Shown one piece after another: positions 1 through 64,000 of a stretch of 64,000 bases of DNA. The notes below the pieces were generated by a model, which made no database searches, was not told the DNA's origin, and saw nothing but the letters and a program-made list of their open reading frames with translations. The position numbers and the translations under genes were made by a program. The stretch comes from Gordonia heveisoli. GTDB taxonomy: Bacteria > Actinomycetota > Actinomycetes > Mycobacteriales > Mycobacteriaceae. The DNA lies in the NCBI RefSeq assembly GCF_030315745.1, contig NZ_JASXSH010000004.1:1-64000 (forward strand), read 5' to 3'. Every line of letters starts with the position of its first letter. Position 1 is the stretch's first letter.

Positions 1-1
1 T

Positions 2-24
2 GAACATGCTCTGAAAGCATGTTC
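2..24. repeat. Perfect 8-bp inverted repeat just upstream of the transposase start
   Basis: GAACATGC and GCATGTTC flank a 7-base loop, and the right arm ends one base before the GTG start of the transposase. It could be part of the insertion sequence's left end, a translational hairpin limiting transposase expression, or a terminator of an upstream gene outside the window. There is no T-run, so a terminator is less likely. Confidence 0.6.
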
Positions 25-25
25 G

Positions 26-1195
26 GTGTCAGGTCCTCGGAATTCGCCGTCGTGTGGTGTATGTGGTCGCAAGCTCGTCAAGAACGGCAGCACCAGCGCC
101 GGGCGCACCCGCTGGCGCTGCAAGACCTGTGGTGCCTCGTTCACTCAGTCGCGCCCCGACATCACCCGCAAAGCCCAACTCGTAGCGTTCGGGGCCTGGC
201 TACTCGATGGCCGAAAGCCCGGCGAACTGGCCACCAGCACCCGCACCTTCTTCCGAGAAACAGCCTGGTGCTGGAACATCACGATCCCGCCACCACCGCC
301 CTCGACGACACCCGCGGACGTGCTGATGCTCGACGGCACCTACTTCCAGTCCTGGTGCCTACTCATCGCCTTCGACGGCCGCCACGTCATCGACTGGCAA
401 TGGTGCGATCGGGAAAAGAAGATCGCCTGGCAACAAATCCTGGCCCGGCAACCAGCCCCGAAAGTCGCCGTCATCGACGGCGGCACCGGACTACAGGCCG
501 CGCTCGCCGAAGACTGGCCTCACACCCGCATCCAACGCTGCTACTTCCACATCTTCCAAACCGTCCGCCGCCACCACACCTACCGACCACGACTGGACGC
601 CGGCCGCGAAATACGGTCGCTGACAAGAGCATTGATGAATATCCGCAACCCCGACCAAGCGGTGTTGTGGCTGGGCGCTTACAACGACTGGGAACAACGC
701 TGGGACAGCTTTCTGCGGCACCGCACCTACGCCAGAGCGCATACCACCCGCCCTACCGGCGTGCCCGAACATCGCACCTGGTGGTACACCCACCGCGACC
801 TACGCATGACCCGCGGCATGTTCCGGCGCCTGATCACCGGCAACCAACTATTCACCTGGATCGACCCCGCCCTCACCACCGAGGACCACCCCTTGCACCG
901 CACCACCTCCCCACTAGAAGGCGGCCCGAACAAGGCCCTCAAAGACCTATTCCGCGCGCACCGAGGCCTGCCCACCGAACACGCCCGACGCGCAGCGGAA
1001 TGGACACTGAACAGCCTCACCACCCACCCACACCAGCCATGGACACTCGTCCGACCCCAGCACTACAACCCACCACCAGCACGACCGGCCTCCACACCCG
1101 AGGACGACCACATCGGACCCGACATGGGCACACACTTCAGCTGGGAAGACGGCAACGGCATCCAAACCGGCTGGGCCGGACGATCACGCCGCTAA
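26..1195 (+). CDS. IS256-superfamily (IS1249-type) transposase
   Basis: This 389-residue protein begins with a zinc-ribbon (CGVCGRK near residue 11, then CKTC near 33), followed by a DDE/MULE-like core. The likely catalytic residues are the Asp in LMLDGTYF (about residue 103), the Asp in AVIDGGTGL (about 150) and the Glu in TSPLEGGPNK (about 295). The CYFHI motif typical of IS256/MULE transposases follows the second Asp. Length and layout match the Zn-ribbon IS1249 subgroup, so the enzyme looks intact and would catalyse cut-and-paste or copy-out transposition. The GTG start is preceded by a hairpin. The left terminal repeat is probably outside the window, and I could not define the right terminal repeat securely between 1196 and 1249. 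Confidence 0.85.
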   Translation: MSGPRNSPSCGVCGRKLVKNGSTSAGRTRWRCKTCGASFTQSRPDITRKAQLVAFGAWLLDGRKPGELATSTRTFFRETAWCWNITIPPPPPSTTPADVLMLDGTYFQSWCLLIAFDGRHVIDWQWCDREKKIAWQQILARQPAPKVAVIDGGTGLQAALAEDWPHTRIQRCYFHIFQTVRRHHTYRPRLDAGREIRSLTRALMNIRNPDQAVLWLGAYNDWEQRWDSFLRHRTYARAHTTRPTGVPEHRTWWYTHRDLRMTRGMFRRLITGNQLFTWIDPALTTEDHPLHRTTSPLEGGPNKALKDLFRAHRGLPTEHARRAAEWTLNSLTTHPHQPWTLVRPQHYNPPPARPASTPEDDHIGPDMGTHFSWEDGNGIQTGWAGRSRR

Positions 1196-1249
1196 CACCT
1201 CGACACGCCGACAGCCATACACACATTTTGGCAATTAACCCGCAATTGA

Positions 1250-1278
1250 AAAAGCCCCCGGGATTACCGGGGGCTTTT
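1250..1278 (-). terminator. Rho-independent terminator after tRNA-Phe
   Basis: AAAAGCCCCC at 1250-1259 pairs with GGGGGCTTTT at 1269-1278. On the minus strand the stem is followed by a T-rich run. It closes the minus-strand tRNA cluster and separates it from the convergent transposase gene; its symmetry means it may work in both directions. Confidence 0.85.
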
Positions 1279-1286
1279 CAGCAAGG

Positions 1287-1360
1287 TGGCCAGAGTCGGG
1301 ATCGAACCGACGACCTTCCGCTTTTCAGGCGGACGCTCGTACCAACTGAGCTACCTGGCC
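1287..1360 (-). tRNA. tRNA-Phe (GAA)
   Basis: This is a 74-base cloverleaf on the minus strand. The 7-bp acceptor stem starts GGCCAGG, the anticodon loop is CTGAAAA with anticodon GAA, and the T-arm reads GGTTCGATCCC. CCA is not encoded. It is the last gene of a Lys-Glu-Asp-Phe group, an order I recall as conserved in mycobacteria. Confidence 0.97.
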
Positions 1361-1390
1361 GGAAGGTACGGTGTGCACCGAAACCTTTTG

Positions 1391-1464
1391 CGACCCTGAC
1401 GGGACTCGAACCCGCGACCTCCGCCGTGACAGGGCGGCGCGCTAACCAACTGCGCCACAGGGCC
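1391..1464 (-). tRNA. tRNA-Asp (GTC)
   Basis: This is a 74-base minus-strand tRNA. The acceptor stem GGCCCTG pairs with CAGGGTC, with G as discriminator base. The anticodon loop CTGTCAC carries GTC, and the T-arm is GGGTTCGAGTCCC. It lies 30 bases upstream of tRNA-Phe. Confidence 0.97.
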
Positions 1465-1519
1465 TTGCTGTACTGCATATTCAGTTATCCGCGTGACACG
1501 TTACCGCACCGCGCAGGCG

Positions 1520-1592
1520 TACCCCCTACGGGATTCGAACCCGCGCTACCGCCTTGAAAGGGCGGCGTCCTAGGCCGCTAGACGAAGGGGGC
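1520..1592 (-). tRNA. tRNA-Glu (TTC)
   Basis: This is a 73-base minus-strand tRNA. The anticodon loop CTTTCAA carries TTC, the anticodon stem is CCGCC/GGCGG, and the T-arm is GGGTTCGAATCCC. The acceptor stem GCCCCCT pairs with AGGGGGT, including a G-U at position 1-72. Confidence 0.97.
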
Positions 1593-1821
1593 CGGTGTTC
1601 TCCGTTGGGAGCTCGATCAGCTTAAGACACCGCGAGCTCAAAGCACAAATCGCTAGGTCGGCCACCACCCGCACCCTATCTGACCTGCACTCTCCCATCC
1701 GCAGACCGTGCTGCAAACCGCTTCTGGCACACAACTCCAGATAGTGATGGCCACCACATTTTCGCCCATCGGCATTGAATCGGCGTACAGGGCCCGGCCC
1801 GTGTCCTGACCCATGAACGAC

Positions 1822-1850
1822 AAAACCCCCCGGCCCAGAGGACCGGAGGG
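1822..1850 (-). terminator. Terminator after tRNA-Lys
   Basis: On the minus strand a stem of CCCTCCGG with GGCCGGGGGG is followed by TTTTGTC, 17 bases past the end of tRNA-Lys. This implies that tRNA-Lys is transcribed separately from Glu-Asp-Phe. The remaining spacer, 1593-1821, shows no convincing gene. Confidence 0.75.
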
Positions 1851-1866
1851 TGATGGTGAAGCGGAG

Positions 1867-1939
1867 TGCCCCCACCAGGGCTCGAACCTGGGACCTGCGG
1901 ATTAAAAGTCCGTAGCTCTACCAACTGAGCTATAGGGGC
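1867..1939 (-). tRNA. tRNA-Lys (TTT)
   Basis: This is a 73-base minus-strand tRNA. The acceptor stem GCCCCTA pairs with TGGGGGC, the anticodon loop CTTTTAA carries TTT, and the T-arm is AGGTTCGAGCCCT. It has its own terminator immediately downstream. Confidence 0.97.
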
Positions 1940-2125
1940 AAGCCCCGCGAGCGGGGCCGAGACGAGCTTACAGGCACGCGTACGAGATGCCGCGCCGGAC
2001 ACCCACCGTGTCTCGCAGCAGCGATCGGTCTGAGATCAGCCAAGCGTCATCCGACAGACTGCGATCCGCACGTCGTGGGCCCCATCCCGGCTTCGAGCAC
2101 CAGCGGTCCCACTACTGTGACTCGG

Positions 2126-2734
2126 ATGACGACACCCCCGATGACGCCGCAGTGGCACAACAATCCCAACCCCCCTCCCCCAGGATGGCCGACGCAGACG
2201 CCGCCGAAATCCCGCACCGGCGTGATCGTGGTTCTGTCACTGCTCCTGGCGGCGTTCATCGCCGCCACGTGCGTCCTCGCGGTGCTCTACGCGACTTCTT
2301 CCGACGACGATTCCGCAACGAGCCAAGCGGACGCACAGCAGTCTCAAGCGGCTGCGGTCGACGCCTCGCGGGCCGAGGCGGTCGACGTCGCGCGGAAGGT
2401 GGCAACTGCCATGATGTCGCTCGACTACCGGCAGCCAGACGCTCCCGCCGCTGCGATCGCACCGCTAAGTACCCCCGAATTCGCCGCGAAATGGCGCAAA
2501 ACCCTCGACTCCTCGCGCACCGTGTACGAAACGTCCAAGGTGGTGACAACCGGCACGGTCAGCCACGCCGCGGTCGAACGTATCGACGCCACGACCGCCA
2601 CCGTGATCGTGTTGGCCGAACAGAAGACGTCGAGTCTCATCGCCCCGCAGGGATCGACCACCAAAACCCAACTGATCGTCGAGCTGAACAGAGTCGACGG
2701 CAAATGGCTCGCCGACGACGTCACGGTCATCTGA
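2126..2734 (+). CDS. Mce-associated-like membrane protein (orphan)
   Basis: This protein is about 202 residues. A Pro-rich cytoplasmic N-terminus (NPNPPPPGW) leads into one transmembrane helix (VIVVLSLLLAAFIAATCV). The rest is an extracytoplasmic domain of about 135 residues ending with a DGKW-type strand (VDGKWLADDV). This architecture matches the Mce-associated membrane proteins encoded at 25.5-27.2 kb, but the gene stands alone. I chose the ATG at 2126; an in-frame GTG at 2075 would add 17 residues but lacks a good ribosome site. It converges on the HNH gene with a 26-base gap. The family assignment rests on architecture and the C-terminal pattern only. Confidence 0.75.
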   Translation: MTTPPMTPQWHNNPNPPPPGWPTQTPPKSRTGVIVVLSLLLAAFIAATCVLAVLYATSSDDDSATSQADAQQSQAAAVDASRAEAVDVARKVATAMMSLDYRQPDAPAAAIAPLSTPEFAAKWRKTLDSSRTVYETSKVVTTGTVSHAAVERIDATTATVIVLAEQKTSSLIAPQGSTTKTQLIVELNRVDGKWLADDVTVI

Positions 2735-2760
2735 CCGTCGCGACGGGCTTCGACCGGCCG

Positions 2761-4149
2761 TCAGCGGGGTCGGGTGATGATGGTTTGTCCGGTGCGGGGG
2801 TTGTGCCAGCTGATGCAACGGTCGGCGTGCATGGTCGGTATCCATAGCCCGAGGTGTTTGCGGTGGTGGTCGGGTGTGCACAGCGGGATGAGGTTGGCTG
2901 CGATCGTCCATCCACCGAGTTCGGGATGATCGGGATCGAAGGGGACGAGGTGGTCGAGTTCGCATTCATCGGCCGGCCGCCCACACAGGGGGTAGCGGCA
3001 GATCTTGTCGGTGGCGATGATCTGTGCCCGCAACCGCGGTGATGGCCGGTACCGCAACGCTCCGGGCGGGGGCCGGGTCAACCCGCCATGCCCGGCCGGG
3101 TCGATGATCGGCGCCACCTCGGTCCCGGCCACTACCAGCCCGGTGGTGTCGATGGTGAGTGGATAAGGTTGTCCGAGACCGGTATCGACAATGTCGGCGG
3201 CATGGGCGGCATCGAGTGCACCATGGCCGAGTAGATGTGGCACCGCGATGCCTGCGGGATCGGTGAACACCGTCAACGACGGCACCACCAGCCCCGTGTC
3301 AGAGCCCGCGTCCTCGGTGGCGGGCTCTGGTGTAGTGGATTCCGATGGTGGGGTGGTGTTTTTGGGACAGTCGGCACGTCCACACGCACACCTCAGGTGC
3401 GCCTGGGGTAAGCCGTGCAGTTCGGCCAGCGCGGCGACGCGTTGCCGCCCGATCGGCCGGGGGTCATCGATACAGATACGGGCGTCGATGAGTGCGGCGA
3501 TCTGTTTGGCCAGCAACACCCCATGTTCGGCCGGGACGGTCGCGGCGATGGTGGCGTGGCCGTGCGCGTCACCGGTGATGACCACGTTCTGGTGGCGTTC
3601 GGCGAAATCGTCTCGCGCATCGACGGCTTTGTCGGGGTCCAGGGAGATGACCAGTTCGTCGAGTTGATCGCGTAACGTCCGATCCGCGGTATATCGCTCA
3701 GCAAGGTCCAAGGCCACCGCCTGCGCACCATCACGTACCTCGGCATCGAGCAGCATCAATGCGTGGGCGATCAGGGTGATGCGGGCCAGACTGTGCTCAC
3801 CGTTGAGGAAGGACCGCCGGACCAGGGGCAGGTCGACGAGTAGGTCGGCCAACGCCACCCAACGGGCGGCCTGGCTACGAGAAACCTTCAACTGCAACGA
3901 GATTTCCCCGATCGCCGCTTTCATCGCAGCATCGGTGATCCGGCGACCATGGGTATGGGTGGGACAACGGCGGGGACGGGAGAACTCGTCGAACACCGCC
4001 AGCCCGATGCGGTACGCCAGATACACGGTGCGTGCCTCGGCCTCCCGGGCGAAGCGATGCACCATCCGGGCATGACCGGCAACCCGCTCGGCGGGCAGCG
4101 ACGCCAGGAACGCTTCCGCGCTGTCCTCGATTGCGGCCGTCATCCTCAA
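2761..4149 (-). CDS. HNH endonuclease signature protein with DUF222 domain (13E12 repeat family)
   Basis: The 462-residue protein has an N-terminal DUF222 domain (residues 15 to about 330) rich in helices and Ala. A C-terminal HNH motif follows: CRYPLCGRP at about 387, ELDHLVPF at about 402, NLIPLC at about 424 and the final DHHRKH. The DH, N and H catalytic positions and the paired Cys ligands are all present, so it looks intact. The family is multicopy in mycobacteria and relatives and is often a target for recombination. Its biological role is unknown; it may be a mobile-element-associated nuclease. The Pro/Thr-rich stretch near 265-285 is a linker. It is divergent from the gene at 4324. 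Confidence 0.9.
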   Translation of the reverse strand: MRMTAAIEDSAEAFLASLPAERVAGHARMVHRFAREAEARTVYLAYRIGLAVFDEFSRPRRCPTHTHGRRITDAAMKAAIGEISLQLKVSRSQAARWVALADLLVDLPLVRRSFLNGEHSLARITLIAHALMLLDAEVRDGAQAVALDLAERYTADRTLRDQLDELVISLDPDKAVDARDDFAERHQNVVITGDAHGHATIAATVPAEHGVLLAKQIAALIDARICIDDPRPIGRQRVAALAELHGLPQAHLRCACGRADCPKNTTPPSESTTPEPATEDAGSDTGLVVPSLTVFTDPAGIAVPHLLGHGALDAAHAADIVDTGLGQPYPLTIDTTGLVVAGTEVAPIIDPAGHGGLTRPPPGALRYRPSPRLRAQIIATDKICRYPLCGRPADECELDHLVPFDPDHPELGGWTIAANLIPLCTPDHHRKHLGLWIPTMHADRCISWHNPRTGQTIITRPR

Positions 4150-4323
4150 TCACCCCCTGGCGATACCCGGTTTCGATTGCTGCCCACAACCTATCGCCAG
4201 CCACCGACAAAATTGATCGCGCGACCAGGCCGGCCGACATTCACACATCCGACACCGTCGACGCCGACGCGCCCCGAACCGTAGGATCAGGCGACCGGCA
4301 AGCGGCTAGGGGGAGATCAATCG

Positions 4324-5616
4324 ATGATCGGTGACGTGCTGAGCTCATATGCGGCGCGATTCGGACGTATGCATGCCGCACTGTCGGCCGTCATCCCCGA
4401 CAATCCCACCCTCGCCCCGCCGGTCACGCAGCAGCAGTACGCGATCTCGCCGATGGCGATGTGGGCCCAACTCGCGCTGCTCGGTTCGGTGTCGGAACAG
4501 GCTGCGCCGGAACTGTTCGGCGACGCCGCGCGCACACGCGAGGCTCTGTGGAATGTCCTGGACCAGCCGCACCCCGGCTGCACCATCTCATCGATGCTGT
4601 GGCTCGGTCACGGGATCGACCTACCCGGCATCGACGCTGTCGCAGACAAACTCGCCGAACGCGGCCACTGGACCGGCCGCGGTATTCCCGACCGCTTCGA
4701 CATCGAGCACTGGACGCGTCAGCGGACCGGCGGCATCATCGCCGAAGATCCGTCCGGAGAACATGATCCGATTCACTTCCAGCCATTCTCGGCCGCCCCA
4801 CCGGCACTCACCGCCGCCGTCGCCGCGGTGACCGCGGGAACGTGGCCGATGCCGCTGGAGATCTGCCCGGCCGGGGAACTCGGTGACGACTGGCCGATTT
4901 CCCGGGTGCTGCGCAGCTCGGGTCCCGACTGTGGACTCGTCCGCGACCGCGTACTCGGACTGGTCGGTCTCACCCTCAACCGCTGTCCCAACGGACTTTT
5001 CGTCGCATCGGTGATCGCCGACCCGCACCGCAGTCCCGACGAGGTCAACGCCGCCGCGCTACGCGTCCTGCGACGGTTCTCCTCCGGCGAACGCGTCTTT
5101 CTGACCAACGCCCAGCTGAGTGCGGGCGAGGGCGACTGGTGGCGGGTCGGATCGAGCCCACTGTACGCGGGTGGATTCGTTGAACAGCAACATAACTCAT
5201 CACTGATGCCGGCGTGGTCGACGACTGGCTCCTACGACCTGATGACCTACGGTCTCGATCACTGGCGAACATTGCACGAAGGTGTCGTGAAACGTGTCGG
5301 TCCGCCCTACGACACCGCACTTGCCGAACACACCACGCACCTGGAGTTCACCGCGACGGGGTTCACCGCGGCCGGGGTGAGCGGTAGTTCGATCGTCGCG
5401 GGCGGCTTACTCACCGCACTGCTCGCCGACACGATCCCATCGGAGGAACCCGACGCACTGTTCACCCCGGCCACCGGCGGGACGATCGTCGAACTCGAAT
5501 ACTGCCATCCGTTCGCGGTGATCGTCGGAACATCATCGGAGGCCAGCGGCCATCTGTGGCAAGGGGTTCCGCTGTACTCGGCCTGGGTGGCCGAGGTGAC
5601 CGAAGCCGTCCGGTAG
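4324..5616 (+). CDS. Uncharacterised protein, possibly serpin-like
   Basis: The protein is 430 residues, with no signal peptide or membrane segment visible. Near the N-terminus, AISPMAMWAQLALLGSVSEQ resembles the serpin helix that begins SPxSI.xALA. Near the C-terminus, LEFTATGFTAAGVSGSS resembles a serpin reactive-loop hinge. The later CHPFAVIVGTSSEASG with GVPLYSAW resembles the closing strands (HPF.f.i.d..tg..lf.G.v). Overall length is close to the 370-420 typical of serpins. If the match is right, it would be a cytoplasmic protease inhibitor, or a protein that has lost that function. The ATG start follows AGGGGGAGATCA, a good ribosome site. It converges with the hydrolase at 5626. Coding status is secure; the serpin link is a visual inference. 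Confidence 0.8.
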   Translation: MIGDVLSSYAARFGRMHAALSAVIPDNPTLAPPVTQQQYAISPMAMWAQLALLGSVSEQAAPELFGDAARTREALWNVLDQPHPGCTISSMLWLGHGIDLPGIDAVADKLAERGHWTGRGIPDRFDIEHWTRQRTGGIIAEDPSGEHDPIHFQPFSAAPPALTAAVAAVTAGTWPMPLEICPAGELGDDWPISRVLRSSGPDCGLVRDRVLGLVGLTLNRCPNGLFVASVIADPHRSPDEVNAAALRVLRRFSSGERVFLTNAQLSAGEGDWWRVGSSPLYAGGFVEQQHNSSLMPAWSTTGSYDLMTYGLDHWRTLHEGVVKRVGPPYDTALAEHTTHLEFTATGFTAAGVSGSSIVAGGLLTALLADTIPSEEPDALFTPATGGTIVELEYCHPFAVIVGTSSEASGHLWQGVPLYSAWVAEVTEAVR

Positions 5617-5625
5617 TCGCGCCGG

Positions 5626-6534
5626 TCAGGATTCGGCGAGCGGTCCGCGAGCGGTGACGGCGGCCGTGACCGTGTCGATCGCCTCGACGAAGGGCGGGAT
5701 GAACCATTCGGCGCCGAGGACGCAGCAGGCGTGTCCGCCGTCGACGTCGAACCGCCGGGCACCCGGTATTCCGTCGACGAGCAACTGCTGACGCGCGGGT
5801 TCGACAACCTTGTCACGAGTCGAGACGACCACGGCGGTCGGCACATCGACTTCGCCGAGCCAGTCGCGGGAGTCGAAGCGCCCCAATCCATCCCCGAAGT
5901 CACCCAGATGCGACAGCGGCGTCGACAAGAACTGGCGGATCGCCCACAGCGCGGCATGGCCGGTGGTGTCGTCGAGCCGCTTCGCCGAGGGCCGGGGCAG
6001 GATCCGGTAGAGCGGGGTGAGCAGCCGTCCGGTCCGGTGCGCCTGGGCCCGATGCTGCGGGTCGTTGGTGGTGAAGTACGGCCCGGTCGAGCACAGCACC
6101 AGTCCGCCGACCCGATCGCGATGTCGTCGCCAGGTCAGCTGCGCGATACCGCCGCCCATCGAGAAGCCGGCCGCGGTGAACCGGTCGATCCCCAGCACGT
6201 CGGCAAGTGCGACGACGTCGTCGGCGCAGTCATCGAGGTCGAATCCCGGCGAGGTGATACCCCGACCGTGCCACCGCTGATCCATCGTGATGACCCGATA
6301 GCGCTCGGTGAGCGCCGACAGGCTCGGGTACCAGCAGAGCAAGCCCGTGGTGAGTACCGAATGCAGCAGGAACACCGGCGGGGCCTCGCGCGGACCGGAG
6401 TCGGTGACGAAGGTCTGACCGCGTCCGGGCAGGTCGACGAGCCGACCGGCCGGCAATCCGGCCACCGGATGGGGTTTGAACACATGGTTGGCGGCTCGCA
6501 TCGAACCGCTGACGAACTTGGGTGCCACCCTCAT
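5626..6534 (-). CDS. Alpha/beta-fold hydrolase
   Basis: A roughly 302-residue alpha/beta hydrolase, probably cytosolic. The sequence shows the FLLHSV oxyanion strand, MDQRWHGRG (typical of the D-x-R-G-x-G turn), and the nucleophile elbow GFSMGG. The acid is likely in VVSTRDKVV, and the catalytic His in VDGGHACCVLG. These features fit an esterase, lactonase or C-C hydrolase; the substrate is unknown. A GTG at 6573 is an alternative start adding 13 residues. It is followed by a second, plus-strand hydrolase at 6646, so the two are divergent with a short shared promoter region. Confidence 0.85.
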   Translation of the reverse strand: MRVAPKFVSGSMRAANHVFKPHPVAGLPAGRLVDLPGRGQTFVTDSGPREAPPVFLLHSVLTTGLLCWYPSLSALTERYRVITMDQRWHGRGITSPGFDLDDCADDVVALADVLGIDRFTAAGFSMGGGIAQLTWRRHRDRVGGLVLCSTGPYFTTNDPQHRAQAHRTGRLLTPLYRILPRPSAKRLDDTTGHAALWAIRQFLSTPLSHLGDFGDGLGRFDSRDWLGEVDVPTAVVVSTRDKVVEPARQQLLVDGIPGARRFDVDGGHACCVLGAEWFIPPFVEAIDTVTAAVTARGPLAES

Positions 6535-6645
6535 GACGCTACGCGCGCACGGGCGTGAAGGTGGGATGGTCACCCGCTTCGATCGGGTCGCGGGAAATGC
6601 CGACCAACCGATCGGGTGTGATCTGGGTCATGTCATGCTAGAGGG

Positions 6646-7563
6646 ATGCTGGATATCGCGCGCCCCAAGATCGAGGGGTCGATCGCCGTCGGCGAGAACA
6701 AGCGACGGATCGGGTTCGCCGAATACGGTGAGGCCACCGGCCGCCCGATGGTCTGGCTGCACGGCACCCCCGGTGCCCGGCGCCAGATCCCCACCGAGGC
6801 TCGCGAACATGCGGTGACCCACGGCATCCGGCTGATCGGCATCGACCGGCCCGGCGTCGGGTCGTCGACGCCGTATCACTACGCCAACGTCGCCGCCTTC
6901 GCCGACGATCTCGCCAAGGTGGTCGACGCCCTCGGCATCGACGAGTTCGCGGTCATCGGGCTCTCCGGTGGCGGGCCGTACACGCTGGCGGCCGCGCATG
7001 CGATGCCTGAGCGGGTCGTCGCGGCGGGGATTCTCGGCGGTGTCGCACCGCGCGTCGGCCCGGAGGCCATCGGCGGCGGTCTGATGGAACTGGGCAGCTT
7101 CGTCGCCCCGGCGGTCGAGGTGGCGGGCGCCCCGATCGGCAAGGTGCTCAGCACGATCCTGGGCGTCGCACGACCGATCGCCGATCCGGCGATCCGCATC
7201 TACGGCCGCTTCTCCCCCGAGGCCGACCGGGCGGCACTCGCCCGCCCCGAGTTCCGGGCGATGTTCCTCAACGACCTGCTGCACGGCGGCCGCCGCCGCA
7301 TGGAGGCCCCCTTCAACGACATCGTCGCCTTCGCCCACGACTGGGGTTTCCGGGTCTCCGACGTCACGGTGCCGGTCCGGTGGTGGCACGGCGACGCCGA
7401 CCACATCGTCCCCTTCGAACACGGCGAGCACATGGTCTCGCTCCTCCCCGACGCCAAGCTGTTCATGCTCCCCGGCGACAGCCACCTCAGCACCCTGAAC
7501 ATGGCGACCGACATCCTCGACGAGATCGCGACGTTGTGGGATCAGCGTGCGGCGTTGCGTTAG
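6646..7563 (+). CDS. Alpha/beta-fold hydrolase
   Basis: This is a 305-residue alpha/beta hydrolase. The motifs are VWLHGTPG (oxyanion region), GIDRPGVGSS, the nucleophile elbow GLSGGG, an Asp in WWHGDADHIVP, and the catalytic His in LPGDSHLSTL. The ATG at 6646 follows TAGAGGG. The pattern is that of the broad proline iminopeptidase/epoxide hydrolase-like group, and the substrate cannot be read from sequence. It is only distantly related to its divergent neighbour at 5626-6534, so this is not a simple duplication. The gap 7564-7669 downstream shows no gene or clear terminator. Confidence 0.85.
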   Translation: MLDIARPKIEGSIAVGENKRRIGFAEYGEATGRPMVWLHGTPGARRQIPTEAREHAVTHGIRLIGIDRPGVGSSTPYHYANVAAFADDLAKVVDALGIDEFAVIGLSGGGPYTLAAAHAMPERVVAAGILGGVAPRVGPEAIGGGLMELGSFVAPAVEVAGAPIGKVLSTILGVARPIADPAIRIYGRFSPEADRAALARPEFRAMFLNDLLHGGRRRMEAPFNDIVAFAHDWGFRVSDVTVPVRWWHGDADHIVPFEHGEHMVSLLPDAKLFMLPGDSHLSTLNMATDILDEIATLWDQRAALR

Positions 7564-7669
7564 CGCGACTGCCCGGGACATCCGGTGCTACCCGATTGCG
7601 AACCCGGTCAGACGCTCGTGATGTGGATGTCACAGCACTGAAAGCTGCTCACGACACTCGAACCACCGC

Positions 7670-8581
7670 TCACGGCGCAGTCGCCGACAATCCGGCCGCG
7701 AGGCCGAGGACGACAGCCATCAGCATCACCTCGGCGACGCCGTGGCGAACCGAGACCGCCTCGGACATGCGGTGCCGGGATGCCGCGGGCACCCAGGTGC
7801 GCCGGTGCCACCAGCCCAGGCCGGCCAACGCCGACAGTCCGGCGAGTTTGGCCAGCAGGATCCGGCCGTAGCCGGTGGTGGCCAGTTCGGTGATCCCGCC
7901 GACCTCGACCACCCCGACGATCACCCCCGTCGCCGCGATCACCCCGACCGCCCACACCGCGAACCGGGAGAACTCGGGAAGGGTTGCCGCCCAGCCGGAT
8001 CGGCCCCGCAGGGTGAGTACCATCGCGGCCAGGGTGCCGCACCACCAGGCGGCGGCCAGCGCGTGCGCACCGACCAGTACCGGACCCCAGACATGCAGGG
8101 AGGCATGGCCACCGACCGCGGTCGCCAGCACACCGACCGCCGCGACGACCGCGACCGCCCGCACCCCGATGACCACCGCGGTGAGCAGGTCGACGCTCAC
8201 CCACGCCAGGATCAGCAGCGCGGCCGCGGCCGAGACGAGTTCGGCGGCACCGGAGCTCATCGCGGTACCGAACTGATCGATGTCGACGTCGACCGCCGCC
8301 ACCCCGGACTGATCCGCGGTGCGCAACCAGCCGGCCACGACCGACGCCGACAACCACAGTGCCGCAAGGACACCGATGATCCGTGTGGATGGCTGTGCCC
8401 CCAGACTCGGCAACGCGCCGAGCCCGAGCAGGACGGTCGAGGCTCCGAGCGCAATCGACGCGGGCAATGCCACCGCGCCGGGCCCGTCGGGGCGGGCGAG
8501 TACCCAACAAACACCCACCCCGACGAGCAGCACGGGCAATGCGGTGGCGATCAGCAGATCACCGGTGCGGGCCCGCATCAT
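7670..8581 (-). CDS. copD: Copper resistance protein D (CopD-type membrane protein)
   Basis: The protein has 303 residues and eight or so predicted transmembrane helices, spaced as in CopD/PcoD copper permeases. GGHASLHVWGPVLVGAHALAA includes the conserved His-rich membrane motif, and WWHRR lies near the C-terminal helices. It would move copper across the membrane, taking it from CopC-like periplasmic or surface proteins. It is the last gene of the copper operon, 6 bases after copC, so the two are co-transcribed. Fused or adjacent CopC-CopD pairs are standard in actinobacteria. Confidence is high for family, lower for import versus export. Confidence 0.88.
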   Translation of the reverse strand: MMRARTGDLLIATALPVLLVGVGVCWVLARPDGPGAVALPASIALGASTVLLGLGALPSLGAQPSTRIIGVLAALWLSASVVAGWLRTADQSGVAAVDVDIDQFGTAMSSGAAELVSAAAALLILAWVSVDLLTAVVIGVRAVAVVAAVGVLATAVGGHASLHVWGPVLVGAHALAAAWWCGTLAAMVLTLRGRSGWAATLPEFSRFAVWAVGVIAATGVIVGVVEVGGITELATTGYGRILLAKLAGLSALAGLGWWHRRTWVPAASRHRMSEAVSVRHGVAEVMLMAVVLGLAAGLSATAP

Positions 8582-8587
8582 CGACGA

Positions 8588-9148
8588 TCAGGACTTCCCG
8601 GCAGATCCGGGCTTACGCCGACCGAGCCAGAACACCACGCCGAGTCCGACGATCAGTATCAGCGCACCGCCGACGAGGAACGGCACCACCGACAGACCGT
8701 CGCCTTCGGAGCCGGGCTGCTCGCTCTCGGCGAGCGGGCCGGGGGTACCCCCACCGGCGACCGTCAGTTCGAAGGAGCGTCGGCCCTCGATCGGGTGACC
8801 GTCGCCGGAGGTGACCCGGAAATTGATCCGGTACTCACCGACCGGCCCCAGTTCCCGCAGCGCGACGCTGATCGTCGCGCCGTCCACCCGCGGGTCACCC
8901 TGCTGCCAGTAGTGACCGTCCGGGCCGACGACGTTCAGCGTCGCGAAGGACGACTGCAGATCCTCGTTGAAGGTCAGGGTGACCTGCGCCGGGGCGGTGG
9001 CGAGTTTGGCGCCGTCGGCCGGGTCTGAGGACTTCAGACGCGAATGGGCGGACGCGGCCGGAGCAGCCCATGTCCCCACCACACCCACACAGAGCAACAG
9101 GGCAGCGATCATCACCAACGGCAGGCGGCGCATCGTGGTTCTACGCAT
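8588..9148 (-). CDS. copC: CopC-domain copper-binding protein
   Basis: This 186-residue protein has a signal peptide (MIAALLLCVGVVGTWAAPAASA) followed by the mature start HSRLKSSDPADGAKL, the classic N-terminal His of CopC. A CopC beta-barrel covers about residues 35-130 and contains the second-ligand region SGDGHPIEG. A C-terminal transmembrane helix (VVPFLVGGALILIVGLGVVFWLG) anchors it. It binds Cu(II) outside the membrane and probably hands it to CopD. The start overlaps the end of ycnI by 8 bases, indicating translational coupling. Confidence 0.92.
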   Translation of the reverse strand: MRRTTMRRLPLVMIAALLLCVGVVGTWAAPAASAHSRLKSSDPADGAKLATAPAQVTLTFNEDLQSSFATLNVVGPDGHYWQQGDPRVDGATISVALRELGPVGEYRINFRVTSGDGHPIEGRRSFELTVAGGGTPGPLAESEQPGSEGDGLSVVPFLVGGALILIVGLGVVFWLGRRKPGSAGKS

Positions 9149-9911
9149 CGTCGGACCCCGATTCGGTCGAGGTCGTCTCCGTCCGGCGCGACCGGGTCAG
9201 CGCCGCGACCGCGACAACCGTGCCCAGCGCACCGATCAGCAGCCCGATCCCCCCGATCCAGCGGGCCGTGTCGTCCGTCGCGTCACCGGGGGCCGCCATC
9301 TCATGCGCGTCGTGATCGTCCGGCATCGACGCGGCCGACGATGCGGGCGGGGTCTGGCCGTGTCCACCGTGATGGTCGCCCGTACCTGCCGGCAGGGTCA
9401 GCGTGGGTGCGGGCCGCTCGGGCTCGCTGCCGTCCGGATTGGCGGGCTGGGTCCACTCCACCTTCTCGCCGCTCTCATAGATCTGCACGGTCGGCAGGCT
9501 CACACTCGCCTGCTCGGGGAAGGCCCCGCCGAGCAGCCGGAACTCGCCGAACTGCCCGACTGGGATGCCCTGGCCGCGATCGGCCGTCCAGACGATGCCG
9601 GTGACGGTGTCCGAGGCGGTGTCCTTGACGACAACCGCCTTCCAGCCCGGCGAGGTCTGCGGGTACGCGCGTTTGAGATTGGGCAGGGTGACCCGGACGG
9701 AGACGGTCGGGGTGTCGGATTCATTGGGCACCACCAGGGTGACGACCCCGGCCCCACCCTGGGTGACGGTCGGCGCGTTGGCTGTGACGTGTGCCGATGC
9801 GCTCGGTGCGGCAAGGAGGGAGGCGAGACTGACAGCCGCGGCGGCCGCGGTTGGGACGAGCAGGCGGCGGGTCGCCGTGGCGACGCGCACGCGGGAAGAA
9901 TTGCGAAACAC
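9141..9911 (-). CDS. ycnI: YcnI-family (DUF1775) copper-associated membrane protein
   Basis: The 256-residue protein has a signal peptide ending ASAHV; mature His at the new N-terminus is the conserved copper ligand of YcnI. A DUF1775 domain follows, with SPGWKAVVV and the conserved Trp. A His-rich segment (GDHHGGHG near 190, DDHDAHEM near 207) comes next, then one C-terminal transmembrane helix. It probably binds or delivers copper on the outer face of the membrane. It is second in the operon and overlaps copC. The added His/Asp cluster between domain and anchor is an extra metal-binding candidate that I would not expect in minimal YcnI proteins. Confidence 0.9.
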   Translation of the reverse strand: MFRNSSRVRVATATRRLLVPTAAAAAVSLASLLAAPSASAHVTANAPTVTQGGAGVVTLVVPNESDTPTVSVRVTLPNLKRAYPQTSPGWKAVVVKDTASDTVTGIVWTADRGQGIPVGQFGEFRLLGGAFPEQASVSLPTVQIYESGEKVEWTQPANPDGSEPERPAPTLTLPAGTGDHHGGHGQTPPASSAASMPDDHDAHEMAAPGDATDDTARWIGGIGLLIGALGTVVAVAALTRSRRTETTSTESGSDDA

Positions 9912-9977
9912 GAGGAGTACCTCTTTCGACGGCAGGGTCCATCGGCCGGCGAACCGGCGCGACAGCGGGACGGGCGA

Positions 9978-10505
9978 TCAGCGGCCGGCCGGCGGCCCGC
10001 GCACTCCAGCACCACCCCACGCCACCGTGGCGGGCGCGAACACCCGGCGCGCAAGGACCCGCGGGCGGGTGGCCACCAGCGGCACCCGCGACGCGGTGAT
10101 CGCCGCGATCGTCGCGGTCAGCAGATCGGCGCAGGCCGCGGCCACGACCACGGCCACTGCGGTGACGGGGATGGCCACCAGGTGGCTCCCGATCATCGAC
10201 GGACGGCCGTCGTGCCATCCGTGCGACGGATCGCCGAGCACCAGCGCCCAGTGGCAGGCGACCTGTGCGAACCCCAACAGCGCCGCGACGCCGACGACGG
10301 CCGTCGCGCGCGACCGCCCTCGCACACCGTCGACCGTGGCCAGCAGTGCGCCGATCGCGGCGCACAGGGCCACGCCCCGCGCACTGGCAGCAGTGCCCGA
10401 CGCCACGCCGTGGGCGGCCACCGCGATCGCCGGCACGGCCACCCCGACGCCGACACGCGTCAGCATGTCGGCCGGTGAACGGGTGTCGGCGGGCATGACC
10501 TGCAT
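9978..10505 (-). CDS. Hypothetical multi-pass membrane protein at the head of the copper operon
   Basis: This is about 175 residues with five or so hydrophobic helices (for example VGVGVAVPAIAVAAHGVAS and HLVAIPVTAVAVVVAAACA). A His-containing loop lies between helices (ACHWALVLGDPSHGWHDGRP). I chose the start region at 10505 (ATG, then a second ATG at 10496); a much longer frame upstream is antisense to the GNAT gene. It is 66 bases upstream of ycnI on the same strand, so it is probably in the copper operon. I do not recognise a named family; small His-containing membrane proteins often accompany ycnI/copC in actinobacteria. Confidence 0.7.
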   Translation of the reverse strand: MQVMPADTRSPADMLTRVGVGVAVPAIAVAAHGVASGTAASARGVALCAAIGALLATVDGVRGRSRATAVVGVAALLGFAQVACHWALVLGDPSHGWHDGRPSMIGSHLVAIPVTAVAVVVAAACADLLTATIAAITASRVPLVATRPRVLARRVFAPATVAWGGAGVRGPPAGR

Positions 10506-10574
10506 CTTAGGAGGTCGGCGTATCCCCGGCCGAGTCGGGCGAGATCGTCCTGCGAAGGCCATGCGGATGGAAGA

Positions 10575-11504
10575 ATGAGCCGTATGCCGCACGTACCCCC
10601 GGGCGTGGAGATCCGTGAACTGCAGTCCCCCGACGAACTCGACGAACTCGTCTCGATCTTCGACGACGTCTGGCGCCCCGACCCGGGCAGGCGTCCGGTC
10701 ACCACCGACATGCTGCGCGCCCTCTCCCATGCGGGCAATTACGTCGCCGGGGCCTTTCTCGGCGATCATCTGGCCGGCGGCAGTGTGGCCTTCTTCGGCA
10801 CTCCGATCGGCGAGAACCTGCACAGCCATATGACCGGGGTGTCGCGCCGCGGTCGTGGCCACAGCGTCGGACATGCGCTGAAGATGCATCAGCGGGCGTG
10901 GGCGTTGCGACGCGGGCTGACGACGATCACCTGGACCTTCGACCCGCTCGTCGCACGCAACGCATATTTCAACTTCGCCAAACTCGGTGCGCGACCCCGG
11001 CATTACTACGAGGACTTCTACGGCGATATCGGCGACGAACTCGGTGGCACCGACGACTCGGACCGGGTGCTGGTCACCTGGGCCCTCACCGAACATCCCG
11101 ACGAACTGGCCGAACGACTCGACGCCGACGGCGACCCCACCGCCGAGTCACTGCTGGCCACCGGCGCTGTGCTCGGGATCGACACCACCGATATCGCACG
11201 CCCGACGACCGACCTGACCCCGGTGACTCACGACGCGACGGTGGTCATCCCGATCCCCCGCGACATCGAGACGCTGCGCCGCACCCGACCCGTCGAGGCC
11301 TCGCGTTGGCGACTGGCGCTGCGTCGGTCATTGTCGCCGCTACTCGTCGACGGCGAGGCGGCGCGTTCGGTCCGCTTCCTCCGGACCGGACACTATGTGC
11401 TCGGCCCGGCCGGGTCGGCGGTGCCATCGCCGTCGAAGTCACCCTCGAAGTCGCCGTCGGGCGTATCGACCAGCACGACCACGCTGGGAGCGGGACGCGC
11501 GTGA
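10575..11504 (+). CDS. GNAT-like acetyltransferase (COG3375 type)
   Basis: The protein is 309 residues. The N-terminal half has a GNAT fold pattern (YVAGAFLGDHLAGGSVAFF strand pair, then the CoA-binding region SRRGRGHSVGHALKMHQR). WTFDPLVARNAYFNFAKLGA, highly characteristic of the COG3375 subfamily, follows. The C-terminal 40 residues contain a Pro/Ser/Lys repeat (SPSKSPSKSPSG) that looks unstructured. The substrate is unknown. The stop overlaps the GTG start of the phosphodiesterase gene by 4 bases, so the two are translationally coupled and may act in one pathway. Confidence 0.85.
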   Translation: MSRMPHVPPGVEIRELQSPDELDELVSIFDDVWRPDPGRRPVTTDMLRALSHAGNYVAGAFLGDHLAGGSVAFFGTPIGENLHSHMTGVSRRGRGHSVGHALKMHQRAWALRRGLTTITWTFDPLVARNAYFNFAKLGARPRHYYEDFYGDIGDELGGTDDSDRVLVTWALTEHPDELAERLDADGDPTAESLLATGAVLGIDTTDIARPTTDLTPVTHDATVVIPIPRDIETLRRTRPVEASRWRLALRRSLSPLLVDGEAARSVRFLRTGHYVLGPAGSAVPSPSKSPSKSPSGVSTSTTTLGAGRA

Positions 11505-12718
11505 GTGTTTCGATCGATCTGCCACCCGCGGCGTGGTCGGCATATCCGCACTCCCTCGCCGACGTGTTGCCCGCGATCGCGACCGCCTTCGGTCTGGACC
11601 CCAGCGCGGGCCAGACCTCCACCGACGTTCCGGCGCTGCACATACCCGAACGCAAAGACGTCGTACTGCTTCTGGTGGACGGACTCGGATCGGTGTTACT
11701 CGACGAATTCGCCTCGTACGCGCCGACATTGGCATCGATGCGCACCCAGACGCTGCGCGCCGGGTTCCCCGCGACGACAGCCACCTCACTCACCAGCCTG
11801 ACCGGCGGGACCGCGTGCGGGGTACACGGCATCATCGGTTACAGCTTCCGGCCCGGGGATGAATGTCGCACCCGGGGATCGCGCCGGGTACTCAACGCGC
11901 TGCGTTGGTCGCTGGACAGCGCGGACGGCCCATCGGCCCTCGTCACCTACCCGCCCTCCCTGGTGAGCAATACTGCCGACGAACCATCGAGCGGGTTGGA
12001 GTGGTTGTCGCACAACGGAGTCCGGATCACCTATGTGATGCCCGGCGAATTTCGCGGTTCGGGTCTGACACAGGTAGCCTTCCGCGCCGCGGGTCGCTAC
12101 CTACCCGCGGTCACCCCCGACGGCATCCGCGCCGCGGTGGGCGGCGTACTCGCACGCAACAGTTCTCATCTGCGCTTCGTCTACGCCTACTTCAGTGAAC
12201 TCGACATGGCCGGTCATATCCACGGCCCGGGGTCGTCGGCCTGGCTGGAGAAGCTCGCCGTCGTCGACCGCCTGGTCGCCGACCTCGCCGCCGACCTCCC
12301 CGTCGATGCCTGCCTGCTGGTCACCGGCGACCACGGCATGATCGCCGCCGAAAACTCCGTCGACATCGACGCCGCACCGACCCTGCGTGCGGGTGTCGCC
12401 GACATCGCAGGCGAGGCCAGGGTTCGCCACGTCTACGCGCAGCCACACGGTGCCGACGACGTGCTGGCCGCCTGGACCGCCGAACTCGACGGATCCGCCC
12501 ACGTGGTGAGCCGCGAACAGGCCATCGACGAAGGCTGGTTCGGCACACCAGTGACCTCCGCCGTCGCGGAACGGATCGGCGACGTCGTCGCCGTGGCCCG
12601 CGGGGCGACGACCCTGATCCGCAGTGAACACGAACCGGTGGAGTCGCGGATGGTGGGCCACCATGGCGCGTGGACGGCGGCCGAACTGCTGGTGCCGCTG
12701 CTCGACGTCGCCACCTGA
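11501..12718 (+). CDS. Nucleotide pyrophosphatase/phosphodiesterase-type protein (alkaline phosphatase superfamily)
   Basis: This 405-residue protein carries the metal ligands and nucleophile of the NPP family: VLLLVDGLGS (first Asp), FPATTATSLTSL (Thr nucleophile), ELDMAGHIHGPGS (Asp/His pair), VTGDHGM (Asp-His) and VGHHGAW (last His). It hydrolyses phosphodiester or phosphoanhydride bonds with two metal ions. There is no signal peptide, so it is probably cytoplasmic. The GTG at 11501 was chosen because it overlaps the preceding stop and the family similarity begins a few residues in; longer upstream frames lie in the GNAT gene. Confidence 0.9.
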   Translation: MSVSIDLPPAAWSAYPHSLADVLPAIATAFGLDPSAGQTSTDVPALHIPERKDVVLLLVDGLGSVLLDEFASYAPTLASMRTQTLRAGFPATTATSLTSLTGGTACGVHGIIGYSFRPGDECRTRGSRRVLNALRWSLDSADGPSALVTYPPSLVSNTADEPSSGLEWLSHNGVRITYVMPGEFRGSGLTQVAFRAAGRYLPAVTPDGIRAAVGGVLARNSSHLRFVYAYFSELDMAGHIHGPGSSAWLEKLAVVDRLVADLAADLPVDACLLVTGDHGMIAAENSVDIDAAPTLRAGVADIAGEARVRHVYAQPHGADDVLAAWTAELDGSAHVVSREQAIDEGWFGTPVTSAVAERIGDVVAVARGATTLIRSEHEPVESRMVGHHGAWTAAELLVPLLDVAT

Positions 12719-12735
12719 GCCTGCCCGACGTCGGG

Positions 12736-13701
12736 TCAGAATGCGGGCGCGACCGCGACACACGGCACCGGTGGCGCATGTGCCGGATCGAGCGCCCCGA
12801 GCACCAGTGCGGCCGCTCGTGGATCGGCGGTGAGCGCGAGATGGTCGGCGTGATCGCGTGAACATCCCTGCTGTACAACGATATTGGTGACGTAGATACC
12901 GGGCGGGCCGGCCAGTAGACCCGCGGTGTATGGCGTCACGATCTGGTCGTCGCGGGTGACGATATTGGTGTACCGGATGCCCGGCACATAGGGCGTCGGC
13001 TGACGGACCGCGGCGTTGAACGATCGATCCCGGGGCGGGGCAACACATCTCGGGCATGGCTCACGCGGACCCCCCGGCAACCCCAATCGGTCGCGGAACC
13101 AGGCGATCGTCTCGCCGCGGGTGTCGTCGGAGTCAGGTCCCTGCCGCCAGTACGGCGCCAGCGACACATAATGCGCGACCGCCCCAGCGCCGCCGAGATA
13201 CTTGATCCAGTAGGTGGGGATCTCGGTGCCCATCGAATGCCCGACGATGTCGACCTGGCGGGCACCGGTCGATGTGAGGACCTGTTCGGCGAACAGTTTG
13301 ATCTGCCAAGCACTGTCGACCTTGGGCCCCATGCCGCCGATCGCCGACGACGGCCAGATGCCGCTCAGCGCACCGTAGGTCGGGGCGAAGACGCAATAGC
13401 CTGCGTTGTGCAGGACCGGCGCAATCGTGCCCCAATTGGTCTGACGGCCCCCGCCGCTGCCGTGCAGCAGGATCACCGGTCGCGGATGTGCGGCGCTGGG
13501 CCGACAGCCGAAGTCGTTGGTGCCCGGCAGGGATCCACCGGGATTCCGCAGTTCGGCGATGATGCCGCTGCGGTAGCTGTAGTCGACCGGCAGCGGCGCC
13601 GCGCCCGCCCGACCACCGATACCGACGACCGCGAGGACCACGACCAGCGCCGCGGTCACCGCCGGCCGTCGGGACTCTGCCCGCGCCCACCTCGCCCTCA
13701 T
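12736..13701 (-). CDS. Secreted lipase/esterase (alpha/beta hydrolase, EstA/class-2 lipase type)
   Basis: The roughly 321-residue precursor has an N-terminal signal peptide (VTAALVVVLAVVGIGGRAGA). The mature enzyme shows PVILLHGSGG, the nucleophile elbow VGHSMG with GTEIPTYW, and a catalytic His probably in SRDHADHLAL. Cys pairs (FGCRP, GYCVF, PCPRC, GCSRD) fit an exported, disulfide-bonded enzyme. Many actinobacterial cell-wall lipases have this form and cleave acylglycerols or other esters outside the cell. The ATG at 13701 sits just past the dinB stop; a GTG at 13710 after GGGAGG is the alternative start. It is probably co-transcribed with dinB. Confidence 0.88.
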   Translation of the reverse strand: MRARWARAESRRPAVTAALVVVLAVVGIGGRAGAAPLPVDYSYRSGIIAELRNPGGSLPGTNDFGCRPSAAHPRPVILLHGSGGGRQTNWGTIAPVLHNAGYCVFAPTYGALSGIWPSSAIGGMGPKVDSAWQIKLFAEQVLTSTGARQVDIVGHSMGTEIPTYWIKYLGGAGAVAHYVSLAPYWRQGPDSDDTRGETIAWFRDRLGLPGGPREPCPRCVAPPRDRSFNAAVRQPTPYVPGIRYTNIVTRDDQIVTPYTAGLLAGPPGIYVTNIVVQQGCSRDHADHLALTADPRAAALVLGALDPAHAPPVPCVAVAPAF

Positions 13702-13702
13702 C

Positions 13703-14845
13703 TCACTCACCGACCTCCCTGCGGTCCAGATCCCTGCCGTCCCGATCGGTACCGTCCTGCTCATCTGCCAGATCCAGTCGTACCCCGAGCAGGCGGACCG
13801 GACGGTCGAGTTCGAAGCGGCCCAAGAGGTCTTCGACCACCGGAGCCAACGCCGCGAAATCGTCGGTCGGCGTGGGTAGTTTGCGGGATTTGGTGCGCGT
13901 ATAGAAGGTCGAGGTCCGGACGGTCACGGCCACCCGAAAGGGCATGCGGCCCTCGGCGCGTACCTGTTCGAGCAACTCGCGCAGCAAGTCGGTGGCCGCC
14001 GCGGCCATCTCCCCCGGCCGGGTGAGGTCGGTCGCAAAAGTCCTCGACTTCGAATGTGAACGCGCCACCCACGGTTCGACGGTGATGGTCGCGTCGCCGC
14101 CACCGCGGCTGAGCACATAGAGCCAGTTGCCCTGGTGCGGACCGAACCAGCCGATGAGCTCATCGCGTCCGGTCGCCACCAACTCGTCCACCGTACCGAC
14201 CCCGTGCTGCCCCAGCTTCGCAGCCGTTCTGGGCCCGACACTCCACAGATCCTGGGTCGGGCGCTCACCCATCAGCTCCGCCCAGTTGCGCTCGTCCAGA
14301 CCGAACACCCGAGTCCCCTCGAGTCGCTTGGCGAACCCGGTGGCCATCTTGGCACGCTGTTTGTTGTCGCTGATGCCGACACAGCACAACAGCCCGCAGC
14401 GCTGCCGGACTTCGTCGACGATGCGGGCGGCGATGTCGGCGATCGCATCGTCATCCGGGGCGTCGACCTCGGAGCCGAGCGGCCCGACCCCGACATACGC
14501 CTCGTCCCAACCCCACACCTCGACCGGATATCCCTGCGCGCGAAGAACATCCATGACCTCGGCGGAGGCCGTGTCGTAGGCGCCCATATCCAGCGGCAGG
14601 TACACCGCGTCGGGCAGCTTCCGGTGTGCCGCGCGCAGTGGCATGCCGGCCCGCACCCCCGCTTCCCGCGCCTCATACGACGCGCAGGTCACCACCTTGC
14701 GGGCCTCGGTCGGATCTCCGTTGCCACCGACGATCACCGGCACACCGGCCAGTTCGGGGCTTCGTATCCGCTCGACCGATACCTGGAACTGGTCGAGGTC
14801 GACGTGCAGGAGCCACCGATACCGTTGCGGCGTGCCAGTGCTCAC
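13703..14845 (-). CDS. dinB: DNA polymerase IV, mycobacterial DinB2 type
   Basis: This is a Y-family translesion polymerase of about 380 residues. The first catalytic motif is HVDLDQFQVSVE, then VVTCASYEAR (nucleotide-binding) and WGWDEAYVG (the second metal-binding Asp-Glu). ISDNKQRAKMATGFAK and the little-finger end RPVRLLGVRLDLA follow. The WGWDEAY form matches the mycobacterial DinB2/Rv3056-like group rather than the usual SIDEA. The acidic/Arg tail shows no QL..LF-type clamp-binding motif, which is also known for that group. The GTG at 14845 gives an N-terminus comparable with those homologues; longer starts upstream look non-coding. Confidence 0.92.
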   Translation of the reverse strand: MSTGTPQRYRWLLHVDLDQFQVSVERIRSPELAGVPVIVGGNGDPTEARKVVTCASYEAREAGVRAGMPLRAAHRKLPDAVYLPLDMGAYDTASAEVMDVLRAQGYPVEVWGWDEAYVGVGPLGSEVDAPDDDAIADIAARIVDEVRQRCGLLCCVGISDNKQRAKMATGFAKRLEGTRVFGLDERNWAELMGERPTQDLWSVGPRTAAKLGQHGVGTVDELVATGRDELIGWFGPHQGNWLYVLSRGGGDATITVEPWVARSHSKSRTFATDLTRPGEMAAAATDLLRELLEQVRAEGRMPFRVAVTVRTSTFYTRTKSRKLPTPTDDFAALAPVVEDLLGRFELDRPVRLLGVRLDLADEQDGTDRDGRDLDRREVGE

Positions 14846-14988
14846 CTCTTCGAGGGTACTGGCGGGCGCGGCCGTCCGGTTCTGCGCCAACAGATCCGGC
14901 AATCCGGACCGCAGATGTCCGCGATCGCGCGTAGACACAGAACCGCAAGCACGCTCGGATTCCACCACCGACCACCACGGAGGACACC

Positions 14989-15363
14989 ATGGACTGGACC
15001 CTCGAAGTCGCCTTCCTACCCGTCACCGACGTCGACCGCGCCAAGGATTTCTACACCTCGATCGGCTTTCACCCCGACCACGACCTGAGCCCGGGCGGCG
15101 GAGTCCGCTTCGTTCAGTTCACCCCACCCGGATCGCACTGCTCGATCGTCTTCGGCGAAGGTCTATCCGACCAACCCCCGGGCTCGCCGAGCGAGCTGAT
15201 GGTCTGCGTATCCGACATCCATGCCGCCCGCGAGCACCTGCTTGCCGCCGGGGTGGACGTGGGTGAGGTCGACATCCAGCCGTGGGGGCACTTCGTCTAC
15301 TTCACCGACCCCGACGGCAACCGCTGGTCGGTGCAGTACCTGCCGGACCGCCATCAGACCTAG
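14989..15363 (+). CDS. VOC-family (glyoxalase/dioxygenase-like) protein
   Basis: The 124-residue protein has one beta-alpha-beta-beta-beta pair. It starts LEVAFLPVTDVDRAKDFYTS and ends GHFVYFTDPDGNRWSVQYLP, the usual VOC C-terminal signature. It is probably a dimeric metal enzyme or a small-molecule binder; the substrate is unknown. The ATG follows CGGAGGACACC, an excellent ribosome site. Its 3' end overlaps the end of the UPF0114 gene by 4 bases in a tail-to-tail arrangement. Confidence 0.9.
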   Translation: MDWTLEVAFLPVTDVDRAKDFYTSIGFHPDHDLSPGGGVRFVQFTPPGSHCSIVFGEGLSDQPPGSPSELMVCVSDIHAAREHLLAAGVDVGEVDIQPWGHFVYFTDPDGNRWSVQYLPDRHQT

Positions 15364-15950
15364 TGGGTGGATTTGCTGGTGATCCAGTCGATGGCCGCCA
15401 GCCCGATCGCCGACAGGACGAAGACGCAGTGGATGATCGTCTGCCACATCAGTGTCTCCGACGACAGGCTGCTCGCCTCGATAAACGACTTCAGCAAGTG
15501 GATCGACGAGATGCCCACGATGGACATCGCCAGCTTCACCTTGAGCACATTCGGATTCACATGGCTCAGCCATTCCGGCTTATCCGGATGCTGCTCCATC
15601 CGAATCCTGGACACGAAGGTCTCATAGCCGCCGATGATGACCATGATCAGCAGATTCGCGATCATGACCACGTCCACCAGCCCCAGGACGATGAGCATGA
15701 TCTCCTCTTCGCCGAGTCCGGCGAAGTCGGTGATCAGGTGGACGAGTTCTTTCCAGAACAGGACGACGTAGACGGCTTGCGCGACGATCAGGCCCAGATA
15801 CAGCGGCGCCTGCAGCCAGCGGCTGATGAAGATCGTCGACCCGACGATCTTCACGAAGGACGGTTGGTCGGCCACGACCGGAGCGGGGTCGCCCGCCGGT
15901 GGCGCCGGCTCGGATCTGGGCACCTGCGGGTCGTCGATCTGGCTGGTCAT
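15360..15950 (-). CDS. UPF0114 (YqhA/TIGR00645) family membrane protein
   Basis: The protein is about 196 residues. A hydrophilic Pro-rich N-terminus is followed by four transmembrane helices, with conserved SRWLQAPLYLGLIVAQ, MIANLLIMVIIGGYETFVSR and HCVFVLSAIGLAAIDW. These are diagnostic of YqhA/UPF0114 proteins, whose function is unknown. I set the start at the ATG at 15950, where the family-like Met-Thr begins; a longer upstream frame has no support. It faces the AlbA_2 gene at 16123 divergently. Confidence 0.88.
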   Translation of the reverse strand: MTSQIDDPQVPRSEPAPPAGDPAPVVADQPSFVKIVGSTIFISRWLQAPLYLGLIVAQAVYVVLFWKELVHLITDFAGLGEEEIMLIVLGLVDVVMIANLLIMVIIGGYETFVSRIRMEQHPDKPEWLSHVNPNVLKVKLAMSIVGISSIHLLKSFIEASSLSSETLMWQTIIHCVFVLSAIGLAAIDWITSKSTH

Positions 15951-16122
15951 GCGCACACCACCAGAGGTAGCGAGGAACCGATATCGCCTGTGCGGCGCGA
16001 GGAGAACATGAGCAGAAATGGTACCGAATAGTCTGTTTTGCCTGCTTTGCGACCGGCCGCGAGCACCCACATCCCATCGGCGATACTGAGGAGCGCCCCT
16101 TCACCCCGAGAGGACTCACCCC

Positions 16123-16992
16123 GTGAATCGCGTCACCGATTCGGCCGTGCCGCTGTGGAACACCTCAGGCGCGCTCGTCGTCATCCTCGTGCTGGCCGCG
16201 ATGTTCGGGGGTACCGCACGCTGGCTGCTCCGCCGCCGTGCGCACCTGAACATCACCACCGGCATCGTCCTGTCGATCCTGGGCTCGGCGCTCGGGCTCT
16301 TCATCGCCGGCGCCATCGACCGCCACCTCCGCGTGTGGAGCCCCCTCACCGTCGCCATCTCCCTGGTCAGCTCGATCCTGGCGGTCGCAGCCTACGGCGC
16401 GGTCGCGGCACATTTCCAGCGGCCGGTCCCGGTCGACATCGCCGCGTTGATCGCCGCAGGCGAATCGGCCGACGTCGAGTTCAAGTCGACAGCACGCATC
16501 AACATGCGAACCGGGGACAAGGACCCTCGGATGGAGCAGGTCATCGTCAAGACGGTGTCGGCGTTCCTCAACGCCGACGGCGGCACCCTGCTGGTCGGAG
16601 TCGCCGACGACGGGGAACTGCTCGGCCTCGACGCCGACTACGGGACCCTCAAGGTGCCCGACGCCGACCGCTTCGAACTGTGGCTGCGAGACCTCTTCAC
16701 CACCGCACTGGGCCAGAATGCGGCCGCGGCGATCGAGGTCGTCGTCGAGGAACTGGCCGCCGGGGACGGAAACACCCGGCCGGTGTGCCGCATCGGATGC
16801 TCCGCCTCACCCCGCCCGGTCTATCTGCGTCCCGGGAAGAACGCCGCCCCCGAGTTCTGGGTCCGCACCGGCAACTCGTCGCGCCAGCTCGGCGTCGACC
16901 AGGCCAGCGAGTACGTCATGCACCGGTGGCCGTTGGGCGTCGGCTCGGCCACCGCGGCTCAGCTGAAGGCCGCAGTCCGGTTCTCGGCCTGA
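16123..16992 (+). CDS. Membrane-anchored AlbA_2 (Schlafen-type) putative DNA-binding protein
   Basis: This 289-residue protein has two parts. Residues 15-100 form three transmembrane helices with small-residue patterns like GlsB/YeaQ/YmgE transglycosylase-associated proteins. Residues 108-240 form an AlbA_2/divergent AAA-4 domain, with ADVEFKSTARINM, VSAFLNADGGTLLVGVADDGE and GLDADYGTLK. AlbA_2 domains occur in Schlafen-like proteins and transcription regulators and are thought to bind nucleic acid. The membrane anchoring is unusual, and the function is unknown. The GTG at 16123 follows GAGAGGACTCACCCC. The protein ends with a short tail after the domain and has no HTH or AAA partner nearby. 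Confidence 0.85.
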   Translation: MNRVTDSAVPLWNTSGALVVILVLAAMFGGTARWLLRRRAHLNITTGIVLSILGSALGLFIAGAIDRHLRVWSPLTVAISLVSSILAVAAYGAVAAHFQRPVPVDIAALIAAGESADVEFKSTARINMRTGDKDPRMEQVIVKTVSAFLNADGGTLLVGVADDGELLGLDADYGTLKVPDADRFELWLRDLFTTALGQNAAAAIEVVVEELAAGDGNTRPVCRIGCSASPRPVYLRPGKNAAPEFWVRTGNSSRQLGVDQASEYVMHRWPLGVGSATAAQLKAAVRFSA

Positions 16993-17252
16993 CCACCTTC
17001 GCTCCCGCACCCGGCACGGTGCTGTAACGGAACCAAAGGTGCCCCGGGCGCGTCCAAGAAGGACATGACCTCCGACCGCACCAGTGGCGCCTGCACCTCC
17101 GGCGTCTACTCACTTCGGGAACTCGCGGCGCGCGCATTTGTCGTGTATCAGCGCTGTCGACAAGCGCCCTGCGATTCCATCGGGCACACGGTTGCCCCGG
17201 AATCTGGGTTCCGCCGGGTCACCCGGAAACCCACGTTCGGCGCAGCAAACAC

Positions 17253-17480
17253 ATGAAGTCGAAACCGCGGCGTGCCGGGCCGTTCCGGTGGTGCCAGGGA
17301 TACGGTCGGCCACAGCGGGTGATCGCCGCCGTCGACTCGGTTGCGCTGGCGCTCGGCTGCGCGGCACGCTGTCTGCCTGCCGAAGAGTGGATCGCGACCA
17401 CCGACTCGATCCTCAACTCGACCGACTGGACCATCCCCGACCTGCAGGCGCCGATGGGTCCCACGCCAGACGAAACCTTC
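17253..17480 (+). pseudogene. Possible remnant of a DUF559-type (Vsr-like endonuclease fold) protein
   Basis: The 554-base spacer between the AlbA_2 gene and rpoC holds no intact gene. A plus-strand frame reads PQRVIAAVDSVALALGCAARC, then LPAEEWIATTDSILNSTDW and TIPDLQAP. This resembles the middle of DUF559 proteins (ALRCAARCLP...VADSALN...DL). The frame runs out into the rpoC terminator and has no recognisable start or catalytic end, so it is most likely a degraded fragment. I have no second line of evidence; it could be chance similarity. The rest of 16993-17252 shows nothing else. Confidence 0.35.
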
Positions 17481-17495
17481 CCCACAACGACACAA

Positions 17496-17522
17496 CCCCC
17501 GCACTTACCAGGAGTGCGGGGG
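17496..17522 (-). terminator. Terminator after rpoC
   Basis: CCCCCGCACT and AGTGCGGGGG form a 10-bp stem with a 7-base loop. On the minus strand it is followed by TTGTGTCGTTG. It lies 25 bases downstream of the rpoC stop and ends the rpoBC transcript. Confidence 0.85.
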
Positions 17523-17546
17523 TCGCGTCGTTCGAACTGTGGGTGA

Positions 17547-21503
<3,957 letters not shown>

Positions 21504-21540
21504 TTGTTACCTTTCCAGAGCTCTGCGGTCGTAGGTGGTG

Positions 21541-24500
21541 TCAGTTGGCGAGGTCGTCGACCGTGGCGGACTCGTTGCGCGACAGGTTGATACCGAGGTT
21601 GGCCGCAGCGCGTTCCAGATCCTCGTCGTCGGTGTCGTGCATCTCGATCGCCGCGCCGTCGGAGCTGAGCACCTCGACGTTCAGGCAGAGCGACTGAAGT
21701 TCCTTCAGCAGCACCTTGAACGACTCGGGGATACCCGGCTCGGGGATGTTCTCGCCCTTGACGATCGCCTCGTACACCTTCACGCGGCCGACCACGTCGT
21801 CCGACTTGATGGTGAGGAGCTCCTGCAGGGTGTAGGCGGCACCGTAGGCCTGCATCGCCCAGCACTCCATCTCACCGAAGCGCTGGCCACCGAACTGGGC
21901 CTTACCGCCGAGCGGCTGCTGGGTGATCATCGAGTACGGGCCGGTGGAACGCGCGTGGATCTTGTCGTCCACCAGGTGATGCAGCTTGATGATGTACATG
22001 TAGCCGACCGACACCGGGTACGGGAACGGCTCGCCGGAACGGCCGTCGAACAGCGTCGCCTTGCCGTCGCCGTTGACCATGACCTCACCGTCGCGGTTGG
22101 GCAGCGTCGAGGACAGCAGACCCGTCAGCTCCTCCTCACGCGCACCGTCGAACACCGGGGTGGCGGTGTTCGTGTCGGGCTCCGCCGCGTACATGTCCTC
22201 GGGCAGCTTCGACGCCCACTCCGGCACGCCCTCGGCGACGTTGATGTTCCAGCCGGCCTTGGCGATCCACCCGAGGTGGGTCTCCAGAATCTGGCCGATG
22301 TTCATACGACGCGGAACACCGTGGGTGTTCAGGATGATGTCGACGGGGGTGCCATCGGGCAGGAACGGCATGTCCTCCTGCGGGAGGATCTTGCCGATGA
22401 CGCCCTTGTTGCCGTGGCGGCCGGCGAGCTTGTCGCCGTCCTGGATCTTGCGCTTCTGGGCAACGTAGACACGGACCAGTTCGTTGACGCCGGGAGCGAG
22501 ATCGTCGTCGTCGTCGCGGCTGAAGACGCGAACACCGATGACCTTGCCGGTCTCACCGTGCGGCACCTTCAGCGAGGTGTCGCGGACCTCACGGGCCTTC
22601 TCACCGAAGATGGCGCGCAGCAGACGCTCTTCCGGGGTCAGCTCGGTCTCACCCTTCGGGGTGACCTTGCCGACCAGGATGTCGCCGTCGCGGACCTCGG
22701 CACCGATACGCACGATGCCACGCTCGTCGAGGTCGGCGAGGACCTCGTCGGAGACGTTCGGGATGTCCCGGGTGATCTCCTCGGCACCGAGCTTGGTGTC
22801 ACGGGCGTCGATCTCGTGCTCCTCGATGTGAATCGAGGTGAGGACGTCCTCTTCCACGAGGCGCTGCGACAGGATGATCGCGTCCTCGTAGTTGTGGCCC
22901 TCCCACGGCATGATCGCGACGAGCAGGTTCTTGCCCAGCGCCATCTCGCCGTTCTCGGTGCACGGACCGTCGGCCAGGACCTGACCCGACTCGACGCGCT
23001 GTCCCTCGTCCACGATCGGACGCTGGTTGGCGCAGGTGCCATGGTTGGACCGGGCGAACTTGCGCATGCGGTAGGTGTCGCGGGTGCCGTCGTCGGCCAT
23101 CACGGTGATGTAGTCGGCGGAGACCTCCTCGACCACACCGGTCTTGGCGGAGACGATCACGTCACCGGCGTCGACCGCGGCACGAAGCTCCATACCGGTA
23201 CCGACCAGCGGCGACTCGTTGCGGACCAGCGGCACGGCCTGACGCTGCATGTTCGCACCCATCAGGGCGCGGTTCGCGTCGTCGTGCTCGAGGAACGGGA
23301 TCATCGCGGTGGCGACCGACACCATCTGACGCGGCGAGACGTCGAGGTATTCGACATCGTTGGCGCCGACGAACTCGACCTCCGAACCCTTCTTACGCAC
23401 CAGGACACGCTCGTCGGTGATCCGACCGTTGAGGTCGTAGGAGGTGTTGGCCTGACCGATGAGGAAACGATCCTCCTCGTCGGCGGTCATGTACTCGATG
23501 TCGTCGGAGACGACACCGTCGACGACCTTGCGGTACGGGGTCTCGATGAAGCCGAACGGGTTGACCCGCGCGTACACCGAGAGTGAACCGATCAGACCGA
23601 TGTTCGGACCCTCAGGGGTCTCGATCGGGCACATGCGGCCGTAATGCGACGGGTGGACGTCGCGGACCTCGAGGCCGGCACGCTCACGGCTCAGACCGCC
23701 GGGGCCCAGCGCCGACAGACGACGCTTGTGGGTCAGACCCGACAGCGGGTTGTTCTGGTCCATGAACTGCGACAGCTGGCTGGTTCCGAAGAACTCCTTG
23801 ATCGCCGCCACGACAGGCCGGATGTTGATCAGGGTCTGCGGGGTGATCGCCTCGACGTCCTGGGTGGTCATGCGCTCACGCACGACACGTTCCATACGCG
23901 AGAGGCCGACGCGGATCTGGTTCTGGATCAGCTCGCCGACGGTACGCAGACGACGATTGCCGAAGTGGTCGATGTCGTCGACCTCGATCGGCACCTCGAT
24001 GCCACCGGGGCCGGTGACCGAGGACAGGCCGACGGTGTGCGGGTCGGCGTCGTGCAGGCGCACCAGGTACTCGACGGTGGCAGCGATGTCCTCGCGGGTC
24101 AGGGTCGACTCGCCGGTCATCGGGTTGCCGGTCAGACCGAGCTTCTTGTTGACCTTGTAGCGGCCGACGCGGGCCAGGTCGTAGCGCTTGTCCTTGAAGA
24201 ACAGGTTCTCCAGCAGGTTCTCCGCGGACTCCTTGGTCGGCGGCTCACCCGGACGCAGCTTGCGGTAGACCTCCAGCAGCGCCTCATCCTGGTTGGCGGT
24301 GTTGTCCTTCTCCAGGGTGGACATCATGATCTCGGAGAAGCCGAACCGCTCCGCGATCTCCTCGGTGGTCCAACCGAGCGCCTTGAGCAGCACGGTGACC
24401 GGCTGACGACGCTTGCGGTCGATACGCACACCCACGGTGTCGCGCTTGTCGACGTCGAACTCCAGCCACGCACCGCGACCCGGGATCACCTTGACGGTGT

Positions 24501-25035
24501 GCAGGGTCTTCTCGGTGGTCTTGTCGATCGACGAATCGAAGTACACGCCCGGGCTGCGGACCAGCTGGCTCACCACGACACGCTCGGTGCCGTTGATGAT
24601 GAAGCTGCCCTTGTCGGTCATGATCGGGAAGTCGCCCATGAAGACGGTCTGCGACTTGATCTCACCGGTGTTGTTGTTGATGAACTCCGCGGTGACGAAC
24701 AGCGGCGCCGCGTAGGTCATGTCCTTGTCCTTGCACTCCTCGACGGAGGCCTTGACCTCGTCGAAGTGCGGGTCGGTGAAGGACAGCGACATCGAACCGG
24801 AGAAGTCCTCGATCGGGGACAGCTCATGCAGAATGTCTTCGAGACCCCCGGTCGGGCTCTCCTCACCGCGCGCGATGGCCTTCGCACGCCATTCCGGGGA
24901 ACCGACGAGCCATTCGAAGGAATCAAGCTGGAGATCCAGGAGGCCGGGAACCTCCAACGGCTCGCTGATCTTTGCAAAAGACGCGCGATGCGGCGCGCCC
25001 GGGATTGTTGAGGTGGACTGGCGGTTGACTGCCAA
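21541..25035 (-). CDS. rpoB: DNA-directed RNA polymerase subunit beta
   Basis: This is about 1164 residues. The rifampicin-resistance region reads [18 protein letters not shown] followed by [13 protein letters not shown]. All key positions (Asp in MDQ, His in THK, Ser in RRLS) are wild type, so it predicts a rifampicin-susceptible polymerase. I prefer the TTG at 25035, which sits 7 bases after GGAAGG as in the mycobacterial gene. An in-frame GTG at 25053 is the alternative. The GATGGTACCC-equivalent loops and the C-terminal switch regions are intact. It is co-transcribed with rpoC. Confidence 0.98.
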
Positions 25036-25192
25036 GATGCGTCCTTCCAACACGACGTGTTCACTATGCGGTGAGTGGCTTGAGGGCCGTTCGCTGGTGT
25101 CGAACCTGAATCGGCGATAACCACAGCACACACGCAAAGTGGGCCGGAAGGAATCGATAGATGGACAGGAGGCAGCCAGCGCAACGTCCAAC

Positions 25193-25221
25193 TGTATCAG
25201 AAAATAGACGGACTTTGTCAA
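25193..25221 (-). promoter_or_regulatory. Likely rpoBC promoter
   Basis: On the minus strand there is a perfect -35 hexamer TTGACA at 25221-25216, a 17-base spacer, and GATACA at 25198-25193 as the -10. It would put transcription start about 150 bases upstream of rpoB, leaving a long leader. The -10 is only a fair match. The rest of 25036-25460 shows no gene. Confidence 0.55.
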
Positions 25222-25460
25222 GTCTGACCGGAATCAAATCCAGGTCGGACGCCAAGTCACGTCTGGCAGCATCTCCGCGCCGGTGGCTGCCTTCGCATCA
25301 ATCGCTGGTGACAGCGTGGCCCCACAACGCCCCGACGTCAAGCGCTACGCGCGTTTTCGTCGAAGAAATCTCGGTTCCGGCGACGACGGAAGAAGTCGTA
25401 CCGCACCAACGAGACCGACGACGAACAACCGCCAACGAACGACAGCCACGATGAACGACA

Positions 25461-25490
25461 CGACGCGGTCCCCCGGAGGGAACCGCGTCG
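25461..25490 (-). terminator. Terminator after the mce operon
   Basis: CGACGCGGT and ACCGCGTCG, extended inward by TCCC/GGGG on the minus strand, form a strong stem. It is 27 bases past the stop of the last Mce-associated gene. The T-run is weak (TGTCGTT). It separates mce transcription from rpoBC, which lies immediately downstream on the same strand. Confidence 0.75.
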
Positions 25491-25516
25491 GACGTTCGGA
25501 GACCGCGATCGGCGGA

Positions 25517-26467
25517 TCAGGCCTGCGGCAGCTGGTTGACCGGGGTGATCGTGGAGAACAACCACTGGTCGCCGCTGCGGGTGGTTTCTGCCAGCACACC
25601 GGGTGCGCCGCTGTTGACGGCGACGCCGTTCACCGACTGGCTCACGATGAGGTAGGCCACCACGGTGGCCGAGTCACCACTGGACGACAGATCCCGTACG
25701 CCGACATTCTCGACGCGACATTCGGCGATCGCCTTCGTCTTGGTCAGCACCTGGCGCTGAGTCGGAAGGTAGTCACGGAAGTTCTTCAACGCCTCACCGG
25801 TCAGCACCGTCTCGGCGGTCTTCGCCCAGCTGTCCACATCCGGCCCGGGGTAGGCGATCGCGGAGCAGAGCTTGGCGCGGACCTGCGCGGTCAGCTCGCT
25901 GGTGGCCGCACCGTCGACGAATGCCTTGTTGTCGGGGCGCGCGCCGGGATGAAAGGCCGCGACGGTCGCGAAGACCGCGAAGACCGCGGCCACCGCCGCC
26001 AGGATCGCGATGGTCCGACGGCTCAGCCAGCCGCCATCATCCCGCACGCCGGCTTGCGCCCGACGTCGGGGTTCGGCCGGCCGGGTGGTCGTCGTCGCCG
26101 ACGCCGCACGTTTGCCTCCAGCGTCACCGGGACGGATCGTCGACACCCGCGACACCGGACGGGTACGGGTCGGCGGCTCGGTGGTCTCAGCGTCTGCATC
26201 CTCCGCTTCGGCCTCGGCCTCGATCGTCACCGTCTCGGCGTCAGCACCGCCCGACTCGGTCTCGGCACTGTCGGTCTCGGCGCTGTCGGTCTCGGCGCTG
26301 TCGGTCTCGGCGCTGTCGGTCTCGACACTCGGGACCTCGACCGTGGTGTCCTCAGCCGTGGCGTTCTCGACTGCGGTGTCCTCAATACGCGTACGGTCGC
26401 CGGCCGCAGGGGTCCGCCCGGCGACCTTGGGCCGGTACCCGGACTTACGGTTCGGTTTGGGGGCCAT
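25517..26467 (-). CDS. Mce-associated membrane protein with acidic repeat
   Basis: The protein is 316 residues. The N-terminal 135 residues are disordered and acidic, with a five-residue repeat (SAETD) in about four tandem copies followed by AEAEAEAEDADAET. One transmembrane helix (IAILAAVAAVFAVFATVAAF) comes next, then an extracytoplasmic Mce-associated domain (VTKTKAIAECRVENVGVRDL, DQWLFSTITPVN). It is the last gene of the mce operon and overlaps the preceding mam gene by one base. Mam proteins are thought to stabilise Mce complexes. The acidic repeat is presumably cytoplasmic and could bind the basic side of a partner; this is speculation. Confidence 0.85.
   Translation of the reverse strand: MAPKPNRKSGYRPKVAGRTPAAGDRTRIEDTAVENATAEDTTVEVPSVETDSAETDSAETDSAETDSAETESGGADAETVTIEAEAEAEDADAETTEPPTRTRPVSRVSTIRPGDAGGKRAASATTTTRPAEPRRRAQAGVRDDGGWLSRRTIAILAAVAAVFAVFATVAAFHPGARPDNKAFVDGAATSELTAQVRAKLCSAIAYPGPDVDSWAKTAETVLTGEALKNFRDYLPTQRQVLTKTKAIAECRVENVGVRDLSSSGDSATVVAYLIVSQSVNGVAVNSGAPGVLAETTRSGDQWLFSTITPVNQLPQA
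26257..26331. repeat. 15-bp tandem repeat inside the acidic Mce-associated gene
   Basis: CGGTCTCGGCGCTGT is repeated in register about 4.5 times, with only one internal mismatch before the degenerate last copy. It encodes the SAETD repeats. Near-perfect copies suggest recent slippage expansion, so the number is likely to vary between strains. Confidence 0.9.
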
Positions 26468-27186
26468 CAGTTGCCACCTCCCTGGGGCTGCGGAGTCTGG
26501 GCAGGTGTCTGGGGCTGCGGGTTCGCACCCTGGCCGGTGTCGGTGAACTCGATCGCGTCGAGCGGCACCACCTGACTGGCCTTCCAGACATCGCCGTCAC
26601 CGCGCAGCATGGTGAGCAGGAAGCCCATCGTCGCCGGATCACTCTTCTTGCCGTCGACCACCCCGACGACCGCCACGTAGACGAGCACCTTGGCGGTGCC
26701 GTCGTCGGCATTCACCTCGGTGGCCGCCGCCGTCCGCGGGAAACCGACGGTCCGGCCCGGCTGCCCGTTGGACTTGCGCAGCGGCTCCACCAGCGAGGTC
26801 TGGATCTGCTGCTGAACCTGCTTGAGCGCATCCCCGGTGAACGAGGCGTTCAGGTTGCGATTCCAGTCCTCGAGCTTGGCCGGGTCGATCGTGGTCACAT
26901 TGACCATCGCCTGCTCGGCCGCGTCCGTAGCCTCATCACGGGCCTGTGCCGTCGGCTTGTCGACGAAGTAGGCCTGATAGGCGTGGTAGCCGAAGACGCC
27001 GGCGCAGACCACCGCGGCGACCACCGCGAGTACGGCGACCACCGACAGCACGCGCCAGGTGAGCACCTCGCGGTCCGTCGATGTGTCGTTCGTGGTCGTC
27101 GGGGCCGGCGCACCGGCCTTTCCCGCTACCTTGCGGGCCGGGCCTGTTCGCCGCGCACCACGCTGCTTGTCTGTCTTACTGCTCAT
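26467..27186 (-). CDS. Mce-associated membrane protein
   Basis: This is 239 residues: a basic cytoplasmic N-terminus (KQRGARRTGPARKVAGK), one transmembrane helix near 45-67 (VLSVVAVLAVVAAVVCAGVFG), then the extracytoplasmic domain. The domain has EDWNRNLNASFTGDALKQV, TAKVLVYVAVVGVV and a closing DVWKASQVVPLDAIEF. A Pro/Gln/Gly-rich tail follows. It is downstream of mceF by 85 bases and overlaps the next mam gene. By homology it is an accessory protein of the Mce lipid importer. Confidence 0.88.
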   Translation of the reverse strand: MSSKTDKQRGARRTGPARKVAGKAGAPAPTTTNDTSTDREVLTWRVLSVVAVLAVVAAVVCAGVFGYHAYQAYFVDKPTAQARDEATDAAEQAMVNVTTIDPAKLEDWNRNLNASFTGDALKQVQQQIQTSLVEPLRKSNGQPGRTVGFPRTAAATEVNADDGTAKVLVYVAVVGVVDGKKSDPATMGFLLTMLRGDGDVWKASQVVPLDAIEFTDTGQGANPQPQTPAQTPQPQGGGN

Positions 27187-27271
27187 CGGGCGTCACCTTA
27201 ACGATCGCACCTGAGAACGCGCCAATCTCGCACACGGCGAGGCCGACCTCGGGAAACGATCTCGACTACTG

Positions 27272-28513
27272 CTATTTCGGATGCACACCCAACAGCGCCG
27301 CGAGCTGCGTGGCCAGCGGGTTGAGGTTGAGCTTGTCCGGATCTTTCTTGGGCGTCTTGTCCCACGGCTGCGGGTAAGCCGGATTGGCGAACACGGCGCG
27401 CTCGGCACCGCGAACACCGGTCGGGTTGCCCTGCGGCACCGTACAGCGAGCGTTCGTGTTGAACGGGAACTCGTCGTAGTGCACGTCGAAGGACGGGTCA
27501 CGACGCTTCATCTCGTTGATCATGTTGCGCGTGCCCTCATAGCCGCGAGTACACGACGCCGGGTTGTTGGTCTCCAGCACGATGCCGAAGTGGATCTGCC
27601 CATCCCCCGGTGCCGGGCTGTGGCTACCTGCCGACAGTGCCGACAGCATCGCGAAGGTCGCCGACGTCGCGAACGCGGTCGGTTCGATCGTGCGGACCAC
27701 CTCGGAGAGGTCGGCCACGACCTTGGTCATATCTCCGCCGTACTGCTGGATCAGCTTCGAGATCTGCGTTGCCGACAAGGTGCCGGTGGTCAGCAGGCGG
27801 CGCAGGTCGGGGTCCGCCGACACGAGCGTCGCCGTCACCAGGTTCAGACCGTTCGCCCACGCCAGGATCTCGTCGGACTGCTCGGCCTGGGTGGCCAGCA
27901 CGACATTCGAATTGCCCAGCAAGTCGATGGTCTCGCCGATGTTGTCCGCACCGGACTGCGCCAACTTACTCAACGAATCGACCAGGCGGGTCATGTTCTC
28001 GTTCTGGCCGTTGAACGCCTTGCCCAACTCGGTGATCACCGTGTGCAGGTCGTCGACCGGAATCGATGAGGTGAAGTCCAGCGCCGAGGAGACCACATCC
28101 TCCAGCGGCGGCGGCAGCTCCGACTTGGTGATGACCGAACCGTCCTCGAGGAAGGGGCCCTCGGCTGACGGCGGTCGCAGGTCGATGAACTGCTCACCGA
28201 TCGCCGACCGTTCGGCGACAACGGCGACGGCCGACGCGGGGACGTCGGGGGCCGACGAATCGAGGTCGAGTGTGACGTCGACACCCTTCTCGGTCAGCTT
28301 CAGTTCGCCGACCCGGCCAACCGGAACACCCTGATAGGTGACCTCGGCGTTGGTGAAGATGCCGCCGCTGTCGGGCAGTTGCACGGTCACGTGGTAGACA
28401 CCGACACCGGCCAACTTGTCCAGGCGGGCGTATTTGGCGCCGACGAACACGACCGCGACCAGTCCGACCACGACGAACACGATCAGCTGGATTCTCGCGA
28501 GCTTGCTGATCAT
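27272..28513 (-). CDS. mceF: MCE family protein MceF
   Basis: The protein has 413 residues. An N-terminal signal-anchor (LIVFVVVGLVAVVFVGAKYA) is followed by the MlaD/MCE beta-barrel. Hallmarks are YHVTVQLPDSGGIFTNAEVTY and GVPVGRVGELKLTEKGV, close to mycobacterial MceF. A long helical region follows (TRLVDSLSKLAQSG, VADLSEVVRTIEPTAFA), then a C-terminal tail. As the final MCE subunit it would join the hetero-hexameric shaft that shuttles lipid across the periplasm. It overlaps mceE by 4 bases. Confidence 0.92.
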   Translation of the reverse strand: MISKLARIQLIVFVVVGLVAVVFVGAKYARLDKLAGVGVYHVTVQLPDSGGIFTNAEVTYQGVPVGRVGELKLTEKGVDVTLDLDSSAPDVPASAVAVVAERSAIGEQFIDLRPPSAEGPFLEDGSVITKSELPPPLEDVVSSALDFTSSIPVDDLHTVITELGKAFNGQNENMTRLVDSLSKLAQSGADNIGETIDLLGNSNVVLATQAEQSDEILAWANGLNLVTATLVSADPDLRRLLTTGTLSATQISKLIQQYGGDMTKVVADLSEVVRTIEPTAFATSATFAMLSALSAGSHSPAPGDGQIHFGIVLETNNPASCTRGYEGTRNMINEMKRRDPSFDVHYDEFPFNTNARCTVPQGNPTGVRGAERAVFANPAYPQPWDKTPKKDPDKLNLNPLATQLAALLGVHPK

Positions 28514-29826
28514 CGCTGACCTCCCAGAATCGCCAGCGGACCGTCGAGTAGTTGCTGGCCGCGCCGAGCCGGTGCCGGCAGGGTGACGCCGGAACCTTCA
28601 CGGGTCGCCGACGCCGGGTACCGACCGCCCGAGGGCGGGGTGTTCGGCCCGGGCCGCGAATTCGGCGCCGGTGGCAGCAGGCTGATCGTCGGCCAGCCGT
28701 AGCGCGGTCCGTTGCCGTTGTAGTACGGGTTACGCGGATCGACCGGGACGTTCACCCGGACCGGCGGCGAGTACTTCGGCGTGCCCTGTCCGACGCCGAG
28801 TGCTTCGAGCTGGTTGAGCAGACGCAGATCGAGGGTCATGAACAGGTTGACCGAATCACCGTGTGCGCCGGGCAGGATCCAGTCCGGGAACGGATGGGTC
28901 AGCATCAGCGGGGCCGCGGTGATCAGGTCCGGAGCGGCCTTAGCCAGCTCGGTGAGCACCGGACGCAGCGCCTTGAGGTCGGTGATCAGCGCCTTGCGCG
29001 ACTTGCCGAGCACATCGGTACCGACCTGGCCGAGCTTGTCGAGTTTGGTCAGCAGGTCCACGAACTGCGGACGCTGCTCTTCGAGCACCTCGATACCCTC
29101 GGGCAGCTGCTGCAGGATCCGCTCGATCTGTTTGGTCTGGCCTTCCGCCCGCGTGGACAGCCGCGACAGACCGTCGATCGCGGTCACGATGTCGTCGCGC
29201 TGCTTGTTCAGGCTGCTGATCAGGATGCTGGTCTGTTTGAGCAGACTCTTCGCGTTTCGGGCGCCGGCACCTTCGAGGGCGGTGTTCAACTCGGTGACGA
29301 TCGGCTTCAGCTGGCTGAAACCACCGCCGTTGAGCAGCATCGCGAGCGCGCCGAGGACCTGCTCGATGTCGGTCGCGGTCCGTGTCCGGGTGAGCGGGAT
29401 CGGCTCACTCTCGCTCTGCCGAGGCGCGGTCGCCGCGCCGGCCGGCTCGACCAGGGCGACGAACTTCTCGCCGAGCAGTGAGGTCTGGTCCACGTTGGCG
29501 GTCGCCTTGGTGGACAGTTCGACGTCGTTCTTCACCTGCACGGTCACCTGGGCGTACCACTGGCCGTCGGGAACCTCGACCTTGGTCACGCGTCCGACCG
29601 GGATGCCGTTCTGCTTGACCATCGACTGCGGGACCAGATCGAGGATGTTCTCGAACTGGATCTGATAGGTGCGCGGGTTGTCCCCGGTGTCGACGCCGCC
29701 GGGCAGCGGGATCGACTGGATACCACCCGCACCGCAACCGGCGACCGCGACGACGACGGCCAGCAGCACGGCGACCAGCCCGGCGCGGGTGGCACCGCTA
29801 CGCGTCACAGCACGTGGCGAACGCAT
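28510..29826 (-). CDS. mceE: MCE family lipoprotein MceE
   Basis: This is a 438-residue lipoprotein: signal LVAVLLAVVVAVAGCGAGG with lipobox VAGC. The MCE domain then has QIQFENILDLVPQSMVKQNG and IPVGRVTKVEVPDGQW. A helical region and a Pro-rich C-terminus (PPAPNSRPGPNTPPSGG) follow. Within mce operons the fifth gene is normally the lipoprotein (LprK type), which fits this position. It overlaps mceF (4 bases) and mceD (1 base), consistent with coordinated translation. It is thought to anchor the hexamer in the membrane. Confidence 0.93.
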   Translation of the reverse strand: MRSPRAVTRSGATRAGLVAVLLAVVVAVAGCGAGGIQSIPLPGGVDTGDNPRTYQIQFENILDLVPQSMVKQNGIPVGRVTKVEVPDGQWYAQVTVQVKNDVELSTKATANVDQTSLLGEKFVALVEPAGAATAPRQSESEPIPLTRTRTATDIEQVLGALAMLLNGGGFSQLKPIVTELNTALEGAGARNAKSLLKQTSILISSLNKQRDDIVTAIDGLSRLSTRAEGQTKQIERILQQLPEGIEVLEEQRPQFVDLLTKLDKLGQVGTDVLGKSRKALITDLKALRPVLTELAKAAPDLITAAPLMLTHPFPDWILPGAHGDSVNLFMTLDLRLLNQLEALGVGQGTPKYSPPVRVNVPVDPRNPYYNGNGPRYGWPTISLLPPAPNSRPGPNTPPSGGRYPASATREGSGVTLPAPARRGQQLLDGPLAILGGQR

Positions 29827-31154
29827 CAGTTACCTCCCCGCGGGGTCGTCGTCGCCGGCTTGGGCTTCGTGGTGGTCGTCTTGGGCTTGGGTTTGGTCGT
29901 CGGCGACTGCAGACCCGGATCCGGGTTTCCGGGTTTGGTACCCGGCACCGGATAGCGCTGCAGCTTGTTGTTGCTCATGATGCCGAAGGGCAGCGACGGC
30001 AGGATCGGCGTCAGCACTCCGTCGGTGATCTGCTGGCCGAGTTCCTCACACTTGGAGATCAGCGGGCGCAGCGTCGTGGAGAACTGGGTGGCCGACGGGT
30101 TGCCCGGCAGCACCGCGCCGAGATCGAGCAGACGACACTGGGCACCGATCAGATCCTGCAGATCCGGGATGGTCAGACGCATCGCCAACGTGCCGGACTC
30201 GGCGTCGTAGGCGTTGATCAGGTTGTTCAACGTCACCGGCAGGACCGTCAGCACCTCCTTGAGGGAGGTCTTGGTGTCCAGCAGGGCCTGGGTGGTCGGC
30301 CGCAGATCCTTGAGGGTGCGGCCGATCTTGTCCCGGTTGTCGTCGAGGAATCCGGCCACGTCACCGAGGGCGATGGACAGCTTGTTCAGGGCGAGCCCGA
30401 GCTGCTGGCGTTCCCCGGAGAGGAAGACGTTGAACTTCGCCATCTGCGTGTTGAACTGACGCACCTGGGTGTCGTTCTCACGCAACGCGCCGACGAAGAC
30501 GTTCAGGTTCTTCACGGTGTCGACCAGGTTGCCGCGCGAATCGGCGAGTGTGGTGCTGGCCTTGGAGAGCTGCTCGATGGCCCGGCCCAGGTCGGCGCCG
30601 TTGCCGCGCAGGTTGTCGGCTCCGGTGGCGATGGCCTCGTTGACCGCGCCGTTCTTGTTGACACCGTTGGGTCCGAGCGCGTCGGACAGTTCCTTGACGC
30701 TCTTGTAGATCTGGTCGACCTCGACGGGCACCAGGGTCTGCTTGAGCGAGAGGGTGATGTCTTTGCCCGCCTTCGGCCCCCCCGAGTAGGCCGGGGCCAG
30801 TTGCACGAACCGGTCGGCGACCACCGACGGGATCACCTGTACCGCACGCACATCGGCGGGCAGTTCGACGCCGCGCTGGACGGTCATGGTCACCTTCACC
30901 GTGTCACCCTGCGGCTCGACCGAGTCGACCTTGCCGACCGGGACACCGAGGATGCGGACGTCGGAACCCTTGTAGATGCCGACCGTGCGCTGGAAGGTTG
31001 CGGTGATCTTCGTGGTGCCGATCGAGGAGAACACCCACCACAGGGCGCTCGCCAGGATCAGCGCGAGGATCAGGCCGAGGACGAGACCGACGATGTGACG
31101 TGGGGTGAACCAGCGTCCCGGTCCCGTGCTCTGGGTGAGATCGGGTGCAGTCAT
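29826..31154 (-). CDS. mceD: MCE family protein MceD
   Basis: The 442-residue protein has a signal-anchor (IVGLVLGLILALILASALWW) and an MCE domain (TKITATFQRTVGIYKGSDVR, then ILGVPVGKVDSVEPQGD). A long helical middle follows (LNVFVGALRENDTQVRQF), then a Pro/Thr/Lys-rich C-terminus (TTKPKPKTTTTKPKPATTT). The disordered tail is a known variable feature of Mce C/D proteins, possibly interacting with the cell wall. It shares single-base overlaps with mceC and mceE. Confidence 0.92.
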   Translation of the reverse strand: MTAPDLTQSTGPGRWFTPRHIVGLVLGLILALILASALWWVFSSIGTTKITATFQRTVGIYKGSDVRILGVPVGKVDSVEPQGDTVKVTMTVQRGVELPADVRAVQVIPSVVADRFVQLAPAYSGGPKAGKDITLSLKQTLVPVEVDQIYKSVKELSDALGPNGVNKNGAVNEAIATGADNLRGNGADLGRAIEQLSKASTTLADSRGNLVDTVKNLNVFVGALRENDTQVRQFNTQMAKFNVFLSGERQQLGLALNKLSIALGDVAGFLDDNRDKIGRTLKDLRPTTQALLDTKTSLKEVLTVLPVTLNNLINAYDAESGTLAMRLTIPDLQDLIGAQCRLLDLGAVLPGNPSATQFSTTLRPLISKCEELGQQITDGVLTPILPSLPFGIMSNNKLQRYPVPGTKPGNPDPGLQSPTTKPKPKTTTTKPKPATTTPRGGN

Positions 31155-32272
31155 CAGCCGGCCGCCGTTCCGCCGTTGTTCTCATCTGCCGTCTTGTTCG
31201 GCGGACGGGTGGTGTTCTGTTGCGGCAGCGCCGGCGGTAGCAGGTTGACGACCACCTGGTCGAACCAGCGACCGTTGCCGAGCACGTTGCCGTAGAGCCG
31301 ATAGAACGGCGCCATGTAGGTGATCGTGTCGCGCAGATTCTTGTTCTGCTTCTTGAGCAGCTCGTTCACACCCTTGAGTGATTCGAGTGCGGGACCGATC
31401 TGCTCCTCGTTGTCGCGCACGATGCCGCTCAACGAATCGCCCAGGCTCGTGGTGCTGGCCAGCAGCGTCGCGATGCTTCGCTGCCGGTTGTTGAGCTCGT
31501 CGAGCAGTTGGCCCGCTCCGGCGATCAGCCGGACGAACTCCTCGTTGCGATCGGCCAGGATCTTGGACGTGTCGGCGGTGGCGGCGAGCAGTCGCTGCAC
31601 CTCCTGGTCGCGGCTGGCGATCGTCTGCGACAAGCGTGCGACACCGTCGATGGCGGCGCCCATGCTGCCCGACGTATCGGAGAAGGCGTTCGAGAGAACA
31701 CGCAGCGACTCGGCCACCTGCTGGGTGTCCATACCCGCGGTGGTCCCGTTGGGATCACCGGTGAGCTGCTTGGCCGCATCCGAGAACGCCTCGACGACGT
31801 CATACGGGGAGACGGTGTCGGTCAGCGGGGTGTCGGGGTCGGCGGGCTCGTTGCCTCGCGGGACCAGCGCCAGATACTTCTGGCCCAGGATCGTCTTGAT
31901 CTGGATGGACGCCTGCGTCTGATCGCCGATCCAGGTGTTGTTCACCCGGAACACGACGTCGACGCGGTCACCGTTGAGCTTCACGTCGTCGACCTCGCCG
32001 ACCTTGACGCCGGCCACGCGGACCTCGGCGCCCTTCTTCAGGCCGGCCGACTCGGTGAACTTCGCGGTATAGCGCGCGCTGGCGCCGAGGAACGGAACCG
32101 AGGTCAGGTAGAACGACGACACCGCGACCATCAGTATGATCAGTAGGCCGATGGCGCCGATGCTCACCGGGCTGCGACGTCCGGCGAACCGTCGATTCGG
32201 GTGCGCATCGGACGGCGCGGCATCTGTGTCGGGCACTTCGTCGGTGTCAGGCACGTTGTTGTTGTCGGTCAT
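31154..32272 (-). CDS. mceC: MCE family protein MceC
   Basis: This is a 372-residue protein. A cytoplasmic acidic N-terminus (DTDEVPDTDAAPSDAH) precedes a signal-anchor (AIGLLIILMVAVSSFYLTSV). The MCE domain follows, with ARYTAKFTESAGLKKGAEVR, VAGVKVGEVDDVKLNGD and TILGQKYLALVP. A coiled-coil-like region (ELLKKQNKNLRDTITYMAP) leads to a short tail. Its 1-base overlap with mceD and 7-base gap after mceB fit one transcript. Confidence 0.92.
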   Translation of the reverse strand: MTDNNNVPDTDEVPDTDAAPSDAHPNRRFAGRRSPVSIGAIGLLIILMVAVSSFYLTSVPFLGASARYTAKFTESAGLKKGAEVRVAGVKVGEVDDVKLNGDRVDVVFRVNNTWIGDQTQASIQIKTILGQKYLALVPRGNEPADPDTPLTDTVSPYDVVEAFSDAAKQLTGDPNGTTAGMDTQQVAESLRVLSNAFSDTSGSMGAAIDGVARLSQTIASRDQEVQRLLAATADTSKILADRNEEFVRLIAGAGQLLDELNNRQRSIATLLASTTSLGDSLSGIVRDNEEQIGPALESLKGVNELLKKQNKNLRDTITYMAPFYRLYGNVLGNGRWFDQVVVNLLPPALPQQNTTRPPNKTADENNGGTAAG

Positions 32273-32279
32273 CGCTCAC

Positions 32280-33362
32280 TCACCCCCCGTTGTTTCCGTC
32301 GGCCCAGCAGCGGGTTGCCGCGCTGGTGTACAGCACATGGTTGATCGGCGGCAGCGGCACCAGCGGCTGCGTCAGCAGTGTCGACTTACCGTTGCCTGCG
32401 ACGACGTCGATACCGCACATGTAGAACTGGAACCACGAGCCGAAGGTCGCGGCGCGGCCGATCTTCTTCAGCTTCGTCGGCAGATTGTTGAAGATCGCGT
32501 TGACGTCGTCATCGCGGGCGTTGATCTGGTCGGCCAGCGCCTTGAGTCCGGCGATGTCGCCCTGGATCGACGGCCTGGTCTGGCCGAGGATGTTGGCCGT
32601 CACGGCGGTCAGGTTCGACACCGAGCTGATCGCCGAACCGACCGAACCACGCTGTGCGGCAAGCCCGGTCACCAGCTTCTCGGTGTTGTCGAGCAGCGCG
32701 GTGAACTGGTCGTCGTTGCGGTTCACCGTGTCCAGGACCTTGGTCAGGTTGGTGATCAGCTCGCCGATGACCTTGTCCTTGTCGGCGATCGTGTTGGTCA
32801 GTTCCGCAGTAGAACTGACCAGCGTCGAGATCGATGTCCGCTGTCCGTCGAAGACCTCGATGATGTTGGCCGAGAGCTTGTTGACGTCCTCGGCGGACAG
32901 CTGTTGGAACAGCGGACGGAAACCGTTGAACAGTTCGGTGAGGTTCACCGGCGGATGCGTCGCGTCGTTGTCGTCGCCCTCACCGAAGGTGAAGCCGTCG
33001 GAGACGGTCGCGTTCGGATCGCCCGCACCCTTCTCCAGCGCGAGGTACCGCAGACCGGTCAGATTCCGGTAGCGGATGTACAGCTGGGTTCCGGCAGGCA
33101 ACGAGTCACGGTTGACGTTGAAGGTCACCAGCGCCTGGTCGCGGTTGTGCACTTCGACGTTCTCGACCTGGCCGACCTTGACACCCGCGATACGGACGTC
33201 GTCGCCCTTGTTGAGCAGGGTGGCGTCGGAGAACACCGCCTTGAACCCGGTGTCCCCGCCACCGCCGGCGTTGGCGATGGTCAGGGCCAGCAGGCTGGTG
33301 GCCACGACGGTCACGACCGCGAACACGATCAGCTTGATCAGCGGTCCAACGATGGATTTCAT
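32280..33362 (-). CDS. mceB: MCE family protein MceB
   Basis: The protein has 360 residues: an N-terminal signal-anchor (IKLIVFAVVTVVATSLLALT), the MCE domain (FKAVFSDATLLNKGDDVR, IAGVKVGQVENVEVHN, LTGLRYLALEKG) and a helical domain. It ends with a Cys-containing tail (YMCGIDVV, TRCWADGN) that probably forms a disulfide, as seen in MceB homologues. It overlaps mceA by 4 bases. Confidence 0.92.
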   Translation of the reverse strand: MKSIVGPLIKLIVFAVVTVVATSLLALTIANAGGGGDTGFKAVFSDATLLNKGDDVRIAGVKVGQVENVEVHNRDQALVTFNVNRDSLPAGTQLYIRYRNLTGLRYLALEKGAGDPNATVSDGFTFGEGDDNDATHPPVNLTELFNGFRPLFQQLSAEDVNKLSANIIEVFDGQRTSISTLVSSTAELTNTIADKDKVIGELITNLTKVLDTVNRNDDQFTALLDNTEKLVTGLAAQRGSVGSAISSVSNLTAVTANILGQTRPSIQGDIAGLKALADQINARDDDVNAIFNNLPTKLKKIGRAATFGSWFQFYMCGIDVVAGNGKSTLLTQPLVPLPPINHVLYTSAATRCWADGNNGG

Positions 33363-34693
33363 TTGATGTCGACCTGCGCTCCCTGCAGCGTGCCTCCACC
33401 GATCATGGTCACCCAGGCGGGCACGTCCTTGGGGTCGTGGCCGCTGGTGGCTCCGTAGATCACCTTGAGCTGATTGACGTAGTCGGGATCGTCGTACGGG
33501 TTGGACCGCACCTGTCCGGCAGGCGTCACGCCGAACTGCGGCTGCGGCAGCGTCTTCGGGTTACGCGGGCCGGGGTTGCGTGACGGTGGTTGATAGCTGC
33601 CGTCGGCGAGACCGCCGCCGGGGTACTGCGGGAACGGCCGGCCGTTGGTGGCGGGCTCGTAGCAGACCGCGGGCGGATCGAGATCGAACAGCCGTGGCTC
33701 GTCCTGGTTGGGCAGGTAGCGACCACGCGGGTTGACGAACTGCAGGTTCACCCGGACACCGGGGTTCTTGGTACCCACACCGACGATCCGCTTCGATTCC
33801 GGGATCAGGCCGGCGAAGTTGCGGAAGCTACAGGTGAATGTCGGGGACTGCTTGGCCAACCCGACCAGGAAGTCCTCCGACCCGACGAACAGGTCGATGA
33901 GGTCGGTCCGGTTCTGCTGCAGCCAACGGGTGCTGTCGGTGGCGGCCACCCCCAGCGTCGAGATCAGCGTGCGCAGGTCGCCCTGACGTTCGACGATCGT
34001 GTTGCTCGTCGTACGGAAGTTGTCCAGTGCGTCGATCACGTCGGGCAGTGCCTCGGAATAGGTCTGCGAGAAGGTCGCGAGACCGCGCAGGGTGCCCTGG
34101 AGGTCGCCCAGCGCCTCGGTGTTGATGCGATAGAAGACCGTGTTGAGCTGCTCGATGGTGGTGCCGAGTTGCTCACCACGACCCGACAGCGCCGACGACA
34201 GCGCGGTCAGCGTGACATTCAGATCCTGCGGCGGAATGGCCTCCAGGACCGGTAGCAGACGATCGAAGAGGCTCTGCACCTCGACCGCGTTTCCGCTGGT
34301 GTCGGTCGCGATCGTCGAATCACTGGACAGCTTGGGTCCACTGGTGTCGGCCGGGACCTGCAACGCGACATAGCGCTCGCCGAAGAGGGTCTTCGGAAGG
34401 ATGCGGGCGGTCGTCGACGCAGGCAGCTGTGCCGCCATATCGGGCTTGAGCCCGAGCTTCACGTGGACGGTGCCGTCGGGACCCGGTTCGACGTCACGAA
34501 CCTCGCCGACGACGACGCCGCGCGCCTTGACGTCGGCATTGACCGGAAGCGCGTTGCCGGTCGAATCGGTCGTCAGCGTGACCGTGGTGAAATCGGTGAA
34601 CGACTTGTTGAACTTCATGATCGTCACTGTGAAGAACAGTGCGACGACGATGAAGAACACCAGGCCGAGCAACCGTCGGCGCAAAACCGCCAT
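33359..34693 (-). CDS. mceA: MCE family protein MceA
   Basis: This 444-residue protein starts MAVLRRRLLGLVFFIVVALF, a signal-anchor with positive N-terminus. The MCE domain follows (TDSTGNALPVNADVKARGVV, VGEVRDVEPGPDGTV, TLFGERYVALQVP). The helical domain and a Pro-rich tail (PPSRNPGPRNPKTLPQPQF) complete it. I use the ATG at 34693, 5 bases after yrbEB, since the longer frame would run back into that gene. By analogy it is a substrate-binding subunit of the lipid importer. Confidence 0.92.
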   Translation of the reverse strand: MAVLRRRLLGLVFFIVVALFFTVTIMKFNKSFTDFTTVTLTTDSTGNALPVNADVKARGVVVGEVRDVEPGPDGTVHVKLGLKPDMAAQLPASTTARILPKTLFGERYVALQVPADTSGPKLSSDSTIATDTSGNAVEVQSLFDRLLPVLEAIPPQDLNVTLTALSSALSGRGEQLGTTIEQLNTVFYRINTEALGDLQGTLRGLATFSQTYSEALPDVIDALDNFRTTSNTIVERQGDLRTLISTLGVAATDSTRWLQQNRTDLIDLFVGSEDFLVGLAKQSPTFTCSFRNFAGLIPESKRIVGVGTKNPGVRVNLQFVNPRGRYLPNQDEPRLFDLDPPAVCYEPATNGRPFPQYPGGGLADGSYQPPSRNPGPRNPKTLPQPQFGVTPAGQVRSNPYDDPDYVNQLKVIYGATSGHDPKDVPAWVTMIGGGTLQGAQVDIK

Positions 34694-34698
34694 CGAGG

Positions 34699-35574
34699 TC
34701 AACCCCCCACTCGAACGGTCGTCGTGGTACCCCAGATCGCCAGACCCAGGAAGAAGTCGAGGATCGCGATCAGGACCAGCGCGGCGCGTACCGCGTGACC
34801 GACCGCCACGCCGACACCTGCCGGGCCGCCACTGGCGTAGTAGCCGTAGTAGCAGTGCACCAGGATGATCACGAATGCGAAGATCAACACCTTGCCGAAG
34901 GACCACAGCACGTCTGCGGGCGGCAGGAACAGGTTGAAGTAGTGGTCATAGGAACCACCGGACTGCCCGTTGAACACCGTGGTGATCACCCGGGAGGCGA
35001 GGTAGGCCGAGAGCAGACCGAGGACGTACAGCGGGATGACCGCCACGAAACCGGCGATGACGCGGGTGCTGACCAGGTACGGCACCGACGGCACCGCCAT
35101 GGTCTCCAGGGCGTCGATCTCCTCGGAGATCCGCATGGCGCCGAGCTGGGCGGTGAAACCACAGCCGACGGTCGCGGACAGCGCGAGGCCGGCGACCAGC
35201 GGCGCGACCTCGCGAGTGTTGACGTAGGCGGACAGGAAGCCGGTCAGCGCCTGCGACCCGATCTGGTCGAGGGCGGAATAGCCCTGCAGACCGACGACGA
35301 CACCGGTGAATCCCGACATCAGGACCATCACGCCGATGGTGCCGCCGATGACGGCCAGGCCGCCGGATCCGAAGGCCACCTCGGCCAGCAGCCGCAGCAC
35401 CTCACGGGTGTAGTGCACCAGTGTCCGCGGAATCCAGGCCAGCGTGCGGCCGTAGAAGGACATCTGCTCACCGGCACCGTCGAGCACCTTGAGCGGCTTG
35501 GACAACTGCTTACGAGCCTCGTACGCGTAGTACTCCGAGCGGCTCTTGGAGATCGTCACCCCACCTTCGGTCAT
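34699..35574 (-). CDS. yrbEB: Mce permease YrbEB (MlaE family)
   Basis: The protein is 291 residues with five to six transmembrane helices in the MlaE fold. Conserved segments are GFTGVVVGLQGYSALDQIGS, ATVGCGFTAQLGAMRISEEI and IDALETMAVPSVPYLVSTR. The EEIDALE motif is the ATPase-coupling helix. It forms a heterodimer with YrbEA that is driven by Mkl. Its short 2-base gap after yrbEA supports coupled expression. Confidence 0.94.
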   Translation of the reverse strand: MTEGGVTISKSRSEYYAYEARKQLSKPLKVLDGAGEQMSFYGRTLAWIPRTLVHYTREVLRLLAEVAFGSGGLAVIGGTIGVMVLMSGFTGVVVGLQGYSALDQIGSQALTGFLSAYVNTREVAPLVAGLALSATVGCGFTAQLGAMRISEEIDALETMAVPSVPYLVSTRVIAGFVAVIPLYVLGLLSAYLASRVITTVFNGQSGGSYDHYFNLFLPPADVLWSFGKVLIFAFVIILVHCYYGYYASGGPAGVGVAVGHAVRAALVLIAILDFFLGLAIWGTTTTVRVGG

Positions 35575-35576
35575 GG

Positions 35577-36383
35577 TCAGCTTCCCTTCGCCGGGATGAT
35601 CTGCAGGTAGACCGCGGTGATGATCAGGTTCGCCAGGAACAGCAGCAGGAAGGTGATGACGACGGACTGGTTGACCGCGTCGCCGACACCCTTCGGGCCG
35701 CCCTTGGGGTGCAGTCCCTTGTAGGCGGCGATGACCCCGGCGAGAACACCGAAGATCGCGGCCTTGAAGGTCGAGACATAGAGATCCGGTAGCTGGGCCA
35801 GCGCACCGAAGGAAGCGAGGTAGGCACCCGGCGTACCGCCCTGCACCACCACGTTGAAGAAGTAACCACCACCGATGCCGATGACGGCGACCAGACCGTT
35901 GAGCAGCATGGCGACGAGCACCATGGCCAGCACGCGGGGCACGACCAACCGCTGGATCGGGTTGATGCCGAGCACCTCCATGGCGTCGATCTCTTCACGG
36001 ATGGTGCGTGAGCCGAGGTCGGCGGCCACCGCCGACCCGGCCGCACCCGCGATGAGCAGCGACGTCACCAGGGGTGACCCCTGCTGGACAACCACCAACA
36101 CGCTCGCCGCGCCGGTGTACGACTCCGCACCCAACTGCTTGATCAGCGAGCCGGTCTGGAGCGACACGATCGCGCCGAACGGAATCGCGATCAACGCCGT
36201 GGGCAGGATCGTCACGCTGGCGATGAACCACGCCTGTTGAATGAACTCCCGCCACTGAAACGGGCGCACAAAGGTCTGGCGTGCTACGTCGACGAACAGC
36301 TGAACAATGTTGCCGGTTTGTTCCAGGGCACTGGTTCCGGCCTGCGCGATTCGGTCGACGCCACGCGTGGTGGCACTGGTCAT
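35577..36383 (-). CDS. yrbEA: Mce permease YrbEA (MlaE family)
   Basis: This is a 268-residue MlaE-family permease. It contains ALIAIPFGAIVSLQTGSLIK, GAAGSAVAADLGSRTIREEI and DAMEVLGINPIQRLVVPRV, the last carrying the coupling REEIDAME helix. It pairs with YrbEB. The start is 2 bases after the mkl stop, so ATPase and permeases are in one operon. The short hydrophilic N-terminus includes a helix parallel to the membrane, as in MlaE. Confidence 0.94.
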   Translation of the reverse strand: MTSATTRGVDRIAQAGTSALEQTGNIVQLFVDVARQTFVRPFQWREFIQQAWFIASVTILPTALIAIPFGAIVSLQTGSLIKQLGAESYTGAASVLVVVQQGSPLVTSLLIAGAAGSAVAADLGSRTIREEIDAMEVLGINPIQRLVVPRVLAMVLVAMLLNGLVAVIGIGGGYFFNVVVQGGTPGAYLASFGALAQLPDLYVSTFKAAIFGVLAGVIAAYKGLHPKGGPKGVGDAVNQSVVITFLLLFLANLIITAVYLQIIPAKGS

Positions 36384-36385
36384 TC

Positions 36386-37606
36386 CTAGGTTGTCCGCCC
36401 TTCGTGACCTGGAGTGTCACCACTGATCTCTTGGGTTACGTCAGCGGGCGTTGCCCACTGCTGGGTTGGGGCGTCGTTGCCCCCGAAGTCGATGACGTCG
36501 GTCTTGGAGTCGGCCGTGCGCGAATCGGCAAGGGCGACGCCGCCCTGTCCGACGGTGCTCCACTCGCCGACGTTGGCCGCGACGTGGGTCTCGGCGTGGG
36601 CGCGGTTCTCGGCGCGAAGACGGTCCTCCTCGGCCATCGACCGACGGATCGCCTCCTGCGCATTCGGCGGCAACGTATGCAAAATCTCGTGCACCCGCTC
36701 CCGATGACGAGCCACCGCCTTACGCTCCGGCATCCCCGGATTCGGCTGCACCTGCGCAATGATCTCGGTGAAGTCATCCTTCGTACCACCACCAGAAATA
36801 CCCGCAGCCTGCATCGCCGCCTCCGCCGCGGCCACCGACTCGTCCTTCTCCTCCGACATACCGATCGGACCGAACCGATCACCGGAAAGGAACTGCTTGA
36901 CCACCGGCTGCTCCGAGGTCAACAACTGCTCACGAGGACCGAACATCACCAATTCCTTACGGAACAACATGCCGATATTGTCCGGAATGGTGCGGGCAAT
37001 ATTGATGTTGTGCGTCACGATCAGAATCGTCGCGTCGATCTGCGCATTGATATCGATCAACAACTGCGAGATGTAGGCGGTACGCACCGGATCCAAACCC
37101 GAGTCCGGCTCATCACACAAGATGATCTGCGGATCCAACACCAACGCACGCGCCAAACCCGCACGCTTACGCATACCACCAGAAATCTCACCCGGCAGCT
37201 TGTCCTCGGCACCAGCCAGACCGACCAGGTCGATCTTCTCCATCACAATGTTGCGGATCTCGGCTTCCTTCTTCTTCGTGTGCTCACGAAGCGGGAACGC
37301 GATGTTGTCATACAAACTCATCGACCCGAACAGCGCACCATCCTGGAACAGCACACCGAACAACTTGCGGATCTCATACAACTCTTTGGCCGAACACTTG
37401 GTGATATCGGTGCCATCGATGACCACCGACCCCTGCTCCGGATGCAGCAAACCGATCAGCGTCTTCAGGAACACCGACTTACCCGTACCCGAAGGCCCGA
37501 GAAGCGCACTCACCTCGCCCGACGGCAACGTCAACGACACATCCCGCCAAATATTCTGCGAACCGAACGACTTCGTCAGCCCTTCGACACTGACCTCAAC
37601 ACCCAC
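36386..37606 (-). CDS. mkl: ABC transporter ATPase Mkl/MceG
   Basis: The 406-residue ATPase has the Walker A GPSGTGKS, signature SGGMRKR in place of the usual LSGGQ, Walker B IILCDEPDSGLDP and switch His in VTHNINIA. The ATPase core (1-250) matches MlaF/MceG. The C-terminal 150 residues contain a helical extension seen in MceG, then an acidic/Asp tail. Mkl powers lipid import through the MlaE-like permeases. The GTG at 37606 follows CTGGAGGATGCA. In mycobacteria the ATPase is encoded apart from the mce operons; here it heads one. Confidence 0.95.
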   Translation of the reverse strand: MGVEVSVEGLTKSFGSQNIWRDVSLTLPSGEVSALLGPSGTGKSVFLKTLIGLLHPEQGSVVIDGTDITKCSAKELYEIRKLFGVLFQDGALFGSMSLYDNIAFPLREHTKKKEAEIRNIVMEKIDLVGLAGAEDKLPGEISGGMRKRAGLARALVLDPQIILCDEPDSGLDPVRTAYISQLLIDINAQIDATILIVTHNINIARTIPDNIGMLFRKELVMFGPREQLLTSEQPVVKQFLSGDRFGPIGMSEEKDESVAAAEAAMQAAGISGGGTKDDFTEIIAQVQPNPGMPERKAVARHRERVHEILHTLPPNAQEAIRRSMAEEDRLRAENRAHAETHVAANVGEWSTVGQGGVALADSRTADSKTDVIDFGGNDAPTQQWATPADVTQEISGDTPGHEGRTT

Positions 37607-37753
37607 TGCATCCTCCAGACGATCGTTGCCCCCTGCGGCGGCCACGGTGTGACCAACCACGCCACGGCGGCGAATGTGGTTGGGGTCACTGTAGCCGACG
37701 GACCGTCGGGCACCACCCCACCGGATCGTTTTCCGTTGACGGCTCACGAGCAA

Positions 37754-37769
37754 GTTACCAGTCGGTAAC
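37754..37769. promoter_or_regulatory. Operator-like inverted repeat upstream of mkl
   Basis: GTTACC and GGTAAC flank the 4-base AGTC, giving a perfect 6-bp dyad 148 bases upstream of the mkl start. The shape fits a TetR-family operator. It would control the whole mkl-yrbE-mce operon. The regulator is not obvious in this window. The rest of 37607-37892 shows no gene. Confidence 0.45.
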
Positions 37770-37892
37770 CAATTCCCGCGAGTTGAGCGTAGCCCATGCC
37801 ATCCCCTGCGCAAAAGAGCGACGTAGACCACTCTTTGGCGAGCATCGTGGCGCGCGACTCCCACGCGTCACATCCGTATCGGCGACACCCGA

Positions 37893-39236
37893 TCAGGCGT
37901 CCTGGACGCCCGACCCAGTAGGTGTTTGTGGCGCCGTCTGCGCCGGGCCGCCAGCGGCGCTCTCAGGACCCGTTAAGGCCACGGTGGTGTCCGCGGTGGC
38001 ATCCGTCCCGCCCGCCCAGCGGCTCCGGATCCGCGACAGCGGCAACCACCATGCGACAGCCAGAACCACGATGAGCCAGATAAGCGAAAGATTGCCGTAG
38101 ACGACCTGCCACCACGACCAGTCGAGTTCACGAAGCTCGGTTTTCGGCAGCGACAACGCCGGCCCGGGCAGCTGGGCGAGGACGCCCAGCACTCCGAGTC
38201 CGAGGAAGAGGCGGCTGCGGGCCCGCACCCCGACGACGACGAAGACCAAGATGAAGACCGTCGTCAGCACCCAGTGATGGATCCAGGCAGCGGGTGAGGC
38301 CAACAGCGCGATCGCCGACGCCGCCAGGAAGGACAGTTCGTCCTCCCCTCGGCGTGCGAGGACCGCCGCCAGGATCAGGCAGTACACCGAGGCCGCGAAG
38401 GCCAGCACCAGCCACACGTGCGAACGATCGGTGTCGGAGAGGCCCGCACGCGCCAGCACTCCGGTGAACCCCTGGTTGTAGACGAAGGCCAGGCCACCGA
38501 TCCGATCGGGATCGAAAAGGGTCTCGGTCCAGTACCGAAAGGAGTCCGACGGACTGATCGCCCACGCGAACGCGGACGCCCCCAGGAACCCGAGGACGAC
38601 ATTGATCGCCGACCGCCAGTCCTTGCGCGCGATGAAGTAGACGATGACCACCATCGGCGTCAGCTTCACCGCAGCCGCGACACCTACGAGGACACCGCGA
38701 TAGCGTTCCGACCACGCCGGACGCCGGTCCCAAATCGTGTCGAGAACGGTCAGCGCGACCAGGATCAGGTTGACCTGTCCGAGGTCGAGGGTCACCCGCA
38801 CCGGCTCGAACTGGAAGGCCAGGCCCGCCAGGATCATCGACCACCCGACCGACAGATCACCGCAACCGACCCGGCGGAGCAACAAGCGCAGCAACCACCA
38901 GGTCAGCAGACAGCCGACGATCATCGACAGCACCGAGATCGCCCGCACCGGTAGCCAGGACAACGGCACGAAGACGGCTGCGGCAAACGGCGGATACGTG
39001 AAAGGCAGGTTCTGGACGTCGTTGATGGTGGGGACGTCGTGCTCGTAGAGCGACCATCCGTGCAACAGGAACTGTCCGCCGTATCGGTACACCTGGAGAT
39101 CGACCGGCGGTCCCCAGTACTTCGGATCGCCGATATGCCACAGCCACGGCTGGCCGAACACCCGACACAACCCGAGGACGAGGACGATCACACCGACGAC
39201 GTCGACGGTGCGGAATCTACGCGAGCCTGCGAACAC
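37893..39236 (-). CDS. GT87-family (PimE-like) membrane mannosyltransferase
   Basis: The protein is 447 residues with ten or more transmembrane helices. The first extracytoplasmic loop has PPVDLQVYRYGGQFLLHG and the catalytic-type Asp, followed by NLPFTYPPFAA, the characteristic GT87 (DUF2029) signature. These enzymes transfer mannose from polyprenyl-phosphate-mannose to phosphatidylinositol mannosides, lipomannan or related glycans on the outer leaflet. The precise acceptor cannot be read. It lies downstream of the rplL terminator, with a C-terminal Pro/Thr/Gly tail. Confidence 0.88.
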   Translation of the reverse strand: MFAGSRRFRTVDVVGVIVLVLGLCRVFGQPWLWHIGDPKYWGPPVDLQVYRYGGQFLLHGWSLYEHDVPTINDVQNLPFTYPPFAAAVFVPLSWLPVRAISVLSMIVGCLLTWWLLRLLLRRVGCGDLSVGWSMILAGLAFQFEPVRVTLDLGQVNLILVALTVLDTIWDRRPAWSERYRGVLVGVAAAVKLTPMVVIVYFIARKDWRSAINVVLGFLGASAFAWAISPSDSFRYWTETLFDPDRIGGLAFVYNQGFTGVLARAGLSDTDRSHVWLVLAFAASVYCLILAAVLARRGEDELSFLAASAIALLASPAAWIHHWVLTTVFILVFVVVGVRARSRLFLGLGVLGVLAQLPGPALSLPKTELRELDWSWWQVVYGNLSLIWLIVVLAVAWWLPLSRIRSRWAGGTDATADTTVALTGPESAAGGPAQTAPQTPTGSGVQDA

Positions 39237-39307
39237 CCGGCAATCCTAATGACTACCTGAGACGCCATCGGCCCGGCACCCAGAAACGAACCGACCCGGA
39301 GAACGAC

Positions 39308-39340
39308 GAAACCCGGGACGGTTGACCCGTCCCGGGTTTC
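39308..39340 (-). terminator. Terminator after rplJL
   Basis: GAAACCCGGGACG pairs perfectly with CGTCCCGGGTTTC around a 7-base loop. It is 155 bases downstream of the rplL stop, beyond the duplicated 43-bp repeat, and closes the rplJL transcript. Confidence 0.9.
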
Positions 39341-39411
39341 GTGAGGTTTCGCGGCAGAGCGACCGAACAGCCCCTCAACCGAGAAGCAGCGCGCCCGACG
39401 GCGCACCGATC

Positions 39412-39509
39412 ACTTGACGGTGAGAATGCGCAAGCGCACTCGCTCCGCTCGCTTACTTGACGGTGAGAATGCGCAAGCGCACTCGCTCCGCTCGCTTACT
39501 TGACGGTGA
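39412..39509. repeat. 43-bp tandem duplication that includes the rplL 3' end
   Basis: Two identical 43-bp units (39412-39454 and 39455-39497) are followed by 12 matching bases (39498-39509) that are the real end of rplL. Each unit carries the last codons of rplL (Thr-Val-Lys) plus a downstream element with CGCTCCGCTCGC. The duplication adds two extra copies of the gene's tail downstream of the true stop, leaving the protein intact. Confidence 0.95.
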
Positions 39510-39885
39510 TCTTGGCGCCGGCCTCTTCGAGCTTGGCCTTGGCAGCCTCGGCGGCGTCCTTGTCGACCTTCTCCAGCAGAGCCTTCGGAGCACCCTCGAC
39601 GAGGTCCTTGGCTTCCTTCAGGCCCAGACCCGAGACGACCTCGCGGACGACCTTGATGACCTGGATCTTCTTGTCGCCGGCCGACTCGAGGATGACGTCG
39701 AACTCGTCCTGCTCAGCGGCAGCGTCAGCGCCACCGGCAGCCGGGGCACCGGCAGCAGCAACGGCGACCGGAGCAGCGGCGGTGACCTCGAAGACCTCTT
39801 CGAACTTCTTCACGAAATCGCTGAGCTCCAGCAGGGTCAGTTCCTTGAACTGATCGATGAGCTCGTCAGCGGTGAGCTTCGCCAT
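39496..39885 (-). CDS. rplL: 50S ribosomal protein L7/L12
   Basis: The 129-residue protein has the N-terminal dimerisation helix ([20 protein letters not shown]), the Ala/Pro/Gly-rich hinge ([17 protein letters not shown]) and the C-terminal factor-binding domain ([20 protein letters not shown]). It recruits translation GTPases to the ribosome. It is 76 bases after rplJ in the usual order. Its 3' end is the source of the 43-bp tandem duplication. Confidence 0.99.
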
Positions 39886-39961
39886 GGTGGCGTCCTTCCT
39901 GTAGTCCCCAGTACGGGGGGTTGGTCATTCCCGCACTGGGAATAGATTGTGGTGCGACGAA

Positions 39962-40486
39962 TTACTCGCCGGCTTCGTTCTTCTTCTCCTGCAGGGCCGC
40001 GGCCAGGCGCGCCACCTGCGAAGCCGGCTGGTTGAACAGGCCGGCAGCCTTTGCCAAGTTGCCCTTCATGGCACCGGCGAGCTTGGCCAACAGGACCTCA
40101 CGGGTCTCCAGGTCGGCGATCTGTTCGATCTCAGCCACAGACAGCGCACGGCCGTCCATGTAGCCGCCCTTGATGACCAGAGCCTTGTTGTCCTTGGCGA
40201 ACGTCTTGATCGCCTTCGCGGCCACCACCGGCTCGCCTTCGATGAAGGCGATGGCGGTCGGACCGGTGAACAGCTCGTCGAGCCCCTCCACGCCCGCCTC
40301 ATCGGCGGCACGCTTCACGAGGGTGTTCTTGGCGACGGAGTAGGTTGCGCCCTCGCCGAGCGAACGACGCAGCTGGGTGATCTGGGTGACGGACAGGCCA
40401 CGGTATTCCGTGACGACCGCTGCCGTGGATCCCTTGAACTGCTCAGCGATCTCCGCAACTGCGGAAACCTTGTCGGGGTTGGCCAT
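39962..40486 (-). CDS. rplJ: 50S ribosomal protein L10
   Basis: This 174-residue protein binds 23S rRNA and anchors L7/L12 dimers. The N-terminal rRNA-binding domain contains [20 protein letters not shown] and [10 protein letters not shown]. The C-terminal helix binds L7/L12. The ATG follows GAGGAGGCGAAGT. A leader upstream carries the candidate autoregulatory structure. The short rplJ-rplL spacer has a small hairpin near 39928-39944. Confidence 0.98.
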
Positions 40487-40499
40487 ACTTCGCCTCCTC

Positions 40500-40640
40500 T
40501 CCTCAAATTAGAGTTGGTCGGGTTCGACCGGTGAGACCGCCTTCGATGGTCGGCAAGAGGCAGAAATGACGAACGCCCCGGCACAGGAGGCACGGGGCGT
40601 AGAAATATGCGACCCGGCAACGGGCGCACATCAACTTTCC
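40500..40640 (-). promoter_or_regulatory. L10 (rplJL) leader with stable hairpin
   Basis: The minus-strand leader upstream of rplJ contains a hairpin of ACGCCCCG with CGGGGCGT at 40573-40600. This is the expected place for the L10-binding autoregulatory leader in which L10 with L7/L12 represses its own operon. I did not derive the full kink-turn structure. The stretch 40641-41097 has no recognisable gene and presumably holds the promoters of rplJ and of the divergent gene at 41098. Confidence 0.55.
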
Positions 40641-41097
40641 TCGTTCATCCTGCGTGGGCCGGCGAAACTTCGCACCTTAGTCCGGGTGTTACCCGGTGAC
40701 CGACGGTCTCTGGTTGAACCGATACGACACACGGTTGTGCATCACATCGCCGACAACGGTACGGCACGACCAGTGATTTCCCCAAATCGCCCCAGATCAG
40801 CTCCCCGCGAGGGCAAATCAGACGCCGACGTCGGCCATCGAGATGACAATTGCATCTCGCCGACCCCGCTGACCTGCGCATTGTCCGTAATACCCGAACT
40901 GCGACCCCCTGGTTAGCGATCCGATATGTCCGCTGAGTTACAGTTCATCGACGGCGAGGTGACCTAGACCACAATCAAGCAGTGGTCGGCAGGTTCCCTC
41001 GCCTCCGACAACGGGGTGGTGCTCGCCTCAAGGGATCTCGGGGATCCGGGATCGTCCGACACGCGGCGCGCGTTATCCCAGGCAGGGGTGATGCACC

Positions 41098-43131
41098 ATG
41101 ACGTACCAGTTGGACACGACACAGCAGACCGCCGCACAGCCGGCCGATGCCCGCACGCTTCGAACCCGGACCATCGGGTCGCCGCATTTCGGCACCCTCC
41201 CGCTCGGGGATCCGACCGGGGGCGCCGACGCCATTCGCTGGCGGGAGCAGGTCGACGGCGCGCAACTGTATCCGCGAGTCTCCATCGACCGGGGCGTCAG
41301 CCTGCAGATGAGTGACGGCGTCGTACTGCGGGCCACGGTCATCCGCCCCGCGAACCGATTCGGCCAGACCGTGTTCACCCCGTACCCGGCCATCGTCAAC
41401 ATCAACCCGTACAACCGCGCAGCCATCGACTTCCTCGATCAGACCCTGCACGCGCCGGTGCTCGGCAAGGTGTTGTCGCAGGCCTCGCGGTCCGTCGACG
41501 CGGCGGGCACCGCGCTCGAAGGTCTGACCACGCTCACCCAGACCCTGGCCGGCGGTGTCTTCGACGTCTTCGGCATCAACCGCAACCTGGTACGCAGCGG
41601 GTACGCGCAGGTCATCGTCGACGTACGCGGCACCGGTGCCAGTCACGGGAAGTGGGAGATCCTCGGACCGCGCGAACAGCAGGACTCGGTGGAGATCATC
41701 GACTGGGTCAGCGAGCAGGACTGGTGCAACGGTGTCGTCGGGCTCGCCGGCTGGTCATACTCGGCGATCAACTCACTACAGGCCGCCGACAAGGGCCATC
41801 CCGCGGTGGGTGCGGTGTTCGCGGTCGAAGGCTGCGACGACATCGTCCGCGACATCTACATCACCGGCGGTATGCCGTCGGCGTTCATCCCGGCGTGGCT
41901 GTCGGCGGTCAATCTGCTCAAGTGGGTCCCGAACCCGGCGAATGTGATCCGCGATCTGATCAACGGCAACGCGGCGAAGTGGGCGCTCGACCGCATCAAG
42001 TCCCCGGCAACCGAGATCCCGTCGCTGCTCTGGGGCTTCCTCACCGCCCGCGACGACCGCATCTTCGACGACCCCTACTTCGACGAACGCGATCCGCAGG
42101 TAGACCGGATCACCGCACCGACCTTCACCGTCGGCGCCTGGCACGATCTGTTCGGCCGCAGTGCCACCGGTGTCTACGAACGCCTGGACATGGAACCTGG
42201 CCGCAAACAGATGGTCGTCGGCGACGGCTACCACTTCGACGTCGGTTCCGGCTTCGGCGGCAGCTGCGCTCCCCCGCGTCTCGACGTCCTCGAACGTGCC
42301 TGGTTCGACCGCTGGCTCAAAGGCCATCGCAACGGTGTCGAGTTCTACGGGCCGGTGACCATGTTGCAGCAGGGCGGCGCCTGGACGTCGGGTCAGAGCT
42401 TCCCGCGCGCCGACGTCGCGCCGCGACGGCTCTACCTGACCGGACCGTCGTCGGGCAGCGCCGAGCACGCCGTCTACGACGGAACACTGAGTGCCGCACC
42501 GAATGTCGGGGTTTGCTCGCTCGATGTGCGCCCCGACCTTCGCGGGCTGCGCTCACGCGACATGTCACAGGTGACCGCAGGCGCGGCCATCGCCCTGGGC
42601 AGTTCGTTCAGCCGCGACGCCCGCTACCAGGAGGGCGGCGCACTCTGTTTCACCACCGAGCCGGTCGAGGTCGCCACCCCGCTCAGCGGGGCGATGAACC
42701 TGCGGCTCAACGTGGCCACCACCGCGCATGAGGCCATCTGGGCGGTCACGGTCAACGACGTCGCACCCGACGGATCGTCGACGGTGCTGACCAACGGCGC
42801 ACTGTCGGCGTCGAACCGGGCTCTCGACAAGTCCAAGTCGACCTACGCCAGCGACGGCAATCTACTTGGCGCACACCACTTCCTGTCACGTAAACGCAAG
42901 CTGGCCGTCCCCGCCGACGAGCCGGTGCGGATCGACGTCGACCTCGTCCCCACCGACGCCGTCCTGCAACCCGGACACCGCCTGCGTGTGGACGTCTACG
43001 CGGCGAGCTTCCCGCGCTACCTGACCGTCGTCCCCGACCTCATCAAAGCTCGCGGCCGTCAGCAGCGCCTGGTCCTCGACCCCGACCACCCCAGCTACCT
43101 GACCTTCCTGGCGGGTGACGGGATCGGCTGA
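41098..43131 (+). CDS. CocE/NonD family hydrolase (S15 peptidase/cocaine-esterase type)
   Basis: This 677-residue enzyme has the S15 alpha/beta hydrolase domain. YAQVIVDVRGTGASHGKW marks the conserved Arg-Gly-x-Gly turn, and VGLAGWSYSAINS is the nucleophile elbow. The acid and base (possibly D in DLFGRSATG and H in DGYHFDVG) follow. The C-terminal jelly-roll (PLSGAMNLRLNV, PGHRLRVDVYAASFPRY) completes the CocE architecture. There is no signal peptide. These enzymes hydrolyse esters or amide bonds such as cocaine, glutaryl-acylase or X-Pro substrates; the natural substrate here is unknown. Confidence 0.9.
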   Translation: MTYQLDTTQQTAAQPADARTLRTRTIGSPHFGTLPLGDPTGGADAIRWREQVDGAQLYPRVSIDRGVSLQMSDGVVLRATVIRPANRFGQTVFTPYPAIVNINPYNRAAIDFLDQTLHAPVLGKVLSQASRSVDAAGTALEGLTTLTQTLAGGVFDVFGINRNLVRSGYAQVIVDVRGTGASHGKWEILGPREQQDSVEIIDWVSEQDWCNGVVGLAGWSYSAINSLQAADKGHPAVGAVFAVEGCDDIVRDIYITGGMPSAFIPAWLSAVNLLKWVPNPANVIRDLINGNAAKWALDRIKSPATEIPSLLWGFLTARDDRIFDDPYFDERDPQVDRITAPTFTVGAWHDLFGRSATGVYERLDMEPGRKQMVVGDGYHFDVGSGFGGSCAPPRLDVLERAWFDRWLKGHRNGVEFYGPVTMLQQGGAWTSGQSFPRADVAPRRLYLTGPSSGSAEHAVYDGTLSAAPNVGVCSLDVRPDLRGLRSRDMSQVTAGAAIALGSSFSRDARYQEGGALCFTTEPVEVATPLSGAMNLRLNVATTAHEAIWAVTVNDVAPDGSSTVLTNGALSASNRALDKSKSTYASDGNLLGAHHFLSRKRKLAVPADEPVRIDVDLVPTDAVLQPGHRLRVDVYAASFPRYLTVVPDLIKARGRQQRLVLDPDHPSYLTFLAGDGIG

Positions 43132-43175
43132 ATCCCTCCGGCGCAAGGTGTTCAGGAGTGTCGACTGGCACCGAC

Positions 43176-43715
43176 CTAGTGCGGCCCATCCTCACCAGAA
43201 TGGCGAACGCACGGCGACGATGAGGTGATCTCGACCTGCGTTACCGAACCATCCGGGGACGGCGACACCGACATGCTGACCTGAAATCCGCGCGAATCCC
43301 GCAGGACGACGTCACGCGGGTCGTCACCATTGCGGGAGGCCGGCCGGGCCAGGACCTCAAATCCTCGTCCGGCCAGCGTCAGCACCGCATCCCGCCGTTG
43401 CTGAATCTGCTCATCGGTGACTCCAGAATGCCGACGCTGGACCTTGTACCACCACGGCGGACCCTGCGGCAACGCGGATGGAAACGCGGTGTCGCATCCG
43501 TATTCCTGCACCTTGGCGGTGTCCTGGGGTACCGATGCACTCCCCGGATCCACCGCATCGAGATTCTCGCTGATGATCGCGAGTACCTGTGCCTTCGGCA
43601 TCGACAACCCTTGATCATCATCATCGTCGGAAAACAATCCGCACCCACTCACCGCCAGCGCGACGACGAATCCGGCGACAATCGTCACTCGTCGCCGACC
43701 GCGCGCGGGGTTCAT
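43176..43715 (-). CDS. Lipoprotein, candidate immunity protein of type VII effector cassette 1
   Basis: The 179-residue protein has the signal TIVAGFVVALAVSGCGLFSDD with lipobox VSGC, so it is a surface lipoprotein. Acidic residues follow (DDDDD). The mature domain includes a Cys pair (YGCDTAF and SSPCVRHS) and WYKVQRRH. I recognise no named domain. Its ATG overlaps the stop of the DUF1023 hydrolase by 4 bases, so the two are translationally coupled. In polymorphic-toxin logic a lipoprotein directly after the effector is a plausible immunity protein, but there is no direct evidence. It could instead be a secretion or sensing partner. Confidence 0.8.
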   Translation of the reverse strand: MNPARGRRRVTIVAGFVVALAVSGCGLFSDDDDDQGLSMPKAQVLAIISENLDAVDPGSASVPQDTAKVQEYGCDTAFPSALPQGPPWWYKVQRRHSGVTDEQIQQRRDAVLTLAGRGFEVLARPASRNGDDPRDVVLRDSRGFQVSMSVSPSPDGSVTQVEITSSSPCVRHSGEDGPH

Positions 43716-45400
43716 CGCCCACCAGGTATGAGCAAGTCGTTTGGCATCGGCCCCGGGGCGAGAATCATCGGCGGCGGATCCGTGTTCTCCAGGCGGCTGT
43801 CGGGTGCGCGCCATACGTACGGGGTCGGCTCTTCCCCCTTGATGACCTTGACCATGTTCTGGAATGCGTCCGACTTGGGATCGTCCCAGTACTTGCCGTG
43901 TCCGTCTGAACCCCATACCAGCTTTCCTGGAAAGTCCTTGTTGTCCGCGCCGAAATATCCAGTGTCCATTCGCGTCACACCTGGCGCGGTGTCCGGATCG
44001 CCCCCGTGCTGGGTGGCCATGCCTTGGAAGTATTGAATCGGATCTCCGGGCGCAGTCATCGAATACCGCTCGACGTCCGGATTCGGGTTCGACCACGGCT
44101 GATCATCCAAGGTACCGATTCCCGCCGATGACGCATAGATCACGCGATCGGCATTGAGCCCCATCTGTTCTGCGGTACCGACGATCGATCCACCGTACGA
44201 GTGACCAAGGAAAGTCGTCTTCGCTTGCGGCGCAGTTGTGTCTAGCGTGCGGTCGAGTTCATGACCGAAGGCCACCAGATCTGGCGCCATTCGTTTAGCC
44301 ATCGTGGTGTCCATCGCATCGTTGTCGCTGAACGGGTCGACAAATGCGGAGACGCTGCCGCCATGCGGGAATTCTCCGTCCATGTACAAGATCACCGGAC
44401 CGCCGGAGCGATTCGCCAAGTTCCACGCCGCATTATGGTTGGACTGGCTACCATCGAGCGTGGAGTTCGTACCGGGTACGTAGACTGCGACGTTGCGGGT
44501 ATTCGGTCCGATCGCGCCGACAATTTCGATCATGTTGCCATGCGGAGTGTTCTCGAACGCCAAGAAGGTGCGCTCCACCATTCCATTGTCCGCACCATTT
44601 GGCCCAGAAAGAGGGTCCTCAATGGGTTCGAGCATCGCCTTCAACTGGTTGATGCGGCCTTCATTCCGCGGATACTTCTGCTCCTCATCAGCCAGCGCGG
44701 CGCGGATATTGACCTCATTGGCGTCGATCCGCACCGGGAATGGGACGCCGTCCATATTGCCCACTGCCTGCGGGTCGGCCTGCGCAAGCCTGCGCACCTG
44801 TTCAGGCGTCATCTCAGACAGCAGCGCGGCGCGCTCATCCGGGGTCATCGATCCCAAGCGCTTGACGAGTGCATCTGGGTCAATCTGACCGATTCCCGGA
44901 ACGTCGATGTCGGGTTGACCATCGATCATCGAGGCGAGATCGGAAACCAGACCCTCCAGTTTCGCGCCGTATGTCTCGTCAAGACGGGCAATCGTGTCCA
45001 ACCCACTGTTGATACGCACTTGGATGGTCAGCGCTTCATCAGTCTTCTCCGGATGCGAAACCTCAACATTTCCGGTGAGCTTAAATCCTCCCGCAATCGC
45101 GGAATTTGCTTCTCGCAGCACAAAATCTTTCGCATATTCCAGGTCTGTCGCCGCCTCTTGCAACTCATCACCTATTTGTGCGAAAACACTTCTGAGTTCG
45201 TTCACATGGTCGCTCTCCTGCTTTATCTTGGCATCTGCGGCATCATGTGTCCGACCAGTCCAGCTTCCAACCTTATTCATCGTCCGAACTGCATCGTCCA
45301 TCCAATAATCAAGCGTATCCGCGGTAAACAGCGTTTCGGTGGCCGCACTTACCAGAGTGCCGATGTCCCACGTCTTCAACTGCGCGATCGTCGGCCGCAT
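43712..45400 (-). CDS. DUF1023 alpha/beta hydrolase, putative type VII secreted effector
   Basis: This 562-residue protein has a long helical N-terminal region (1-165) resembling the LXG/WXG-like leader of secreted actinobacterial toxins. The linker MTPEQVRRLAQADPQAVGNM DGVP lies near 197-220. A DUF1023 alpha/beta hydrolase domain covers about 290-510. The triad can be placed at Ser401 in LGHSYGGS, Asp453 in APGDPIQYF and His501 in GSDGHGKYW. It would attack an ester, lipid or similar bond. It sits between an EspC-like protein and a lipoprotein, with overlaps of 1 and 4 bases. Neighbouring sequence looks less GC-rich than the core genes, which suggests transfer. Secretion and toxicity are inferred. 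Confidence 0.85.
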   Translation of the reverse strand: MRPTIAQLKTWDIGTLVSAATETLFTADTLDYWMDDAVRTMNKVGSWTGRTHDAADAKIKQESDHVNELRSVFAQIGDELQEAATDLEYAKDFVLREANSAIAGGFKLTGNVEVSHPEKTDEALTIQVRINSGLDTIARLDETYGAKLEGLVSDLASMIDGQPDIDVPGIGQIDPDALVKRLGSMTPDERAALLSEMTPEQVRRLAQADPQAVGNMDGVPFPVRIDANEVNIRAALADEEQKYPRNEGRINQLKAMLEPIEDPLSGPNGADNGMVERTFLAFENTPHGNMIEIVGAIGPNTRNVAVYVPGTNSTLDGSQSNHNAAWNLANRSGGPVILYMDGEFPHGGSVSAFVDPFSDNDAMDTTMAKRMAPDLVAFGHELDRTLDTTAPQAKTTFLGHSYGGSIVGTAEQMGLNADRVIYASSAGIGTLDDQPWSNPNPDVERYSMTAPGDPIQYFQGMATQHGGDPDTAPGVTRMDTGYFGADNKDFPGKLVWGSDGHGKYWDDPKSDAFQNMVKVIKGEEPTPYVWRAPDSRLENTDPPPMILAPGPMPNDLLIPGGR

Positions 45401-45807
45401 CAGCGCAGTCGCAGACTCTCGATGCCGCGCGCCGCGGCACCGTCGGCGTCGACGACCTTGGTGGTGAAGATGCGAATATTTGCGGCCAGTGCGTCGAGCC
45501 TGTCCGCCACCGACGCAATAGACTTCTTGGCCGGATCATGGCCGGCCACGGCGGCCGCGCCGATACGACTACCCGGCATCGAGACCTCAGAAAGCGTGAG
45601 GCACTCATACTGCCGAATAGCGGTGGCCTGCCCTTCCCACTCCCCTGCCATCGTGGTTACCGCTTCGGGCTGGATTCCGAAACGCTGAGGCTGTCCGGGC
45701 GGCACCTGCGTCGGAGTCGGCGGCGCCGGCGTCGGGGAGGTCGGTTCCGGCCTCGGCGCCCGCGGAGTAGGTGCCGAGGGTGTAGGAGTAACCGAAGGTG
45801 TAGTCAT
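45400..45807 (-). CDS. EspC-like (type VII secretion target) small protein, cassette 1
   Basis: The 135-residue protein has a Pro/Thr-rich N-terminal tail of about 40 residues (TPSAPTPRAPRPEPTSPTP), then a helical-hairpin domain starting FGIQPEAVTTMAGEWEG. It ends IRIFTTKVVDADGAAARGIESL. The last motif, with ADG and a following Gly-Ile, matches the EspC/DUF2580 family of type VII secretion targets. It probably pairs with the hydrolase encoded next (1-base overlap). The ATG follows GGGGGGAAC. The Pro-rich tail before the helical domain is unusual for this family. Confidence 0.75.
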   Translation of the reverse strand: MTTPSVTPTPSAPTPRAPRPEPTSPTPAPPTPTQVPPGQPQRFGIQPEAVTTMAGEWEGQATAIRQYECLTLSEVSMPGSRIGAAAVAGHDPAKKSIASVADRLDALAANIRIFTTKVVDADGAAARGIESLRLR

Positions 45808-45867
45808 GTTCCCCCCAGGAATGTCGATGACGCGAACCCGCAGCAGAGGTCGCCACTATCCGGGATA

Positions 45868-46010
45868 GTAGCCATGCCGAGCGCACCCATCAACGACTCA
45901 GCGCAGCAGTGTCCACCGCCCAACCGACCGTCCAGCCCGCGTGCGCCGGCCACCTCGTCCAGGTGATAGGCCGACTGACGCAGCACCACCAGTTCGTGTA
46001 GCTGGACACC
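45868..46010 (-). pseudogene. Decayed partial copy of the neighbouring TIGR04338 metallohydrolase
   Basis: The minus-strand reading VQLHELVVLRQSAYHLDEVAGA parallels RELVVLHELAHHLDDSGG of the intact gene next door. GGGHCCAESLMGALGM parallels the following HGPDFAETLIELTGLV. The catalytic HELAHH has become RQSAYH, so the metal site is lost, and there is no start for a complete protein. It occupies the spacer between effector cassette 1 and the intact gene and looks like the remnant of a duplicated or displaced copy. Confidence 0.6.
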
Positions 46011-46012
46011 AC

Positions 46013-46516
46013 TCACGACGACGGCCCGATTCCGCTGTCGCCGAAGATGACCCGGTACACGAACGCGGCCTCGGGACCGAGGACCAGGCCGGTCAACTCG
46101 ATGAGCGTCTCGGCGAAGTCGGGTCCATGTGGTCGGCCGCCAGAATCGTCGAGATGATGGGCCAGTTCGTGCAGCACCACCAATTCCCGTAGCGCCCACC
46201 GTCCCTGCGACGACTCCGGGATGGCGATCTCGGGTGTCTGCACGTCACGCCGGTAGTGAGCGGCCGTCTCCCCGCGCCGGGCGCGGACGAGCACCGGCAG
46301 GCTCGCCCGGTCGAACCGATCGATGACGTCAGGCAGGGCCAGCACCCTTGTGACGTAGTCGCGGACCGAGTCGACCGAGCCGAATCGCGCCTCGACGGGC
46401 AGCGTGAGGTCGGTGCCGGCCAACCGGACTGTCCGCGTCGTACCAGCGGTGTCGAACAACCGATGCACCATCCGCTCGGCGCCGTAGAGGCGGCTGCGCC
46501 CGACGTCGCGTGTCAT
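46013..46516 (-). CDS. TIGR04338-family putative zinc metallohydrolase
   Basis: This 167-residue protein has the gluzincin-like motif VVLHELAHHLDD (HExxH near residue 118) with a downstream GGRPHGPDFAETL that can supply a third ligand. It matches an actinobacterial family named only by number. The role is unknown; it may be a small intracellular peptidase. I chose the ATG at 46516 because the family-like sequence MTRDVGRSRLYGAERMV begins there; an upstream frame overlaps the divergent YihY gene. A broken relative lies immediately downstream. Confidence 0.85.
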   Translation of the reverse strand: MTRDVGRSRLYGAERMVHRLFDTAGTTRTVRLAGTDLTLPVEARFGSVDSVRDYVTRVLALPDVIDRFDRASLPVLVRARRGETAAHYRRDVQTPEIAIPESSQGRWALRELVVLHELAHHLDDSGGRPHGPDFAETLIELTGLVLGPEAAFVYRVIFGDSGIGPSS

Positions 46517-46626
46517 AGTCGTATCCTCTCGCACGCCGATCGAGGTGCTTGCCCTCGCGTCGGCGCCCATCTTCGGGGTGTGGGCGGCCATGATGGATCC
46601 CAGCACTCGACCCGAAAGGACCGCCG

Positions 46627-47619
46627 ATGTCCGCCGAACTCGATCCGTCCCCCGACCCGGAACCCGACACCGCCGGGTCGTCGCGGCCGGGTTCGAGGAT
46701 GTCGCGACTGACCGCGCGCGGTGAAGAGTGGGCGGTCGCGGCGCTGACCTGGGCTCGCAGAACGCCGGGCGCGGCTCTGGTCGTGCGGATCGCCACCGAC
46801 ATCGCGCGTGGCAATGTGACCGATCGCGCGATGACGCTCGCCGGGCAGGCGTTCACCTCGCTGCTGCCCATCGTCATCCTGCTGACCACACTGCCCGGCA
46901 AGGACGTCGTCGACGACGCACTTCACGGTCTGGGTATCAAGGAGAACGCCGGCATCGTCGCGCATTCGACGCCGGAGAGCTTTGGTGCCTTCGGGATCTT
47001 CGGTGCGCTGATGACGATCGCGGGCGCCACCTCGCTGGCCCGTGCGCTCGGCCGCATGTACGTCTCGATCTGGGGTGTCACCAAACTGCCGTTGCGCGGG
47101 TGGTGGCGGTGGGTGATCGTCATCTTCGTGATCCCGGTGGCCGCCACCGTGCAGGGCCTGGCGGCGGGGTTGCGGTCGATGTCGATCTTCGGGGTGCATA
47201 TCGAGGATCGCGGCCTCCTGGGCTTCGGGCTGGAGATCGGGGTCACGCTGATCGTCTGGTCGTTGTTGTGGACGGTGATCCCCCGGCTGCTCGTCTCGGC
47301 TCAGGTCCCCTGGCGGCTGCTGGCGATCAACGGGATCGCGACGGGCCTCTGCGTCACCGCCCTGCTGGTCGGCAGCCGCGTCGCCCTGCCCCGCATCCTG
47401 GAGAGCACCACCGATCATTTCGGCACGCTGGGCGTGGTCTTCGTCGCGATCAGCTGGCTGTTCTTCTTCGCCTGCATCCTCGTGGTCGTCACGCTGGTGA
47501 TCCATGCGATCGCCTCCGACGCCGGGTATCTCGGCCGGTGGGTCCGCCGCCATGCCGGGGTGCCCGTCCCCGCCGTGCGCGAGCAGTCGTCGCGCTGGTA
47601 CGACCAGCTACCCATCTGA
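46627..47619 (+). CDS. YihY/BrkB family membrane protein
   Basis: The 330-residue protein has six transmembrane helices of the YihY/BrkB (UPF0761) family. Characteristic pieces are NVTDRAMTLAGQAFTSLLPI, GAFGIFGALMTIAGATSLAR and LGVVFVAISWLFFFACILVV. The family was once called ribonuclease BN in error; its function is not settled. The ATG follows GAAAGGACCGCCG. It is divergent from the metallohydrolase and convergent with the DUF2786 gene. Confidence 0.9.
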   Translation: MSAELDPSPDPEPDTAGSSRPGSRMSRLTARGEEWAVAALTWARRTPGAALVVRIATDIARGNVTDRAMTLAGQAFTSLLPIVILLTTLPGKDVVDDALHGLGIKENAGIVAHSTPESFGAFGIFGALMTIAGATSLARALGRMYVSIWGVTKLPLRGWWRWVIVIFVIPVAATVQGLAAGLRSMSIFGVHIEDRGLLGFGLEIGVTLIVWSLLWTVIPRLLVSAQVPWRLLAINGIATGLCVTALLVGSRVALPRILESTTDHFGTLGVVFVAISWLFFFACILVVVTLVIHAIASDAGYLGRWVRRHAGVPVPAVREQSSRWYDQLPI

Positions 47620-47629
47620 CCGTGGCTCC

Positions 47630-48460
47630 TCAGGCCTCCAGCGCCCCACGCGGAGAACCGAATTCACGATCCGAACCGATCTTCGCCCGACGACCCGCCC
47701 GGTCCCCGGCTTGGCGTGCGGCCTCCGAATAGCCGGCCGTCGCACTCGACGGCCGCCAGGTGCCCCGCGCCGTCGACTCCGCGCGGTAGTAGTCGGCGAC
47801 CTCGATCTCCTTGTTGCGCAACGCGATGGCGGTCGAACTCGCGGACACGACTCCATCACGCTCGGCCGACATGGCCTCATCGCGCGCCTCGTCCCGCGCC
47901 TGCACAAGGCGCTTCCCGATCCGTTCGGCGAAAGCCGACTGGAAGTTCAGCCGCGCGGTGATCGGCGACAACGGTTTCTCTTCGATCACCCGCCGCGCAC
48001 GCCAGCCGCTGCCTCGTTTCACCACCCGGGCGAAGGTCTCCCCCTTGTATGCACCCGACCGCAGGTAGGCGTCGCTGGCGGCGACCATCTGCACGATCAG
48101 CGACGAGTACAGCGCCTGCGTCGCGTCGATGTCGTCGGCGTAACCGTAGGCGAGCACGAACGTCGAGTTTCCGGCAACGTCGACGGTCAGGTCGTTGGCA
48201 CGGCCGATCGCGACGAACAACTGCACATAAGTGCGGAGTCCGCGTTTACCCGGCTCCCCGATCGCGATCTGCCGGGACTGCGGCACCGTCGTGGTGCGGC
48301 CGGTCGGGTCATGGGCGCGAGCCACCGCGAGGTCGATCGCGGCGGCGGTGGCCAGCCGTTGGGCGGCGGCCATGAAGGTCTCCGCCTCGTGCGGGTTGTC
48401 GGTTCCCTCCGCCTGCCGCAGCAGCGCCGAGATCCGGGTCAGCAGCTTGTCATCGCGCAT
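47630..48460 (-). CDS. DUF2786 domain protein
   Basis: This is a 276-residue cytoplasmic protein with the DUF2786 N-terminal motif LLTRISALLRQAEGTDNPHE, then AETFMAAAQRLATAAAIDLA. The remainder is a mixed alpha/beta region with many Arg/Glu residues and ends in a basic tail. The function is unknown; in phages and plasmids DUF2786 proteins occur near DNA-processing genes. Nothing around it here points to a partner. It is convergent with YihY. Confidence 0.88.
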   Translation of the reverse strand: MRDDKLLTRISALLRQAEGTDNPHEAETFMAAAQRLATAAAIDLAVARAHDPTGRTTTVPQSRQIAIGEPGKRGLRTYVQLFVAIGRANDLTVDVAGNSTFVLAYGYADDIDATQALYSSLIVQMVAASDAYLRSGAYKGETFARVVKRGSGWRARRVIEEKPLSPITARLNFQSAFAERIGKRLVQARDEARDEAMSAERDGVVSASSTAIALRNKEIEVADYYRAESTARGTWRPSSATAGYSEAARQAGDRAGRRAKIGSDREFGSPRGALEA

Positions 48461-48501
48461 ATAGACGAGACTAGCCAGGCCCCGATCCGGTTCCCCGACA
48501 C

Positions 48502-48580
48502 GCCGGAGGCGTCGAAAAGTTCCAGCCGGAGGCGTCGAAAAGTTCCAGCCGGAGGCGTCGAAAAGTTCCAGCCGGAGGCG
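48502..48580. repeat. 23-bp tandem repeat between the DUF2786 and Excalibur genes
   Basis: GCCGGAGGCGTCGAAAAGTTCCA is repeated perfectly three times (48502-48524, 48525-48547, 48548-48570), with a fourth partial copy of 10 bases. It lies in a non-coding spacer. Likely a slippage-generated variable-number repeat. Confidence 0.95.
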
Positions 48581-48606
48581 CGTCGGCGATGAGCGGACCG
48601 CTCGGC

Positions 48607-48897
48607 TCAGTTCTGCTCGCAGGCGATGCCGTCGCCGTCGCGATCGCGGCTGGTGTTGGCGTTGTACAGATCGGCGTCGACGGTGAACTCGGTGACCGGG
48701 GTCCCCGACGTCGAGTCGACGGCTCCGGGTTTGCCGACGCCGTGCGGGTAGTCGGCGTTGAGCGCCTTACAGTTGGGGTACTTCGTCGCCGCGGTCGCGG
48801 GACCGGCACCCATAGCCGGACCGAGTATCGACAACGCCGCCCCGGTCAGCACCGCGGCCGCAGCCATCGTCGTCTTCACTGACATCTTCGAACCCAT
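48607..48897 (-). CDS. Secreted Excalibur calcium-binding-domain protein
   Basis: This 96-residue precursor has the signal AAAAVLTGAALSILGPAMGA with a probable cleavage after ATAA. The mature Excalibur domain has YPNCKALNADYPHGV (first Cys) and ends DRDGDGIACEQN, with the DxDxDG calcium-loop and second Cys. Excalibur domains often accompany surface nuclease or cell-wall proteins; alone its role is unknown. The ATG at 48897 was chosen; an internal ATG at 48885 is possible. Confidence 0.88.
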   Translation of the reverse strand: MGSKMSVKTTMAAAAVLTGAALSILGPAMGAGPATAATKYPNCKALNADYPHGVGKPGAVDSTSGTPVTEFTVDADLYNANTSRDRDGDGIACEQN

Positions 48898-49015
48898 CGC
48901 GTCGCCCTGTCTCGTACCCCCATGTGAGCCGAAGGCTAGCGGGCGCGACTTCTGCGCCGGTACCGATTCGGCAGGGTTCACCCGATCGGCGGACACCCCA
49001 GACCTGACGCTGCCC

Positions 49016-51238
49016 TCATTCCCGGCGTGCGGGTGTCGCGATCGTCTCGGGCCGCCGCGCCGACGCATCCGCGGGCGAATCGATGTCACCGGTGGGAGTA
49101 CCGTGCACCGCGTCCAGGGTGGGCACCCGGCGCAGCCATGACGGCCAGTACCAGTTGTAGCGACCCAAGATCTCCATCGTGGCCGGCACCAGCAGCATCC
49201 GGACCACCGTGGCGTCGATGAATACCGCCGCCGCCAACCCGAGGCCCATCGCCTTGAGACCGCGGTCGTCGAAGAAGACGAAGCTGGCGAATACGCAGAC
49301 CATGATCGCCGCCGCCGCGGTGATCACCCGGGCGGTCGCCGCGAGCCCCTCGGTGACCGAGGTGGTCGCGTCGCCCGAGGCCAGATACCTCTCCCGGATC
49401 CGCGAGACGAGGAACACCTCGTAGTCCATCGCGAGCCCGAAGGCCACGGCGAACAGCACGATGGGGACCCAAGCCTCGGTCGGCCCGACCTTGCCGACCC
49501 CGATCAGCTCCATCCCCCATCCCCACTGGAACACCGCGACGATCACGCCGAAGGCCGCACCCAGCGACAGCAGGTTCATGATGATCGCCTTGACGGGGAT
49601 GACCACCGAGCGGAAGGCGAGCGCCAGCAGGACGAACGAACAGGCCAGCACCACCGCGACCATCAGTGGCAGCCGCTGCAGCGTGAGTTCGGCGAAATCG
49701 CTCCCGCCGACCGCCATTCCGGTCATCTCCGCGGACACCCCGGAGGCGGGTACGACGGTGTCGCGGATGTGGCGCACCAGGTCGAGGGTCGCCGACTCCT
49801 GCGGACCGGTCGTCGGGTTCACGATGACCAGCGCGACGTCGCGCCCGTCGACGGTGCCCAGCGGGATCGGCGGCGCCACCGACGCCACCCCCTCGGTCTC
49901 CCGCAGCGTGGTGACCAGCCCCTGCAGCTTCCCGTCGTCACCGGCACCGGCTGGCTGTTCGGTGACCAGGAACAACGGCCCGTTGGCGCCGGCACCGAAA
50001 CCGCGGGCCAGGTCGTCGTAGGCGATCCGGGTGGTGTCGGAGGTCGGCCGGTTTCCGGCGTCGCCGAAGCCCAGACTCAAACTGAACGCCGGGATGGCCA
50101 GCACGATCAGGATGCCGAGCGCGGCCACCACACCCGCCCACGGATAGCGCTGCACGGTGCGGCTCCAGCGATGCGCGAATGCACCTTCGGCCCCCGGCCG
50201 GGTTCGTAGGCCCGGAATCGCCAGCCGATTGATCCGGGTCCCGATGATCGTCAGCAGTGCGGGCAGCAGCGTCAGCGCCGCGATCATCACGCTCAGGACA
50301 CCGGCACAGCCGGCCAGCGTCATCGTCACCCCGATCGCCCCGCCCTGGGTGAGCAACCCGGCGATGGCGATGGTGACCGTGGCACCGGCGAAGGCGACCG
50401 ATCGACCGGCGGTCTCCATCGAGTGGACCACCGCATCCGGCACCGCCAGTCCATCGTCGAGGGCGGCACGGAAGCGGGTCAGGATGAGGAGCGCATAGTC
50501 GATGCCGACACCGATACCGAGCATCGCGGTCAGCGAGACGGCGAAGCTGGGCGTGTCGATGACGTTCTGCAGCAGCAGCAGAACCGACGCGCCGACGCCG
50601 ACCCCGAAGAGCGCCGTCAGCAGCGGCAGCCCGGCCGCGACCAGCGTTCCGAAGGCGACCAGCAGGATGATCATCGCCAGTCCGAGTCCGATCGCCTCGC
50701 CCATTCCCGCCGGGGCCTGATCGGCGAACCAGTCGCCCGCGAAGTTGACGCGCACGCCCGGTGCGTCGAATTCCGTTGCCGTGTCCTTGATCTTGTCGAC
50801 CAGCTCCGACCGCTGACTGTCGGAGTCGGCCAGCACGGTGAGCGTCGTGTATGCGACCGTCCGATCCGGTGAGACGGCCACATCGCGGGAGACACCCGGT
50901 GCGTACAGGTCGGCCATCGCGGTGGCCGGGTCGATCGCGGTGATCCGTGCTCGCAGCGCGTCAACCTGGGCACGCACCTGCGGATTGTCGATGCCGCCGG
51001 GCACCGACGGATCGACGGCGAAGACGACCTTCGACTCGTCCGCGGCCGATCCCCCGCCGGCCGCGTTGAGAGTCGCGAGCGCCCGGCCCGATTCGGTCCG
51101 GTGGTCGTCGGCGAAGTCGGTGACCGAATCTCCCCCGAATGCACCCGCGAGCGCGATGCACGCGATGAGCGCGACCAGCCACCCCCCGACGACCGTCCAA
51201 CGATGCTGTACCGACCAACGCGCGAGCGAAGTGAACAT
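49016..51238 (-). CDS. MMPL-family RND transporter
   Basis: The 740-residue protein has twelve predicted transmembrane helices in two six-helix blocks, each with a large extracytoplasmic loop. It starts WSVQHRWTVVGGWLVALIAC. Conserved pieces include MLGIGVGIDYALLILTRFRA and VFAVAFGLAMDYEVFLVSRI, each with a membrane Asp/Tyr pair for proton coupling. MMPL proteins export lipids or drugs in mycolata. Its substrate is unknown. It is a short form of the family and lacks the long loop of the large mycobacterial MmpL proteins. Confidence 0.93.
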   Translation of the reverse strand: MFTSLARWSVQHRWTVVGGWLVALIACIALAGAFGGDSVTDFADDHRTESGRALATLNAAGGGSAADESKVVFAVDPSVPGGIDNPQVRAQVDALRARITAIDPATAMADLYAPGVSRDVAVSPDRTVAYTTLTVLADSDSQRSELVDKIKDTATEFDAPGVRVNFAGDWFADQAPAGMGEAIGLGLAMIILLVAFGTLVAAGLPLLTALFGVGVGASVLLLLQNVIDTPSFAVSLTAMLGIGVGIDYALLILTRFRAALDDGLAVPDAVVHSMETAGRSVAFAGATVTIAIAGLLTQGGAIGVTMTLAGCAGVLSVMIAALTLLPALLTIIGTRINRLAIPGLRTRPGAEGAFAHRWSRTVQRYPWAGVVAALGILIVLAIPAFSLSLGFGDAGNRPTSDTTRIAYDDLARGFGAGANGPLFLVTEQPAGAGDDGKLQGLVTTLRETEGVASVAPPIPLGTVDGRDVALVIVNPTTGPQESATLDLVRHIRDTVVPASGVSAEMTGMAVGGSDFAELTLQRLPLMVAVVLACSFVLLALAFRSVVIPVKAIIMNLLSLGAAFGVIVAVFQWGWGMELIGVGKVGPTEAWVPIVLFAVAFGLAMDYEVFLVSRIRERYLASGDATTSVTEGLAATARVITAAAAIMVCVFASFVFFDDRGLKAMGLGLAAAVFIDATVVRMLLVPATMEILGRYNWYWPSWLRRVPTLDAVHGTPTGDIDSPADASARRPETIATPARRE

Positions 51239-51300
51239 GTCTCGATCGTGCCAACTCCGGTGCGCACAGGGAATAGGGGGAAACCCCCAAAGTTCGGCCG

Positions 51301-52254
51301 TTACAGCCCGAATCTGGCCTGCATGTCCCGCAAAGTATCCGCCGAGGCGAGCAGGCCGTCGTGCTCCTGCTCGGACATCGGGATGTGCAGCCGGGAACCG
51401 GCACCCTGCCGGTCGACGATGGTCGGCAGGGACAGACAGACGTCGCCGAGCCCCTCGTAGCCCTGGGCGACGGTCGACACCGGCATTACCCGGTGCTCGT
51501 TGTTCAGCACCGCCTCGACGATGCGGGCGGTGGCCAGCCCGATCGCATAGTTCGTCGCGCCCTTACCCTCGATGATCTGGTAGGCGGCATGCACCACGTC
51601 GTGGTGGATCCGTTCGCGGGCCGCGACATCCATCGGCCGCCCGCCGGGCAGCGGCTGCCAATTCAGCAGTGGCACACCGCCGATCGTCGCCGAACTCCAC
51701 AGCGGGATCTCGCTGTCACCGTGTTCGCCGACGATGTAAGCGTGCACATTCTGCACCGCGACGTCGCAATGCTGGGCGATGAGGAAACGTAGCCGCGACG
51801 AATCCAGCACGGTGCCCGACCCGAAGAGCTGATTATTCGGCAGCCCGGTCGCCCGCAGTGCGGCGTAGGTGACCAGATCGACCGGGTTGGTCACCATGAG
51901 GTAAATGGCATGGGGCGCAACGGACACCACCCCCGGCAGGATGGTGTTGGTCAAACCGATTGTCGCCTCGGCCAATTCGAGCCGCGATTGACCGGGCTTC
52001 TGTTTCGCGCCTGCGGTGAACACGACGACGTCGGCGTCGGCGCACACCGACACGTCGTCGCCGCCGACGATGTCGGCGCGCGGCACGAATTCCAGTCCAT
52101 GCGACATGTCGAGGACCTCGGCGGTCACTTTCGCGGCGTTGATGTCCATCAGGGCGATGGTGCGCGCCACGCCCCGGATCAGCGAGGCATAGGCGATCGC
52201 GGTGCCCACGGCACCGGCACCGATAATCGCCAGTTTCGTCGGTCGGGCCTCCAT
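51301..52254 (-). CDS. ldh: L-lactate dehydrogenase
   Basis: This 317-residue NAD-dependent enzyme shows the nucleotide fold LAIIGAGAVGTAIAYA, the substrate-loop motif TAGAKQKPGQSR with the catalytic Arg, VTNPVDLVTYAA, and the active-site His motif VGEHGDSEIPLW. It interconverts pyruvate and L-lactate. I chose the ATG at 52254 because AAGGAGGTTCGACG precedes it at the right distance. No fructose-bisphosphate regulation can be judged by eye. It lies between the MMPL transporter and the rplA terminator. Confidence 0.95.
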   Translation of the reverse strand: MEARPTKLAIIGAGAVGTAIAYASLIRGVARTIALMDINAAKVTAEVLDMSHGLEFVPRADIVGGDDVSVCADADVVVFTAGAKQKPGQSRLELAEATIGLTNTILPGVVSVAPHAIYLMVTNPVDLVTYAALRATGLPNNQLFGSGTVLDSSRLRFLIAQHCDVAVQNVHAYIVGEHGDSEIPLWSSATIGGVPLLNWQPLPGGRPMDVAARERIHHDVVHAAYQIIEGKGATNYAIGLATARIVEAVLNNEHRVMPVSTVAQGYEGLGDVCLSLPTIVDRQGAGSRLHIPMSEQEHDGLLASADTLRDMQARFGL

Positions 52255-52396
52255 CGTCGAACCTCCTTGTGCCATCGTGCGGAGTGCGTCTACCTCCGTC
52301 TTAGACGATCGGCGACCGCACGTCGCGCCGACACCCGATTTGGACACCCAGGTTTCACGCCTCGACCCCCGGCCTTCACATCAGCCCCGAGAGCAC

Positions 52397-52428
52397 GAAA
52401 CCCCCCGACCAGCCGGTCGGGGGGTTTC
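52397..52428 (-). terminator. Terminator after rplKA
   Basis: GAAACCCCCCGACC pairs with GGTCGGGGGGTTTC around the 4-base loop AGCC. It is 22 bases downstream of rplA and ends the secE-nusG-rplKA transcript. Confidence 0.92.
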
Positions 52429-52449
52429 GGAGCGTTGGCGCGTTTCGCG

Positions 52450-53166
52450 TCAGGCCTGCGGGGCCTCGGCGAAGTTGCGTGTGACCGCCGGGTCAACCGG
52501 GATGCCCGGGCCGGTGGTGGTCGACACGGTGACCTTCTTGACGTAGCGGCCCTTGGCTGCCGACGGCTTCGCACGCATGATCTCGTCGAAGGCGGCGCCG
52601 TAGTTCTCGGCCAGCTGGGTGGCGTCGAAGGACGCCTTGCCGATCACGAAGTGCAGATTGGCAGCCTTGTCGACGCGGAAGTTGATCTTGCCGCCCTTGA
52701 TCTCGTTGACAGCCTTGGTCACGTCCGGGGTGACGGTGCCCGTCTTCGGGTTCGGCATCAGGCCACGCGGGCCCAGGACGCGGGCGATACGACCGACCTT
52801 GGCCATCTGGTCCGGGGTGGCGATCGCGGCGTCGAAGTCCAGCCAGCCGCCCTGGATCTTCTCGATCAGGTCGTCCGAGCCGACCTCGTCGGCACCGGCA
52901 GCGGTGGCCTCGGCGGCCTTGTCGCCGACGGCGAAGACGATGACGCGGGCGGTCTTACCGGTCCCGTGCGGCAGATTGACGGTGCCTCGAACCATCTGGT
53001 CCGCCTTACGGGGGTCGACGCCCAGACGGATCGCAACCTCGACGGTCGCGTCGGTCTTCTGCGACGACGTGTCCTTGGCCAGCTCAGCAGCCTCCAGCGG
53101 GCTGTAGAGCTTGGTCTTGTCGACCTTTTCGGCCGCGGCCTGGTAGGCCTTGCTCTTCTTGCTCAT
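52450..53166 (-). CDS. rplA: 50S ribosomal protein L1
   Basis: The 238-residue protein has the L1 core with [20 protein letters not shown], the RNA-binding signature [13 protein letters not shown] and [14 protein letters not shown] motif. It forms the L1 stalk of the ribosome and may repress its own operon. It follows rplK by 118 bases in the standard order. The spacer has no further gene. Confidence 0.98.
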
Positions 53167-53284
53167 TGCTCTGTTCCTTCTCCGCCATCACTGGCGGGGT
53201 TTGTGGTGCGGACCGAGCCGGCCCTCCCACGACTCCGCGTCCCGAGGCATCGGGACCGTCGGAGATTTGACGATTGGTGGTGAA

Positions 53285-53719
53285 TCAGGCTTCGACGGTG
53301 ATGCCCATGGACCGAGCAGTACCGGCGATGATCTTCGCGGCCTGTTCGATGTCGGTGGCATTGAGGTCTTCAGCCTTGGTCTTGGCGATCTCGCGGACCT
53401 GGTCCATCGAAACCTTGCCGACCTTGTTGACGTGCGGCTCGCCCGAGCCCTTCTGCAGGCCTGCGGCCTTGAGCAGCAGCTTGGCGGCCGGCGGGGTCTT
53501 CAACTTGAAGTCGAAGGAGCGATCTTCGTAGACGAAGATCTCCACCGGGATGACATTGCCGCGCTGGGATTCCGTCGCAGCGTTGTACGCCTTGCAGAAC
53601 TCCATGATGTTCACGCCGTGCTGACCGAGCGCCGGACCCACGGGCGGGGCCGGGTTTGCCTGGCCTGCCTGGATCTGGAGCTTGATGATCCCGGCGAGCT
53701 TCTTCTTCTTGGGAGGCAT
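53285..53719 (-). CDS. rplK: 50S ribosomal protein L11
   Basis: A 144-residue L11 with [20 protein letters not shown], the diagnostic signature, and the C-terminal rRNA-binding domain [20 protein letters not shown]. It sits in the GTPase-associated centre. The Lys-rich N-terminus ([10 protein letters not shown]) is usual for actinobacteria. It lies between nusG and rplA. Confidence 0.99.
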
Positions 53720-53796
53720 CTCTAGTTCCTTGTTTGTCTTCTTGCAGATTCACGCCCGCTGGAGACGTGAAAGTCTTGTGTGGCCGGTGATTCCGG

Positions 53797-54663
53797 TCAG
53801 ATCTTCTCGACCTGGTTGAAGCCGAGTTCGACCGGGGTCTCGCGACCGAAGATCGACACCAGCACCTTCACCTTGCGCTGCTCGGCATTGACCTCGCTGA
53901 TCGACGCAGGCAGCGTCGCGAACGGGCCGTCCATGACGGTGACCGACTCGCCGACCTCGAAGTCGACCTCGATGATGGCGGTCGCGGCCGCGGCGGCCGC
54001 CTCCACGCCTTCGGCGGCCGACGCCTTCGACGATGCCGCCTTCTTCGCCGGGGTGCGCGGCATGAGGAATTGCAGCACCTCGTTGAGCGACAGCGGCGAC
54101 GGCTTGGAGGTCATGCCGACGAATCCGGTGACACCGGGGGTGTTGCGCACGGCGCCCCACGACTCGTCGTTGAGGTCCATGCGGACCAGGATGTAGCCGG
54201 GCAGCACCTTACGGTTGACCTTCTTGGGCTGGCCGTTCTTGATCTCGGTGACCTCTTCGGTCGGGACCTCGACCTGGAAGATGTAGTCGCCGACATCCAG
54301 GTTCTGCACGCGGGTCTCGAGATTGGCCTTCACCTTGTTCTCGTAGCCGGCGTAGCTGTGGATGACGTACCAGTCACCGGGCGCACGTCGAAGCTGCTTA
54401 CGCAGTTCCTCGACCGGATCGAGCTCTTCTTCGGCGACCGCTTCGGCGTCGGCGGCCTCGACAGCGGCCTCGCCACCGTCGACGGCCTCAGCCTCATCGA
54501 CGGCTGCCTCGACCTGAGCCTCGACACCCGGATCGTCGGTCTCGTCGACGGCCACCTCGGCATCGGCGAGAGCCGCACCGTTGTCGGCGACATCGACGGA
54601 ATCGGTCGCGCCGATCTCCTCGGGATTCGAGGTGATCTCATTCTCCGGGGTGCTCACGCCCAT
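53797..54663 (-). CDS. nusG: Transcription antitermination factor NusG
   Basis: This 288-residue NusG has an N-terminal acidic extension of about 95 residues ([20 protein letters not shown]), common in mycolata. The NGN domain has [20 protein letters not shown] and [15 protein letters not shown] further Ala/Lys linker ([21 protein letters not shown]) precedes the KOW domain ([20 protein letters not shown]). The protein couples transcription to termination, pausing and translation. It is 61 bases after secE and 77 bases before rplK. Confidence 0.97.
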
Positions 54664-54724
54664 GCTCCTCTATCGGTTTCCGGTCGCCATCTCGCGTCCG
54701 GCCGACGACCACTCGCGTGGCGGG

Positions 54725-55189
54725 TCAGCCGAACAGCCAGAGGACACCCTTGGCGAAGGCGATGTCGATGCCGGAGATGAACGCGGTCATCACGACGACG
54801 AACACCAGGACGACGATCGTGTAGACGATCATCTCGCGGCGAGTCGGCCAGATGACCTTCTTCAGCTCGGCGACAACCTGCGTCAGGAAGACCCAGATCC
54901 GTACGAACGGATTCCGGCTTTCCTCGGCAGGGACCTTCTTCTTTTCCTTGCGGTCCTTCACGGCGACCGCGGAATCACCTTCCGCGTCACCGTCGGTGGT
55001 GGACACAGCTGACGACTTGCGGCTTCGCGCCGAACGCTTACCGGACGGACGCAGCTGCGCCGAGGATTCCTCCGCGGCGTCGGCCACATCGTCGGCGGCT
55101 TCGTCGAGGATCTCGCGCTCGGCAGCCGAATCAGCCGCGGAGTCCTTCGCGGCGTCTTTGGCGCGGGCGGCCCGATCTCGCTTGCTCAC
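54725..55189 (-). CDS. secE: Preprotein translocase subunit SecE
   Basis: The 154-residue protein has a long hydrophilic N-terminus of about 90 residues. The SecE core follows: FVRIWVFLTQVVAELKKVIW, PTRREMIVYTIVVLVFVVVM and a single transmembrane helix ending near the C-terminus. It stabilises SecY. It lies between tRNA-Trp and nusG, the arrangement I recall from mycobacteria. Confidence 0.97.
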   Translation of the reverse strand: MSKRDRAARAKDAAKDSAADSAAEREILDEAADDVADAAEESSAQLRPSGKRSARSRKSSAVSTTDGDAEGDSAVAVKDRKEKKKVPAEESRNPFVRIWVFLTQVVAELKKVIWPTRREMIVYTIVVLVFVVVMTAFISGIDIAFAKGVLWLFG

Positions 55190-55227
55190 CTTCGAGTCCT
55201 CTCGTCAATGTGTGCCCTTCACCAGGG

Positions 55228-55300
<73 letters not shown>

Positions 55301-55478
55301 TTGCGACCGTGTTGCCCACGATCACCGTCGATCGACTCCCTACAACACCAACGCGCCACCCTATGGGTAGCGCGCAAGTCAAGAGTCAACCTGACAACTC
55401 AGTGTAGAACACGCATGGCCCCGAACCCAAAACGGCCTACCGATCGTCGCCGATCGGCACACCGACCTGGGCCTTCGA

Positions 55479-56570
55479 TCAGTTGAACTGAATGCGTGCC
55501 TGTGCGCGACCGAAGATCTTGCGGTCGCCCTGCTTGCCGACCAGTGCGATGACACCCTGACGGGTCTCGGCGTCCAGCGACTTGATCTTGCCGGTGAAGT
55601 CCACCGCCGCACTGTCGTCGGCGGGCACGTACACCGGGCTGGTGAACCGCACGTTGTACTCGCAGAAGGCGGCCGGATCACCGATGAACTCGGAGATGAA
55701 CGTCGCACCCAGACCCATCGTCTGCATACCGTGCGCGACCACACCATCGAGCCCCGCGGCCGAGGTGAGGTGGTCGGAGAAGTGGATGGGGTTGGGATCG
55801 CCGGCGACACCGGCATAGTTCGTCAGGTTGCCGCGGGTCAGCAGGAAACGCTTGGCGGGCAGTTCCTGGCCGACGGTCAAGGTGTCGAAGTTGATCGCGC
55901 CGTAGGCGGCAGGCGACTGCGTCGGGTCGGGCAGGGCGTAGCGCGCGGGCTGCGGCTCCACGGTCCGGCCGGCGACACCGGTCTTGTCGACCTTCATCAT
56001 CACGTGGTCGAGCGACTCGGCCAGGGCCGGATCGACCTCCATGCCGGGGCGCGCCGCGAGCGAGGTGTAGGTGGTCATCACCGGCTCGTCGTGCTGGTTG
56101 AAGATGACGTTCTTGGTGACCATGAGGTCGATCATCTCGGGGCTCGTGACATGCCGGAACGAGTGCAGCGAGACGTCACACACCAGTTGGTCGCCGACCT
56201 TCATCGGCTGGTGGTAGACCAGACGCTGGTCGGTCTGCATGATCTGCCACAGGTCGTAGCCGGTGACGACCTCTTCGAAGAGTTTGCGCTGGGCGATGAT
56301 GCCCATCACCGAGACATAGGTGGGGGCCGCGATCAGCGTGTCATGACCGAGGGCGCGCGCGGATTCCAGATCCCAGTGGGTGGGGTGGGCGTCCTGCACG
56401 GCCAGGGCGTGCTTGCGGACTTCCTCACGGCCGATCTCGTAGTAGTCGTCGACGGTGTAGTTGAAGCCGACCAGGGCCTTGGTCTGCTCCGCAATCTCCT
56501 CGGGAGTCAACTTCGCACTCCTTCCGCCGCCGAATTGTTCTTTCAGTTCGGCATCGGTGATCTGGGTCAT
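55479..56570 (-). CDS. hadAB: Fused (3R)-hydroxyacyl-ACP dehydratase HadA/HadB
   Basis: The 363-residue protein joins a HadA-type N-terminal hot-dog domain (residues 20-175) to a HadB-type MaoC domain (230-360). The hydratase motif GDPNPIHFSD places the catalytic Asp258 and His263 in the second half. In mycobacteria these are two genes, hadA and hadB, feeding FAS-II mycolic acid elongation. The fusion here would hold the heterodimer in one chain. The ATG at 56570 was chosen; the upstream extension has no support. The spacer 55301-55478 shows no gene. Confidence 0.93.
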   Translation of the reverse strand: MTQITDAELKEQFGGGRSAKLTPEEIAEQTKALVGFNYTVDDYYEIGREEVRKHALAVQDAHPTHWDLESARALGHDTLIAAPTYVSVMGIIAQRKLFEEVVTGYDLWQIMQTDQRLVYHQPMKVGDQLVCDVSLHSFRHVTSPEMIDLMVTKNVIFNQHDEPVMTTYTSLAARPGMEVDPALAESLDHVMMKVDKTGVAGRTVEPQPARYALPDPTQSPAAYGAINFDTLTVGQELPAKRFLLTRGNLTNYAGVAGDPNPIHFSDHLTSAAGLDGVVAHGMQTMGLGATFISEFIGDPAAFCEYNVRFTSPVYVPADDSAAVDFTGKIKSLDAETRQGVIALVGKQGDRKIFGRAQARIQFN

Positions 56571-56652
56571 CGGCTTACCACTCCTTTGTATGCCACGCCA
56601 CGGGAGTCGGACCGACAATCAGTCCGAGGCACGAAAGCAGCGCGTAAAACAA

Positions 56653-56685
56653 TCAGCGGGCCACCTCGGTGAGGCGGCCCGCTGA
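56653..56685 (-). terminator. Terminator after rpmG
   Basis: TCAGCGGGCC pairs with GGCCCGCTGA, extended by CCTC/GAGG around GGT; on the minus strand TTGTTTT follows. It lies between the rpmG stop and the hadAB start, so hadAB has its own promoter in 56571-56652 or relies on read-through. Confidence 0.88.
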
Positions 56686-56722
56686 TCTGAAACTTCTGTG
56701 CCGGATACGCCGACGCGAAGCG

Positions 56723-56890
56723 TCAGCGCGATTCCTTGTGCGCCTGGTGCTTGCCGCAGTTCGGGCAGAACTTCTTGATCTCGAGACGATCGGGATCGTT
56801 GCGACGATTCTTCTTGGTGATGTAGTTACGGTGCTTGCACACCTCGCATGCCAAGGTGATCTTGGGGCGAACATCTGTGGAGGAGGCCAC
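56723..56890 (-). CDS. rpmG: 50S ribosomal protein L33
   Basis: This 55-residue protein reads [20 protein letters not shown] and [15 protein letters not shown]. Both CxxC pairs are present, so it is the zinc-binding (C+) form. The GTG start follows GAAAGAAGGCAATCA. It is followed by a strong terminator and lies upstream of hadAB, matching my recollection of the rpmG2-had order in mycobacteria. Confidence 0.95.
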
Positions 56891-56987
56891 TTGATTGCCT
56901 TCTTTCGGGTGGTACGTGGTCGAGGTCGTCGGCTGCCGTGTGGCCTCGACCTATGCGCTCGGTGCCGAACTATTCGGAACCGATGTG

Positions 56988-57061
56988 TAGCGGTGGAGGG
57001 ACTCGATCCCTCGACCTCACGATTATGAGTCGTGCGCTCTAACCAGCTGAGCTACACCGCC
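56988..57061 (-). tRNA. tRNA-Met (CAT), elongator type
   Basis: A 74-base minus-strand tRNA. The acceptor GGCGGTG pairs with CACCGCT, the anticodon loop CTCATAA carries CAT, and the T-arm is GAGGGATCGAGTCCCTC-like. The paired first position argues against the initiator tRNA. Confidence 0.95.
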
Positions 57062-57085
57062 CCGTTGGACTAGTCTCGTCCAGCG

Positions 57086-57158
57086 AGCCCCCTGACGGAA
57101 TCGAACCGTCGACCTTTTCCTTACCATGGAAACGCTCTGCCGACTGAGCTAAGGGGGC
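57086..57158 (-). tRNA. tRNA-Thr (GGT)
   Basis: A 73-base minus-strand tRNA. The acceptor GCCCCCT pairs with AGGGGGC and the discriminator is T. The anticodon loop ATGGTAA carries GGT, with stem TTTCC/GGAAA. It lies 24 bases upstream of tRNA-Met. Confidence 0.96.
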
Positions 57159-57225
57159 GTTGTCCCGATCCCCCGCGGTCTTCACCGCGGCGGCTCGTGA
57201 GCCTTAACGAGGTTACACATCCTTC

Positions 57226-57268
57226 TGCTCGCTGACCAAATCCCCAGGCGGGGCCTGCTCAGCGAGCA
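57226..57268. repeat. 10-bp inverted repeat between tRNA-Thr and tRNA-Tyr
   Basis: TGCTCGCTGA at 57226-57235 pairs with TCAGCGAGCA at 57259-57268. It lies 25 bases past the end of tRNA-Tyr. It may help terminate or process the tRNA-Tyr transcript, although no T-run follows on the minus strand. Confidence 0.6.
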
Positions 57269-57292
57269 AAATATGGATGAATCACCACGTTG

Positions 57293-57373
57293 TGGCAGGT
57301 ATAGGATTCGAACCTATGTAGCTTGCGCGACGGATTTACAGTCCGCTCCCTTTGGCCGCTCGGGCAACCTGCC
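57293..57373 (-). tRNA. tRNA-Tyr (GTA)
   Basis: An 81-base class II tRNA with a long variable arm (CGTCGCGCAAGCTACA region). The acceptor GGCAGGT pairs with ACCTGCC, and the anticodon loop CTGTAAA carries GTA. The spacer 57374-57610 towards yajQ shows no gene. Confidence 0.96.
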
Positions 57374-57610
57374 GTGCAGTTCTCCGCGCCGGCGAACCAG
57401 TGCGATGAACAACGCCGAGAAGAATACAACGAAGTGCCCGCCTACATACAAACCGGCAGGTCAGAGGCCTCGTTGACGACCCCCGGCGTCACGTTACCCG
57501 CCCCCACCCGCGCCGGCGCGACGACCCGAACGCAGCCCCGCCATCGGGTCGGAGCCCTTCGGCGCCCACTCCCGACATGTCGCCGACATCACCCGGCTAC
57601 CCTGTCGGTC

Positions 57611-58102
57611 ATGGCTGATTCATCGTTCGACGTGGTGAGCAAGATCGACCGCCAGGAGGTCGACAACGCCCTCAACCAGGCCGCCAAGGAACTGGCGCAG
57701 CGCTACGACTTCCGCGGCACCAACACCAGCATCGCCTGGTCCGGCGAAGAGGTGATCGTCATCACCTCCGACGCCGAGGAGCGCGCCCAGGCGGGCCTGG
57801 AGGTCTTCAAGGAGAAGCTGATCCGCCGCGACATCTCACTCAAGGCCTTCGACGCCGGCGAGGTCCAGGCCTCGGGCAAGACCTACAAGATCTCCGGCAC
57901 CCTGGTGCAGGGCATCGATTCCGAACACGCCAAGAAGATCTCCAAGAAGATCCGCGACGAGGGTCCGAAGGGCGTGAAGGCGCAGATCCAGGGCGACGAA
58001 CTGCGGGTGTCGAGCAAGAAGCGCGACGATCTGCAGGCCGTGATCGCTCTCCTCAAGGGCGCCGATCTCGACATCGCGCTGCAGTTCGTCAACTACCGCT
58101 GA
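57611..58102 (+). CDS. YajQ-family cyclic-di-GMP-binding protein (UPF0234)
   Basis: This 163-residue protein starts [20 protein letters not shown], with [29 protein letters not shown] and [20 protein letters not shown], all diagnostic of YajQ. The family binds nucleotides or cyclic-di-GMP in some bacteria; in actinobacteria its role is unknown. The ATG at 57611 is well placed at the family's usual start. It is followed by htpX in the same direction. Confidence 0.93.
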
Positions 58103-58214
58103 CCCAGCGCGCCCACCGCTCGGCGCCGATCCCGGGAACCCGAATCGGCCTCTGCTTCGTTTGAGAAGATGAAACGTCCGCATCCATCGCGGGCGAGTGA
58201 CAAACGAGGATCTG

Positions 58215-59075
58215 ATGCATTTCAACGGTTTGAAGACCGCGTTCCTGCTGGGTTTGATGTCGGCGCTGATCGTCGGCATCGGCGCGCTCTTCCGCAGCCC
58301 CGTCATCCTGTGGGGTTCGGTGATCGTGGCGATCGGCATGAACGCCTACGTGTACTTCAACAGCGCCAAACTGTCGCTGAAGGCGATGCACGCGCAGCCG
58401 GTGACCGAGGTCGAGGCCCCGGTGCTGTATCGGATCGTGCGTGAACTCGCGACGTCGGCGCACCAGCCGATGCCTGCCCTGTACATCAGCCCGACGGAGT
58501 CACCCAACGCCTTCGCGACGGGTCGCAACCCGAAGAACGCGGCCGTCTGCTGCACCACCGGCATCCTGCGTCTACTCGACGAACGTGAACTGCGTGCGGT
58601 CCTCGGCCACGAGCTGTCGCATGTCTACAACCGCGACATCCTGATCAGTTCGGTGGCCGGTGCGATGGCCGCGATCATCAGCGGTCTGGCGAACTTCGCG
58701 ATGTTCTTCGGCGCCTTCGGCGGCAACCGCGAGAACGGCCCCAACCCGCTGGTGATGATGCTGGTGGCGCTGGTCGGCCCGATCGCGGCGACGATGGTCA
58801 AGATGGCGGTGTCGCGTTCGCGCGAGTTCCAGGCCGACGCATCGGGCGCCGAACTGACCGGCGACCCGCTGGCCCTGGCATCGGCGCTGGCGAAGATCTC
58901 CGGCGGCGTCCAGGCCGCGCCGCTGCCGCCGAACCCCGACATCGCCGCGCAGTCGCACATGATGATCGAGAGCCCGTTCCGCGCCTCGGACAAGATGGCG
59001 AAGATGTTCTCCACCCATCCCCCGACCGAGGAGCGCATCGCGCGGCTGCAGGAGATGGCCCGCCGCGGGCAGTGA
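58215..59075 (+). CDS. htpX: Zinc metalloprotease HtpX
   Basis: The 286-residue membrane protease has two N-terminal transmembrane helices. The HExxH site is [11 protein letters not shown] (residues 132-136). Two more helices follow, then the third zinc ligand Glu in [13 protein letters not shown]. It degrades misfolded membrane proteins. I prefer the ATG at 58215, which follows CGAGGATCTG; a GTG at 58197 adds six residues. Confidence 0.94.
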
Positions 59076-59116
59076 ATCCGCCTCGTTTGTCGCTATCCAC
59101 CCGTTGCGCGCACTGA

Positions 59117-59455
59117 TCACCCAAGCGGAGACTTTCCAAATCCATTGAGCGCAGTAGCGACGCGGCTAATTCCCTCAGTAGTGTCTCCATCAGCAGCCTG
59201 AATGCGAGATGCCAAGGACACGATCCTATTGCCAACGGCCACTAGATCGTTGATCGTGGAGTTAATCTCCGACTCGCACATGCGTGCGAAGATAGCCAAC
59301 TTTGCGCCGGTGTCAAATCCCTGATTCCCAGCCGCAGCAGGCTGCGCTGAATCAAACAACGCAATGAGCGCCCGTCGCGCCTCGTCGGCTTCCGACGAGA
59401 TGATGCCGCCAGCTGACTTCACCGCAGTCGGCTCAATCTCTATCCGATCATTCAC
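59117..59455 (-). CDS. EspC-like (type VII secretion target) small protein, cassette 2
   Basis: The 112-residue protein is a helical hairpin starting IEIEPTAVKSAGGIISSEAD and ending IVSLASRIQAADGDTTEGIS. The end matches the EspC/DUF2580 family and its counterpart in cassette 1, which reads VVDADGAAARGIESL. The GTG start follows AGGAGGACGC. It is the last gene of the cassette, 24 bases after the membrane protein, whereas in cassette 1 the EspC-like gene comes first. It probably forms a secretion dimer with the amidase-type protein. Confidence 0.75.
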   Translation of the reverse strand: MNDRIEIEPTAVKSAGGIISSEADEARRALIALFDSAQPAAAGNQGFDTGAKLAIFARMCESEINSTINDLVAVGNRIVSLASRIQAADGDTTEGISRVATALNGFGKSPLG

Positions 59456-59479
59456 GCGTCCTCCTGAGGTTGATGATCA

Positions 59480-59923
59480 CTAGCCACTTCCGCACGGCAA
59501 TCCACTTCCGTCAGGCCCACCAGCAGGATCGGTCGGCGACCCGACTACAACCAGAAGCGCAAGCACTGTAACTACGACGGCGACAACCAGCAGAGCGCTG
59601 ATCACAACAGACGCCACCGCAACCTGAATGGAACCAAGCGCAGCTCGCGCACCAAGAAGGGCAGCAATCGTCGACCCGAACGCCACGACTGCTGCGATCG
59701 CAATAGCTGTAGCAACGCCGCCGTACATCAAAGCTGACGGCAGCGGCGGCAAGTGAAATGCGCTGCATCCTCCGGCGCGTACCACGCTGATCCACTCGCG
59801 CCTCCTGTTCTCCAAGAGCAGCAGAAATGCGACCGAACCCGCGAGCATCGTTGCTCCAAGCAACGAAAGCACCACGCAGCGCGTCCGTTGCCTACTACCA
59901 GAGGCAGCAGAGGATTCCATCAC
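59480..59923 (-). CDS. Four-helix membrane protein, candidate immunity protein of cassette 2
   Basis: The 147-residue protein has hydrophobic helices near residues 16-37, 66-86, 88-106 and 108-130, with a short Pro/Gly/Cys tail. I recognise no domain family. Its start (GTG 59923 or ATG 59920) overlaps the stop of the amidase-type gene, so it is co-translated with it. A membrane protein directly after a peptidase or amidase-like effector is a common place for an immunity protein; direct evidence is lacking. Confidence 0.75.
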   Translation of the reverse strand: MMESSAASGSRQRTRCVVLSLLGATMLAGSVAFLLLLENRRREWISVVRAGGCSAFHLPPLPSALMYGGVATAIAIAAVVAFGSTIAALLGARAALGSIQVAVASVVISALLVVAVVVTVLALLVVVGSPTDPAGGPDGSGLPCGSG

Positions 59924-61047
59924 CAGGTCTCCTTTGGTCGAACAATCGTGACTGACTGTTGCCCTTCCGATTGCTCAACCATCGGGAGTCGGTCCTGCAG
60001 ACTGTAATCTGCGGCTCCAGGCGTGTGCTGGGCATACAACACCTGACCATCAGGCAATATCCCTGTCACTAGGGCAGTGTGATGACTGAAATCGCCAGAC
60101 TCATTGGGTTGAGCATAATTGAAATACAAGACATCGCCAGGCTGTGCGTCAGACACCGCAATCTGCACACCTCCATTCTCCAGGAAGAACTCCCTTTGAG
60201 CGTCAGCGTTGTACCACGACTTGGTATGAGTGACGCCTTCGACGAACGGCACTCCAAGATCCCCGGCAAGTGACCGGCCCCAGTTATCCCTCTCGAGAGT
60301 CGTCCCCCACCCCGAGCGCCGCTCCTTGAGACCTCCTTCGTTCAGAGATCGAGAAACGAAGTTCGTGCAATTATTTCCAAATACATCAATATCGGCATTA
60401 TTCACGTTGTCACGCGCCCATCGGACTGTCGCAAGAGGATCGTATCCTCGGCCATTTTCCGACAGCGAATTTCTCACGTCACTAGGAATTCCAGGAAGGT
60501 CATAGAGTTCTATAGGAACCGCCCGCTTGAGCATTATTTGCTGCTCTGGCGTCAATCCCGCCCACCAACGCTGAACTCCGGACTCCGGCTGCCCGTACGG
60601 CAGGAGGCCGACAATCTCCTCGACCGCTTTTCGAGTTGCAACGGCTTGCCGTTCCCGCGCATTCTCAGTCGTTATGCTATCGGGATCAACCGCACAGGCC
60701 ACGATCGCTGCTACACAAGCAGAGTCCGCCCTCGCCGCAGAATCGACCGCGTCATCAATCATCGATTGCGCCTCCACCAAAGCCAAGGCCATGCCCGTGA
60801 CATCCGTCACCTGCGCATCGGGTGGAATTGATACCACACCGTTCTCCGATACGGTCAGCCCCTTCGCAATCGCATAGTCGCGCGCCCCATTTAGCATTCG
60901 CTGAGCCGTCGCGACTACGTCTTCAAGGGTATCTAGAGCAGTCGACACGCCACGCGCAAGAATCCCAGTGTCCACCATCCGGTCAGCGCATGTACTCAGA
61001 ACTCCCCTAGCAAGTGTTCCAGTGTGGTCAGGCCAATTCTCAGACAA
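59920..61047 (-). CDS. Amidase_6-type putative type VII secreted effector
   Basis: This 375-residue protein has a helical N-terminal region (1-145) and the linker WWAGLTPEQQIMLKRAVPIE followed by LPGIPSDVR (162-192). A C-terminal Amidase_6/CHAP-like domain begins FGNNCTNFVSRSLNEGG, with Cys227 as nucleophile. His322/323 in DFSHHTALVTG and His341 in YAQHTPGA are the likely partners. Such domains usually cleave peptide or amide bonds in cell wall. The listed start is TTG; the same frame stays open upstream into the polyprenyl synthase gene with no ATG or GTG. The true start, or a 5' truncation, is therefore unresolved. Confidence 0.78.
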   Translation of the reverse strand: MSENWPDHTGTLARGVLSTCADRMVDTGILARGVSTALDTLEDVVATAQRMLNGARDYAIAKGLTVSENGVVSIPPDAQVTDVTGMALALVEAQSMIDDAVDSAARADSACVAAIVACAVDPDSITTENARERQAVATRKAVEEIVGLLPYGQPESGVQRWWAGLTPEQQIMLKRAVPIELYDLPGIPSDVRNSLSENGRGYDPLATVRWARDNVNNADIDVFGNNCTNFVSRSLNEGGLKERRSGWGTTLERDNWGRSLAGDLGVPFVEGVTHTKSWYNADAQREFFLENGGVQIAVSDAQPGDVLYFNYAQPNESGDFSHHTALVTGILPDGQVLYAQHTPGAADYSLQDRLPMVEQSEGQQSVTIVRPKETW

Positions 61048-61103
61048 TGGAGCAACACCGTTGGCATGTATGTTATCCGCCGCCCGCTCCGCCTGGAGAA
61101 TAG

Positions 61104-62120
61104 TCAGCCGATCCGTTCGATGGTGTAGCGCACCAGCGACGACAGCGCCTGATGGGCGGGGCCATCGGGCAATTGGGCCAGTTCGGCGTCGGCGGCGTCG
61201 GCGTACTCCTGCAGCTTGGCGCGCGCGGCGGCCATCCCCGACGATGAGGTGAGCAGATCCAGGGCCTCGGCCACTTCGGCGTCGTCGGTCAGCGGACGCG
61301 TGGTGCCGTCGGCATTGAGCAGCAGTGCACGCAGGCGGTCGGCGGTCGCGTCCTGCTCGCGTAGCGCGTACAGCACCGGCAGGGTGTGCACACCCTCACG
61401 TAGGTCGGTGCCCGGCGTCTTGCCGGAGTCGTCGGAGGCCGACGCGATGTCGATGATGTCGTCGGAGACTTGGAAGGCGACCCCGACGGCGTCCCCGATC
61501 CGCGACAGCCGTTCGACATCCTCTTCGGTGGCCCCGGCCGACATCGACCCGAAGCGCGCGGCGGCGGCGATGAGCGAACCGGTCTTCTCCCACACCACCT
61601 TGAGATAGTGCTCGATGGGGTCTGATCCGGGAGCAACGCCGACCGTCTCACGCATCTGGCCGGTGACCAGTTCGGCGAAGGTCTCGGCGATGATGCGAAC
61701 AGCCTCGGGTCCCAGCGTCGACACCAGACGCGACGCGCGCGCGAAGAGGAAGTCGCCGGAGAGGATGGCGATGCTGTTGGTCCACCGGGCGTTGGCGCTC
61801 GGCGCACCGCGGCGCATCGAAGCCTCGTCCATCACGTCGTCGTGGTAGAGGGTCGCGAGATGGATCATCTCGACGACGGTCGCCGACGTGATGACGTCGG
61901 TACCGCCTGCCCGCGGACCGAATTGCGATGCCAGGATCGCGAACATCGGACGGAACCGCTTGCCCCCGGCCTTGGCCAGATGCGTGGCCGCCTCGGTCAT
62001 CACGTCGTCGCCCGACGACAGTTCGGCCAACAGCAGATCCTCGACCTGCGCCAGCGCGGTGCGTACGGTCTCGGCGAACTCATCCGACACCAGGTCGACC
62101 CCGGCGAATGTGGACTTCAC
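61104..62120 (-). CDS. grcC1: Polyprenyl diphosphate synthase (GrcC1-like)
   Basis: The 338-residue trans-isoprenyl diphosphate synthase has the first Asp-rich motif LYHDDVMDEASMRRG and the second VSDDIIDIASASDDSGK. LAKAGGKRFRPMF and GEKTG-like SLIAAAARFGS fit the fold. It makes the polyprenyl side-chain precursor, probably for menaquinone. The GTG at 62120 follows GGGCCGAGA. It faces the MenJ-type gene divergently; both are neighbours in mycobacteria, to my recollection. Confidence 0.93.
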   Translation of the reverse strand: MKSTFAGVDLVSDEFAETVRTALAQVEDLLLAELSSGDDVMTEAATHLAKAGGKRFRPMFAILASQFGPRAGGTDVITSATVVEMIHLATLYHDDVMDEASMRRGAPSANARWTNSIAILSGDFLFARASRLVSTLGPEAVRIIAETFAELVTGQMRETVGVAPGSDPIEHYLKVVWEKTGSLIAAAARFGSMSAGATEEDVERLSRIGDAVGVAFQVSDDIIDIASASDDSGKTPGTDLREGVHTLPVLYALREQDATADRLRALLLNADGTTRPLTDDAEVAEALDLLTSSSGMAAARAKLQEYADAADAELAQLPDGPAHQALSSLVRYTIERIG

Positions 62121-62244
62121 TCTCGGCCCGCTCCATCTCGTCTCATCCGACGTGCCACTATCGGACGTCGCACATGGTGCCCGCCGAGGTCCGGCGAGCC
62201 TGCCTGCGAGCCTATCCGTTTGTCGGTGACGACATACTGGTCGG

Positions 62245-63519
62245 GTGAACAGCGACACCCAGGGCGCGGCGATCCCCGCAAGTGCCGATGTGCTCATCGT
62301 CGGCGCCGGCCCGGGCGGTTCGGCTGCCGCCGCACACGCCGCGAGCGCCGGACTCGACGTACTGCTCGTCGACGCCGCGGTCTTTCCACGTGACAAGACC
62401 TGCGGCGATGGCCTCACCCCGCGCGCGGTCGCCGAACTTGAACGGCTCGGCTTCGGCGACTATCTCGGCAAACGTCCCCGCATCGACGGCCTGCATCTGA
62501 ACGGCTGGGGCGCCGATCAACGCGTGCGCTGGCCGTCGAGCGTCTTCGGCACTCAGGGCAGCGCGGTGGCGCGTACCGAGATCGACGAACAGATCCGGGC
62601 GCTCGCGGTCTCGCGTGGGGCGCGGATGCTGCAGGGCGCCAAGGCCGTCGACGTCGAGATGGACGGCGACCGGATCTCCTCGGTGATCCTGACGACGCCG
62701 GAGGGACGGTCGTCGGTCGCGGTGCGCGAGGTGATCGTCGCCGACGGGGTGCGCTCGACGCTGGGCAAGGTGCTGGGCCGGCAGTGGCATCGCGACACCG
62801 CCTACGGCGTGGCGGCGCGCGCCTACGTCGACTCCGGACGCGCCGACGACAACTGGATGGGATCGCATCTGGAACTTCGGGGCCCCGACAGTGAGCTGTT
62901 GCCCGGATACGGCTGGGTCTTCCCGCTGGGCAGTGCGGGTGGCGGGCTGGTCAACGTCGGGGTGGGCGCGCTCGCCACGGCGAAGCGGCCCGCGAACATG
63001 CAATTGCGACCCGTGCTGGAGCACTACGCCGAGATGGTGCGCGACGAATGGCAGCTGTCCGGCTCGCCGCACCGGCTGACGTCAGCACTGCTGCCGATGG
63101 GCGGCGCGGTCAGCAATGTCGCCGGACGCAACTGGATGCTCATCGGCGACGCCGCGGCGTGTGTGAACCCGCTCAACGGCGAGGGCATCGACTACGCGCT
63201 GGAGACCGGGCGGCTGGCCGTCGACCTGCTGCTGGAGAACCGAGGCCCGGCCGGCCACACCGACAGCTGGCCGACGATCCTCGTCGAGCATTACGGTCCC
63301 GCCTTCTCCGCGGCCCGACGCCTGGCCGGCCTGCTGACCATGCCCAAGACCGTGCCGATCCTCGGGCGGCCGGGCATCCGGTCGGCGCGACTGATGTCGA
63401 TGGTCGTGCGCGTGATGGGCAATCTGGTCACCCCCGACGACAAGGACCTGATCGCGCGGGCCTGGCGTGGCGTCGGGTCGGTGTCGACGCGGGTCGACGA
63501 TCGTCCCCCGTTCTCGTGA
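62245..63519 (+). CDS. menJ: Geranylgeranyl reductase family protein, MenJ-type menaquinone reductase
   Basis: This 424-residue flavoprotein has the FAD-binding DVLIVGAGPGGSAAAAHAAS, the substrate-binding PRDKTCGDGLTPRAVAEL and the second FAD motif WMLIGDAAACVNPLNGEGID. In mycobacteria the homologue saturates one isoprene of menaquinone. The GTG start is at 62245, 124 bases from the divergent polyprenyl synthase. That linkage fits one menaquinone side-chain function. Confidence 0.9.
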   Translation: MNSDTQGAAIPASADVLIVGAGPGGSAAAAHAASAGLDVLLVDAAVFPRDKTCGDGLTPRAVAELERLGFGDYLGKRPRIDGLHLNGWGADQRVRWPSSVFGTQGSAVARTEIDEQIRALAVSRGARMLQGAKAVDVEMDGDRISSVILTTPEGRSSVAVREVIVADGVRSTLGKVLGRQWHRDTAYGVAARAYVDSGRADDNWMGSHLELRGPDSELLPGYGWVFPLGSAGGGLVNVGVGALATAKRPANMQLRPVLEHYAEMVRDEWQLSGSPHRLTSALLPMGGAVSNVAGRNWMLIGDAAACVNPLNGEGIDYALETGRLAVDLLLENRGPAGHTDSWPTILVEHYGPAFSAARRLAGLLTMPKTVPILGRPGIRSARLMSMVVRVMGNLVTPDDKDLIARAWRGVGSVSTRVDDRPPFS

Positions 63520-63534
63520 GTTGTGACCCGGATC

Positions 63535-63571
63535 ATGACAAGTTGAAACATTTTGGCTAATCTGTTTCAAC
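63535..63571 (+). promoter_or_regulatory. Promoter with overlapping 9-bp inverted repeat upstream of the MpaB-type gene
   Basis: ATGACA at 63535-63540 and TAATCT at 63558-63563 are separated by 17 bases, a fair housekeeping promoter. GTTGAAACA (63542-63550) and TGTTTCAAC (63563-63571) form a perfect inverted repeat with a 12-base spacer that covers the core promoter. A repressor binding there would block transcription. Nothing else is in the spacer. Confidence 0.6.
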
Positions 63572-63621
63572 ATGTCGTCGGCTGACGACGAGCACCACCT
63601 CGCACTTCGGGAGAACAGCCC

Positions 63622-64000
63622 ATGCCCAGCGCCTCCGCCCTCACGTCCCGCGTCAAGCAGACGATCACCGACCGCCTGACCGACCGGTACCGCCTGCGCG
63701 GCCGGCTGTCGTCGCTGGACCCGGCCGTCGACCAGGTGGAGATCGCCCGCGAACTCGGCACCCGCGAATTCCCGTGGGGCATCACGCAAGCGCTGAGCTT
63801 CGCACTCTTCCGCACCTATGCGGTGCCGTCGATCGGCGACCTGCTGTACAAGACCGGACAATTCACCGAGGTGACGCAGAAGCGCTACGACGACACCGTC
63901 CTGCTGCTCGACGCCCCGATCGAGCACGGCTTCGACGCCCCCGCCGGACGCGCCGGAGTGCGTCGCATCAACCAGATGCACGCCATGTACGACATCTCCA
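63622..64000 (+). CDS. MpaB-type (DUF2236/rubber oxygenase-like) oxygenase, 5' part
   Basis: The window ends after 126 residues. The start reads MPSASALTSRVKQTITDRLT and continues with FPWGITQALSFALFRTYAVP, LLYKTGQFTEVTQKRYDDT and RAGVRRINQMHAMYDIS. This matches the N-terminal half of the MpaB/latex-clearing-like oxygenase group, haem-dependent in characterised members. The His ligand in RINQMHAMY is plausible. The ATG follows GGGAGAACAGCCC. Expression may be controlled by the dyad just upstream. Confidence 0.8.
   Translation, partial: MPSASALTSRVKQTITDRLTDRYRLRGRLSSLDPAVDQVEIARELGTREFPWGITQALSFALFRTYAVPSIGDLLYKTGQFTEVTQKRYDDTVLLLDAPIEHGFDAPAGRAGVRRINQMHAMYDIS

Follow-up and report, generated by a model that had tools for sequence, protein, structure and literature searches.

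A 5′-truncated Amidase_6 effector gene beside an open membrane-protein gene in Gordonia heveisoli: a candidate type VII immunity gene turning orphan

The nearest known system to the cassette described here is the group of PEST cassettes found in mycobacterial prophages, which consist of a WXG100-type partner, a polymorphic toxin with an N-terminal export domain, and an immunity gene (PMC10654092). PEST1/2 were predicted to pair like PE25/PPE41, and for two PEST systems, plasmids without the immunity gene transformed inefficiently. The authors stated that there was no direct support for any role of mycobacterial ESX-secreted PEST toxins (PMC10654092). Antibacterial use of type VII secretion systems (T7SS) has been described for Bacillota (T7SSb). 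The ExiCD proteins of the S. aureus EsxX-ExiCD system are membrane immunity proteins against an extracellular toxin that are also found in toxin-free strains (PMC12744356), and EsaD-EsaG, TspA-TsaI, and TelC-TipC are T7SS toxins with strings of non-identical immunity genes (PMC9484751). As for the enzyme family, Amidase_6 proteins were said to act as amidase effectors with citation of Tae3, which was grouped with Amidase_6 in the same source (PMC10318531), and the B. subtilis members YhbB and YjcM were listed as uncharacterised (PMC10653849). A 2012 survey listed NlpC/P60 toxins for the T6SS, PVC, and TcdB/TcaC routes (PMC3482391). Our search of PMC papers turned up none that brings “type VII secretion” and “Amidase_6” together, although this is no proof that none has been published; a search for “orphan immunity” with “type VII secretion” gave none on actinobacterial T7SSa, as judged by titles and the starts of abstracts.

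The window, which here means the whole analyzed stretch of 64,000 nucleotides of G. heveisoli, contains a set of an effector, a membrane protein, and an EspC-like protein, encoded in this order on the minus strand (Table 1). It is flanked by genes of an HtpX metalloprotease and a polyprenyl synthase, both of which were confirmed; for the latter we use the gene name grcC1, which was presumed from the sequence and not taken from a family search. The set resembles the PEST cassettes in its composition of small partner, putative toxin, and candidate immunity gene, and it is set apart from them by description. While PEST cassettes are carried by prophages, the window-type cassette is chromosomal and lies among housekeeping genes; a PHROGs scan of 8 proteins encoded in 55482–63516 gave no family for the cassette proteins, the only hits being those of HtpX and the 62245–63516 protein to two unnamed families. 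It further differs in its EspC-like partner, Amidase_6 toxin end, and predicted immunity protein with three transmembrane (3-TM) helices, in its spread over Gordonia, Nocardia, other genera, and Streptomyces, and in the truncation of the window toxin.

Table 1. Features of the cassette and its borders in the window.
Feature	Position	Strand	Remark
HtpX metalloprotease gene	58215..59075	+	one border of insertion
EspC-like helical-hairpin protein, 112 aa, GTG start	59117..59455	-	predicted export partner of effector; label from family matches
AGGAGG ribosome-binding site of EspC-like gene	59460..59465	-	
Membrane protein, 147 aa, predicted immunity protein	59480..59923	-	three helices in model
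AAAGGAG ribosome-binding site of membrane-protein gene	59929..59935	-	within effector 3′ end
Amidase_6 effector remnant, 375 aa from TTG	59920..61047	-	longest open piece with usual start; C227, H323, Q340, H341 present
Further in-frame effector DNA without usual start codon	61048..61095	-	homologous to residues 28–43 of full-length P0003
Junction of effector homology and grcC1 stop (TGA 61104–61106), 8 nt apart	61096..61106	-	
grcC1-type polyprenyl diphosphate synthase	61104..62117	-	coding strand directed at cassette; relative-like C-terminus

Sequence comparison identified the three-gene set as an insertion, in agreement with what the sequence-only reading had suggested along with the two flanks, the overlap of the effector with the membrane-protein frame (4 nt), and the perfect AGGAGG before the EspC-like gene. 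The grcC1 and htpX genes were found side by side in all of 59 Gordonia genomes, with a median gap of 115 bp; this gap is 2034 bp in the window genome and 12–266 bp in 56 of the 59. The same genes do not occupy the interval in all relatives, as the cassette was located in this slot in the window genome only (1/59). GC content of the cassette genes was 0.56–0.61 vs. 0.656 across the window, and their GC3 was 0.56–0.60 vs. 0.86 for grcC1 and 0.91 for htpX. A few direct and inverted repeats (12–20 nt) were detected around the insertion, none of which sits at both borders. The end of grcC1 and the effector codons share GCTGA, a possible junction microhomology that is indistinguishable from chance. 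Inserts of 1260 bp (G034, L065 2066–3325) and 1844 bp (G054, L066 2624–4467) were present in the same interval, which may be insertion-prone; reading of open frames and tblastn gave no cassette match in them. It was also observed that htpX is convergent to grcC1 in 13 of the 59 Gordonia genomes, including the window, and in tandem in 46. Since the tandem order is found in G048 (L067) and G008 (L068), whose HtpX proteins are the most similar (95% and 92%), htpX seems to have been flipped in place at least once.

The effector gene of the window is 5′-truncated, as judged by alignment with its relatives. The 375-residue protein originally proposed was indeed found as an open reading frame from TTG, but it is not a complete gene, because the start is missing and the relatives are 413–444 residues long (16 best-scoring after the window's own entry). 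In alignment with P0003, a full-length relative, the TTG falls at residue 44, and homologous codons run further upstream to residue 28 (61095), where the homology stops 8 nt short of the grcC1 stop codon; 27 codons including the start are absent together with the ribosome-binding site. The C-terminus of grcC1 resembles that of relatives, and the other two cassette genes are open and preceded by strong ribosome-binding sites. In the AlphaFold2 model of P0003 (pLDDT 89.8, pTM 0.86), the missing DNA corresponds to residues 12–27 of the helix 12–47, which makes up the first arm of the putative export hairpin, and this helix is gone almost whole when counted from the TTG; the putative N-terminal export domain is hence incomplete in the window copy. 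The frame is nevertheless open and retains the catalytic residues, so that the effector might still work if translation started at the TTG or, by coupling to that of grcC1, at a CTG that overlaps the grcC1 stop codon (CTGA); the enzyme would then have 375 or 395 residues, its first helix being shortened. We regard this as unlikely, because no ribosome-binding site precedes the TTG, whereas the other Gordonia effector copies (5/5) have an ATG start behind a G-rich or AGGAG site, and because the missing part falls in the export hairpin. No ATG, GTG, or TTG occurs in the 116 in-frame codons upstream of the TTG. A working effector cassette in the window is not supported. As the effector gene has neither start nor ribosome-binding site and, by the model, 16 or more of the 36 residues in the first export helix are missing, the window set probably serves as immunity only, if at all, and the strain probably makes no exportable effector.

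The C-terminal part of the effector (residues 202–351) matched Amidase_6 (PF12671; E = 1.7e-11) with 44.9 bits, above the Pfam cut-off of 23.2. The predicted nucleophile C227 lies within NNCTNF and is followed by H322, H323, and H341, which bears out the CTNF motif with downstream histidines noticed in the letters. C227 and H323 are invariant in 35 of 35 aligned effector sequences including the window, from which 7 of 41 homologues were set apart (the window's own entry, five short pieces, and one with 36% coverage). Fold comparison of the model gave a wall-hydrolase-like fold, as would suit the suggested attack on peptidoglycan. The Amidase_6 effector thus looks like an NlpC/P60-like enzyme of the papain/NlpC Cys-His type, whose reaction would be that of such hydrolases. 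Unlike Tae3-Tai3 (4hz9), which is delivered by T6SS, it is joined to a putative T7SS-type N-terminal domain and accompanied by a membrane protein as predicted protector. Residues 1–168 align with the PPE15, PPE4, and PPE41 complexes, a helical-type match that is open to chance. A PDB sequence search using the effector profile gave E of 0.043 or worse, mostly for coiled-coil constructs, with EsxB at 0.66. The likeness to PE/PPE pairs lies in this helical alignment and in the small helical partner encoded alongside, whereas the PE/PPE Pfam models matched neither the effector nor the window partner, whose relatives hit EspC or WXG100. For the partner itself, the label EspC-like had been given from the letters; it stood for the family, as 8 of the 14 aligned members matched PF10824 (EspC) at E ≤ 0.1 (best 2.7e-6), but the window protein had no hit to PF10824, WXG100, or any other Pfam model, so that its own label rests on its relatives. 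WXG100 was matched by 7 of the 14 at E ≤ 0.1; this alignment was made without the internally deleted copy of G013 and the intact copy of G282.

The membrane protein had been described as four-helical, but three transmembrane helices are more likely according to its model, which shows helices H5–50, H64–92, and H98–128 (pLDDT 83.3), and according to hydropathy, which gave three segments in most relatives and four overlapping ones only in a simple scan of the window protein alone. Cys53 in the TM1-TM2 loop, Pro62, and Cys144 in the C-tail are conserved across the family. C53 and P62 are invariant in both alignments (L104 was left out of the second), and C144 is present in 17 of the 18 members of the first, the remaining one having a terminal Cys. 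Both cysteines would lie outside, judging by the positive residues of the N-terminus and the second loop. The Pfam search at E ≤ 1 gave COX14 only (E = 0.65), and no family was assigned to the protein; members of this family, which lacks its own Pfam model, are candidate immunity proteins. In Streptomyces, all 12 loci listed showed a two-Cys membrane frame after the effector when hydrophobic open frames were read by eye, while a hydropathy-threshold scan recovered a 3-TM neighbour in just 2 of the 12.

The distribution of the genes was examined using a family sample of 401 genomes, one per species. The effector was matched in 16 genomes, with at most 4 effector and 10 membrane-gene candidates scored per genome, and the amidase cassette family was present in 6 of 59 Gordonia. 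All 16 effector genomes possess the membrane gene, located beside the effector together with the EspC-like gene in three gene orders, although the EspC-like gene of G013 is internally deleted. In the opposite direction, 13 of the 29 membrane-gene genomes had no effector match. This dependence is one-way, and such comparative data support an immunity role of the membrane protein. The patchy spread bears on another explanation, in which the effector is a housekeeping hydrolase that makes way for the T7SS through the wall of its producer, anchored or regulated by the membrane protein. It has a precedent in EssH of S. aureus, a T7SS-linked Cys-His wall hydrolase with a CHAP domain that is required for T7SSb secretion (PMC13059805), and the window effector itself matches CHAP weakly, under the cut-off (E = 5.5e-5; 24 bits vs. 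26). However, EssH serves its own machine, whereas the Amidase_6 effector is present in few genomes and is paired with a membrane gene that is also found alone and in tandem, which such a role leaves unexplained; the two EccB and two EccC loci of the window genome also lie on another contig than the cassette. We consider this role highly improbable.

Among the 13 genomes without an effector match, three (G362, G161, and G315) have effector remnants next to an open membrane gene, eight have solitary open membrane genes, and two have partial ones. The eight comprise six Gordonia, G325, and G371, the last with two copies. Ten open solitary loci were recognized in total, including G031, which came from a search in which weak matches above E 1e-4 were left aside; their recognition relied on an open frame and the Cys pattern, several starts being provisional, and all have both Cys. 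G004 (frameshifted), G398, and G079 (partial) fall outside these ten. The positions of these genes were also compared, using neighbour names (DUF3592, menD, menJ, cdsA, rlmN, yajQ, and TetR) that we presume from the sequence rather than from family searches. The cassette lies between DUF3592 and menD genes in G025, G051, G054, and G013, and between cdsA and rlmN in G044. Solitary membrane genes occupy the same slots in G041 (DUF3592-menD) and in G049 and G016 (cdsA-rlmN), and one solitary copy of G371 lies between genes like those flanking the G389 cassette. The DUF3592-menD junction of the window genome itself holds no cassette. The effectors of three of the six Gordonia cassettes are broken, by a 5′ cut in the window genome (G000), by loss of the catalytic-Cys region with a changed frame in G054, and by in-frame loss of residues 64–342 in G013; all six have an open membrane frame. 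An open membrane gene was found beside a broken effector at 6 loci, including the window locus, and this pattern is thus repeated in relatives. The dN/dS ratio was 0.35 for the solitary pair G027/G031 (139 codons) and 1.16 for the pair G025/G054, the latter based on four changes; it was saturated in comparisons with the window genes. In Streptomyces sp. CB02923 (L014 6001–7360), the effector match ends at residue 319 and is followed by a two-Cys membrane frame, which is perhaps another case of a broken toxin and kept protector.

A rearranged cassette was found in G375 (L097 3624–8787). In its 700-aa effector, the Amidase_6 part breaks off after residue 367 and gives way to an Amidase_2-like end (E = 1.2e-4; 22.9 bits, below the Pfam cut-off of 26). 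Downstream there is an orphan Amidase_6 end, then a tandem string of four membrane genes, of which three are intact and one is broken, and then an EspC-like gene. The tandem string is similar to those of EsaD-EsaG, TspA-TsaI, and TelC-TipC, although these are T7SSb systems of Bacillota with other toxin domains. Linkage of a putative immunity gene having tandem or orphan copies, as expected for polymorphic toxin-immunity systems, is thus observed, and together the solitary and tandem genes lend comparative support to the protection of the producer that the sequence-only reading had suggested for the membrane protein. Its presence within the cassette at 16 of 16 loci would also suit an export accessory or membrane anchor, with the solitary copies being paralogues having another job. 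This is improbable to us, because the gene is open beside broken effectors, stands alone in the same chromosomal slots, occurs in three intact tandem copies in G375, and encodes the most divergent of the three cassette members among four cassettes compared. The G375 effector also informs about the target. The PEST-cassette authors left target and role open (PMC10654092), and protozoa, animal cells, or phage-infected cells might be attacked instead of bacterial walls; we give this little credence, considering the wall-hydrolase-like fold, the other end resembling a peptidoglycan amidase, below the Pfam cut-off, that shares this scaffold in G375, and a protector that is predicted to face the cell wall.

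We therefore favour, as a likely interpretation, a peptidoglycan hydrolase exported by T7SSa together with its EspC-like export partner and immunity protein, of which the window copy is heading to an orphan immunity gene. In the intact family, the PPE-like helical N-terminal domain would pair with the EspC-like protein, as fold and family suggest, and the pair would be taken up by an ESX/T7SS machine; ESX-4 has been described as the sole T7SS of Gordonia and Nocardia (PMC11217815). The C-terminal Amidase_6 domain, with its fold and invariant residues, would then cut peptidoglycan peptides of neighbouring cells. In the producer membrane, the 3-TM protein is predicted to expose its first loop and C-tail, perhaps joined by a Cys53-Cys144 pair, and may block the effector outside the cytoplasm. 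This is comparable, by description, to EsxX-ExiCD in the use of polytopic membrane immunity proteins and their occurrence without toxin, although ExiCD belongs to T7SSb and provides two-protein immunity against a membrane-depolarising toxin. The window membrane and EspC-like genes could be read from grcC1 transcription, and the membrane protein might protect against related effectors. With its effector cut and these two genes open, the window locus would represent a toxin-immunity cassette whose membrane gene is most plausibly an immunity gene on its way to becoming an orphan, a state that appears finished in relatives. On a wider scale, we lean slightly towards an arms race of T7SSa in Mycobacteriales and Streptomyces, in which Amidase_6 effectors are met by a new family of 3-TM, two-cysteine, wall-facing immunity proteins that are kept as orphan shields after loss of the weapon; the window locus would catch this conversion, with the toxin cut at the grcC1 stop and a housekeeping gene from which the immunity gene could still be read. 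The whole, broken, and orphan states in related Gordonia offer a natural set of matched strains in which competition can be tested directly, and antibacterial use of the T7SSa route becomes testable with a wall-hydrolase effector and a predicted cell-surface protector.

Other enzymes may be exported on a similar scaffold. Weak similarity to the N-terminal and linker part of the amidase effector (E of 4e-6 to 3e-5) was observed for Abhydrolase_8 proteins in the three genomes scanned, G005, G008, and G048 (L061, L062, and L063), the N-terminal match of G034 being left out. This suggests that the two groups may share a T7SS scaffold with exchangeable enzymes. The window itself has a further locus of low GC on the minus strand (43712–45807). 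It encodes a 562-aa protein, which matched Abhydrolase_8 (E = 5.8e-11) and, under the cut-off, WXG100 (E = 0.0016), and just upstream a 135-aa frame that has no Pfam hit and is EspC-like by eye only. The present cassette had been called the second of its kind, and this locus is probably the first that was implied.
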